Assembly (NCBI GenBank): GCA_903847315.1
Contig: CAINDG010000049.1
Span: 1-37,496, forward strand
Direction of reading: 5' to 3'
DNA: 37,496 bases
Source of the DNA: an uncultured Planctomycetota bacterium
GTDB taxonomy: Bacteria > Planctomycetota > Phycisphaerae > Sedimentisphaerales > UBA12454
This document shows, piece by piece, positions 1-37,496 of the stretch (within the stretch, counting starts at the first letter, position 1; every line of letters starts with the position of its first letter). Position numbers and translations under genes: made by a program. The notes under the pieces were generated by a model, which saw only the letters and a list, made by a program, of their open reading frames with translations, was not told the origin of the DNA and searched no databases.

Positions 1-402
1 AACTTTTTCATAAATCTTCTTTGAACCTATATAATTTATTGCTTCTTCAATGGTTTTACTTTTTGATAAAGCCTCTAATATTTTTTCAAGAATTCTTATG
101 TTTTTACCCCATTTTACGTCAATGCTTTTTGCAAATAATGCTGCGCGTTTTTCACCTTTTTTTTCTGTTTTTATGGCGGTCGCAATAAAATCTTCTATAT
201 CGAGATTATCTATTTCATTAAAGATTTCATCTACAGATTCACAAATAAGGTATGTTTTATTTTTATCATCGCCGTAAGTACTTTTATTCCGATAGAACCC
301 AAGTCCTGTACAAAATTTGAATAATCCTTTCCATCCTTGCTTTTCCCATATTGAATTTATAAATTCAAAGTCATAAGAATTTAAATCAGAAATTTTTGCC
401 AT
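1..402 (-). CDS. Unrecognised protein, 5' part only (cut by window edge)
   Basis: Reading the minus strand from an ATG at 402-400 gives 134 uninterrupted codons that run off the window edge. The translation begins MAKISDLNSYDFEFINSIWE and contains FCTGLGFYRNKSTYGDD near residue 30. It is lysine- and isoleucine-rich, looks soluble, and has no signal peptide or membrane segment. A weak GTGAGA precedes the ATG by about 2 bases. I do not recognise the family, and the plus-strand frames here are antisense to it. It is divergent from the TIR-like gene at 544, with 141 bp between them, so it may belong to the same accessory island. The AT-rich composition is unlike the housekeeping genes further right. 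Confidence 0.6.
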   Translation of the reverse strand, partial: MAKISDLNSYDFEFINSIWEKQGWKGLFKFCTGLGFYRNKSTYGDDKNKTYLICESVDEIFNEIDNLDIEDFIATAIKTEKKGEKRAALFAKSIDVKWGKNIRILEKILEALSKSKTIEEAINYIGSKKIYEKV

Positions 403-543
403 TTTCTCACTTGTCTTTCTTTTGGGTCAGCCCGAACCTGCTGCTCAAACCGCTTGCCGGTAAAAAACCGGCGTCCCGATAAACTATAAACTTTTACGCT
501 ATTTTACCACAAAAACTCGTATATTAAAAAACTGTTTTTTCTC

Positions 544-1647
544 TTGATTTTCAGCAGAAAAGATATATTAAGTATTGTTTTAATCCATTTTACAGGAAGC
601 TGGCAAGTTGGAGAGCGAAGGCCCGTGGACCGCAGAATAAAGCATGTTATTACGAGATGGAATCCCTTTTGGAATCCTACCGAACGATTCGAACCTAGAA
701 CAATCGAGGTTCACTGTGAAATTCTAGAGAAGTTCGCAGGGTTCGAAGAAGAGGAGTATGTATGGTGGGGAAAGATAACGAAAAGTGGAAATCTGGGGTT
801 GACTCCCGCAGAAATCGCCTCAATCAATAAGCAAATTTTTAGAGGCACTGAGATTCATTTTTATATTTACTGTCCAGATAAATTACTTCTTCATGTTGGC
901 AAATTAGAGGAGGTTTCTACCCTTGACTTTAGAAACGACCCTCATGCTCCTGCGTATTATTCCGAGGTGCCATATGATATTGCCTTTTGGTGTAAGCTTT
1001 CTGATATTAGGAAGCTAGATTTTCAAAGGTTTCTTAATTCTCACGTCCTCAAGGAAGAGGATGGGAAATCTTTAGACACCGCTTCCGCTGGAGGGTATTA
1101 CCCTAGAATTATTTATGAGAAACCATCTCAATCTTTCTTTAACTATGGTTTAACTGCTGGAAGAAAGTGGTTTATGAAAGGAGGTTTAGGTGCTATGATG
1201 CCGAGATGTTTCAAGACAGGTGGTATGATTTGCACGAATCTAGAAGCTCAGGGACTTGAATCAAGGCACCGAGTTTTTATTGGAATGCCCTTCAGCTCTA
1301 AGTTGGAGAATGTGTATAAGGCCGCAATTAAACCAGCTTTAGATAGCTTGGGATTAACGCCTTGGAAAGCAAATGAGGAAATTCAGAATATCGACCTAAT
1401 GTGTAAAGTATGTGGCGGTATCCAGATTTGTTCCAGCGCCATCGTGGATATTTCAGACTGGAACCCAAATGTGCTATTCGAGCTAGGCCTTGTTTATGGT
1501 CTCGGGAAGGAAGCTTTCATCTTAAAGCAAAGGGATGCAAAAGTGCCCATTGATCTCGAGAGTATGATATACATTCCTTATGATGACTATAGTGAGCTAC
1601 AAGAAGTTCTTAAGGAATATCTCGCAAAACGGTTAAGGAAAGTGTGA
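544..1647 (+). CDS. TIR-like / nucleoside 2-deoxyribosyltransferase-fold protein with an N-terminal putative sensor domain
   Basis: This is a protein of up to 367 residues with two parts. The C-terminal part (about 243-365) has the pattern of the TIR-like/nucleoside deoxyribosyltransferase fold: FIGMPF at 245-250, then VDISDWNPNVLFELG at 301-315, then a late PIDL...MIYIPY. Glu313 in FELG is the candidate catalytic residue, by analogy with glycosidic-bond-cleaving members. The N-terminal part (about 55-200), with YVWWGKI, HFYIYCP and LHVGKLEEV, is only loosely reminiscent of PUA/EVE-like ligand-binding domains; that is inference. The start is uncertain. The frame is open from 490 and has no early ATG. 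TTG at 544 has no Shine-Dalgarno, whereas GTG at 625 is preceded by GGAGAG at 610-615 with 9-base spacing. The gene ends 3 bp before the PurA-like gene, so the two are probably one operon. Proteins of this fold are often effectors in anti-phage systems, but no biological role is shown here. Confidence 0.75.
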   Translation: MIFSRKDILSIVLIHFTGSWQVGERRPVDRRIKHVITRWNPFWNPTERFEPRTIEVHCEILEKFAGFEEEEYVWWGKITKSGNLGLTPAEIASINKQIFRGTEIHFYIYCPDKLLLHVGKLEEVSTLDFRNDPHAPAYYSEVPYDIAFWCKLSDIRKLDFQRFLNSHVLKEEDGKSLDTASAGGYYPRIIYEKPSQSFFNYGLTAGRKWFMKGGLGAMMPRCFKTGGMICTNLEAQGLESRHRVFIGMPFSSKLENVYKAAIKPALDSLGLTPWKANEEIQNIDLMCKVCGGIQICSSAIVDISDWNPNVLFELGLVYGLGKEAFILKQRDAKVPIDLESMIYIPYDDYSELQEVLKEYLAKRLRKV

Positions 1648-1650
1648 TTA

Positions 1651-2661
1651 ATGGGTGCCATAGTCGTAGTGGACAGTTTGTGGGGCGATGCAGGCAAAGG
1701 GAAGTTCTCGGCTTACTTGTGTCAAAAGCATAACGTTAGCCTTTGTGTTCGCGCAGGAACAAGTACTAACGCCGGGCACAGTATCTACTTACGAGACGGC
1801 TCCTCTATCATACTTCGGCAGATACCCATGGGTTTGCTAAGTAAAACGACATTGCTGCGAGTAGGCTCCGGAGTTGCTGTAGATCCCGAGATATTTTTGG
1901 CTGAGACGCAGCGGTGGCAAGTTCGAGATAGAATAAAGGTGGATTTTCGTTGTCCTATTATTACAAAAGAAGATAAGGAATTAGAGAAGTTGCATCCAGT
2001 CATGATAAAGATTGATTCTACGATGAGCGGCGGTGGCAGTGCAAGGGCAAAGTTTGTTATGAGAGCAGCAAAACAAGCCAAAGACATACCTCAGCTGCAT
2101 CCCTATCTCGCAGATGTGGCAGAGGAAGTGAATAGCTACGCCGCCAAAGGAACAATAGTAATACAAGGATCCCAAGGTACTTGGATGTCATTGGCTTTGT
2201 CTACTGACTATCCTTATGTGACCTCGGATAACTGCACGACGGCTTCGTTTATAGATGATGTTGGGCTTTCCTGGAAGTTGATAGATAAGGTGGTAATGTT
2301 AGTCAAATGCCTCCCCACTCGGGTTGGAGAGGGCCCTCTACCCTATGAGATGAGTTGGGAAGAGATCACAAGTAAAGGTTTACAAGAATATGGCGTAAAC
2401 ACGGGGCGTCGACGAAGGAAAGCTTTCAGTATTGATTTTGACAAATTGAAGTATGCAGCGATGCTTAATGGTCCAACTGAAATAGCCCTCACTTTCTGTG
2501 ACCATTATGATCCTGATATTAAAGATCAAACTCAACCCTCGAAAATTACAGCGCGGCTCCGTTCACTAATTGAAAAAATAGAGGAAACAGTAGGAGCACC
2601 TGTGACCCTGCTAGATACAGGAAAGTGGTTCGATTCTATAATAGACCTCTCTCAAAATTAA
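1651..2661 (+). CDS. Adenylosuccinate synthetase homologue, short archaeal-type
   Basis: At 336 residues this matches the short archaeal-type PurA, not the usual bacterial form of about 430. Family signatures in order: GDAGKGK at 12-18 (P-loop-like; Asp13 corresponds to the catalytic Asp), NAGH at 40-43 (catalytic His), SGGGSARA near 126-133 (the IMP-loop region), IQGSQG at 171-176, PTRVGEGPLP near 222-231, TGRRRR at 251-256 (aspartate-binding loop), and FCDHYD near 282-287 (guanine-recognition region). The canonical enzyme joins IMP and aspartate using GTP. The phage PurZ branch, which acts on dGMP, is recalled as lacking the catalytic Asp, and that Asp is present here. The Glu after it is Ala, and the usual Gln before Trp is Leu. 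No other purine gene is nearby. Its pairing with a TIR-like gene 3 bp upstream suggests an accessory role rather than general purine synthesis; that is inference. Confidence 0.85.
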   Translation: MGAIVVVDSLWGDAGKGKFSAYLCQKHNVSLCVRAGTSTNAGHSIYLRDGSSIILRQIPMGLLSKTTLLRVGSGVAVDPEIFLAETQRWQVRDRIKVDFRCPIITKEDKELEKLHPVMIKIDSTMSGGGSARAKFVMRAAKQAKDIPQLHPYLADVAEEVNSYAAKGTIVIQGSQGTWMSLALSTDYPYVTSDNCTTASFIDDVGLSWKLIDKVVMLVKCLPTRVGEGPLPYEMSWEEITSKGLQEYGVNTGRRRRKAFSIDFDKLKYAAMLNGPTEIALTFCDHYDPDIKDQTQPSKITARLRSLIEKIEETVGAPVTLLDTGKWFDSIIDLSQN

Positions 2662-2846
2662 ACAATGGTATTATATTCATACCAGCAGTCATGGCACTAG
2701 TATTTAACGTCCTTCGCTGCCAGCCGCCTTAGACGGTCGTCTTTGTTACCCATACAATCAAATTGTTGTCCTTGTAAGCACCTTTTTTGCTTATTAAGTG
2801 GCGACGTAAAACCGGATAAAAGGCCGCTATTAACACAAAATTTGTA

Positions 2847-2889
2847 CGCCAAAAACTCACAAAATCATTCACAAAAAAGAGTTTTTGCG
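2847..2889. repeat. Inverted repeat spanning the rnpA promoter -35
   Basis: The arms are CGC-C-AAAAACTC at 2847-2858 and GAGTTTTTGCG at 2879-2889: 8 bp perfect plus 3 bp after a one-base bulge. The repeat encloses the -35 element of the rnpA promoter, so it could be an operator. A transcript of the region would also fold. No binding protein is identified. Confidence 0.35.
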
Positions 2890-2897
2890 TATATAAT
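2868..2897 (+). promoter_or_regulatory. Candidate sigma70 promoter for rnpA-yidD
   Basis: TTCACA at 2868-2873 (5/6 match to TTGACA), an 18-base spacer, then a perfect TATAAT at 2892-2897. Transcription would start near 2904, about 48 bases before the rnpA ATG. Confidence 0.55.
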
Positions 2898-2951
2898 AGC
2901 CTCCGACAGGGTAATTTATGTAAATTTGTGTTAATTCGTGGTTCATTTTAA

Positions 2952-3344
2952 ATGGCAAAATACAAGTTTTCAAAATCTTCAAGGTTGACTTCCAAGACCG
3001 ATTTCAGGACAATTTTGGCACGCAAGTTCTTTGCAAAAAGCAGCTTAATGACGTTGTATATAGCTCCCAACAGTTTCGCAAAAAGGCGGTTCGCTGTTTC
3101 TGTAAGCTCAAAAATCGCCCCTGCCTGTGGCAGGAACAGACTGAAACGTCTTGCCAGAGAGGCATTTCGCCTAAGTCAGAATGAACTTGCCGATGGTTTC
3201 GACTATCTTGTAATTTATTCTGCAATGTTGTCGAAAAGAAGCTGTTCTGATATAAAGAAAATCGCATTAAGTGAAGTTAAACAAAGCTTTATCGAACTTG
3301 CCAGACAAACGCTCGAACGCTTTGAAAAAAGACAGAACAAATAA
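2952..3344 (+). CDS. rnpA: Ribonuclease P protein component
   Basis: This is the small basic protein subunit of RNase P, which helps the RNA subunit trim 5' leaders from pre-tRNAs. At 130 residues it has normal length. The family signature RNRLKRLAREAFR is at 61-73, after the usual FSKSSRLTSKTDF opening and a basic central strand. The ATG follows directly after a TTCGTGGTTC motif and lacks a clear Shine-Dalgarno. yidD starts 11 bp downstream, the common bacterial arrangement, but rpmH is not found upstream. Confidence 0.95.
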   Translation: MAKYKFSKSSRLTSKTDFRTILARKFFAKSSLMTLYIAPNSFAKRRFAVSVSSKIAPACGRNRLKRLAREAFRLSQNELADGFDYLVIYSAMLSKRSCSDIKKIALSEVKQSFIELARQTLERFEKRQNK

Positions 3345-3355
3345 AAAGCGGTCTT

Positions 3356-3577
3356 ATGAAAGAATTGATTGTCTTAATAATAAGAATGTACCAGGCAAGC
3401 ATTGGACGATTTCTGGGCGGCCAATGCCGGTTTGTGCCGAGCTGCAGCCAGTACGCCATCGAGGCGGTACGGCAATTCGGCGCGATAAAAGGTTCTTGTA
3501 TGGCGGCTAAAAGAATCCTCAAGTGCCATCCTTTCGGCCAGGGAGGTTTCGATCCGCCGAGCAATTATGAAGAGTAA
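3356..3577 (+). CDS. yidD: Membrane protein insertion efficiency factor YidD
   Basis: This 73-residue protein has the full YidD signature: an amphipathic N-terminus (LIVLIIRMYQASIGRFLGG), CRFVPSCSQYAIEA near 24-37, and CHPFGQGGFDPP at 57-68. The family assists Sec/YidC-dependent membrane insertion at the inner membrane. It follows rnpA by 11 bp. The expected neighbour yidC does not follow; instead the MerR-type gene overlaps the last 11 bases. Confidence 0.95.
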   Translation: MKELIVLIIRMYQASIGRFLGGQCRFVPSCSQYAIEAVRQFGAIKGSCMAAKRILKCHPFGQGGFDPPSNYEE

Positions 3578-3812
3578 AGAAAAGTTAATGTCTATCGGCA
3601 AGGCCGCCAAACTGGCTGGCATCTCGACACAGTCGCTGCAATACTATATAATGGTCGGCCTGGTAAAACCGACATCGACAAGCAAAACCAATAGAAGATT
3701 ATTCGACGATAAAATTATAGAAAGAATAAAACTTATAAAAAAACTCAATAAGTCCGGCTATCCGCTCCGTGCGATACGCGAGCTTTTTCTCGAAGGCAGG
3801 ATGAAAATTTAA
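3567..3812 (+). CDS. Small MerR-family helix-turn-helix protein
   Basis: This 81-residue protein consists of just a MerR-type winged helix: MSIGKAAKLAGISTQSLQYY, then GLVKPTSTSKTNRRLF, then a helix with SGYPLRAIRELF. There is no dimerisation coiled coil or effector domain, so it resembles the truncated MerR-like DNA-binding proteins. It overlaps the 3' end of yidD by 11 bases if the ATG at 3567 is used. The in-frame ATG at 3588 would remove the overlap and gives the more typical MSIGKAAKL start. It lies 9 bp upstream of mlaD, so it may regulate or simply be co-transcribed with it. Its target is unknown. Confidence 0.85.
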   Translation: MKSKEKLMSIGKAAKLAGISTQSLQYYIMVGLVKPTSTSKTNRRLFDDKIIERIKLIKKLNKSGYPLRAIRELFLEGRMKI

Positions 3813-3821
3813 GGAACAGTT

Positions 3822-4748
3822 ATGAGCGATTATGATTATGTACAGCAAAAACGGAATATGCTTGTCGGAGCGTTCGTAATCGTCGGCGTATGCATCTTCG
3901 CGTATATGGTTTTCCTCTTCGGCGAACTGCCCACGGTAACAACCAAATTCACGTCATACACCGTAACGGTAAGATTTCCATTCGCTCCGGGAGTCGCGGA
4001 AAATACGTCTGTAAGATACTGCGGCTACGATATAGGCAGAGTAACGCGTGTTTCGCCGCCGATACCGTTCAAGAATGAACAAGGCAGCTTTGTCCATCAG
4101 GTGTCGGTGGATATGGCGATATCGAAGGATTACTTAAACATTCCTTCAAATACAACGGTGGCACTTATAAGACGGGGAATGGGCAGCAGCTACATCGAGC
4201 TAACCACGCCGGAGATGACCGCAGCGGATTTCAACGCTCTTGAGCCGAGATACCTGAAGGAGGGAATGATTGTGCAGGGCAGAGAAGGTTCTTCGGGCGA
4301 TATTCTGCCAAAAGCACTGCAGGACAAGGCACAGGAATTTTTCGACAAGGTTACAAAGCTGGTTGATAATGTAAATGCGATTGTAGGCGACGAGCAAAAT
4401 AAAAATAATCTGAAAAATACGCTTGCAAACCTGTCGAAAGCGACCGAAGAATCAATCGCAACCATGCAGCAGATAAAAGAGTTTTCCCAGGCGGGAAAGG
4501 AAAAATTATCCACTGTTTCCGACTCTGTTACGAAAACCAGCGAAGAACTGGGCGAAACACTTATCGAATTGCGAAGGGTGCTCAATAAAATCAACAGCGG
4601 CGAAGGCACTGTCGGAAAACTTATCAACGACGATAAACTTTACGAAAACCTGGTTGACAGCAGCGAAGAACTGAAAGTGGCACTTGAGAAAATGAAAAAG
4701 CTTCTCGATAAAACCAGCGAGAAAGGCGTACAGGTTAAAATCTTTTAG
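3822..4748 (+). CDS. MCE/MlaD-family protein, periplasmic lipid-transport component
   Basis: This 308-residue protein has a short cytoplasmic N-terminus, one membrane anchor (about residues 11-31, LVGAFVIVGVCIFAYMVFLF), and then an MCE domain (about 40-150, with VRFPFAPGVAENTSVRYCGYDIGRV and SSYIELTTP). A long coiled coil (about 165-300) follows. This is the architecture of the substrate-binding subunit of Mla-type ABC lipid transporters, which bridge the envelope. The ATPase (MlaF) and permease (MlaE) genes are not adjacent, so partners must be elsewhere. An AAGGA Shine-Dalgarno sits 6 bases before the ATG. Confidence 0.88.
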   Translation: MSDYDYVQQKRNMLVGAFVIVGVCIFAYMVFLFGELPTVTTKFTSYTVTVRFPFAPGVAENTSVRYCGYDIGRVTRVSPPIPFKNEQGSFVHQVSVDMAISKDYLNIPSNTTVALIRRGMGSSYIELTTPEMTAADFNALEPRYLKEGMIVQGREGSSGDILPKALQDKAQEFFDKVTKLVDNVNAIVGDEQNKNNLKNTLANLSKATEESIATMQQIKEFSQAGKEKLSTVSDSVTKTSEELGETLIELRRVLNKINSGEGTVGKLINDDKLYENLVDSSEELKVALEKMKKLLDKTSEKGVQVKIF

Positions 4749-4779
4749 AGAGATTTTGATTTTGAAATGAGGTATTCAT

Positions 4780-6537
4780 TTGGCACAATTGATGTCAGGC
4801 AACGAGGCTATCGCACGCGGGGCGTATGAGGCAGGCGTTACATTCGCATCCGGTTATCCGGGAACGCCTTCAACCGAAATTCTCGAAAACATCGTTCAAT
4901 ATAAAAAACATATTTATTGCGAATGGTCCCCTAACGAAAAAGTGGCGTTCGAAGCCGCGGCCGCTGCCGCCTGGGCAGGCGCAAGGTCGATAGTCACAAT
5001 GAAACATGTCGGCTTAAACGTCGCCGCGGACCCGCTGATGACGTTAAGCTATATCGGCGTTGAGGGCGGTTTTGTTATTTGCGTTGCAGACGACCCCGGT
5101 ATGCACTCATCGCAAAACGAGCAGGACAGCCGAAATTACGCAAAATTCGCCAAAGTGCCTATGCTTGAGCCTTCCGACAGCAGCGAAGCGAAAGAATTTC
5201 TCATCAGGGCCCTGGAAATTTCTGAAAAATACAAAACACCTGTAATACTCCGCCTGACTACAAGCATAAGTCATTCGTGCAGCATCGTGAATATCGGCGA
5301 AAGAAAAGAAAACCCAAAAAAAATCGCTTTTGAAAAAAACCCGCCCAGATTTGTAACCGTTCCGCTTTACGCCCGGCAGATGCGGGTCAATATGGAGCAG
5401 CGTTCAAAGAAACTGCTCGATGAAGCAAATAAAAGCGAGCTTAATAAAACCGAATGGCGGGATAGAACGCTGGGTATTATAACAGGTTCAATTTTATACC
5501 AGTATGTCCGCGAGGTTTGGCCTGACGCATCAGTTTTAAAACTTGGTTTTTCATATCCGTTCCCGGACAAACTCATAAAGGATTTTGCCGCCGGTGTAAA
5601 AAAAGTTCTGGTAGTCGAAGAGCTCGACGACCTTCTCGAAGAGCATACCCGTTCGCTTGGCATAAAATGCTCCGGCAGAGAATTTATTCCGGGTATAGGC
5701 GAAGTTTCAATCTCAACACTGCAAAAATCCCGCGCCAAAATGGAAGGTAAAAAACCGCCGGAGGAAAAAATATCCAAATACGTCGACCAACTTCCCGCAA
5801 GGCCGCCGGTTTTATGTCCCGGCTGTCCGCACAGGGGAGTCTTTTTCGCTCTTGCAAAACATGACGTGATTGTAACAGGCGATATCGGCTGTTATAGTCT
5901 CGGCACGTTTAAGCCTTTGGAAAGACTTGATTCAATCCTGTGTATGGGGGCGGGAATATCAATGGCGCACGGTCTTGACAAGGCCGGCGAAAAGAAAAAA
6001 GTCGTCGGCATCGTAGGCGATTCGACGTTTTTCCATTCCGGCATAACAGGACTGCTCGATATTGTTTACAACAAAGGCAAATCGACAATAATCGTTGTCG
6101 ATAACAGGACAACGGCAATGACAGGTCATCAGGACCATCCCGGCACGGGCAGAACGCTTATGGGCGAAAAAACAAAGGCAATCTCAATAGAAAACATCGG
6201 CAGAGCCTGCGGCGTAGAAAGAGTTGTTACAATCGACCCGTATGACATCAAAAAAACGCAGAAGATTGTCGATGAAGAATTAAATGCAGATGAGCCTTCG
6301 CTGATTGTCTCTTATGCTCCCTGTCCGCTAAGAGAAAGAAAAAGAGTCGGCACAATTCGCCGGATTGACCAGCAGCTTTGCAAAAACTGCAAGATGTGCT
6401 TAAAACTCGGCTGTCCTGCGATTGACGGAACAGGTGAAAAACCGGTTATAGACAAGCTTATATGCAGCGGCTGCGGACTGTGCCAGCAGATTTGTACCTT
6501 TGACGCGATAAGTACAACCGAGAAGGAGCAGCTATGA
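4780..6537 (+). CDS. iorA: Indolepyruvate ferredoxin oxidoreductase, alpha subunit
   Basis: This 585-residue subunit oxidatively decarboxylates aryl-pyruvates to acyl-CoA, passing electrons to ferredoxin. The N-terminal pyrimidine-binding domain starts GNEAIARGAYEAGVTFASGY. The thiamine diphosphate domain has CPGCPHRG near 346, GDIGCYSLGT at 367-376, and the GDS...N motif (413-415, Asn442). The C-terminus carries two 4Fe-4S motifs (CKNCKMCLKLGCP at 534-546 and CSGCGLCQQIC at 562-572). The TTG at 4780 is preferred because TGAGG lies 7 bases upstream; an ATG at 4792 is the alternative. The stop overlaps the iorB start (ATGA), so the two are translationally coupled. Confidence 0.95.
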   Translation: MAQLMSGNEAIARGAYEAGVTFASGYPGTPSTEILENIVQYKKHIYCEWSPNEKVAFEAAAAAAWAGARSIVTMKHVGLNVAADPLMTLSYIGVEGGFVICVADDPGMHSSQNEQDSRNYAKFAKVPMLEPSDSSEAKEFLIRALEISEKYKTPVILRLTTSISHSCSIVNIGERKENPKKIAFEKNPPRFVTVPLYARQMRVNMEQRSKKLLDEANKSELNKTEWRDRTLGIITGSILYQYVREVWPDASVLKLGFSYPFPDKLIKDFAAGVKKVLVVEELDDLLEEHTRSLGIKCSGREFIPGIGEVSISTLQKSRAKMEGKKPPEEKISKYVDQLPARPPVLCPGCPHRGVFFALAKHDVIVTGDIGCYSLGTFKPLERLDSILCMGAGISMAHGLDKAGEKKKVVGIVGDSTFFHSGITGLLDIVYNKGKSTIIVVDNRTTAMTGHQDHPGTGRTLMGEKTKAISIENIGRACGVERVVTIDPYDIKKTQKIVDEELNADEPSLIVSYAPCPLRERKRVGTIRRIDQQLCKNCKMCLKLGCPAIDGTGEKPVIDKLICSGCGLCQQICTFDAISTTEKEQL

Positions 6538-7118
6538 GCCAAGGCCAAATAACAAGCATTGTCCTGGCAGGCGTCGGCGGTCAGGGGATTTTGCTCGCAA
6601 GCGAAATAACCGCCCAGGCGGCGATGCTGGCAGGTTTCGATGTAAAGACAAACGAGGTACACGGAATGGCTCAGCGCGGCGGGTCGGTAATCGGCCAGAT
6701 TCGATACGGCAAAAAAGTTTACAGTCCGCTCGTCGCAAAAGGCACCGCTAAAGTTCTGATAGCACTTGAACAGATTGAAGCATTGAGATTCAGCGATTAT
6801 CTTTCCGCCGATGGCGTTGCTGTCGTAAGTTCGCAGGCGATTATTCCTGTAACGGTTTCATCAGGGGCAGCGAAGTATCCGCAAAATGTCAAGCAGATGC
6901 TTGAGGATGTTTTTAAGAAACTTGTTTTTATAGACGCCGCGAAAATAGCGATAGAAGCAGGAAATATAAGAGCGGCAAATACGGTTCTGCTCGGCGCAAT
7001 GTCGAATCATCTTGATTTACCGATTGAGTGCTGGCAGACGGCCATCGAATCCGCTGTGGGGGAAAAATATTCAGAGTTGAACAAAAAGGCTTTTTCCGCG
7101 GGGAGAAATTCAACTTAG
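6534..7118 (+). CDS. iorB: Indolepyruvate ferredoxin oxidoreductase, beta subunit
   Basis: This 194-residue gamma/beta-type subunit of the 2-oxoacid:ferredoxin oxidoreductase family starts with VLAGVGGQGILLASEITAQAA, followed by the conserved EVHGMAQRGGSVIGQIRYG. It binds CoA and partners IorA in the cytoplasm. It overlaps iorA by 4 bases. Its stop lies 4 bp from the stop of the convergent minus-strand gene. Together the two genes suggest fermentative use of aromatic amino acids with reduced ferredoxin as product. Confidence 0.95.
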   Translation: MSQGQITSIVLAGVGGQGILLASEITAQAAMLAGFDVKTNEVHGMAQRGGSVIGQIRYGKKVYSPLVAKGTAKVLIALEQIEALRFSDYLSADGVAVVSSQAIIPVTVSSGAAKYPQNVKQMLEDVFKKLVFIDAAKIAIEAGNIRAANTVLLGAMSNHLDLPIECWQTAIESAVGEKYSELNKKAFSAGRNST

Positions 7119-7122
7119 ACGA

Positions 7123-7671
7123 CTAGTGCATATCAAATAAAGACTGGGTCTTTATGATTGTTACCTGGTCTGGAAAAGCATGGAACGCGTGAATATGCAG
7201 TTCATCTCTTCTTGCCTCAAAATCTATATAGCTGAACGGCTCAAGTCCGCCGATGGCAAGTTTCGGGAATTTCACAAATATGCCGCGATTCCGTGCAAAC
7301 TTTTCAAGATCGGTATGGCTTTGACGATAGAGATTTGGACTCATCTTTTCGACCTGAAAATCTGTCATATAGCTGAGGCCCTTGGCGAGAGTGCATTTGT
7401 GATTTCTCTGGCCGGCGAATCTGAATCTTTCTATCAGGCCTCGGCGAGGCAGAAGTTGAGTCGGCGTGCTGATGAGTTCCGACAGGCAAAGGTCGTTGGC
7501 AAAAACGCTTACTACGTGTGAACCGCCAGTCGCCCAAATAAGCGCTTCGTACTTATCCGTCTTGATAGTGCGCTTTTCATATATATTGAAAAGCTCCGGA
7601 TGAAGCGGCCTTTGGTAAAGAGTGAAGGTCAACTCGCTGACAACAACATTTGTATTTGGTACATCCATCAT
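7123..7671 (-). CDS. Protein of unknown function, possibly DUF2617-like
   Basis: About 182 residues from the tandem ATG pair at 7671/7668 (MMDVPNTNVVVSELTFTLYQ). A longer frame exists from a TTG at 7725, but it would run through a TATAAT-like -10 element, so I reject that start. The protein reads as a compact beta-rich soluble domain: LHPELFNIYEKRTI, YEALIWATGGSHVVSVF, then LPRRGLIERFRFAGQR, and a C-terminus rich in histidine (DELHIHAFHAFPDQ). The opening resembles what I recall of DUF2617, a family of unknown function, but this is tentative. No signal peptide or membrane segment. Confidence 0.75.
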   Translation of the reverse strand: MMDVPNTNVVVSELTFTLYQRPLHPELFNIYEKRTIKTDKYEALIWATGGSHVVSVFANDLCLSELISTPTQLLPRRGLIERFRFAGQRNHKCTLAKGLSYMTDFQVEKMSPNLYRQSHTDLEKFARNRGIFVKFPKLAIGGLEPFSYIDFEARRDELHIHAFHAFPDQVTIIKTQSLFDMH

Positions 7672-7704
7672 AACGCCCGATTTAGACTGTAAGTTTCGTC
7701 TGTT

Positions 7705-7766
7705 ATTATAGTGGTATTGTACCAAAAACGGTCATCTTTTTCAAGGCTGTTATCAGTATTGATAAC
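7705..7766 (-). promoter_or_regulatory. -10 element and operator-like palindrome upstream of the 7123-7671 gene
   Basis: On the minus strand a perfect TATAAT lies at 7710-7705, 34 bases before the ATG at 7671, with no good -35. About 40 bases further upstream is a perfect palindrome: GTTATCA (7749-7755), GTAT, TGATAAC (7760-7766). Its position suits a regulator site, but no regulator is identified. Confidence 0.35.
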
Positions 7767-7898
7767 GCAGTTTTAATGCCTTATCGGACTATATTGGCGC
7801 AAATTCAGCAAACAGAAGCAATAATGATTGCGAAAAAGATTACTATTTTTTAAAAGAAACATACAAATAGCAAAATTTTTCGTTTTTCAAGACGTGTT

Positions 7899-8756
7899 TT
7901 AATTCTGATTGAACAATAAAACATTCAGAATTGTCGCGATGATGTCGTAGAAAATGTGTGAGCCGGCTACGATACCAAAGCCTCGGGTGGCAAAAATCGC
8001 GGCGAAATAAACCCCCGCAGCGGTTCGAAAAATAAACGGCGCCATCGTCAGAGTCTCAGCCCTTGCGAACCTGCCGTTCAAAAAGACAAAGTGATGGTGC
8101 AGACTAAACAGAACAGCCGAAATCACGATAGCTAAAAAAATCGCCTTGGTTTTATTTATGCCGAGGATGGTTTCAAAAAACAGCATAAGCAGGCCGATGA
8201 GAATCAGCCTGAAAACAAGCTCTTCATAAAGGCCGGCTCCGATGCCGGTAATAATATCCATCAAAAAACTGTGGTGGCTGAACTTAGCGGCGGCGAGCAG
8301 ACAGGCGACCTGATGCGGTTGCTGCTGCGCGGGGCGATTGAGGACCATCGCAAGAACAATAAGAGGTACTGATATCACGATACATTCAATTGCCATTACC
8401 GCAAAATCAGACCACATAATTTTCCAATTCTGCCTTGCGGTAACCTGCAAAATCAGCAGTATTCCAATTATGACAAGCGGAGCACACAGCCAGGAATTTT
8501 TGGCATCCAGACCGATATATTGCAGAAAATTCTGAATCCAGACAAATGCCACGACGCCGCCGCGAACATTGCTGACAGGTTCGCTGAGAAGTTCCGGATT
8601 GACTACCAGGACAAGAATTTCATAAAGGACGATGAAAGGCAGAAGAAACATAAGGGCGTAAATCGGGCGGGAAGTTCTGGCGAAATATCCAACTTTTGCC
8701 GCAACGGCGGCATTAGAAGTTTCCTTACCGTTTTTGTTTGATTCCTTTCGAGCCAT
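7899..8756 (-). CDS. CPBP-family intramembrane metalloprotease
   Basis: This 285-residue protein has about six to eight hydrophobic segments and the three CPBP/Abi motifs: EELVFR at 178-183, a His-rich LFSLHHHF near 216-223, and SHIFYD at 266-271. Glu178, Glu179, His220-222 and His267 are the likely metal-binding and catalytic residues. Members are CAAX-processing-type or bacteriocin-immunity-type membrane proteases; the substrate here is unknown. It is divergent from the endonuclease III-like gene, with about 90 bp between them. A soluble, charged N-terminus of about 30 residues precedes the first membrane span. Confidence 0.88.
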   Translation of the reverse strand: MARKESNKNGKETSNAAVAAKVGYFARTSRPIYALMFLLPFIVLYEILVLVVNPELLSEPVSNVRGGVVAFVWIQNFLQYIGLDAKNSWLCAPLVIIGILLILQVTARQNWKIMWSDFAVMAIECIVISVPLIVLAMVLNRPAQQQPHQVACLLAAAKFSHHSFLMDIITGIGAGLYEELVFRLILIGLLMLFFETILGINKTKAIFLAIVISAVLFSLHHHFVFLNGRFARAETLTMAPFIFRTAAGVYFAAIFATRGFGIVAGSHIFYDIIATILNVLLFNQN

Positions 8757-8845
8757 CGTCGCGAAAGTTTAACCGAAAAAGATAAAAAACGCAAAACATA
8801 TCATTTGACGTTCGCAAAAAAGTGTTTGATAATGCCGCAGGAATT

Positions 8846-9505
8846 ATGACGGCACAAAAGATACAACAGATTTATGAATTGCTTTTTAAACGGTTCGGGC
8901 CGCAGCGCTGGTGGCCGGGCGAAACCAAAGATGAGATTATTGCCGGCGCTATACTGACCCAGAACACAAACTGGCAAAATGTCGAAAAGGCTATCGGCAA
9001 TCTGAAAAAAGCGTCTGTAATGAGTCTTGAAAAACTTTATTCTATTGAGCAGACGCAACTTGCAGAACTTATCAGGCCCGCCGGCTATTACAACATTAAG
9101 GCAAAAAGACTAAAAAATTTCCTGAAATGGCTCTTCGAGCAGCATAATGGTTCGCTGGCAGAGATTGAGGCAATGAATACCGAAAATCTTCGCGAAGAAC
9201 TGTTACAGATAAACGGTATAGGCAGAGAAACCGCTGATTCGATTTTGCTTTATGCTTTTGACAGGCCAATTTTTGTAGTCGATGCGTATACATACAGAAT
9301 CGCGACAAGGCATCAGTTAATCGAGCCGGAATGTGATTATGAGCAGCTTCGAAGCTTGTTTGAAGACAGTCTCGAAGACAATGTAAAACTTTTTAACGAG
9401 TATCACGCCCTGCTTGTGCGTCTCGGCAAGGAATTCTGCAGGCCGCAGGCAAGATGCGAGGGTTGTCCGCTTGAAAACCTGCCGCATACCCTTGAAACAG
9501 ATTAA
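8846..9505 (+). CDS. Endonuclease III-like HhH-GPD DNA glycosylase
   Basis: 219 residues from the ATG at 8846. A GTG at 8822 would add 8 residues, but MTAQKIQQIYELL is the natural family start; AGGA lies close upstream. The HhH-GPD core is clear: GAILTQNTNWQNVEKAI near 34-50, and the hairpin-helix-hairpin INGIGRETADSILLYAFDRPIFVVDAYTYRI. The catalytic Asp is present in VVDAYTYRI. The Lys of the bifunctional enzyme (GVGRKTA in Nth) is Glu here, pointing to a glycosylase without the Lys-dependent lyase step. The C-terminal cluster region has only three cysteines (CRPQARCEGC) where four usually bind 4Fe-4S. It is followed 2 bp later by hypF. Confidence 0.88.
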   Translation: MTAQKIQQIYELLFKRFGPQRWWPGETKDEIIAGAILTQNTNWQNVEKAIGNLKKASVMSLEKLYSIEQTQLAELIRPAGYYNIKAKRLKNFLKWLFEQHNGSLAEIEAMNTENLREELLQINGIGRETADSILLYAFDRPIFVVDAYTYRIATRHQLIEPECDYEQLRSLFEDSLEDNVKLFNEYHALLVRLGKEFCRPQARCEGCPLENLPHTLETD

Positions 9506-9507
9506 AA

Positions 9508-11807
9508 ATGACTGAAACAAGAAAAAAAATAACGGTACATGGTCAGGTACAAGGCATAGGATTTCGGCCTTTTGTTTACAGGCTCGCGGCGGAATTTAAT
9601 TTAACGGGTTTTGTCTATAATTACACAGAGGGGGTAATAATAGAAATTCAGGGTAATAAAAAAATGCAGAAAAATTTATCGACAGATTAAAAAACGCACA
9701 TAAAGAAAACCCACTGATAAAAATTGCTTCCCTTGATTTGGCCGATATTGAGCCGGTTGCCAATGAAAAAACTTTTGAAATAAAACAAAGTCAGACGGAT
9801 GGAGAAATAATCGCTGAAGTTACCGCTGATATCGCAACCTGCAAAGATTGCCTGAACGAACTGTTCGATAAAAATAATTTTCGATACCGCTACCCGTTCA
9901 TCAATTGCACAAACTGCGGCCCGCGGTATTCAATCATAAAAACAATACCCTATGACAGGCCGAATACGACTATGTCCGCTTTTGCAATGTGCGATAAATG
10001 CAAAGAGCAATACGAAAATGTCGAAGATAGACGTTTTCACGCCCAGCCTGTCGCCTGCCCGGCCTGCGGACCAAAAATAACACTTTGCGATAAGACGGGC
10101 AAGAAAATCGAAAACAAATCAGACAAAGTTATTTCGGAAACAATCCGCTTATTGCTTGAAGGAAAGATTGTCGCGATTAAAGGGCTGGGCGGTTTTCATC
10201 TCGCCTGTAATGCCGAAAATGACGAAGCGGTAAAAACGCTTAGGCTTCGCAAGATGCGAGATTATAAGCCTTTCGCGATGATGGCGGCGAATATAAAAAA
10301 AATCAAACAATTTGCCGTCGTCGATAAAAAGGCGAAGGATGTCTTACAAAGCATTCAAGCCCCCATTGTGCTTTTACCAAAGAAAGAGCCGAACACAATC
10401 GCTCCATCCGTCGCGGCAGGAGTTAATACATTCGGCTTTATGCTGCCTTATACGCCGCTGCATCATCTTATATTCGCTGAAAAAAAGTTAAACGCACTGG
10501 TAATGACCAGCGGAAATATTTCAGACGAACCCTTGATTTGCAAGGATGATGAAGCAATTGAAAAACTTGGCAATATAGCCGACGCTTTTTTGATGCACGA
10601 TAGGGAAATTTATCGGCAGGTCGATGATTCTATTGTACATATTATAAAAAACGAGCTTGTTTTACTGCGGCGGGCAAGAGGTTTTGTGCCGCAGACCTTT
10701 ATTTCAAAAAATTCCGCATCAGCAGACATTTTCGCGGTCGGCGCGGATTTAAAAAATACGTTCTGCTTTGTAAAACAGAACCGATTTATTATCAGCGAGC
10801 ATATAGGCGATATGGCTGACGCCAGCGTTTACAAACATTGGCTCGGTTCGATTGAACATCTTAAAAAACTCATCGAGGCCAATCCTTCTGTCGTTGTTTG
10901 TGATGCACATCCTAATTATTTTTCGAGTCAATACGCAAGAAAGCTCAAAAAAGATAAACTTATCGAGGTCCAGCATCACTGGGCCCATATCGCATCGGTT
11001 CTTGCGGAACACAATATTAACGAAAAAGTCATCGGCCTTGTCGCGGATGGAACAGGCTACGGCAATGACGGGGCAATCTGGGGCTGTGAATGTCTAATTG
11101 CCTCGCTCAATGATTTTCAACGGTTCGGACATTTGGCATATTATCCGCTTGCCGGCGGCGACTCGGCCGCGAAAGAAGCGATTCGGCCGATAATGGGGCT
11201 GATGAAAAAATATAATCTTTCCATTCCCGAAAATATACTTGATGAAATCGAGCCGGACGGAAAGAAAAGACAGACTATCGAGCAGCAGATTGAAAAAAAC
11301 ATCAATACAGTTCAAACATCGAGCCTGGGCAGATTATTCGATGCCGCTGCCGCCCTTTGCGGGCTTGGAAGCTGTAATAATTTCGAGGCGCAGCTCCCGA
11401 TGGCTCTTGAGGCGATAGCGGACAAACAGGTTAAGGAAAGTTATCTGTTTGCGTTAAAGGAAAATGGAGTTACTACGGCAGAAATCGGGGATATGCTTAA
11501 AAATATCATAGAAGACAAGCTAAACGGTACCGACAGGAAAGTTATTGCAGCAAAATTTCACAATACAATAGCCGAATTTTTCTTTATGCTTGCCAAAAAG
11601 GCACAGGACAAGACCCGCATTAAGACCGTCGCTATAAGCGGCGGGGTATTCTGCAACAGATTTCTTTCGGAAAGACTGATTGAATTGTTGCAAAAGGTCG
11701 GTTTGACTGTATTATTTAACTGGCTTGTTCCCGCTAACGACGGAGGTATCTCGCTGGGGCAGGCCGCGATAGCGGCAAAAAAAATGAACAAAAACAAACA
11801 GGACTAA
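9508..11807 (+). CDS. hypF: Carbamoyltransferase HypF, with a -1 frameshift at an A7 tract
   Basis: HypF makes the thiocarbamate on HypE that becomes the CN ligand of NiFe hydrogenase. Domains in order: acylphosphatase (VHGQVQGIGFRPFVYRLA, residues 9-26), two zinc-finger-like pairs (CKDC...CTNC, then CDKC...CPAC), a YrdC-like domain, and a Kae1-like domain with VQHHWAHIASV, VADGTGYGNDGAIWG and ISGGVFCNRFLSERL. The first frame stops at 9690, and the rest lies in the -1 frame (open through 9738, where an in-frame start exists, to 11807). The switch point is seven A residues at 9658-9664. Reading back one base gives ...IQGNKKNAEKFIDRLKNA, which restores the family sequence and about 766 residues in total. 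Sequencing error, transcriptional slippage and real mutation are all possible. hypC follows 2 bp later. Confidence 0.85.
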
Positions 11808-11809
11808 GT

Positions 11810-12052
11810 ATGTGTTTAGCAGTGCCCGCAAGAATAATTGAACTGAACGGCGACGATGCCCTGGCTGACTGTATTGGCAACCGCATACAGGCGAAGACCA
11901 CGCTTGTGCCGAACGCGAAGCTCGGCGATATCGTTCTTATCCACGCAGGCTTTGCGATAACCGTTCTTGACGAAGACGAAGCGAAAAAAACCTGGCTGCT
12001 GCTTGAGGAACTGGATAACTTTTCCAAAACCGACAAAAAAGTGTCGGGTTAA
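11810..12052 (+). CDS. hypC: Hydrogenase maturation chaperone HypC/HybG
   Basis: This 80-residue protein has the defining N-terminus MCLAVPARI; Cys2 binds the hydrogenase large-subunit precursor and, with HypD, the Fe(CN)2CO unit. Further support comes from LGDIVLIHAGFAI near 44-56, as in the family. It lies 2 bp after hypF. No hypD, hypE or hydrogenase structural genes are in the window, so they must be elsewhere. Confidence 0.95.
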   Translation: MCLAVPARIIELNGDDALADCIGNRIQAKTTLVPNAKLGDIVLIHAGFAITVLDEDEAKKTWLLLEELDNFSKTDKKVSG

Positions 12053-12079
12053 AAAATAAATATATGAAAGGGGTAAGTT

Positions 12080-12454
12080 ATGGCAAAGAAACTTGAAATT
12101 TACAAATGTATGCTGTGCGGAAATATTGTCGAGGTTACGCACGGCGGAGACGGCGAGCTTGTCTGCTGCGGCCAGCCTATGAAACTGTTTGTTGAAAATA
12201 CCACCGAAGGCGCAAAAGAAAAGCACGTACCTGTAATCGAAAAAATCGACGGCGGATACAAAGTAAAAGTCGGCTCGGTCGCTCATCCGATGGAAGAAAA
12301 ACATTATATCGAATGGATTGAGCTGCAGGCCGATGGAAAAGTCTATAAACAGTATCTTGCGCCGGGCCAAAAACCGGAAGCTGTATTTAAAATCGACGCT
12401 GTCAAGGTAACCGCAAGAGAATATTGCAATATACACGGCCTGTGGAAGGCATAA
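12080..12454 (+). CDS. dfx: Desulfoferrodoxin (superoxide reductase)
   Basis: This 124-residue two-domain protein reduces superoxide to peroxide without making oxygen, typical of anaerobes. The N-terminal desulforedoxin-like domain has CMLCG at 11-15 and CCGQPM at 33-38, giving the four Cys for the Fe(SCys)4 centre I. The C-terminal neelaredoxin domain has [21 protein letters not shown] and CNIHGLWKA, supplying His and Cys ligands for the Fe centre II. It is preceded by AAAGGGGTAAG. It heads a block with ferritin and a rubredoxin fusion; rubredoxin is the usual electron donor to superoxide reductase. Confidence 0.97.
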
Positions 12455-12472
12455 AATAAAAAGGAGTAATAT

Positions 12473-12970
12473 ATGATAAGTGAAAAAATGGTTAGGGCGC
12501 TGAACGACCAGATAAATGCCGAGTTGTACTCAGCATATCTGTATTACGCAATGGAGGCGTACTTTCAATTTAACAATCTTGAAGGTTTCGCCAACTGGAT
12601 GAACGTCCAGACAAAAGAAGAAATGACTCACGCGAGCAAGATTTATGATTTTATCAACGACCGCAGCGGCAGAGTCGAGCTTGCGGAGATAGAAAAACCG
12701 TCAGTTAATTGGGCAAGTCCGCTCGCCGCGTTTGAAGCCTCTTATAAACACGAACAGTTCGTAACCGACAGGATAAACAAGCTTGTCGAACTGGCCAACG
12801 GTGAAAAGGACCACGCAACGGCAAGTTTTCTCAAGTGGTTCGTCGATGAGCAGGTCGAAGAGGAATCAAGCGTAATCAAAATCGTCGAGAAACTAAAACT
12901 CGTTAAGGATTCCGCCGGCAGTTTGCTGATGATAGACCACCAGCTTGCCAAACGGGAATTTAAAGCTTAG
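12473..12970 (+). CDS. ftnA: Bacterial non-haem ferritin
   Basis: This 165-residue four-helix ferritin subunit stores iron after oxidising Fe(II). The ferroxidase ligands are visible in [12 protein letters not shown] (Glu17) and [12 protein letters not shown] (Glu50, His53), with a further Glu in the fourth-helix [10 protein letters not shown] stretch. AAGGAG sits 6 bases before the ATG. It lies 18 bp downstream of dfx, which fits joint regulation by oxidative stress or iron. Confidence 0.95.
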
Positions 12971-12999
12971 GCTCGGCCCGCCGTCGAAAATACAGAAAT

Positions 13000-13737
13000 A
13001 TGAACGCAGGCAAAATAAATTTGAATGCCCTGTTTGAGCTTAACTATGGAATGTACATAGTAAGCTCTATAAAGGCTGATGCCGTCAACGGCTGCATCGC
13101 AAATACGGTTTTTCAACTTACGCCTGAACCGCCGGTAATCGCTGTCAGTATCAGCAAGGAAAATCTTACACACGAATATATAACGAGCAGCGGGTCTTTC
13201 GCCGTTTCCGTTCTTGCCGAGGATACGCCGATAAAATTTACAGGAATGTTCGGCTTCCGTTCAGGCAGGGATTTGGATAAATTTAAGGATGCGGCTTTCA
13301 AAAAAGGCGTTACAGGCTGCCCGATAGTTCTTGAAAATACGACCGGCTATGTCGAAGCGGAAGTAATAAATACTGTCGATGTCGGAACGCATACGCTGTT
13401 TATAGGCAAAGTGCTGGCTTGCGAGCAATTCAATAACGGTAAAATCGCGATGACTTATAACTACTATCGTGATGTAAAAGGCGGAAGAACGCCAAGAACG
13501 GCAGCAACCTATCAGGAAAAATCTAAGAAATCGGAACAACAAAAAACAACAACCTCAAAAGGAGGCAAAACTATGCAAAAGTACAAATGCCTTATGTGCG
13601 GATACATTTACGACCCTGCGAAAGGCGACCCGGATAACGGCGTTGAGCCGGGAACAGCATTCGAGGATATTTCGGACAACTGGGTCTGCCCGGAATGCGG
13701 CGCAGCAAAGGACGAATTTGAAGCAGTAGAAGATTAA
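13000..13737 (+). CDS. Flavin reductase-like protein fused to C-terminal rubredoxin
   Basis: This 245-residue fusion has a flavin reductase-type FMN-binding domain (1-160, starting [17 protein letters not shown], with [21 protein letters not shown]). A charged Lys/Gln/Thr linker (about 172-191) follows, then a complete rubredoxin (192-245) with CLMCGYIYD and CPECGA; Cys197, 200, 230 and 233 bind one Fe. This is the layout of high-molecular-weight rubredoxins. It would pass electrons from NAD(P)H through FMN to acceptors such as the superoxide reductase encoded upstream. The rubredoxin part has its own strong internal ribosome-binding site (next entry), so free rubredoxin may also be made. zwf, an NADPH source, starts 11 bp downstream. 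Confidence 0.93.
13557..13737 (+). promoter_or_regulatory. Internal Shine-Dalgarno and ATG yielding free rubredoxin
   Basis: AAAAGGAGG at 13557-13565 is followed after 7 bases by an in-frame ATG at 13573, exactly at the first residue of the rubredoxin domain ([14 protein letters not shown]). Translation from there gives a 54-residue protein, the normal length of stand-alone rubredoxin. In the fusion the site is read as the linker SKGGKTM. This looks like an ancestral separate gene whose start signals survived the fusion. Confidence 0.6.
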
Positions 13738-13748
13738 AAGATTCGCAG

Positions 13749-15269
13749 ATGGAAAAAATCTGTCCATTGGTTGCGAGTGAGCAGGCACTTTGCGTCGAAT
13801 CGCCGGCGCCGCAGTGCGGCTTTGTCGTCTTCGGCGCTTCAGGCGATTTAACAAAAAGAAAACTCATCCCCGCCCTTGCCAACCTTTTCAAGAGAGGGCT
13901 GCTTGATAAGGGATTTTTCTTCCTCGGCTGCGGCAGAAAAAATCTCAGCGACGAGGATTTTAGAAAAATTGCCGCCGAGGCAGTCGGAAATATCCTGCCT
14001 GCACCTGAAAAATTCTTAAATAATTTTTACTACACCGCCGGCGATTACGGCGATAAAAATTTTTACGGCAATATCAAAAAAACACTCGCCGAATTTGACA
14101 AAAAGACAGATGCAAATTTCGGCAGGGTTTTTTATCTTTCCCTGCCGCCCCTGCTTTATCCACAGGTTATTCAAAATCTGGGCCAATCGGACTTAAACAA
14201 ACATAATAGCTTCGTCAGGCTGGTTGTCGAAAAACCTTTCGGCAGGGATTTGCAAAGTGCCGCAGAACTTAACGATTATTTAAGCAAGTGGTTTATCGAA
14301 GAGCAGGTTTACCGGATAGACCACTATCTCGGCAAGGAAACCGTCCAGAATATAATGATGTTCCGCTTCGCCAATTCGATTTTCGAGCCGATATGGAACA
14401 GAGACTACATCGACCACATACAAATAACCATAGCGGAATCCATCGGCATAGAAACAAGAGGCGGCTATTACGATAAAAGCGGCGCGCTTCGGGATATGTT
14501 CGTCAATCATATGCTCAGTATGCTTTCTCTTGTCGCGATGGAGCCACCGGCTTCGTTCGCCGCCGAACATATCCGCGATGAAAAGGTAAAATTTTTGCGC
14601 AGCATCCGGCCGTTCAGCCTGCCGCCGCAAAACGAAGATATTGTAAGGGGACAGTACGCCGGCGAAAATATCAACGGAAAAAATATACTCGCCTATCGGC
14701 AGGAAACTGATGTTGAAAAAAATTCAAAGACTGAAACGTACATCGCCGCAAGACTTTTCGTCGATAACTGGCGATGGCAAGGCGTACCGTTTTATATGCG
14801 GACGGGAAAAAGACTGGCAAAACGTGTTACAGAAATCGCGATAATCTTCAAAAAAGTTCCCCACCTGATGTTTGCCTCGGCGGGAATCGACGAATTGCCC
14901 GCCAATACGCTCGTGCTGAAAATCCAGCCCAAGGAAGGCATAAGTCTTTTCTTTGAGGCAAAAAGACCGGGGCCGAAACTTTGCATCGGAACTCTCCAGA
15001 TGGATTTTAATTATGCTGAAATTTTCGGCACAGATACGCCGGACGCTTATGAACGGCTTTTGCTCGATTGCATGCTCGGCGACCAGACTTTATTTACAAG
15101 AATTGACGACGTAAAAATCGCCTGGGGGCTGATTGATAATGTCCTTAATACCTGGAAACAACAGGATTTAGAGCCTTTTATTTATCCTGCCGGAAGCGAG
15201 AGCTTTCCAGAGGCTGACGCCTTTATCCAAAAAGACGGGCGAAACTGGCGAAAAATTTCTGAAATGTAA
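13749..15269 (+). CDS. zwf: Glucose-6-phosphate 1-dehydrogenase
   Basis: This 506-residue enzyme opens the oxidative pentose phosphate pathway, converting glucose 6-phosphate to 6-phosphogluconolactone and making NADPH. GASGDLTKRKLIPAL at 29-43 is the nucleotide-binding motif, and RIDHYLGKETVQN is the substrate-binding/catalytic motif with its Lys and His. VVEKPFGRDL and FYMRTGKRL are further conserved stretches. It starts 11 bp after the flavin reductase-rubredoxin gene, consistent with NADPH supply to that redox chain. No pgl or gnd follows. Confidence 0.97.
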   Translation: MEKICPLVASEQALCVESPAPQCGFVVFGASGDLTKRKLIPALANLFKRGLLDKGFFFLGCGRKNLSDEDFRKIAAEAVGNILPAPEKFLNNFYYTAGDYGDKNFYGNIKKTLAEFDKKTDANFGRVFYLSLPPLLYPQVIQNLGQSDLNKHNSFVRLVVEKPFGRDLQSAAELNDYLSKWFIEEQVYRIDHYLGKETVQNIMMFRFANSIFEPIWNRDYIDHIQITIAESIGIETRGGYYDKSGALRDMFVNHMLSMLSLVAMEPPASFAAEHIRDEKVKFLRSIRPFSLPPQNEDIVRGQYAGENINGKNILAYRQETDVEKNSKTETYIAARLFVDNWRWQGVPFYMRTGKRLAKRVTEIAIIFKKVPHLMFASAGIDELPANTLVLKIQPKEGISLFFEAKRPGPKLCIGTLQMDFNYAEIFGTDTPDAYERLLLDCMLGDQTLFTRIDDVKIAWGLIDNVLNTWKQQDLEPFIYPAGSESFPEADAFIQKDGRNWRKISEM

Positions 15270-15319
15270 CTATCAGCCGCAAATGCACAAAGACACAAAA
15301 ACAATTAAAGGAAAAGCAA

Positions 15320-15985
15320 ATGCTTAACGACGGCGAAAAAGGAGTTATCGTTCAGCGGGACAAAAAAACTTATGCAATTGCACCGCATATTCCCTGCGGA
15401 GTTGTCAGTCCGCAAATTTTGAGAAAAATAGCGGATGCTGCTGAAAAATATAATGCCGCTGCGCTTAAACTGACTAGTGCAGAACGAATCGCTATTGTCG
15501 GCCTTGACGAAAAAGATATCGACAGCGTCTGGAAGGATTTGCAGATGAGCCCCGGTTTTGCTATCGGGCTTTGCGTAAGAAGTGTCAGGGCATGTCCCGG
15601 CACAACGTTTTGCAAACGGGGTATGCAGGATAGTCTCGGTGTCGGTCTTGAACTTGATAAAAAATATCACGGCCTTGAAACGCCTGGGAAACTGAAAATG
15701 GGCGTAAGCGGCTGCCCAAATCAGTGCGCAGAAACCTGTATTAAGGACATCGGTCTTGTCGGAGCAAAAAACGGTTGGCGGCTGCTTGTCGGCGGCAACG
15801 GCGGCTCAAAAGCAAGACTTGCTCAGGAAATCGCAAAAGATTTAACTAAAGAACAGGCTCTTGAATTGATTGAAAAAATCATAACTTATTATAAGGCAAA
15901 TGCCAAGCCGCACCAGCGAATCGGGGCTTTAATTGAAAAAATAGGGCTGGAAGAGTTCAAAAAAACAGTAGGAATTACTATATGA
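15320..15985 (+). CDS. Small sulfite/nitrite reductase-like sirohaem and 4Fe-4S protein
   Basis: This 221-residue protein corresponds to one half of a sulfite/nitrite reductase. The N-terminal ferredoxin-like half (PHIPCGVVSPQILRKIADAAEKY, LTSAERIAIVG) is followed by the cluster/sirohaem motif, with RACPGTTFCKRGMQDS and GVSGCPNQCAE giving the C-X5-C...C-X3-C ligands. The size matches the small, assimilatory-type family common in anaerobes rather than full-length SiR. The substrate cannot be told from sequence. Its stop overlaps the cupin gene start by 4 bases. The 50 bp upstream include CACAAAGACACAAAAAC, a common intergenic motif, and an AAAGGAAAAG ribosome-binding site. Confidence 0.88.
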   Translation: MLNDGEKGVIVQRDKKTYAIAPHIPCGVVSPQILRKIADAAEKYNAAALKLTSAERIAIVGLDEKDIDSVWKDLQMSPGFAIGLCVRSVRACPGTTFCKRGMQDSLGVGLELDKKYHGLETPGKLKMGVSGCPNQCAETCIKDIGLVGAKNGWRLLVGGNGGSKARLAQEIAKDLTKEQALELIEKIITYYKANAKPHQRIGALIEKIGLEEFKKTVGITI

Positions 15986-16329
15986 AAAAAACTAAAAAAA
16001 ATACTGTCCTGAAAGCCTGTGTCGCAAAGGCTGTTAATCTGGCAGACCTTGTCGAGTATTCTGCTGATTCGATTGTCAGCAAAACGATAATCGATAAATC
16101 TGTCGGCACTGTAACCCTTTTCGCTTTTGACGCAGGACAGGGCTTAAGCGAACATCAGGCTCCTTACGATGCGCTCGTTCAGATTGTTGACGGCTCAGCG
16201 ATGCTTATCATCGGAGGCAAGAAAATCAAAGCATCAGCGGGCAAAATTGTTATTATGCCTGCAAATATCCCTCACGCTGTGCAGGCTAAAGAAAGATTCA
16301 AAATGCTTTTGATTATGATAAGGGCATAA
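15982..16329 (+). CDS. Cupin-domain protein
   Basis: This 115-residue single cupin shows the barrel motifs AFDAGQGLSEHQAPYDALVQIVDGSA (motif 1, with His and Glu-like positions) and PANIPHAVQAKERF (motif 2 His). It probably binds a metal, but the substrate is not clear. It overlaps the sirohaem reductase gene by 4 bases (ATGA) and abuts the permease start with no gap, so the three are one translational unit. Confidence 0.88.
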   Translation: MKKTKKNTVLKACVAKAVNLADLVEYSADSIVSKTIIDKSVGTVTLFAFDAGQGLSEHQAPYDALVQIVDGSAMLIIGGKKIKASAGKIVIMPANIPHAVQAKERFKMLLIMIRA

Positions 16330-17328
16330 ATGTTTGAATTTTTAAAATCTCTTGCTGTTGATTTCTGGGCTACGGTTGGCCAGATGAGTCCCTATCTGCT
16401 GTTTGGCTTTGCCGTTGCCGGCGTGTTGAAGGTTTTGATACCGACAAGTTTTGTGCAAAAGCATCTCGCCGGAAGCGGTATTTGGCCGATAATAAAATCT
16501 TCGCTTTTTGGCGTACCGCTGCCTTTGTGCAGCTGCGGCGTAATACCCGTAGCAATGTCACTTCGAAAACGAGGCGCAAGTAAAGGTGCGACAATAGCAT
16601 TTCTTTTAAGCACGCCCCAGACAGGCGTTGACAGTATTTTTGTAACGTGGGCTTTGCTTGGTCCGGTTTTTATGATCGCCCGCCCTGTCATCGCCTTAAT
16701 TACCGGCATAATTGGCGGCGTCGCTGTCGATTCGTTCGACCGCAAAGAATCTATCGTTCCGGAAATTGAAGAAGACGACCCGGCAGAAAATAAAAATAAT
16801 CTTATCGTAGGCTTTAAGCACGCCTTTATCGTTCTGCCTCGTGATATCGGCGCTGCGATGCTGATAGGCCTTGTGATAGCAGCGATTATTTCTGTTGCTG
16901 TGCCGGACGATTTTTTTGCCGAGAAAATCGGAACAGGAATCGGCGCTATGATTATTATGATGCTGATCGGTATTCCGCTTTACGTCTGCGCAACGGCTTC
17001 TGTGCCAATAGCTGCCGCTCTCATAGCAAAAGGCCTTACTCCCGGGGCAGCCCTTGTTTTTCTTATGACCGGCCCCGCCACAAACGCCGCATCTATTGCA
17101 ATAATCTGGAAAATAATGGGCAGCAGAACAGCGATTATATATTTGCTTACTGTCGTGGTTTGCGCATTAGTGTCAGGATTGCTTCTTGACGCTATGTTCA
17201 GCGATTTAGGCAGTCAGATTCACAGCCATTTTCATCAGATGGGGGCAACGCCGCTCGAACATATCAGCGCAGTCGTTCTGCTGGCAGTCCTTTTCTGGGG
17301 AATTTATAAAAAATATCGAAAAAGTTAA
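16330..17328 (+). CDS. YraQ/SO_0444-type permease
   Basis: This 332-residue integral membrane protein has about eight to ten spans in two repeats. The hallmark PLPLCSCGVIPVAMSLRKRG near 65-84 and LSTPQTGVDSIFVTWALLGP match the DUF318/YraQ permease family; a related second-half repeat has GIPLYVCATASVPIAAALIAKG and LMTGPATNAAS. Some relatives are proposed to export Cu/Zn or similar ions, but the substrate is unproven. The Cys pair in LCSCG may bind metal. There is a mildly acidic loop (EIEEDDPAENKNN) in the middle. It abuts the cupin gene. Confidence 0.9.
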   Translation: MFEFLKSLAVDFWATVGQMSPYLLFGFAVAGVLKVLIPTSFVQKHLAGSGIWPIIKSSLFGVPLPLCSCGVIPVAMSLRKRGASKGATIAFLLSTPQTGVDSIFVTWALLGPVFMIARPVIALITGIIGGVAVDSFDRKESIVPEIEEDDPAENKNNLIVGFKHAFIVLPRDIGAAMLIGLVIAAIISVAVPDDFFAEKIGTGIGAMIIMMLIGIPLYVCATASVPIAAALIAKGLTPGAALVFLMTGPATNAASIAIIWKIMGSRTAIIYLLTVVVCALVSGLLLDAMFSDLGSQIHSHFHQMGATPLEHISAVVLLAVLFWGIYKKYRKS

Positions 17329-17345
17329 ACGCCTTTCGGTAGTTT

Positions 17346-18854
17346 TTATATCAGAATTTTGTTCATCATTCTCGGAAACGCGATGCATTGGCGGATGTGT
17401 TTTTCGCCGGTCAGCCAGGCAAGCGTTCTTTCAACGCCAAGCCCGAACCCGCCGTGCGGCACCGAGCCGTATCTTCGCAAATCCAGATACCACTGATAAT
17501 TTTCGAGCTTATAGCCTTCCTCATTTATCCGCTCGAGCAGTTTTTCGTAAATATCTTCTCTGATTGACCCGCCGATGATTTCGCCAAAGCCCGCTGGTGC
17601 GAGCATATCGAAATTCTGCACTGTTTTTGGATTTTCCGGGTCCTGCTTCATATAAAACGCCTTCGCATCTCTTGGATAGTGCGTCACAAAGATGGGTTTG
17701 TCGTGCATAAGCGATATTATCGTCTCGTCGCTGCCGCCCAAATCCTCGCCCCATTTGAATTCGGAAGCAAGTTTTGCATGTTTGGGATTATTTTCGATTT
17801 TTGTCTCGATTTCATCCAAATCGCCGCGAAGGTCGATTAATTCAGCCGCGATTTTGTCCTGCCGCCATTGTTTTATCTGCCCTTTCGCCTCGGTTTCGAG
17901 AGCGGCTATTTTATTTTCAATCTCCTGCTTTGCTTTTTTAAATTCATTTAATTGCGCTGCCATAAAATCCTGAGTTTTCTGGCTCGTCAGGATTTCAGAG
18001 GCCTGTGTATAAGTTAAACGATAAAAAGGCGGGACAATTTTTTTTAAAGATTCGATATCGGCGCCTAATGTCTTCAGTTCAGCTTCGTTTTTTTCAAGAA
18101 CTTCTTTTACTATGAAGGACACAAAATTTTCAGCTATTTCCAAAAGGTCGGGCAAATTAACAAATGCCACTTCCGGCTCGACCATCCAGAATTCGGTTAA
18201 ATGTCTGCGTGTCTTGCTTTTTTCGGCCCTGAATGTCGGGCCGAAGCAATAGACTTTGCCGAAACTCAGCGCCGCGCATTCGAGATGCAATTGTCCGGTC
18301 TGCGTCAGGAAAGCCGGCATTGAGAAATAATCGACGTTAAACAGACTTCCTGCCTCTTCGCCGACAATGCCCGTAAGAATCGGCGTATCTATCAGTATAA
18401 AACCATTATCGTTGAAAAATTGCCTTATCGCGTTGACTAATGTATGGCGGATTTTGCCGATGCACCACGGCATTTGTGAACGCAAATGTAAATGACGGTT
18501 CTTCAGGAGAAAATCTATGCCGTGCGACTTGGGCGTAATCGGATAATCAGTCGATTCGCATATCACTTTGGCGTCGCTGACGACAAGCTCGTATCCGCCG
18601 ACGCTGCGCTCGTCCTTTCTTACAAGACCTGTTATCGTAAGCGAGGATTCCATACCGAGTCGCTTTAACTGCTCGAAAAGCTCCTCTGAAACCTTGTCCT
18701 TTTCAATAACACACTGGCACAAACCCGTGCCGTCACGGACGACGATAAATATCAGTTTCCCGCTCGGCCGCAAATGTCTAACCCACCCGCCGATAGTTAC
18801 ATTTTTGTCGATATTGTCCTTTAGACAGGAAATCTTCGTAAGGTCTTTAAGCAT
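17346..18854 (-). CDS. asnS: Asparaginyl-tRNA synthetase
   Basis: This 502-residue class IIb synthetase charges tRNA-Asn. The OB-fold anticodon domain is at about 1-105 (VTIGGWVRHLRPSGKLIFIVVRDGTG). The class II core has motif 2 (FRAEKSKTRRHLTEFWMVE) and motif 3 (GFGLGVERTLAWLTG). Residues of about 293-365 are an inserted, strongly charged coiled coil (KKAKQEIENKIAALETEAKG and onward), so the protein is longer than the usual 430-460. pspC ends 11 bp upstream on the same strand, so the two are likely co-transcribed. Confidence 0.96.
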   Translation of the reverse strand: MLKDLTKISCLKDNIDKNVTIGGWVRHLRPSGKLIFIVVRDGTGLCQCVIEKDKVSEELFEQLKRLGMESSLTITGLVRKDERSVGGYELVVSDAKVICESTDYPITPKSHGIDFLLKNRHLHLRSQMPWCIGKIRHTLVNAIRQFFNDNGFILIDTPILTGIVGEEAGSLFNVDYFSMPAFLTQTGQLHLECAALSFGKVYCFGPTFRAEKSKTRRHLTEFWMVEPEVAFVNLPDLLEIAENFVSFIVKEVLEKNEAELKTLGADIESLKKIVPPFYRLTYTQASEILTSQKTQDFMAAQLNEFKKAKQEIENKIAALETEAKGQIKQWRQDKIAAELIDLRGDLDEIETKIENNPKHAKLASEFKWGEDLGGSDETIISLMHDKPIFVTHYPRDAKAFYMKQDPENPKTVQNFDMLAPAGFGEIIGGSIREDIYEKLLERINEEGYKLENYQWYLDLRRYGSVPHGGFGLGVERTLAWLTGEKHIRQCIAFPRMMNKILI

Positions 18855-18865
18855 TTTTTATCCTT

Positions 18866-19063
18866 TTATTGCCCTGCCGGTTTTTCAGGCGTGATTATTC
18901 CCGCAACGATATAAGTTGCGACTAAAGGCAATATTCCGGTAACAATGTCCAGGAATACAAGAATCAGTCTAATCAGTGTAGAATCTATTCCCGTCATTTC
19001 AGATAATCCTCCGCAAACGCCGAGGATTTTTCTATCGGTTTTTGACAAATAAAGTTTCTTCAT
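18866..19063 (-). CDS. PspC-domain small membrane protein
   Basis: This 65-residue protein is a single PspC domain: KKLYLSKTDRKILGVCGGLSEMTGID, then a hydrophobic span (LIRLILVFLDIVTGILPLVATYIVAGII). Such stand-alone domains are linked to envelope-stress responses, but no other psp gene is near. It lies 11 bp upstream of asnS. Confidence 0.92.
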   Translation of the reverse strand: MKKLYLSKTDRKILGVCGGLSEMTGIDSTLIRLILVFLDIVTGILPLVATYIVAGIITPEKPAGQ

Positions 19064-19081
19064 TTTTTCAACCTTTAAAAT

Positions 19082-19148
19082 TCGCCACAGAGGACACAGA
19101 GGTATTTTTAAAATAACATTTATGTCTACTCATGTTCATTCGTGGTTC
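19082..19148. repeat. Widespread intergenic motifs of the CACAGAGG / TTCGTGGTTC type
   Basis: CGCCACAGAGGACACAGAGG at about 19082-19101 and TGTTCATTCGTGGTTC at about 19133-19148. Related words occur before rnpA (TGTTAATTCGTGGTTC, near 2930-2945), before the 15320 gene (CACAAAGACACAAAAAC), near 19999 (AGTGTTAATCCGTGTC) and after clpB (GCCACAGAGC). All are intergenic or sit at gene borders. They look like a dispersed, decayed repeat family. Confidence 0.45.
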
Positions 19149-19177
19149 TACTGCCTTTGCCAATTTTGTTTTAATTT

Positions 19178-19987
19178 TTATCTCAATAACCCTTTGTTTT
19201 TGAAAAGTTCAGATATGGTACCTGAATTTTCTACCGTGAATCCGATTTCTGTCCATTTATTTTTTAGTTTCATTACAAAAATTGTATCTCTGCCCGGCCT
19301 GTTATAATCCGCCGGAAACCATATCCTGAAAAGCAAATCGCCTGTGCCGTGCAGCTGCCATTTGCCGTTCCTCAAAGTAGGTGGCTTTACCTCGACATAT
19401 TCAACCTGTGAAAAATTCACGCGCTTTGAACCGGCAGGGAAATAATAATCTTTGAAAATTATATTATCTGCAGATATTTCAATCAGGCTGTCTTCATATT
19501 TGCCGTCCGAACAACTGCATTGCTTATCGCCGGCAGCGAACATTGTCTTTTTTTGTTTGTTTACGAGGGACACAAATAATATCAATACCGACGTTAATAA
19601 AACCCCGACGCTAACACACATAAATATCGGGATACTGAAATCTATTCCATAATTCCATAAGAGAATAGCAATATAAGTTGATGATAAAAATAAAGATAGA
19701 ATAAATGTAACATAATCCAGAAAAAATAAGGGAATATTTTTAGATGTTTTCGAGGCTCGAGTTGAGGCAATGATATTTATTATCAGAAGAAATGTTGGCG
19801 TTATAACGCATATCAGCGCAGGGTAAAATGTTCCATTGAACTTATTCGAATAACAATCAGGCGTTTTGCTGAATTGCCAGTGAGTACCCATTTTTTCCGG
19901 CATGTATGGGTAAAGCAAAATCCCGCTAATCGGAATAAGTAAAATAAAAAAGATAATGAACCAATGAATTTTTCTTATTATTTTCAT
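19178..19987 (-). CDS. DUF1648-like membrane protein with C-terminal globular domain
   Basis: 269 residues from the ATG at 19987; an upstream TTG at 20026 would overlap glyQS and is less likely. The first span and following loop (HWFIIFFILLIPISGILLYPYMPEKMGTHWQFSKTPD) fit the DUF1648/SdpI-like pattern. Three more hydrophobic spans end near residue 150. The C-terminal part (about 165-269), with IEISADNIIFKDYYFPAGSKRV, VEYVEVKPPTLRNGKW and FRIWFPADYNRPGRDTIFVM, reads like a PH-like beta domain. Function unknown. It directly follows glyQS (29 bp). Confidence 0.75.
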   Translation of the reverse strand: MKIIRKIHWFIIFFILLIPISGILLYPYMPEKMGTHWQFSKTPDCYSNKFNGTFYPALICVITPTFLLIINIIASTRASKTSKNIPLFFLDYVTFILSLFLSSTYIAILLWNYGIDFSIPIFMCVSVGVLLTSVLILFVSLVNKQKKTMFAAGDKQCSCSDGKYEDSLIEISADNIIFKDYYFPAGSKRVNFSQVEYVEVKPPTLRNGKWQLHGTGDLLFRIWFPADYNRPGRDTIFVMKLKNKWTEIGFTVENSGTISELFKNKGLLR

Positions 19988-20015
19988 CTTATTATTAAAC
20001 AGTGTTAATCCGTGT

Positions 20016-21446
20016 CTAAATATCAAGTTTTTCTCTCAAATACTGCTTCACCTGTGAAATATTTATTCTTTCCTGTTTCATACTGTCGCGCTCGCGCACG
20101 GTTACCGTCTGGTCTTCTTTTGTCTGACCGTCAACGGTAATACAGAATGGCGTTCCCGCCTCATCTTGTCTGCGATAACGCCTGCCGACAGCGGATTTTT
20201 CGTCATAGAAACAGCTGAAATATTTCTTTAAGTCGTCATAAATATTTCTTGCGATTTCAGGCAGCCCGTCTTTTTTGACAAGCGGAAAGATTGCCGCCTT
20301 AACCGGCGCAAGGGCAGGATGAAAACGAAGCAGACTTCTTTTTTCGCCGTTGACCTCGTCTTCATCGTAAGCGTCAACAAGAAACGCAAGGCAGCTTCTG
20401 TCAATTCCCGCGCTTGGCTCAATCACATAAGGTATAAACCGCTGCTTGCCTTCTTCATCGAAATAACTGAGCGGTCCTTTCTGGTAATCTTCAGATTCGC
20501 TGTTAAGTTCAATTTTCGACAGGTCGCCTTTCTTTTCATACCAGGCATTGAGAGTTCTCATTCCTCTCTGGTGCTGGCGGAGGTCAAAGTCGGTTCTATT
20601 TGCGATACCTTCAAGCTCCTGCCAGTCGTCTACGTCGAACGGAAATTTATATTCGACATCGACGCAGGCCTTTGCATAATGGGCAAGTTCGTCTTTCTCG
20701 TGCGGCCGAAGCCTCAGGTTTTCTTTCTTTATGCCTAAATTCAGATACCAGTTGAATCGTGTCTCTTTCCAGTGTTCGTACCACTGCTTATCGGTGCCGG
20801 GTGCGCAGAAGAATTCAATCTCAGCTTGTTCGAATTCTCTTGTGCGGAAGATAAACCTCTTGGTTGTTACTTCATTTCGAAAACTTTTGCCGATTTGCGC
20901 TATTCCGAAAGGTATTTTTATCCTTGTTGTATCGAGTACATTTCTGAAATTTACAAAAATTCCCTGTGCCGTTTCCGGCCGCAGGAATATCGTCATCGAG
21001 TCATCGACATTGGCGCCCATTTGCGTCTCGAACATAAGCCTGAATGGCATAGGCTCAGTAAACTGGCCGACCGCGCCGCAGGCAGGGCAAACTTTGTCGG
21101 CAAGACCTTCTGCCTTTTTATTTTCCGCATTGGCCAAATGGTCAACACGGCTCCGGACATTGCATTTTTTGCAGACCGTTACGATATCCGCGAATTTATC
21201 CGCGTGTCCCGACGCCTTCCAGACCAGGGGGTGCATAAAAATGCTGCAATCGAGCCCGACTACATCGTCCCTCATCTGCACGGTGCTTTTCCACCATGCG
21301 TTGCGGACATTGCGTTTGAGTTCCGAGCCCAGTGGGCCGTAATCGTAGCAGCTTGCCAGTCCGCCGTAGATTTCGCTGGATTGGAATATGAAACCTCGCC
21401 TTTTGCAAAGCGATACAATATCGTCGAGTTTGGTTAATGTCGCCAT
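20016..21446 (-). CDS. glyQS: Glycyl-tRNA synthetase, single-chain (alpha2) type
   Basis: This 476-residue class II enzyme is of the eukaryote/Thermus-type, not the split GlyQ/GlyS of many bacteria. It starts MATLTKLDDIVSLCKRRGFIFQSSEIYGGLASCYDYGPLG. FLRPETAQGIFVNF and FRNEVTTKRFIFRTREFEQAEIEFF are the motif 2 region. EPSAGIDRSCLAFLVDAY is the motif 3 region. The C-terminal anticodon domain ends KQYLREKLDI. A Cys-rich insertion (CKKC...CPAC near 92-122) probably binds Zn. A clear sigma70 promoter lies upstream. Confidence 0.96.
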   Translation of the reverse strand: MATLTKLDDIVSLCKRRGFIFQSSEIYGGLASCYDYGPLGSELKRNVRNAWWKSTVQMRDDVVGLDCSIFMHPLVWKASGHADKFADIVTVCKKCNVRSRVDHLANAENKKAEGLADKVCPACGAVGQFTEPMPFRLMFETQMGANVDDSMTIFLRPETAQGIFVNFRNVLDTTRIKIPFGIAQIGKSFRNEVTTKRFIFRTREFEQAEIEFFCAPGTDKQWYEHWKETRFNWYLNLGIKKENLRLRPHEKDELAHYAKACVDVEYKFPFDVDDWQELEGIANRTDFDLRQHQRGMRTLNAWYEKKGDLSKIELNSESEDYQKGPLSYFDEEGKQRFIPYVIEPSAGIDRSCLAFLVDAYDEDEVNGEKRSLLRFHPALAPVKAAIFPLVKKDGLPEIARNIYDDLKKYFSCFYDEKSAVGRRYRRQDEAGTPFCITVDGQTKEDQTVTVRERDSMKQERINISQVKQYLREKLDI

Positions 21447-21505
21447 AATACCTTTCCTGAATAAAATCGTAGACGCTCCATAGCCTTAGCGGCGGAGTGC
21501 GGCAT

Positions 21506-21534
21506 ATTATAGTGCCAAACAGCGTCAATTACAA
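21506..21534 (-). promoter_or_regulatory. Sigma70-type promoter for glyQS
   Basis: On the minus strand TTGTAA (21534-21529), a 17-base spacer and a perfect TATAAT (21511-21506). Transcription would start near 21499, giving a 5' leader of about 50 bases before the ATG at 21446. Confidence 0.55.
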
Positions 21535-21558
21535 GATTGATAAAGAAAAGGATTTTAC

Positions 21559-21586
21559 TTGTCTTCCGTCTGCCCGTATGTAAAAT
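21559..21586 (+). promoter_or_regulatory. Candidate promoter for the thi4 leader
   Basis: TTGTCT at 21559-21564, a 16-base spacer, then TAAAAT at 21581-21586. It places the transcript start just before the TPP riboswitch, as required. Confidence 0.45.
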
Positions 21587-21610
21587 AATGCAAAAGTAAA
21601 TATTGATATC

Positions 21611-21708
21611 CAGTGACAGGGGAGCCCCAAAGAATCGGGGCTGAGAGGCTGCACAAGACAGCGACCCTTTGAACCTGAACAGCGGTAATACCTGCGAAGG
21701 GAGGCACA
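21611..21708 (+). promoter_or_regulatory. TPP riboswitch (THI element)
   Basis: The conserved thi-box words are in order: GGGGAGCCCC, an unconserved hairpin end, GGGGCTGAGAGG near 21637-21648, then GACCCTTTGAACCTGAAC and GCGGTAATACCTGCGAAGGGA. CTGAGA and ACCTGA are the core residues that recognise the pyrimidine and help fold the pocket. It lies in the leader of thi4 and is followed at once by an intrinsic terminator, so thiamine diphosphate should switch transcription off. Confidence 0.97.
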
Positions 21709-21719
21709 AGAAATAATTG

Positions 21720-21753
21720 AAACGCGCTTCCTTTCGGCAGTGCGTTTTTTTTT
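21720..21753 (+). terminator. Intrinsic terminator of the TPP riboswitch expression platform
   Basis: AACGCGC at 21721-21727 pairs with GTGCGTT at 21740-21746 (7 bp, one G-U). The loop is 12 bases, and nine T residues run from 21745 to 21753. It sits 12 bases after the aptamer and 35 bases before thi4. Confidence 0.85.
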
Positions 21754-21787
21754 AAAATATGTATAATAAAATGAAAGGAAGCGAAAA

Positions 21788-22534
21788 ATGAAAGAAATTC
21801 AAATCAGCAGGGCAATCATCGAACAGTTCACAAGCAAGCTGCTTGACAGGCTTGAAAATGATGTTGTCATCGCAGGCTCGGGACCGGCCGGTCTTGCCGC
21901 GGCATATTATCTTGCGAAAAACGGCGTAAAGACAACTGTTATCGAAAGAAAACTTGCCATCGGCGGCGGAATGTGGGGCGGTGCCGCGGGCTTTAATGAA
22001 ATCGTTCTCGAAGATTCCGAAATCCTCGATGAAATAGGAATACCATCAAAAAAGAAAGACGGTTTGGCTATCGTCGATTCCGTCGAATTCGCCACAACGC
22101 TTTGCAACAAAACAATCGCAGCGGGCGCAGTTGTATTTAATCTTATGGATATCGAAGATATCATAGTCAAGAAAAACGCTGTCTGCGGCGTTGTCGTCAA
22201 CGGCACAGGAATAAGGCTTGCAAAGCTTCACGTTGACCCGTTCTGCATAAGCGCAAAAATCGTTGTCGATTCTACCGGCCATCCCGCCGAGCTTGTCGCT
22301 ATGTTAAAGAACAGGCAAGAAGACTTTCATATAAAGAAAATCGGCGAAGGTTTTATGGATGTCGAAACTTCCGAGGCTGGTGTCGTTGAAAAAACCGGCG
22401 AAATCTTCAAAGGACTCTACGTCGCCGGTATGAGCGTTTGCTCTGCTTATAATCTGCCGAGGATGGGCCCGATTTTCGGCGGAATGTTAAAATCAGGCAA
22501 AAAAGTTGCTGAGCTGATAAATGCAAAACTGTAG
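21788..22534 (+). CDS. thi4: Thi4-family thiazole synthase
   Basis: This 248-residue flavin/NAD-fold enzyme makes the thiazole half of thiamine from NAD and glycine. The dinucleotide motif VVIAGSGPAGLAAAYYLAKNG is at 26-46, then GGGMWGGAAGFNEIV, VDSTGHPAEL, and the C-terminal MGPIFGGMLKSGKKVAELI. The stretch after the GH motif has no cysteine that could be the sulfur donor of the yeast suicide enzyme. It is therefore more likely a catalytic, sulfide-using enzyme of the archaeal type, which fits an anaerobe; this is inference. It is controlled by the TPP riboswitch upstream. The HD gene overlaps its end by 14 bases. Confidence 0.95.
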   Translation: MKEIQISRAIIEQFTSKLLDRLENDVVIAGSGPAGLAAAYYLAKNGVKTTVIERKLAIGGGMWGGAAGFNEIVLEDSEILDEIGIPSKKKDGLAIVDSVEFATTLCNKTIAAGAVVFNLMDIEDIIVKKNAVCGVVVNGTGIRLAKLHVDPFCISAKIVVDSTGHPAELVAMLKNRQEDFHIKKIGEGFMDVETSEAGVVEKTGEIFKGLYVAGMSVCSAYNLPRMGPIFGGMLKSGKKVAELINAKL

Positions 22535-23024
22535 ATTTCCGACTATTGAGCAATGTTATGAACTTTTAAAACAGTGCCATACGCCTAAGCATATCGTAAG
22601 GCACTGTGAGGTAGCCGCTGATTTAGCCGTTGAGCTTGCGAAAAAAATTTCCGCAGACGGAACTGAAATTAATATTGATTTTGTTCACAGAGCCTGTCTG
22701 CTTCACGATATCATGCGGCTCAACGGACTTCATCACGAAGAGGCCGCTTATGAATTTTTGAAAAATGAATATCCTGAACTTGCCCTTGCGATAAGAAAAC
22801 ACGCTTACAGGTCTCTGCTCGATGAAAAACTTAAACCGCAGACCATCGAGGAAAAGATAGTTTATTACGCCGATAAGCGCGTTATGCACGATAAGGTTGT
22901 GCCGCTGATGGAAAGACTTGAAGAAGGCCACAGAAGAAACAACCCTGCCGGATGTAAAAAAACTGCGGAATATATCGATTCGCTCATCGTGGAACTTGAG
23001 AAGGAACTCAAAGCCGGAGACTGA
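22521..23024 (+). CDS. HD-domain phosphohydrolase-like protein
   Basis: This 167-residue protein has a single HD domain with HIVRHCEVAADLAVELA (metal-binding His) and ACLLHDIMRL (the HD pair), then LRKH-like and DKRVMHDK. It is probably a metal-dependent phosphohydrolase acting on a nucleotide or phosphate ester, but the substrate is unknown. The ATG at 22521 lies inside the 3' end of thi4, so translation is coupled and the riboswitch should also control it. Confidence 0.88.
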   Translation: MQNCRFPTIEQCYELLKQCHTPKHIVRHCEVAADLAVELAKKISADGTEINIDFVHRACLLHDIMRLNGLHHEEAAYEFLKNEYPELALAIRKHAYRSLLDEKLKPQTIEEKIVYYADKRVMHDKVVPLMERLEEGHRRNNPAGCKKTAEYIDSLIVELEKELKAGD

Positions 23025-23025
23025 T

Positions 23026-23904
23026 TTGCACGAAATTTGGACAATTAAAAAACTGCTCGATTGGATAACAGGCAATTTCACCGAAAAGAAAATCGACTCG
23101 CCTCGCCTGACAGCCGAGTTGCTCTTGTCTTTCGTGCTGGGTATGGAACGAATCGAACTCTATATGCACTTCGACAGGGAAATTGAAAAACCGCAGCTCG
23201 ACAACCTTCACAGCCTCGTCAATCGCTGCATACAGCACGAACCCGTCCAGTATTTGACCGGCAGAACTGAATTTTATTCGCTTTCACTAAAAGTCAGTCC
23301 TGCCTGCCTGATACCAAGACCCGAAACGGAACTGCTTGCCGAACGAGCGATAGAATTTCTGCGAGGCCGGACAGGAAAACAGTACGTCTGTGATTTATGC
23401 ACTGGTTGCGGCTGCATCGCCGTTGCTGTTGCGAAAAATTTTCCCGATGCGAAAGTTATCGCAACCGATATCTGCGACAAAGCCTTGAGTATCGCCGCCG
23501 AAAATATCACAAAATACAACCTCAACCAGCGAATCGAACTTTTGCACGGCGACTTATTCGAACCGATAATCAGTCGGCTCGATGTTAAAGAGTTTGATTT
23601 GATTGTCTGCAATCCTCCTTATGTCAGCAGGACCGAATACGAAAAACTTGACGCCAAGGTTAAAAATTACGAACCCAAACTTGCGCTTGACGGCGGCCAT
23701 GACGGCCTTGATATCTATCGAAGATTAACTGCCGGCATCGGCAGCCATTTGAAAAAAGATGGTGCCTTGATGCTTGAAATCGGTTACCTGCAGGGGCAGC
23801 AGGTCAAAAAACTGCTTCAGGACACAAACGTCTTTGGCGAGATAAAAATCGAAAAAGATTACAGCGGCAGCGACAGAATCGTATCCGCCTCAAAAAACCT
23901 TTAA
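23026..23904 (+). CDS. prmC: Peptide chain release factor N5-glutamine methyltransferase PrmC
   Basis: 292 residues from a TTG at 23026, chosen because GGAG at 23016-23019 lies 6 bases upstream and the HD stop is at 23024. A longer in-frame extension from 22918 would lie inside the HD gene. The N-terminal helical domain (TIKKLLDWITGNF...DSPRLTAELLLSFVLG) binds the release factor. The SAM-binding domain has VCDLCTGCGCIAVAVAKNFP, and NPPYVSRTEYEKL is the active-site NPPY motif. It methylates the GGQ Gln of RF1/RF2. It is probably the last gene of the riboswitch-led operon. Confidence 0.95.
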   Translation: MHEIWTIKKLLDWITGNFTEKKIDSPRLTAELLLSFVLGMERIELYMHFDREIEKPQLDNLHSLVNRCIQHEPVQYLTGRTEFYSLSLKVSPACLIPRPETELLAERAIEFLRGRTGKQYVCDLCTGCGCIAVAVAKNFPDAKVIATDICDKALSIAAENITKYNLNQRIELLHGDLFEPIISRLDVKEFDLIVCNPPYVSRTEYEKLDAKVKNYEPKLALDGGHDGLDIYRRLTAGIGSHLKKDGALMLEIGYLQGQQVKKLLQDTNVFGEIKIEKDYSGSDRIVSASKNL

Positions 23905-23907
23905 TCA

Positions 23908-23936
23908 TTGACAGTTGCCCCCCTGCTGGTTAAATT
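23908..23936 (+). promoter_or_regulatory. Sigma70-type promoter for pheT
   Basis: A perfect TTGACA at 23908-23913, a 17-base spacer and TAAATT at 23931-23936. The transcript would start near 23943, only about 15 bases before the pheT ATG, so the gene would have a very short leader. Confidence 0.55.
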
Positions 23937-23957
23937 AACACTTTTTACAGGTAAAAA

Positions 23958-25973
23958 ATGAAAGTTTCTTTAAACTGGCTCAAAGATTACGTTCAGATAA
24001 CCGAATCTCCGCAGGAGCTTAGCGCTCTTTTGAGCAATTTAGGCTTCGGCACAGAAAGCATCGAGCAGACTGGCGACGATACCGTCATAGACATTGAAAT
24101 CACGAGCAATCGTCCCGATTGTCTCTGTCACATCGGCATAGCGCGCGAAATCGCCGCCGCTACAGGCAGAGAGCTTACGATTCCGAAAGTAAAATTTGAG
24201 CCTCTCAAAAAAGACATTGCCTTAATGATTAGCGTCGAGATACTTGAACCTCAACTCTGCGGCAGATACACCGCAAGGATAATCGAAGGCGTAAAAATCG
24301 GCCCCAGTCCTTCCTGGATGGCTAAAAAACTCGAAGCTATCGGTCTTCGCAGTGTAAACAACGTCGTTGATGCGACAAACTATGCGATGATGGAGACCGG
24401 CCAGCCTCCTCACGCGTTCGATTACAATAAAATTCGCAACGCAAAAATTATTGTCCGCCTGGCAAAAAAAGGCGAAAAACTCGTCAGCATCGACGGCACA
24501 AATTGCGTTCTTTCGCCAGATATGCTCGTTATCGCAGACCCATCCGGCCCTGTCGCCGTAGCAGGCGTTATGGGCGGCCTCGAAACTGAGGTAAGCAATT
24601 CAACCATCAATATTCTTCTCGAGGATGCCTCTTTTAATCCGGTAATCACCCGAAAAACCTCACGAAATCTCAACCTGCCCAGCGAGGCGGCGTACAGATT
24701 CGGCCGAACGGTCGATATTGAGCAGATTGACTGGGCATCGCAGAGAACCGCTCAGCTTATCGCTCAGGTCGCGGGTGGAAAAATCGTCGAAGGCGTTGTT
24801 GACGCCTATCCCGGCAACACTCCGAACAATCGTAAGGTTGCAATGAGGTTCAGCAGGGTCAAAAAACTGCTCGGCATAGACGTCTCTCAGCCGTCGGTCT
24901 TTGAAATTCTTCGCGGCCTGGCTTTCAGTCCGCAGAAAAGCGAAACGGATAAAATTTTATGCACTATTCCCACCTGGCGGCCTGATATTGCAAGAGAAGT
25001 CGATTTGATTGAGGAAGTCGCAAGGGTTTTCGGCTACGATAAAGTCGGCATACGCCAGAAAATCAACATCGAAGTCGCTCCCGTTGACCAAAGACAGCAG
25101 ATAATCGGCAAAGCAAGCGGCTTTCTGAACAGTTGCGGCTTCTATGAAACTATAACGCCGGGCTTCTCTGAAGACAAAACAGCACAACTGATAACCGACA
25201 AAACAGCGGATATTCATCTTGTTGTAAAAAATGAAAGCAGCAGAACCGCAAATTTACTCAGAAGCTCTCTGGTCGGCTCATTACTTGAAGTCCTCGCCCG
25301 CAATTACAACGCCGCCAATAAAAATATAAAAATTTACGAAATAGCGAACGTGTTCAGGAAACTCGAAAACGGCGCCCATACGGAATATTGCTCTTTGGCT
25401 GCTCTTTGCGATGATGATTTTCGAATCCTGCGGGGAGCGATTGAAGGCGCGATAAAGACCGTTGACGGTCAGGCAAAAATCGTATTCAAACCCGCCGATA
25501 TCTTCTGGGCAAAGACCGGCGCTGAAATAACTGTAAACGGCCAGACAATCGGTTTCGCCGGCGCGGTAAAAGACCAGATTTTATCTTCGCTCGACATCAA
25601 GGCTCAATTAGTTTGCGCCGCCGAGATTAATTTTGATATGCTCGCTCAGTTAAATCCCGAACAAATCAAAGCAAAACCGCTGCCGAAATTCCCCGCCATC
25701 AGCAGAGACCTTTCGCTGATAGTCGGTGAACCTGTTCAATGGTCGCAAATAGAGACTGTTGTCTTATCGAAAGCTCCGCAGGAGCTTGAGGATTTTAAAT
25801 TTGTCGGCATTTACAGAGGCAAGCCCATCCCTGCCGGCAAAAAGAGCGTTACCGTTTCGCTCTGTTTCAGAGATGACGACGGCACCTTGCAGCACCAGAC
25901 CGTTGACTCTTGGCAGAAAGATATTATTTCCACTCTCACTGCCGCTGTCGGCGCAGAACTAAGACAGGCATAA
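23958..25973 (+). CDS. pheT: Phenylalanyl-tRNA synthetase beta chain, short form
   Basis: This 671-residue beta chain charges tRNA-Phe with PheS, which is not adjacent. The N-terminus (MKVSLNWLKDYV...ESIEQTGDD) goes straight to VIDIEITSNRPDCL. The EMAP/OB-like tRNA-binding domain of about 110 residues found in E. coli-type PheT is missing. The B3/B4 editing domain (VVDATNYAMMETGQPPHAFD), B5 domain and catalytic-like core follow. The C-terminal FDX-ACB anticodon domain is intact (LPKFPAISRDLSLIVGE to GAELRQA). It has its own promoter just upstream. Confidence 0.95.
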   Translation: MKVSLNWLKDYVQITESPQELSALLSNLGFGTESIEQTGDDTVIDIEITSNRPDCLCHIGIAREIAAATGRELTIPKVKFEPLKKDIALMISVEILEPQLCGRYTARIIEGVKIGPSPSWMAKKLEAIGLRSVNNVVDATNYAMMETGQPPHAFDYNKIRNAKIIVRLAKKGEKLVSIDGTNCVLSPDMLVIADPSGPVAVAGVMGGLETEVSNSTINILLEDASFNPVITRKTSRNLNLPSEAAYRFGRTVDIEQIDWASQRTAQLIAQVAGGKIVEGVVDAYPGNTPNNRKVAMRFSRVKKLLGIDVSQPSVFEILRGLAFSPQKSETDKILCTIPTWRPDIAREVDLIEEVARVFGYDKVGIRQKINIEVAPVDQRQQIIGKASGFLNSCGFYETITPGFSEDKTAQLITDKTADIHLVVKNESSRTANLLRSSLVGSLLEVLARNYNAANKNIKIYEIANVFRKLENGAHTEYCSLAALCDDDFRILRGAIEGAIKTVDGQAKIVFKPADIFWAKTGAEITVNGQTIGFAGAVKDQILSSLDIKAQLVCAAEINFDMLAQLNPEQIKAKPLPKFPAISRDLSLIVGEPVQWSQIETVVLSKAPQELEDFKFVGIYRGKPIPAGKKSVTVSLCFRDDDGTLQHQTVDSWQKDIISTLTAAVGAELRQA

Positions 25974-26034
25974 CCCCTAAACCGATAATATCACAAACAA
26001 AAAAATCCTCGCGCACGGTTCGCATAAAAACAAT

Positions 26035-26068
26035 GGGCAGGCGGATGAGGAGGATATACCGTCTGCCC
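26035..26068. ncRNA. GAGGAG-loop hairpin, copy 1 (candidate structured RNA)
   Basis: GGGCAGGCGG (26035-26044) faces CCGTCTGCCC (26059-26068), with loop ATGAGGAGGATATA. The one non-Watson-Crick position is G-U if the plus strand is the RNA and A-C if the minus strand is. On the minus strand the stem is followed by ATTGTTTTTATG, a terminator-like U tract, and the loop reads UCCUCCUC, which is anti-Shine-Dalgarno-like. A near copy lies 146 bp to the right. Confidence 0.4.
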
Positions 26069-26173
26069 TGAAGAAAAAATCAAGGAATCAAAAATCCCTT
26101 CATTATCTATACGAAAAAATAGCCAAAACTGTTTGCCTAAATAGCTGTTAAATCCTTTGTCGCAAACCAGCGC

Positions 26174-26268
26174 AAAAAAAATGGCAGGCGGCCGAGGAGA
26201 GAAACCGCCATGCCGTGTGCGCCTCCTAAAGAGGAGGAGGTACGTGTGGGTTATCTAAAATACCATTT
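26174..26268 (-). ncRNA. Candidate small RNA with C-rich loops and intrinsic terminator
   Basis: A minus-strand promoter at 26275-26304 would start an RNA near 26268. The RNA contains CCTCCT-CTTT-AGGAGG (26237-26222). It then ends in a hairpin, GGCATGGCGG (26214-26205) with CCGCCTGCC (26191-26183), loop UUUCUCUCCUCGG, followed by A and eight U (26181-26174). That is a textbook terminator, for a length of about 95 bases. Exposed CCUCCUCC and CUCUCCUC could pair with Shine-Dalgarno sequences. The same hairpin read on the plus strand exposes AGGAGA. Confidence 0.42.
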
Positions 26269-26274
26269 CCTATT

Positions 26275-26304
26275 ATTATACGTCAAGTAAAATTTCCTGT
26301 TCAA
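26275..26304 (-). promoter_or_regulatory. Candidate sigma70 promoter for the minus-strand small RNA
   Basis: On the minus strand TTGAAC (26304-26299), an 18-base spacer and a perfect TATAAT (26280-26275). No minus-strand gene lies downstream until far to the left, so a short RNA is the simplest product. Confidence 0.45.
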
Positions 26305-26613
26305 ATAATTTTTTATCGAAGTTTCTTTAATTTTAAGTAAAATTCGGTATGGATTTTAATACTCTTACCGACTGTAAGGGAATAAAATACCAAATGTCAC
26401 AATAAAATATTGCTATGATTGAAAAAAAACGAATAAATGCGTTCAATCGCCTAATAAAAGATGGGTAAATGGTTTTTTGCCGAATAACGGCTACGCAACG
26501 GGCAAATATCACAAAAATACCGTTATTTGCTTATTTTTGATGTTTTCGGCCTTTCCGAAAATGAAAATAATGTTTAAAATACGTTTTTGTAGCTTCTTAT
26601 AGAGAAAGCACTT

Positions 26614-27474
26614 ATGGCGAGCCATAACCTGGCAAAAATAAATATAGGCGAACTCGAAATTATCGGTTATTCGGTCGCAGGCGAAGAAACCGTAATCGGT
26701 ATGCCGCAGTTCGATGTCTGCTTCGATATCGGCAAATCCCCTGATCAGCTTATAAGCATAAATAATGTCCTTCTTACCCACGGCCATATGGACCATTCCG
26801 CCGGAATTGCATATTACCTTTCGCACAGAAAATTCTGCGGACAACGGCCGGGCACAGTTCTTCTGCCTGAAAATCTCATACTTTCTTTGCGGGAGATAAT
26901 AGATGCCTGGGGAAGACTTGACGGAAATAAAATTCCCGCAAGACTAATCGCTATGCAGGCAGGCGATGAGTTCCAGATTAAGCCTAATCTTCTTGTCAGA
27001 GCCTTTGCGACAAAACACTGCAAAGGGTCGCTGGGTTTCACCGTTATTGAAAAAAAGAAAAAACTCAAAGAAGAATATCTCGGCCTGTCAGGCGGTGAAA
27101 TTGTCGCTTTAAAGAAAAAAGATATAGCAATAGATTATCCCGTTGAAATACCGCTCGTAACATATCTCGGCGATACGCGATATTCCAATTTCGCGAAACT
27201 GGACTATATCGCCAAAAGCAAAATTCTGATTGCCGAGTGTACCTTTGTTTGCGATGAGCATACCGACAGGGCCCTTGCCGGCGAACATATGCATATCGAC
27301 GACCTCGCTAAAATGCTCGCCGAGCTTGATAATGAATATGTAATCCTTACACACTTAAGCCAGAGAACACATATTCTGGATGCCAAAAAGATTCTGAAAG
27401 AAAGATTAAGCCCCGCCATTTATGAAAAAACGGTTTTACTGATGGACAAAAAAAGCCGCCTGCGGCAACCATAA
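26614..27474 (+). CDS. Metallo-beta-lactamase-fold hydrolase, RNase Z-like
   Basis: This 286-residue protein has LLTHGHMDHSAGIAYYLS near 53-70, the HxHxDH metal site, then TKHCKGSLGF, LGDTRYSNF (Asp ligand), ECTFVCDEHTDRA, a late HMHIDDLA and LTHLSQR. The order matches the RNase Z/ElaC branch, but the protein lacks an obvious exosite, so whether it processes tRNA 3' ends or another substrate is open. The Shine-Dalgarno is weak (GAGAAAG). The structured region lies directly upstream. Confidence 0.85.
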   Translation: MASHNLAKINIGELEIIGYSVAGEETVIGMPQFDVCFDIGKSPDQLISINNVLLTHGHMDHSAGIAYYLSHRKFCGQRPGTVLLPENLILSLREIIDAWGRLDGNKIPARLIAMQAGDEFQIKPNLLVRAFATKHCKGSLGFTVIEKKKKLKEEYLGLSGGEIVALKKKDIAIDYPVEIPLVTYLGDTRYSNFAKLDYIAKSKILIAECTFVCDEHTDRALAGEHMHIDDLAKMLAELDNEYVILTHLSQRTHILDAKKILKERLSPAIYEKTVLLMDKKSRLRQP

Positions 27475-27529
27475 CTGAATAGAAGATTGACAGCCGTCAG
27501 GCCTCTTCGACGCCTTGTCTTTAACGGGG

Positions 27530-27558
27530 TTGACAAAAGATATAAGTTATTTTACCAT
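27530..27558 (+). promoter_or_regulatory. Candidate promoter for the TPR gene
   Basis: A perfect TTGACA at 27530-27535, a 17-base spacer, and TACCAT at 27553-27558 (4/6 match to TATAAT). The motif GTTATTTTACC occurs at the -10 region and again just before the start codon. Confidence 0.45.
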
Positions 27559-27601
27559 AAAACATTTGAAATAGGGTGTTAGTGGAGTTATTTTACCTTT
27601 T

Positions 27602-29011
27602 ATGACAGAAGCAGTAACAGACAATACCGGCGATTTGAGCAAGGCAGTAGCTTTTTTCAAAAGGGCTGAAGAGGTTGCCTCAACGGACAACTTCGATTAT
27701 GCAATCGATTTGTATATCGAAGGTTTGCAGCGCGCGCCGGATGCGGTGGAGCAGGGGCACAAACCGCTGCGGTATAACGCTCTTGTCAGGCACGGAAAAG
27801 GCGGTAAAAAAGCTTCAATGTTTGAAGAAATGAGGCGCAAATCATCCAAGAAAAAAACACCGCTTAAAAATATGCTCAACACCGAGTTTCTGCTGGCAAA
27901 AGACCCTGATAATCTGACATACGCAGAACAAATGCTTAATGCCGCCGTTGAGGGCGGATTTAAAAAGACCGCATTATGGATTGCCGATTTGATATTCGAG
28001 GCAAACAGGGGCGCTGAAAAACCCAACCTTGCGACATTTCTGCTCTTGAAGAATTCATACGCAGCCATAGAAGAATACGCTAAGGCTGCCGCATCATGCG
28101 GATACGCCTGTAAATTAAAACCCGAAGACGGAGCGCTGGCAGACGAATTCAAAGACCTTTCGGCAAGACTCGCTATGCAGAAGGGAAAATACGACCAGGA
28201 GGGCGGAGATTTCAGAGACTCCATCAAAGACAGGGAATCTCAGGAAAAATACCAGTCCCAGCAGGCTACCATAAAGAGCGTCGATGTCAGGCAGCAGGCG
28301 GTTAATGATGCCAGGCAGATATATCAGGCGGACAAGTCGTCGCAGAATATATTTAAACTTGCCGGTGCGATGAACGACGTTCAGACCGATAGCGCCGATA
28401 ATGAAGCGATAAAACTGCTGGAAGACGCCTATGAAGAGTTTAAAGACTTTTCCTTCAAAAAAAGAGCGGGCGAGATAAGGCTTAAAATGCTCCGCCGGCA
28501 CGTCAGAAAAGCAAGGACAGTCGTTGAGGCGGACTCATTGAATCAGAAATCAAGAGAAGTATTCGACGCGGCGACAAGACAACTTCTTGCCGCTGAGCTT
28601 GAGCATTATAAACTGTGTATGGAGAATTATCCGACAGATTTGCGGCTCAAGTACGAATATGGCGTTCGGCTGATAAGAAATCAGCGGTACGACGAGGCAA
28701 TTCCGTTTTTGCAGGAGGCAAGCAAAGACATCAGGCACAAGATTGCCGCTATGAATAAAATCGGCCTTTGCTTTTTCATCAAGAATTGGTTCAAAGACGC
28801 TGCCGATATCTTCAAAGAAGCCGTGGAAGCTTATGAAATAAAAGACGATGACATCGCGAAGGAATTAAGGTATAATCTGGCCAGAGCTTATGAGCAGCTG
28901 GGGAATATGGACGAAGCGCTTGAGCTCTATCGCAGGATTGCGCAGATTGATTTTACATACAAGGATGTTAAGATGAAAGTCGATAGATTAAGAAAATCTG
29001 AGCAGGAATAA
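27602..29011 (+). CDS. Tetratricopeptide-repeat protein
   Basis: This 469-residue, helix-rich, soluble protein has an N-terminal TPR pair (LSKAVAFFKRAEEVASTDNFDYAIDLYIEGLQRAP). A basic stretch (KGGKKASMFEEMRRKSSKKK) and a central coiled region of mixed charge (about 200-330) follow. Three C-terminal TPRs end it (YGVRLIRNQRYDEAIPFLQEA, IGLCFFIKNWFKDAADIFKEA, NLARAYEQLGNMDEALELYRR). It probably acts as a protein-interaction scaffold; partners are unknown. No signal peptide. It lies 65 bp before rpsT. Confidence 0.88.
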   Translation: MTEAVTDNTGDLSKAVAFFKRAEEVASTDNFDYAIDLYIEGLQRAPDAVEQGHKPLRYNALVRHGKGGKKASMFEEMRRKSSKKKTPLKNMLNTEFLLAKDPDNLTYAEQMLNAAVEGGFKKTALWIADLIFEANRGAEKPNLATFLLLKNSYAAIEEYAKAAASCGYACKLKPEDGALADEFKDLSARLAMQKGKYDQEGGDFRDSIKDRESQEKYQSQQATIKSVDVRQQAVNDARQIYQADKSSQNIFKLAGAMNDVQTDSADNEAIKLLEDAYEEFKDFSFKKRAGEIRLKMLRRHVRKARTVVEADSLNQKSREVFDAATRQLLAAELEHYKLCMENYPTDLRLKYEYGVRLIRNQRYDEAIPFLQEASKDIRHKIAAMNKIGLCFFIKNWFKDAADIFKEAVEAYEIKDDDIAKELRYNLARAYEQLGNMDEALELYRRIAQIDFTYKDVKMKVDRLRKSEQE

Positions 29012-29076
29012 ATTGAATTAAGAATATTTTCCGGTGAAACAAATAAACGTAAAAAGATTTTTAGTCAGGAGTTAAA

Positions 29077-29343
29077 ATGGCACATTCATTATCGGCCAAA
29101 AAAAGAGTAAGGCAGAACACAAAACACAAAGTTATCAACCGCGCTCGCAAAAGTGCTGTCAAGACGCAGATTAAGGGCCTTGTGACGGCTTTAGACGGCG
29201 GAAATAAAAAAGCCGCTGCCGAGCAGTTCAAGCTCATTATTAAACAGCTTGACAAGGTTGCCGCAAAAGGAACCATACATAAGAAAAAAGCTGCAAGGCT
29301 CAAATCTCGTATGGCTCGCAAAATCAACAAGCTTAAAGGTTAA
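29077..29343 (+). CDS. rpsT: 30S ribosomal protein S20
   Basis: This 88-residue, very basic protein has the typical start MAHSLSAKKRVRQNTKHKVINRARKSAVKT and ends with HKKKAARLKSRMARKINKL. It binds 16S rRNA early in small-subunit assembly. CAGGAG precedes the ATG. A strong intrinsic terminator follows 26 bases after the stop. Confidence 0.97.
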   Translation: MAHSLSAKKRVRQNTKHKVINRARKSAVKTQIKGLVTALDGGNKKAAAEQFKLIIKQLDKVAAKGTIHKKKAARLKSRMARKINKLKG

Positions 29344-29368
29344 AATTTGTCATTAAGAAATTGTTTAT

Positions 29369-29411
29369 AACAGCGCTATGCCGGTGAAAATATGGTATGG
29401 CGCTGTTTTTT
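29369..29411 (+). terminator. Intrinsic terminator after rpsT
   Basis: AACAGCGCTATGCC (29369-29382) pairs with GGTATGGCGCTGTT (29394-29407) over 14 bp with two G-U pairs and an 11-base loop. T residues run from 29406 to 29411. The rnr ATG lies 24 bases further on, so rnr may have its own promoter or depend on read-through. Confidence 0.88.
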
Positions 29412-29434
29412 GTTGTTTAAGAGAAAAGAATTAA

Positions 29435-31621
29435 ATGGTTGAAGTTTTAAAAAAGAAAATAATGACCCATCTGGGTCACAAAGAATACAAGCCGACAAAG
29501 CTTTTCGATATCGCAAAGTCTTTGGGGATAGGCAAGGCCGAATTTGAGGATTTTGAAAAAGCGTTCGAGTTACTTCGCGCTGACGGACTTGTTATCATCG
29601 GCTCAAAAAATCTCGTTTCACTGCCGCCGGTCTCCGGAAAAATTTGCGGCACGTTCCGCGGGTCAAGAAAAGGCTTTGGATTTGTAACGCCGACCGAGCG
29701 AAATTCGCACGGCGATTTGTTTATCCCTGCCGATTATACCGCAGAGGCAATGACCGGCGATACGGTTATCGCCAAAGTCATAAAAGAAGCCCGCCGCGGT
29801 GCAGAAGCCCGGTATAGCGGCAAAATCATCGAAATCGTCCAGCGAGCTAATAATCGCTTTGTCGGCACTGTAATAAGAAAGGGCGATTCATATTATCTTG
29901 TGCCGGACGGTAAATTTACCGAGGTTATAGAGCTCCAAGATGTTGCCGCGAAAAATGCGCAGCCCAACGACAAGGCCGTTGTCGAAATAATCAGCTTTCC
30001 CACACACCAAAATTACGCACGCGGCGTTGTCGTCGAAGTGCTCGGCAAAAGCGGGGCATATAAAACTGAAATTGACGCCGTTATCAGGCGTTTTACTTTG
30101 CCTTATGAATTCAGTTCCGATTGCCTTACGGCGGCGGGACAGGCGGCAAGAAATTTCGAATCGGCAGATTTCTCAGACAGGCTCGATTTAACAAAAAAAA
30201 TCATCGTAACTATCGACCCTGAAGACGCCAAAGATTTCGATGACGCTATAAGCATTGAAAAAAATCCAGACCGGACTTTTACGCTCGGCGTACACATTGC
30301 CGATGTCAGCACTTTCGTCAAGCCCGGTTCGGCTCTTGATATCGAAGCAAAGGACAGGGGCAATAGTGTTTATCTGCCGGGCCTTGTGCTTCCAATGCTG
30401 CCGGAAACTCTCAGCAACGGCGTTTGCAGTCTCCAGCCCGAACAGAGACGCCTTACAAAATCCGCTTTTATAACTTATGACAATTCAGGGAAAGTTCTCA
30501 AAACAGAATTTGCCGAAAGTATCATCCGCTCAACCGCGAGACTGACATATACCGAAGCCGACAGAATTCTGAAAGGGCAAAAGACAGACAGGCCCGCTGA
30601 AGTCGTTTCGCTTCTGCGCGATATGAAAACTCTTGCGGAAATAATCGAATCGCGGCGCAATAGCGAAGGTATGCTGCATCTCGATTTGCCGGAGATTGAA
30701 CTTGTCTTCGACAAGGCCGGCAGAGTTGTTGACGCGCATCCGGCCGATAACAGTTATCCTCACACGATGATAGAAATGTTTATGGTCGAGGCGAACGAAG
30801 CGGTCGCCCGGCTCCTCGACAGTCTGGATATTCCTTTTATACGAAGGATACATCCGGACCCGGATTCGCTGAGCTTAAAAGGACTTGCAAAAACTCTCAA
30901 GGTTCTCGGCTTTTCAGTGCCGAAAAATCCGGACAGGTACGATTTGCAGAGTATTATTAATTATGTAAAGGACTCCCCTGCCGGTTTCGCGGTAAATACT
31001 TATATTCTCCGCTCTCTTGCCCGTGCGGAGTATTCGCCGCTGTCAATCGGCCATTACGCACTTGCGTCCCGGCATTATTCGCATTTTACAAGCCCAATCC
31101 GCAGATACGCAGATTTGCTTATTCACAGACTGCTTGAGCTTTACCTTAAAGGAAAGGCGCAAAAAAACAACAGCGGCGTTTTGTCCGCTGAAGAACTCGT
31201 GGAAATCGGCAGACATATCAGTTTCACCGACCGCAGAGCTGAAGACGCGGAATCCGACCTGCGGACGGTTTTCGTCCTGCAGCTTATGCAAAATCGACTG
31301 GGCCAGACCCTTCAGACCGTCGTATGCGGCCTTGCGAATTTCGGCATCTTCGTTCAGTGCACAAAATTCGGTATTGAAGGGCTTATTCCGATTGATTTGC
31401 TCGGAACGGATAAATTTGTTTATGACCACTTCGCTCAGTGCGTTCACGGCGCAAAGAGCGGAAAAATCTTCCATATAGGTATGGCTTTGACAGTTAAGAT
31501 TGTATCGGTTAATCTGGCCGCAAGACAACTTAATGTTGTACCGGTAGAAAAGTTTAAAGAAAGACCTGACCACCAGAAAAAAATAAAAAATAAAAACCAA
31601 CAAAAGAAGAAGAAAAGATGA
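29435..31621 (+). CDS. rnr: Ribonuclease R
   Basis: This 728-residue 3'-5' exoribonuclease is of the RNase II/RNB family. The N-terminal winged-helix segment (EYKPTKLFDIAKSLGIGKAEFEDFEKAFELLRADG) is followed by a cold-shock domain (KGFGFVTPTE...GDLFIPADY). The catalytic RNB domain has TIDPEDAKDFDDAISIEK (the Asp cluster) and HYALASRHYSHFTSPIRRYADL. A C-terminal S1 domain (TVVCGLANFGIFVQC...GLIPIDLLG) and a Lys-rich tail (KKIKNKNQQKKKKR) follow. It unwinds and degrades structured RNA. It overlaps the alkaline phosphatase start by 4 bases (ATGA). Confidence 0.96.
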   Translation: MVEVLKKKIMTHLGHKEYKPTKLFDIAKSLGIGKAEFEDFEKAFELLRADGLVIIGSKNLVSLPPVSGKICGTFRGSRKGFGFVTPTERNSHGDLFIPADYTAEAMTGDTVIAKVIKEARRGAEARYSGKIIEIVQRANNRFVGTVIRKGDSYYLVPDGKFTEVIELQDVAAKNAQPNDKAVVEIISFPTHQNYARGVVVEVLGKSGAYKTEIDAVIRRFTLPYEFSSDCLTAAGQAARNFESADFSDRLDLTKKIIVTIDPEDAKDFDDAISIEKNPDRTFTLGVHIADVSTFVKPGSALDIEAKDRGNSVYLPGLVLPMLPETLSNGVCSLQPEQRRLTKSAFITYDNSGKVLKTEFAESIIRSTARLTYTEADRILKGQKTDRPAEVVSLLRDMKTLAEIIESRRNSEGMLHLDLPEIELVFDKAGRVVDAHPADNSYPHTMIEMFMVEANEAVARLLDSLDIPFIRRIHPDPDSLSLKGLAKTLKVLGFSVPKNPDRYDLQSIINYVKDSPAGFAVNTYILRSLARAEYSPLSIGHYALASRHYSHFTSPIRRYADLLIHRLLELYLKGKAQKNNSGVLSAEELVEIGRHISFTDRRAEDAESDLRTVFVLQLMQNRLGQTLQTVVCGLANFGIFVQCTKFGIEGLIPIDLLGTDKFVYDHFAQCVHGAKSGKIFHIGMALTVKIVSVNLAARQLNVVPVEKFKERPDHQKKIKNKNQQKKKKR

Positions 31622-32946
31622 AAATTGTAAAATATCTTATTCTGACTGTTTTTCTCATACAGTCTCTTGTATTTGCATCTCCGGCCGATTGTCCTAAAAA
31701 TATTATCCTGATAATCGTTGACGGCGGCGGATTTAATCATATCGACGCATTGGACTATTACGCTAACGGCAAAAAAGGTTCGCAGTCTTTTGAAAAATTT
31801 CCTGTAAAACTCGCGGTAACCACCTACTCTGCCGGCGGTTCTTACGAACCGAAAAGGGCAGTAAAGGATTTTAATTATGCCAAAAGCGGCGCTACAGACA
31901 GCCCGGCAGCGGCAACGGCTTTGGCAACAGGAGTAAAAACATCCAACGGCTCACTCGGCATCGATACTAACGGCAAAAATATCGAAAACATCATAGAAAG
32001 ATGTGAAAAGCTCGGAATGTCAACAGGCGTCGTAACAACAGTACCGATAAGCGATGCCACGCCTGCAGGATTTGTCGTACATCAAAAATCCCGAAAAGGT
32101 TTCGAGGAAATTGCTGATGAAATGATTAATAAAAGTGCGCTTGAAGTTATTTTCGGCTGCGGAAATCCTTTATTCGATGATGACGGCAAAAAACTCGACT
32201 TTCCGGGCGAGATTAAATATGTCGGCTCACGCCAAATCTGGAATTTGCTTATCGAAGGTTCAGCCGGCGCCGATGCGGACGGCGATGAAATAACCGATAA
32301 ATGGACATTGATACAAAGCAAACAGGACTTTATAAATCTTGCCGAAGGCCAAACGCCGAAAAGGGTTTTGGGAATCGCCGAGGTTGCCACCACATTGCAG
32401 GAAAATCGAAGCGGAAAATCCATTGTTCCATTCGACGTGCCGTTAAACCAGAATATTCCGACCCTGGCCCAAATGACAAGTGCCGCGATAAATGTTCTCG
32501 ACGATGACCCGGATGGTTTTTTCGTTATGATTGAAGCAGGAGCCGTTGATTGGACCTCGCACAAAAATAACAGTGCAAGAATGATTGAGGAAATGATGGA
32601 TTTCGACGGTGCCGTCGATGCCGTTATCAATTGGGTCGAAACTAAAAGTAACTGGCAAGATAGTCTCCTGATAATCACAGCAGACCACGAATGTGGTTAC
32701 CTGACGGGCCCCAATAAAAACAGGCGAATCGTAAACAACGGCAAAGGAAAGCTGCCCACGATGCAATTCAATAGTACAAATCACACAAACTCACTTGTCT
32801 TTCTCTTTGCGAAAGGCCAGGGCTCTAACCTTCTTGCGAAAAAAGCGAAAGGCAAAGACCCTGTTTACGGCCCATATATAGACAATACCGATATAGCGAA
32901 AGTTATTTTTGCTCTCCTTGAAAAGAGAGTTGCTGTGAAAAAATGA
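31618..32946 (+). CDS. Alkaline phosphatase, secreted
   Basis: This 442-residue phosphomonoesterase of the alkaline phosphatase superfamily has an N-terminal signal peptide (residues 1-20, LILTVFLIQSLVFA before SP). IILIIVDGGG (Asp35, metal), SGATDSPAAATALATGVKT (Asp94 and the nucleophile Ser95), ISDATPAGFVVHQ, IEAGAVDWTSHKNN and TADHECGYLT (metal ligands), and a later His (NSTNHTNS) complete the set. It acts outside the cytoplasm. The start overlaps the rnr stop by 4 bases, an unrelated pairing that suggests co-transcription. The 3' end is followed at once by an inverted repeat. Confidence 0.94.
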   Translation: MKIVKYLILTVFLIQSLVFASPADCPKNIILIIVDGGGFNHIDALDYYANGKKGSQSFEKFPVKLAVTTYSAGGSYEPKRAVKDFNYAKSGATDSPAAATALATGVKTSNGSLGIDTNGKNIENIIERCEKLGMSTGVVTTVPISDATPAGFVVHQKSRKGFEEIADEMINKSALEVIFGCGNPLFDDDGKKLDFPGEIKYVGSRQIWNLLIEGSAGADADGDEITDKWTLIQSKQDFINLAEGQTPKRVLGIAEVATTLQENRSGKSIVPFDVPLNQNIPTLAQMTSAAINVLDDDPDGFFVMIEAGAVDWTSHKNNSARMIEEMMDFDGAVDAVINWVETKSNWQDSLLIITADHECGYLTGPNKNRRIVNNGKGKLPTMQFNSTNHTNSLVFLFAKGQGSNLLAKKAKGKDPVYGPYIDNTDIAKVIFALLEKRVAVKK

Positions 32947-33020
32947 ATCCCGCACCTTCTAAATATTTAATGTTCCTATATTCTATTTTGAAAATTTGAA
33001 TGGAAAGAAGGTGCGGGATG
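32947..33020 (+). promoter_or_regulatory. Long-range hairpin that covers the ribosome-binding site of the downstream gene
   Basis: ATCCCGCACCTTCT (32947-32960) starts right after the phosphatase stop. It is the perfect 14-bp reverse complement of AGAAGGTGCGGGAT (33006-33019). The right arm contains the AGAAGG Shine-Dalgarno and the first two bases of the ATG at 33018, and the 45-base loop is AT-rich. In the transcript the start of the next gene would be hidden. With no T tract after it, this is better read as a translational switch than as a terminator. Confidence 0.55.
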
Positions 33021-33248
33021 AAAACCATTTTGATATTCATCGGCAGTTTGCTTTTCGTTATCTCAATTATTGCGCATATCTATGTAAAAATAAAACTTCG
33101 TCCAAAACAGGATTCCGACTTTGACGATATCTACTGGGAATTCGAAGAAACACATCCCGATTTTGCAAAATATAATCGCCTGTCGCGGATAACCTTCGCG
33201 GGGATGGTTCTCGGCACGCTACTGCTGTTTTTGACCCTGGTCTTTTAA
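33018..33248 (+). CDS. Small two-span membrane protein, unknown function
   Basis: 76 residues from the ATG at 33018, chosen because AGAAGG lies 6 bases upstream; an in-frame ATG at 33000 has no such site. It has two hydrophobic segments (ILIFIGSLLFVISIIAHIYV and FAGMVLGTLLLFLTLVF). Between them is an acidic, aromatic hydrophilic loop (DSDFDDIYWEFEETHPDF). I do not recognise the family. Its start is occluded by the inverted repeat above. Confidence 0.75.
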   Translation: MKTILIFIGSLLFVISIIAHIYVKIKLRPKQDSDFDDIYWEFEETHPDFAKYNRLSRITFAGMVLGTLLLFLTLVF

Positions 33249-33322
33249 AAACTGCCAAACTGGCATATAAACAAAGATAGCTGCTGCTTATAAGTCCATA
33301 TTTAATAAGTACTTAAGTTTTC

Positions 33323-33352
33323 CTTGGTTTGGGCATACCCTTTGCTCTATGT
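33323..33352 (+). promoter_or_regulatory. Possible heat-shock-type promoter before clpB
   Basis: CTTGGTT at 33323-33329, a 15-base spacer, then CTCTATGT at 33345-33352. These resemble the sigma32 words CTTGAAA and CCCCATNT (4 and 6 matches, respectively). There is also a perfect palindrome TAAGTACTTA at 33306-33315. I see no CIRCE element. The evidence is weak. Confidence 0.25.
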
Positions 33353-33377
33353 ACTTTAAGAGTGGAAAGGAAATACG

Positions 33378-35969
33378 ATGCAGTTTGACAAATTCACATT
33401 AAAGGCACAGGAAGCGCTTGCCACAGCTCAGCAGATTGCGATGCAGAAATCCAATATGGTTCTTTCGCCGCTGCATTTGCTGGCAGCGATTTTGCGCGAC
33501 GATGACGGCATCGCGGTTATGATACTCAAACTAATCGGCGCAAATTTAGCCCGCATAAAGGAAATGACCGACGGCGAAATCAACAGGCTCGCCACCGGAA
33601 ACACCGGCCCGCAGATTATGCCCGACCCTGTCTTTAACCAGATAGTCCTCGATGCGCAAAATCGCGCGGACAAATCGCACGACGAATATTTAAGCGTCGA
33701 ACATATTTTCATTTCGCTCGCCTCGGTAAAAAGCGATGCGAAGGAAATTTTAACCGTCAATGCCATCACGCCGGAGCAGATTGAAGCTGCGCTCAAACAA
33801 ATTCGCGGCTCGGGAAAAGTCACCGATGAAAACCCCGAAGGAAAATACAAAGCGCTCGAAAGATACAGCATAGACCTTATCGAACTTGCACGTGCCGGAA
33901 AACTCGACCCTGTTATCGGCAGAGAAGAGGAAATAAGACGCTGTATGCAGGTCTTAAATCGTCGGACAAAAAATAATCCCGTTCTCATCGGCGAACCGGG
34001 CGTCGGCAAAACAGCAATCGTCGAAGGCCTTGCCCAGAGAATCGTCGCGGGTGATGTGCCCGCAGGTTTGAAAAATAAAAAAGTCGTCGCCCTCGATATG
34101 GGCGCTCTTATCGCGGGCACGAAATACCGCGGCGAATTTGAAGACAGATTCAAGGCCGTTTTAAAAGAAGTCATCGCATCCGATGGCGGAGTTATACTAT
34201 TCATCGATGAATTACACACAATAGTCGGCGCAGGAAAGGCCGAAGGCGCTGTCGATGCCGGTAATTTGCTCAAGCCGTCGCTTGCCCGCGGTGAACTTCG
34301 CTGCATCGGCGCAACGACAATAGACGAATATCGCAAACACATTGAAAAAGATGCGGCACTTGAACGAAGATTTCAGCCGATTATGGTTGACCCCCCTTCC
34401 GTTGAGGAAACTATCGCGATATTGCGAGGCCTTAAAGACAGATACGACACGCATCACGGCGTAAGAATTACCGATGCCGCTCTTGTCGCCGCTGCGACAC
34501 TTTCAAACAGATATATCTCCGACAGATGGCTGCCGGACAAAGCTATCGACTTAATTGACGAGGCTGCTTCGAAATTGCGGATTGAAAACGATTCTCTGCC
34601 CGCGGAACTCGACGATATACGCAGAAAGACGATGCAATTGCAGATTGAAAGAGAGGCTCTGAAAAAAGAATCAGACCACGCAAGCAAAAAACGCCTTGAA
34701 AATCTTGAAAAGCAGCTCAAAGAGCTCCAGGCAAACGATAAAACGCTCAGCGCAAAATGGGAAAGCGAAAAAGCGGACATCAACGCGATAAAAGAGCTCA
34801 AAGGAAAGATTGACCGCACTAATACGGAATTTGACGAGGCGCAGCGCAAAGGCGACCTCGAAGCAGCTGCGCGTTTGAAATACAGCACTATCGCGGAGCT
34901 TCAAAAACAGCTCAAACAAAAAGAACAGCAGCTCGCCAAAAGCGATACCGGCAAAATGATTCGCAACGAAGTCACCGAAGAGCACGTCGCCCAAATCGTC
35001 TCAAAATGGACGGGTGTGCCCGTTTCAAGACTATTAAGCGGCCAGCGGGAACGCCTGCTCAATATGGAAAAAGAAATTCACAAGCGAGTTGTCGGCCAGA
35101 ACGAAGCCGTCGGCGCACTTTGCAACGCAGTCCGCAGAAATCGCGCAGGATTAGGCGATTCCGAACGGCCTATAGGCGTGTTTCTGTTCCTTGGCCCGAC
35201 CGGCGTAGGAAAAACCGAGCTTTCAAAGGCCCTTGCCGAATTTTTATTCAACGACCCCAACGCGATGATTCGCGTCGATATGAGCGAATTTATGGAGCAG
35301 CACAGCGTCGCCCGCCTCATCGGCTCCCCGCCCGGCTACATTGGTTACGAAGAAGGCGGAAGATTAACAGAGGCCGTCCGCAGGAAACCATATTCGGTCG
35401 TCCTGCTCGACGAAATTGAAAAGGCGCATCCCGATGTGTTCAACGTCCTTTTGCAGGTCTTTGACGAAGGCAGACTGACTGATGGGCACGGCAGAACTGT
35501 CGATTTCAAAAACACTGTTATAATAATGACCAGCAATCTCGCAAGCGAACAAATTGTGCAGATTACTGAGGAAAAAGGCGCGGACTGGGAAATCGAAGCG
35601 CACGTCAGGGAAGTCCTGAGAAAATATTTCAAGCCGGAATTTCTCAACAGAATTGACGAAAGCATTGTCTTTGATATGTTAAGCAAAGACGACCTTGAAA
35701 AAATTGTTGAAATCCAACTGGCACGTCTGGCCAAAAGACTGCACGATAGGCACATAAACGTTTCGTTTACCGATAGTGCCAAGAAGCTTTTGATAGACGA
35801 AGGTTATGATATCTCTTTCGGCGCAAGGCCGTTAAAAAGAACGATTCAGCAAAGACTTGAAAATAAACTGGCCGCGGAGCTTCTCGAAGGCAAATTCGCT
35901 GAGGGCGACACTGTAAAAATTGACGCCACCGCCCATAACTTCACATTTGAAAAAGTCAATATCGGTTAG
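33378..35969 (+). CDS. clpB: ATP-dependent chaperone ClpB (Hsp100 disaggregase)
   Basis: This 863-residue AAA+ disaggregase works with DnaK on protein aggregates. A Clp N domain covers residues 1-150 ([21 protein letters not shown]). The first AAA+ domain has GEPGVGKT and the Walker [10 protein letters not shown] coiled-coil M domain (about 405-525) is rich in Lys/Glu/Gln. The second AAA+ domain has [22 protein letters not shown] and [11 protein letters not shown]. The presence of the M domain favours ClpB over ClpC. A GGAAAGGAAA ribosome-binding site precedes the ATG. Its last 33 sense bases recur with three changes at 37240. Confidence 0.97.
35925..35957 (+). repeat. Left copy of a 33-bp direct repeat (3' end of clpB)
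   Basis: This segment encodes [11 protein letters not shown] near the ClpB C-terminus. The right copy at 37240-37272 has 30 of 33 identical bases. Two of the three changes (ACA/ACC, TTT/TTC) are silent. Confidence 0.8.
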
Positions 35970-35982
35970 CCCCGCCACAGAG

Positions 35983-36011
35983 CCCCGACAGTAATGGAGG
36001 GGTATTTTTTT
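35983..36011 (+). terminator. Weak intrinsic terminator after clpB
   Basis: CCCC (35983-35986) can pair with GGGG (35999-36002), followed by TA and seven T (36005-36011). The stem is short, but the T tract is good. Confidence 0.4.
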
Positions 36012-36318
36012 GCGCGTCGTTTAGCCGTTGTCGACACGGCAACGAAAGGTCATTGCGAAGCCGCAGACCGCCGTGGCAATCTTTTCTGTGTTCTACTATT
36101 CCCCACTTGTCGCACTCGGCAAATTTATGCAGGCTATCCAAAAAAAAATTAAAATTTTTCGGAGGAAATAGTTCTGTCTGCATTTTTTGCTCATTTTACC
36201 GGACCTTGGGAATTTTCACATGTCTCACATTTGGCATTGTTCGGTTTAATTCTTAGTATTTTATATGAGGGACTTTTCGGCAGAAGAGTCTTTGTAATAA
36301 TTATTTTTCAGGGACCGA
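36012..36318. other. Intergenic region between clpB and the PEP-CTERM gene
   Basis: 307 bp without a supported gene. It holds a GCCGT...ACGGC palindrome (about 36024-36038) and a REP-like element. An isolated GGAGG near 36162 is not followed by an ATG-initiated frame. I found no convincing sigma54 site for the PEP-CTERM gene. Confidence 0.5.
36049..36081. repeat. REP-like element (GTCATTGCGA...GGCAATC type)
   Basis: GTCATTGCGAAGCCGCAG, then ACCGCCGTGGCAATC, with ATTGC/GCAAT ends that pair. This matches the general form of intergenic repeats seen in many bacterial genomes. Only one copy of this type is in the window. Confidence 0.5.
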
Positions 36319-37047
36319 ATGGGGAAAACTCAAATGAGAAAGCTAATTACAATTTGTTTAGCAGTAGGAATAATTATAGCCGTTAGCGGAACGGTGCAGG
36401 CCACGTTGTACGTGGAGACGTTCAATAGTAATAACGCCAATTGGTTGTCGGTAAGGACGTCAGGCGCAACATCGAATGTCGTCTATCAGAACTCCGGAGG
36501 TAATCCCGGAGGGTATATAAGCTGCTCTCTTACTAACGCACCGCTTGTTTTCGGCCTTGAGCCTTCTCCGGTTTGGGGCGGGAGTGGTGGAGATGGGAAA
36601 GTGCAAGAGCTTTGGGGAAATATGACCGGTGACACGCTGACCGCGGATTTTAAAATTGACGGCATCCTCACAGCTTATAATGGAGGAACGGAACCGATGG
36701 TAAGATTCTACTTGGGCACCCCCGGCGGCACCTACTTTATCACGACGGACGCCTACAGTTGGAATCCAAATAACGATATCGGTTGGACCACACACCAGGT
36801 ATTGCTGTTGGCGACGAACTTTGTACGTGAGGCAGGAGGCGAATCCTTTGAGGATGTAATCGCCCATTCAAATGATATAGGTCTGCAGTTCGGTCCCAGT
36901 AACGGTGAATTCTATACAGGCGTTGGCAACCTCGGCTTTGCCGGCAGTGCGACGCTGATGCTGGATAACTTTGGCACAATTCCAGAGCCGACGACAATCT
37001 CTATTCTCGGCTTTGGTGTTTTGAGTCTGATTGGAAGGAAAAAGTAA
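36319..37047 (+). CDS. PEP-CTERM sorting-domain protein
   Basis: This protein of up to 242 residues is predicted to be exported and anchored or processed by exosortase. It has a signal peptide (LITICLAVGIIIAVSGTVQA), then a beta-rich, Gly/Asn/Thr-rich body of the concanavalin-like or laminin-G-like style (YVETFNSNNANWLSV, QVLLLATNFV, LMLDNFGTI). It ends with PEPTTISILGFGVLSLIGRKK, the PEP motif plus hydrophobic segment plus basic end. ATG 36319 (AGGGA 4 bases upstream) and ATG 36334 (GGGGAA 7 bases upstream) are both possible starts. It sits between two copies of the clpB 3' end. Confidence 0.9.
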   Translation: MGKTQMRKLITICLAVGIIIAVSGTVQATLYVETFNSNNANWLSVRTSGATSNVVYQNSGGNPGGYISCSLTNAPLVFGLEPSPVWGGSGGDGKVQELWGNMTGDTLTADFKIDGILTAYNGGTEPMVRFYLGTPGGTYFITTDAYSWNPNNDIGWTTHQVLLLATNFVREAGGESFEDVIAHSNDIGLQFGPSNGEFYTGVGNLGFAGSATLMLDNFGTIPEPTTISILGFGVLSLIGRKK

Positions 37048-37055
37048 AAAATAAA

Positions 37056-37076
37056 TTATTATTGGATTAATAATAA
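37056..37076. repeat. AT-rich inverted repeat after the PEP-CTERM gene
   Basis: TTATTATT-GGATT-AATAATAA, a perfect 8-bp stem 8 bases after the stop. No T tract follows, so it is at best a weak terminator. A low-complexity stretch of CATTTTTAATTTTG-type words follows (about 37125-37175). Confidence 0.35.
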
Positions 37077-37207
37077 ATAATAGGGGACGTTGAAATAATA
37101 GAGAATGTTTCCATGTTATTTAAATTTTACATTGTCATTTTTAATTTTGCACTTTGATTTTTGATTTTCTGCTGTTGCTTCTTTGTTTATTGATGCCGAG
37201 GGTTGTC

Positions 37208-37227
37208 ATTCCCGCGCAAGCGGGAAT
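37208..37227. repeat. REP-like palindrome (ATTCCCGC/GCGGGAAT)
   Basis: A perfect 8-bp inverted repeat, ATTCCCGC (37208-37215), GCAA, GCGGGAAT (37220-37227), inside GTCATTCCCGC...GGGAATCC. This is the form of a very common dispersed bacterial repeat. It lies 12 bases before the second clpB end copy. Confidence 0.6.
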
Positions 37228-37239
37228 CCATTGTATTTA

Positions 37240-37281
37240 GCCGCCGCCCATAACTTCACCTTCGAAAAAGTCGGTGCGTAG
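37240..37281 (+). pseudogene. Remnant of a second clpB 3' end
   Basis: 37240-37272 matches 35925-35957 at 30 of 33 bases and keeps the frame: [11 protein letters not shown], then GA and a TAG stop at 37279-37281. No clpB sequence lies further upstream; a REP-like palindrome does. The silent differences show that it comes from a diverged clpB rather than from a fresh duplication. Confidence 0.75.
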
Positions 37282-37345
37282 AAAAACACTGCGGATTTTA
37301 TGAAAATATTTATCCCCCCGCTTTACGGCTCTCTTCTCTCCACTG

Positions 37346-37496
37346 CTATCCTTCAAGCCAGCGGTCAACGAACAACGAAAGGTCGGCAAAATTTACAGCC
37401 TTATCATAATTCAAATCGCCAATTAAATATTTTCGCAGAAACGGATATGTCTGACCTTCGCCGATGTCCCATACCTTGACAAAATCCCAGCCGGCA
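37346..37496 (-). CDS. Secreted-type protein with dockerin-like C-terminus, 3' part only
   Basis: The minus strand from the window edge to TAG at 37348-37346 gives 49 residues, starting AGWDFVKVWDIGEGQTYPFL and ending ADLSLFVDRWLEG. The first half resembles the WDFVxVWxIGExQTYPxL segment found in GLUG-repeat proteins. The second half has GDLNYDKAVNFADLSLF, an EF-hand/dockerin-like calcium loop (Asp-x-Asn-x-Asp order). Such tails are frequent in exported planctomycete proteins. The 5' part lies outside the window. Confidence 0.75.
   Translation of the reverse strand, partial: AGWDFVKVWDIGEGQTYPFLRKYLIGDLNYDKAVNFADLSLFVDRWLEG

Follow-up and report, generated by a model that had tools for sequence, protein, structure and literature searches.

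Among the closest described counterparts of the RNAs analysed here are alpha-r14/NfeR1 and the 'cuckoo' RNAs of Alphaproteobacteria, which, like ours, carry an ultraconserved CCUCCUCC-type anti-Shine-Dalgarno (anti-SD) motif within the unpaired portions of hairpins with diverged stems (PMC10746234). NfeR1 (alpha-r14) represses ntrB via the same kind of motif, occluding the ribosome-binding site (PMC10746234). Three other systems share parts of the architecture. CcsR1-4 of Rhodobacter sphaeroides are tandem sibling sRNAs that depend on an alternative (stress) sigma factor (PMC10253847). The multicopy LhrC sRNAs of Listeria, induced by envelope stress, comprise several siblings with a C-rich motif (PMC4132741), and in the RpoE-dependent MicA/RybB arm an ECF sigma factor switches on repressor sRNAs (PMC8103513). 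The locus described here lies in a 37,496-nt stretch of DNA (the window) from an uncultured planctomycete; we found no previous report of trans-acting sRNAs from this group.

Two hairpins between pheT and rnz

The 640-bp intergenic region between pheT (23958-25973, plus strand) and an rnz-like metallo-hydrolase gene (26614-27474, plus strand) holds two hairpins, built on 26-nt direct repeats (26027-26052 and 26174-26199) that are 81% identical at a spacing of 147. Shuffling the region 2000 times with its dinucleotides preserved gave no repeat of like quality. These shuffles and the fold z-scores given below back the initial annotation, which had proposed two related stem-loops at 26035-26216, as describing a real, non-chance feature. 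The plus-strand A-runs that precede the hairpins are T-runs that follow them on the minus strand, and they do so in all genomes, as expected from the minus-strand terminators also proposed there. Both hairpins were overlooked by a generic terminator scan because their loops are longer than its 8-nt limit. We conclude that the hairpins are the 3' ends of two neighbouring, hitherto undescribed minus-strand sRNA genes, predicted from sequence and designated S1 and S2. Each predicted RNA ends in a GC stem-loop followed by a U-run and lacks a coding frame, as is usual for intrinsically terminated sRNAs.

S1 (26174-26268, minus strand) is predicted to begin near 26268 if transcribed from its ECF-type promoter (95 nt) or near 26250 from a sigma-70 promoter (77 nt). 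Its conserved core (26253-26174, minus strand) reads CCCACACGUACCUCCUCCUCUUUAGGAGGCGCACACGGCAUGGCGGUUUCUCUCCUCGGCCGCCUGCCA-U(8). In the predicted fold, a 5' hairpin (26218-26243, minus strand) pairs the anti-SD tract CCUCCUCCUC in cis with AGGAGG, leaving the CCUCC of S1 largely paired. An intrinsic terminator follows (26174-26216, minus strand; copy 2 of the initial annotation), with loop UCUCUCCUC and a T-run at 26181-26174 that is present in all genomes and is reduced to T5 in one (G007). Together the CCUCC/GGAGG hairpin and the terminator fold at -27.7 kcal/mol, with a z-score of -4.1 against shuffles.

Against same-family relatives, all of them draft MAGs, the intergenic region is 71-99% identical over stretches centred on copy 2 and extending past it. 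S1 itself is 96-100% identical at the nucleotide level in 12 of 13 family genomes, against 64-72% for the adjacent pheT, a strong and unexplained constraint on an 80-nt RNA. Its covariance model matches the same number of genomes, at 102-113 bits for full-length copies. The core alignment (11 genomes) has 65 invariant columns out of 80, stems and linkers included, and the 5' hairpin is invariant bar one position in A1. No genome has more than one full locus: the pair of matches in G010 are both contig ends of a single one. This copy number, together with the presence of only one diverged paralogue, rules out a dispersed repeat. The paralogue (G007:C20:978-1052, minus strand of locus L042) keeps both UCCUCCUC tracts and the CGTATAAT box and has no clear -35 AAC.

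S2 (26026-26103, minus strand; about 78 nt) consists of a 5' hairpin, variable in sequence and seen in the folds of several genomes, and a terminator with a CCUCC loop (26026-26070, minus strand; copy 1 of the initial annotation). The loop is AUAUCCUCCUCAU and the T-run TTGTTTTT occupies 26033-26026. S2 adjoins S1, about 150 nt downstream, in all 12 S1-bearing genomes. Its fold z-score is -3.1 for the window copy and ranges from -3.1 to -4.0 among those of relatives. The sequence of the terminator stem drifts while its pairing is maintained, with compensatory changes in four of six consensus pairs. CCUCC is kept in the loop in 12 of 12 genomes, fully unpaired in 11 and partly in one, and the anti-SD-like loops described initially are thereby upheld. 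The shared stem and loop fared differently: the CCUCC loop is kept across relatives, but the stem 9-mer GGCAGGCGG is unique to this genome, the 11 S2 copies elsewhere all lacking it. Conservation thus falls on the loop and the promoter rather than on the 9-mer. A 3-bp GCG/CGC 'compensatory swap', also suggested, is unconserved around copy 1 in relatives. Just past the S1 T-run, GCGC at 26170-26173 is kept in most genomes, and it recurs past some terminators of S2 and of the sibling S3 described below.

The position of the pair between pheT and rnz appears to be ancestral. Several genomes of the genus have a sodium/solute symporter, dnaE or other genes in place of the pheT side, with the pair intact (loci L009-L020, L033 and L041), and S1 and S2 always co-occur despite changing flanking genes. 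Elsewhere in the window, an ordinary TPP riboswitch (Rfam RF00059, 64.6 bits; 21608-21719, plus strand) lies upstream of a Thi4-like gene for thiazole synthesis (21788-22534).

Beyond the family, the S1 and S3 models gave only threshold- or chance-level matches in a phylum-wide sample of 343 genomes, in a search that detects recognisable homologues rather than analogues. The S1-model matches that we inspected lie in GC-rich or coding DNA and lack the motif set. The covariance search envisaged by the initial annotation therefore recovers S1 in 12 of 13 family genomes and nothing above chance in the wider phylum. A degenerate S1 pattern found 12 contigs in 257 Gb of genomes, all from Planctomycetes MAGs, and those that could be matched belong to the same family genomes, labelled Anaerohalosphaeraceae, Sedimentisphaerales or Phycisphaerae. 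No Rfam family reached threshold for S1, S2 or S3, the matches being weak and attributable to chance; Chlorobi-1 RNA (RF01696) scored 18.0 against a 50-bit gathering threshold, on the plus strand, and was rejected.

ECF-type promoters and an unlinked sibling

S1 is preceded by a putative ECF-type promoter (26275-26302, minus strand) of the form GAAC-N16-CGTATAAT, with GAAC at 26302-26299 and CGTATAAT at 26282-26275; AAC-N16-17-CGTA is found at this position in 12 of 12 genomes. A second, sigma-70-like promoter (TTGACG-N18-TATTTT; 26257-26286, minus strand) overlaps it, and its TTGACG is present in 10 of 12 genomes, missing from both g2 genomes. The ECF-type promoter of S2 (AAAC-N17-CGTATAG; 26107-26134, minus strand; AAAC 26134-26131, CGTA 26113-26110) is likewise present in 12 of 12, against a chance expectation in shuffled spacers of 0.7-4% per genome. 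AAC at -35 and CGT at -10 are the hallmark of ECF sigma factors (PMC8103513), and all 35 copies of S1, S2 and S3 that we examined have both elements at a 16-18-nt spacing. The consensus is (G/A)AAC-N16-18-CGTA(T), with G before AAC in 28 copies and T after CGTA in 29. The invariance of AAC and CGTA over the 35 copies is built into the search definition; still, the motif was found at every copy.

The S1 promoter motif has only five matches in the genome. One is S1 itself and another led to S3, an unlinked sibling beside an asnA-like gene on contig C36. Here CUUAUUCGCCUCCUCCUAUGCU and a terminator come after the promoter, and the motif is CCUCCUCC. S3 occurs with the same promoter in 11 of 13 genomes at E<=4e-10, the E-values of these home-made models being rough. 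The copy in G008 scores only E=0.09 but has the GAAC-N16-CGTA promoter, CCUCCUCC and the terminator, for a total of 11-12 of 13. The S3 terminator covaries, with 5 of 12 pairs altered on both sides and a covariation score reached by none of 500 shuffles, and the anti-SD motif is unpaired in the predicted folds. The strongest evidence for a link between promoter and motif is that a search seeded with the S1 promoter reached another motif-bearing RNA. As a regulon finder the strict promoter motif failed, being unenriched genome-wide over a reversed control.

Two further elements resemble these RNAs. In three genomes (G000:C18:30104, plus strand; G004; G001; loci L139, L140 and L141), GAAC-N16-CGTATA followed by UUUCCUCC precedes a folC-like gene by about 330 nt. 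This element, whose structure is weak, is possibly either a fourth sibling or the leader of folC. At G001:C146:75923-76017 (minus strand), GAAC-N16-CGTA followed by UUCUUCCUCCUCCUCC overlaps a weak S3-model match (E 0.69) and may be an extra sibling in that genome. G008, 89% complete, is the sole family genome without S1 and also the sole one without csrA, and it keeps the S3-like RNA (n=1).

Anti-SD motif and proposed function

The 16S rRNA of this genome ends in GGATCACCTCC, whose anti-SD is CCUCC(U). The corresponding motif is CCUCCUCCU in S1 and S3, and UCCUCCU or UCCUCCUC in S2. In a 400-kb sample with guessed gene starts, an SD tetramer precedes 31% of long ORFs, whereas its complement precedes 3%. 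The stronger AGGAG or GGAGG precedes 10% of long ORFs in this sample and AGGAGG only 1.5%, so that a CCUCCU seed can be selective. Enrichment of envelope-protein genes among those with strong SD sites was weak (odds ratio 2.0, p 0.046; one 437-kb sample, guessed starts) and was not used as evidence.

The likely interpretation is that S1, S2 and the unlinked S3 are co-regulated trans-acting sRNAs with ECF-type promoters that occlude the strong SD sites of selected mRNAs, the mode of action of alpha-r14/cuckoo, CcsR and LhrC in other bacteria. The set would be transcribed from these promoters, presumably by a single ECF sigma factor, and under the inducing stress each RNA would accumulate, ending at its intrinsic terminator. 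The exposed CCUCC(U), identical to the 16S anti-SD, would pair with strong SD sites of selected mRNAs and, by analogy with NfeR1 (PMC10746234), block ribosome loading. Under stress, S1 and S2 would thus probably silence selected genes at the level of translation. No conserved individual target of S1, S2 or S3 was identified. Several observations count against this interpretation: S1 is nearly invariant, stems included, which is more than SD pairing alone requires; its CCUCC is largely paired with its own AGGAGG, and most genomes have the sigma-70-like promoter; hfq is absent (0 of 13 genomes), which separates these RNAs from Hfq-dependent sRNAs; and the promoter motif is unenriched genome-wide.

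The invariance of S1 raises the alternative, which we consider unlikely, that its body (anti-SD tract, cis SD and CACACG repeats) binds 16S rRNA or a protein such as CsrA, leaving S2 and S3 as the mRNA-targeting siblings. The conserved stems and linkers and a 5' hairpin that is exactly an SD:anti-SD pair agree with this, as does csrA, which 12 of 13 genomes have, this one among them (G000 C41:39976-40134). Yet S2 and S3 have the promoter and motif in common with S1 but not the invariant body, and no hairpin loop offers the GGA that CsrA prefers. In a related form, also doubtful, S1 would act globally on translation as an ultraconserved RNA with anti-SD and SD in one switchable hairpin; it would act on 16S rRNA or the ribosome, or else be toggled by the CCUCCU of S2 and S3, which could open that hairpin. 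If true, this would be an ECF-controlled RNA circuit without known parallel, in an Hfq-less planctomycete family.

It is improbable that the hairpins do no more than terminate transcription, whether of pheT or of some unknown transcript on the minus strand, and that their loop sequences are a coincidence. Both have the shape of intrinsic terminators on the minus strand, but a promoter lies directly upstream of each hairpin's RNA, no upstream minus-strand gene exists, coding sequence is less conserved than the CCUCC loop or the S1 body as a whole, and S3 is an unlinked sibling.

The candidate regulatory RNA of the initial annotation is much strengthened by conservation, but its plus-strand reading, a CsrB/RsmZ-type sponge for CsrA, is highly improbable. 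AGGA does occur in both plus-strand loops, and csrA proved present, a positive though not diagnostic result. The G-U pair in copy 1 favours the plus strand in this genome; when all 12 genomes are compared, the minus strand gives the stronger S2 stem in 7 and the plus strand in 5, and the pair is therefore not decisive. Promoters and T-runs are kept in all genomes for the minus strand only, the plus strand having no conserved promoter, terminator or neighbour (pheT adjoins in only part of the family). On the plus strand, the two U-G pairs of the S1 stem become A-C mismatches, and just two loops are found instead of the many GGA hairpins of such sponges; S3 has no GGA. That S1 encodes a leader peptide (AGGAGG-N10-AUGGCGGUUUCU...) is scarcely credible, for although an SD-like AGGAGG stands 10 nt ahead of an AUG, it is base-paired, no in-frame stop precedes the terminator and the frame past it is unconserved.

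Comparison with known sRNA systems

The cuckoo RNAs are matched in having an unpaired motif on divergent stems: the motif is in the S2 loop in 12 of 12 genomes and is unpaired in the folds of S3, and only partly so in S1. The exact cuckoo motif CCUCCUCCC is replaced by CCUCCUCCU or a shorter form. In alpha-r14/cuckoo, three hairpins lie in one RNA, whereas the motifs here are in separately transcribed predicted RNAs, with ECF-type promoters, no sequence or Rfam match, no hfq and a different phylum. The CcsRs arise by processing of a single transcript that also carries the DUF1127 gene ccaF1 (PMC10253847); S1, S2 and the unlinked S3 each have a predicted promoter and terminator of their own. 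LhrC differs in its UCCC-type motif, LisRK control and occurrence in Firmicutes (PMC4132741), and MicA and RybB in being Hfq-dependent, unrelated in sequence and equipped with other seeds (PMC8103513). At least three sibling sRNAs with their promoters, in a family without hfq, form a testable set, and they suggest that the design in which a stress sigma factor drives sibling anti-SD sRNAs extends outside Proteobacteria and Firmicutes.
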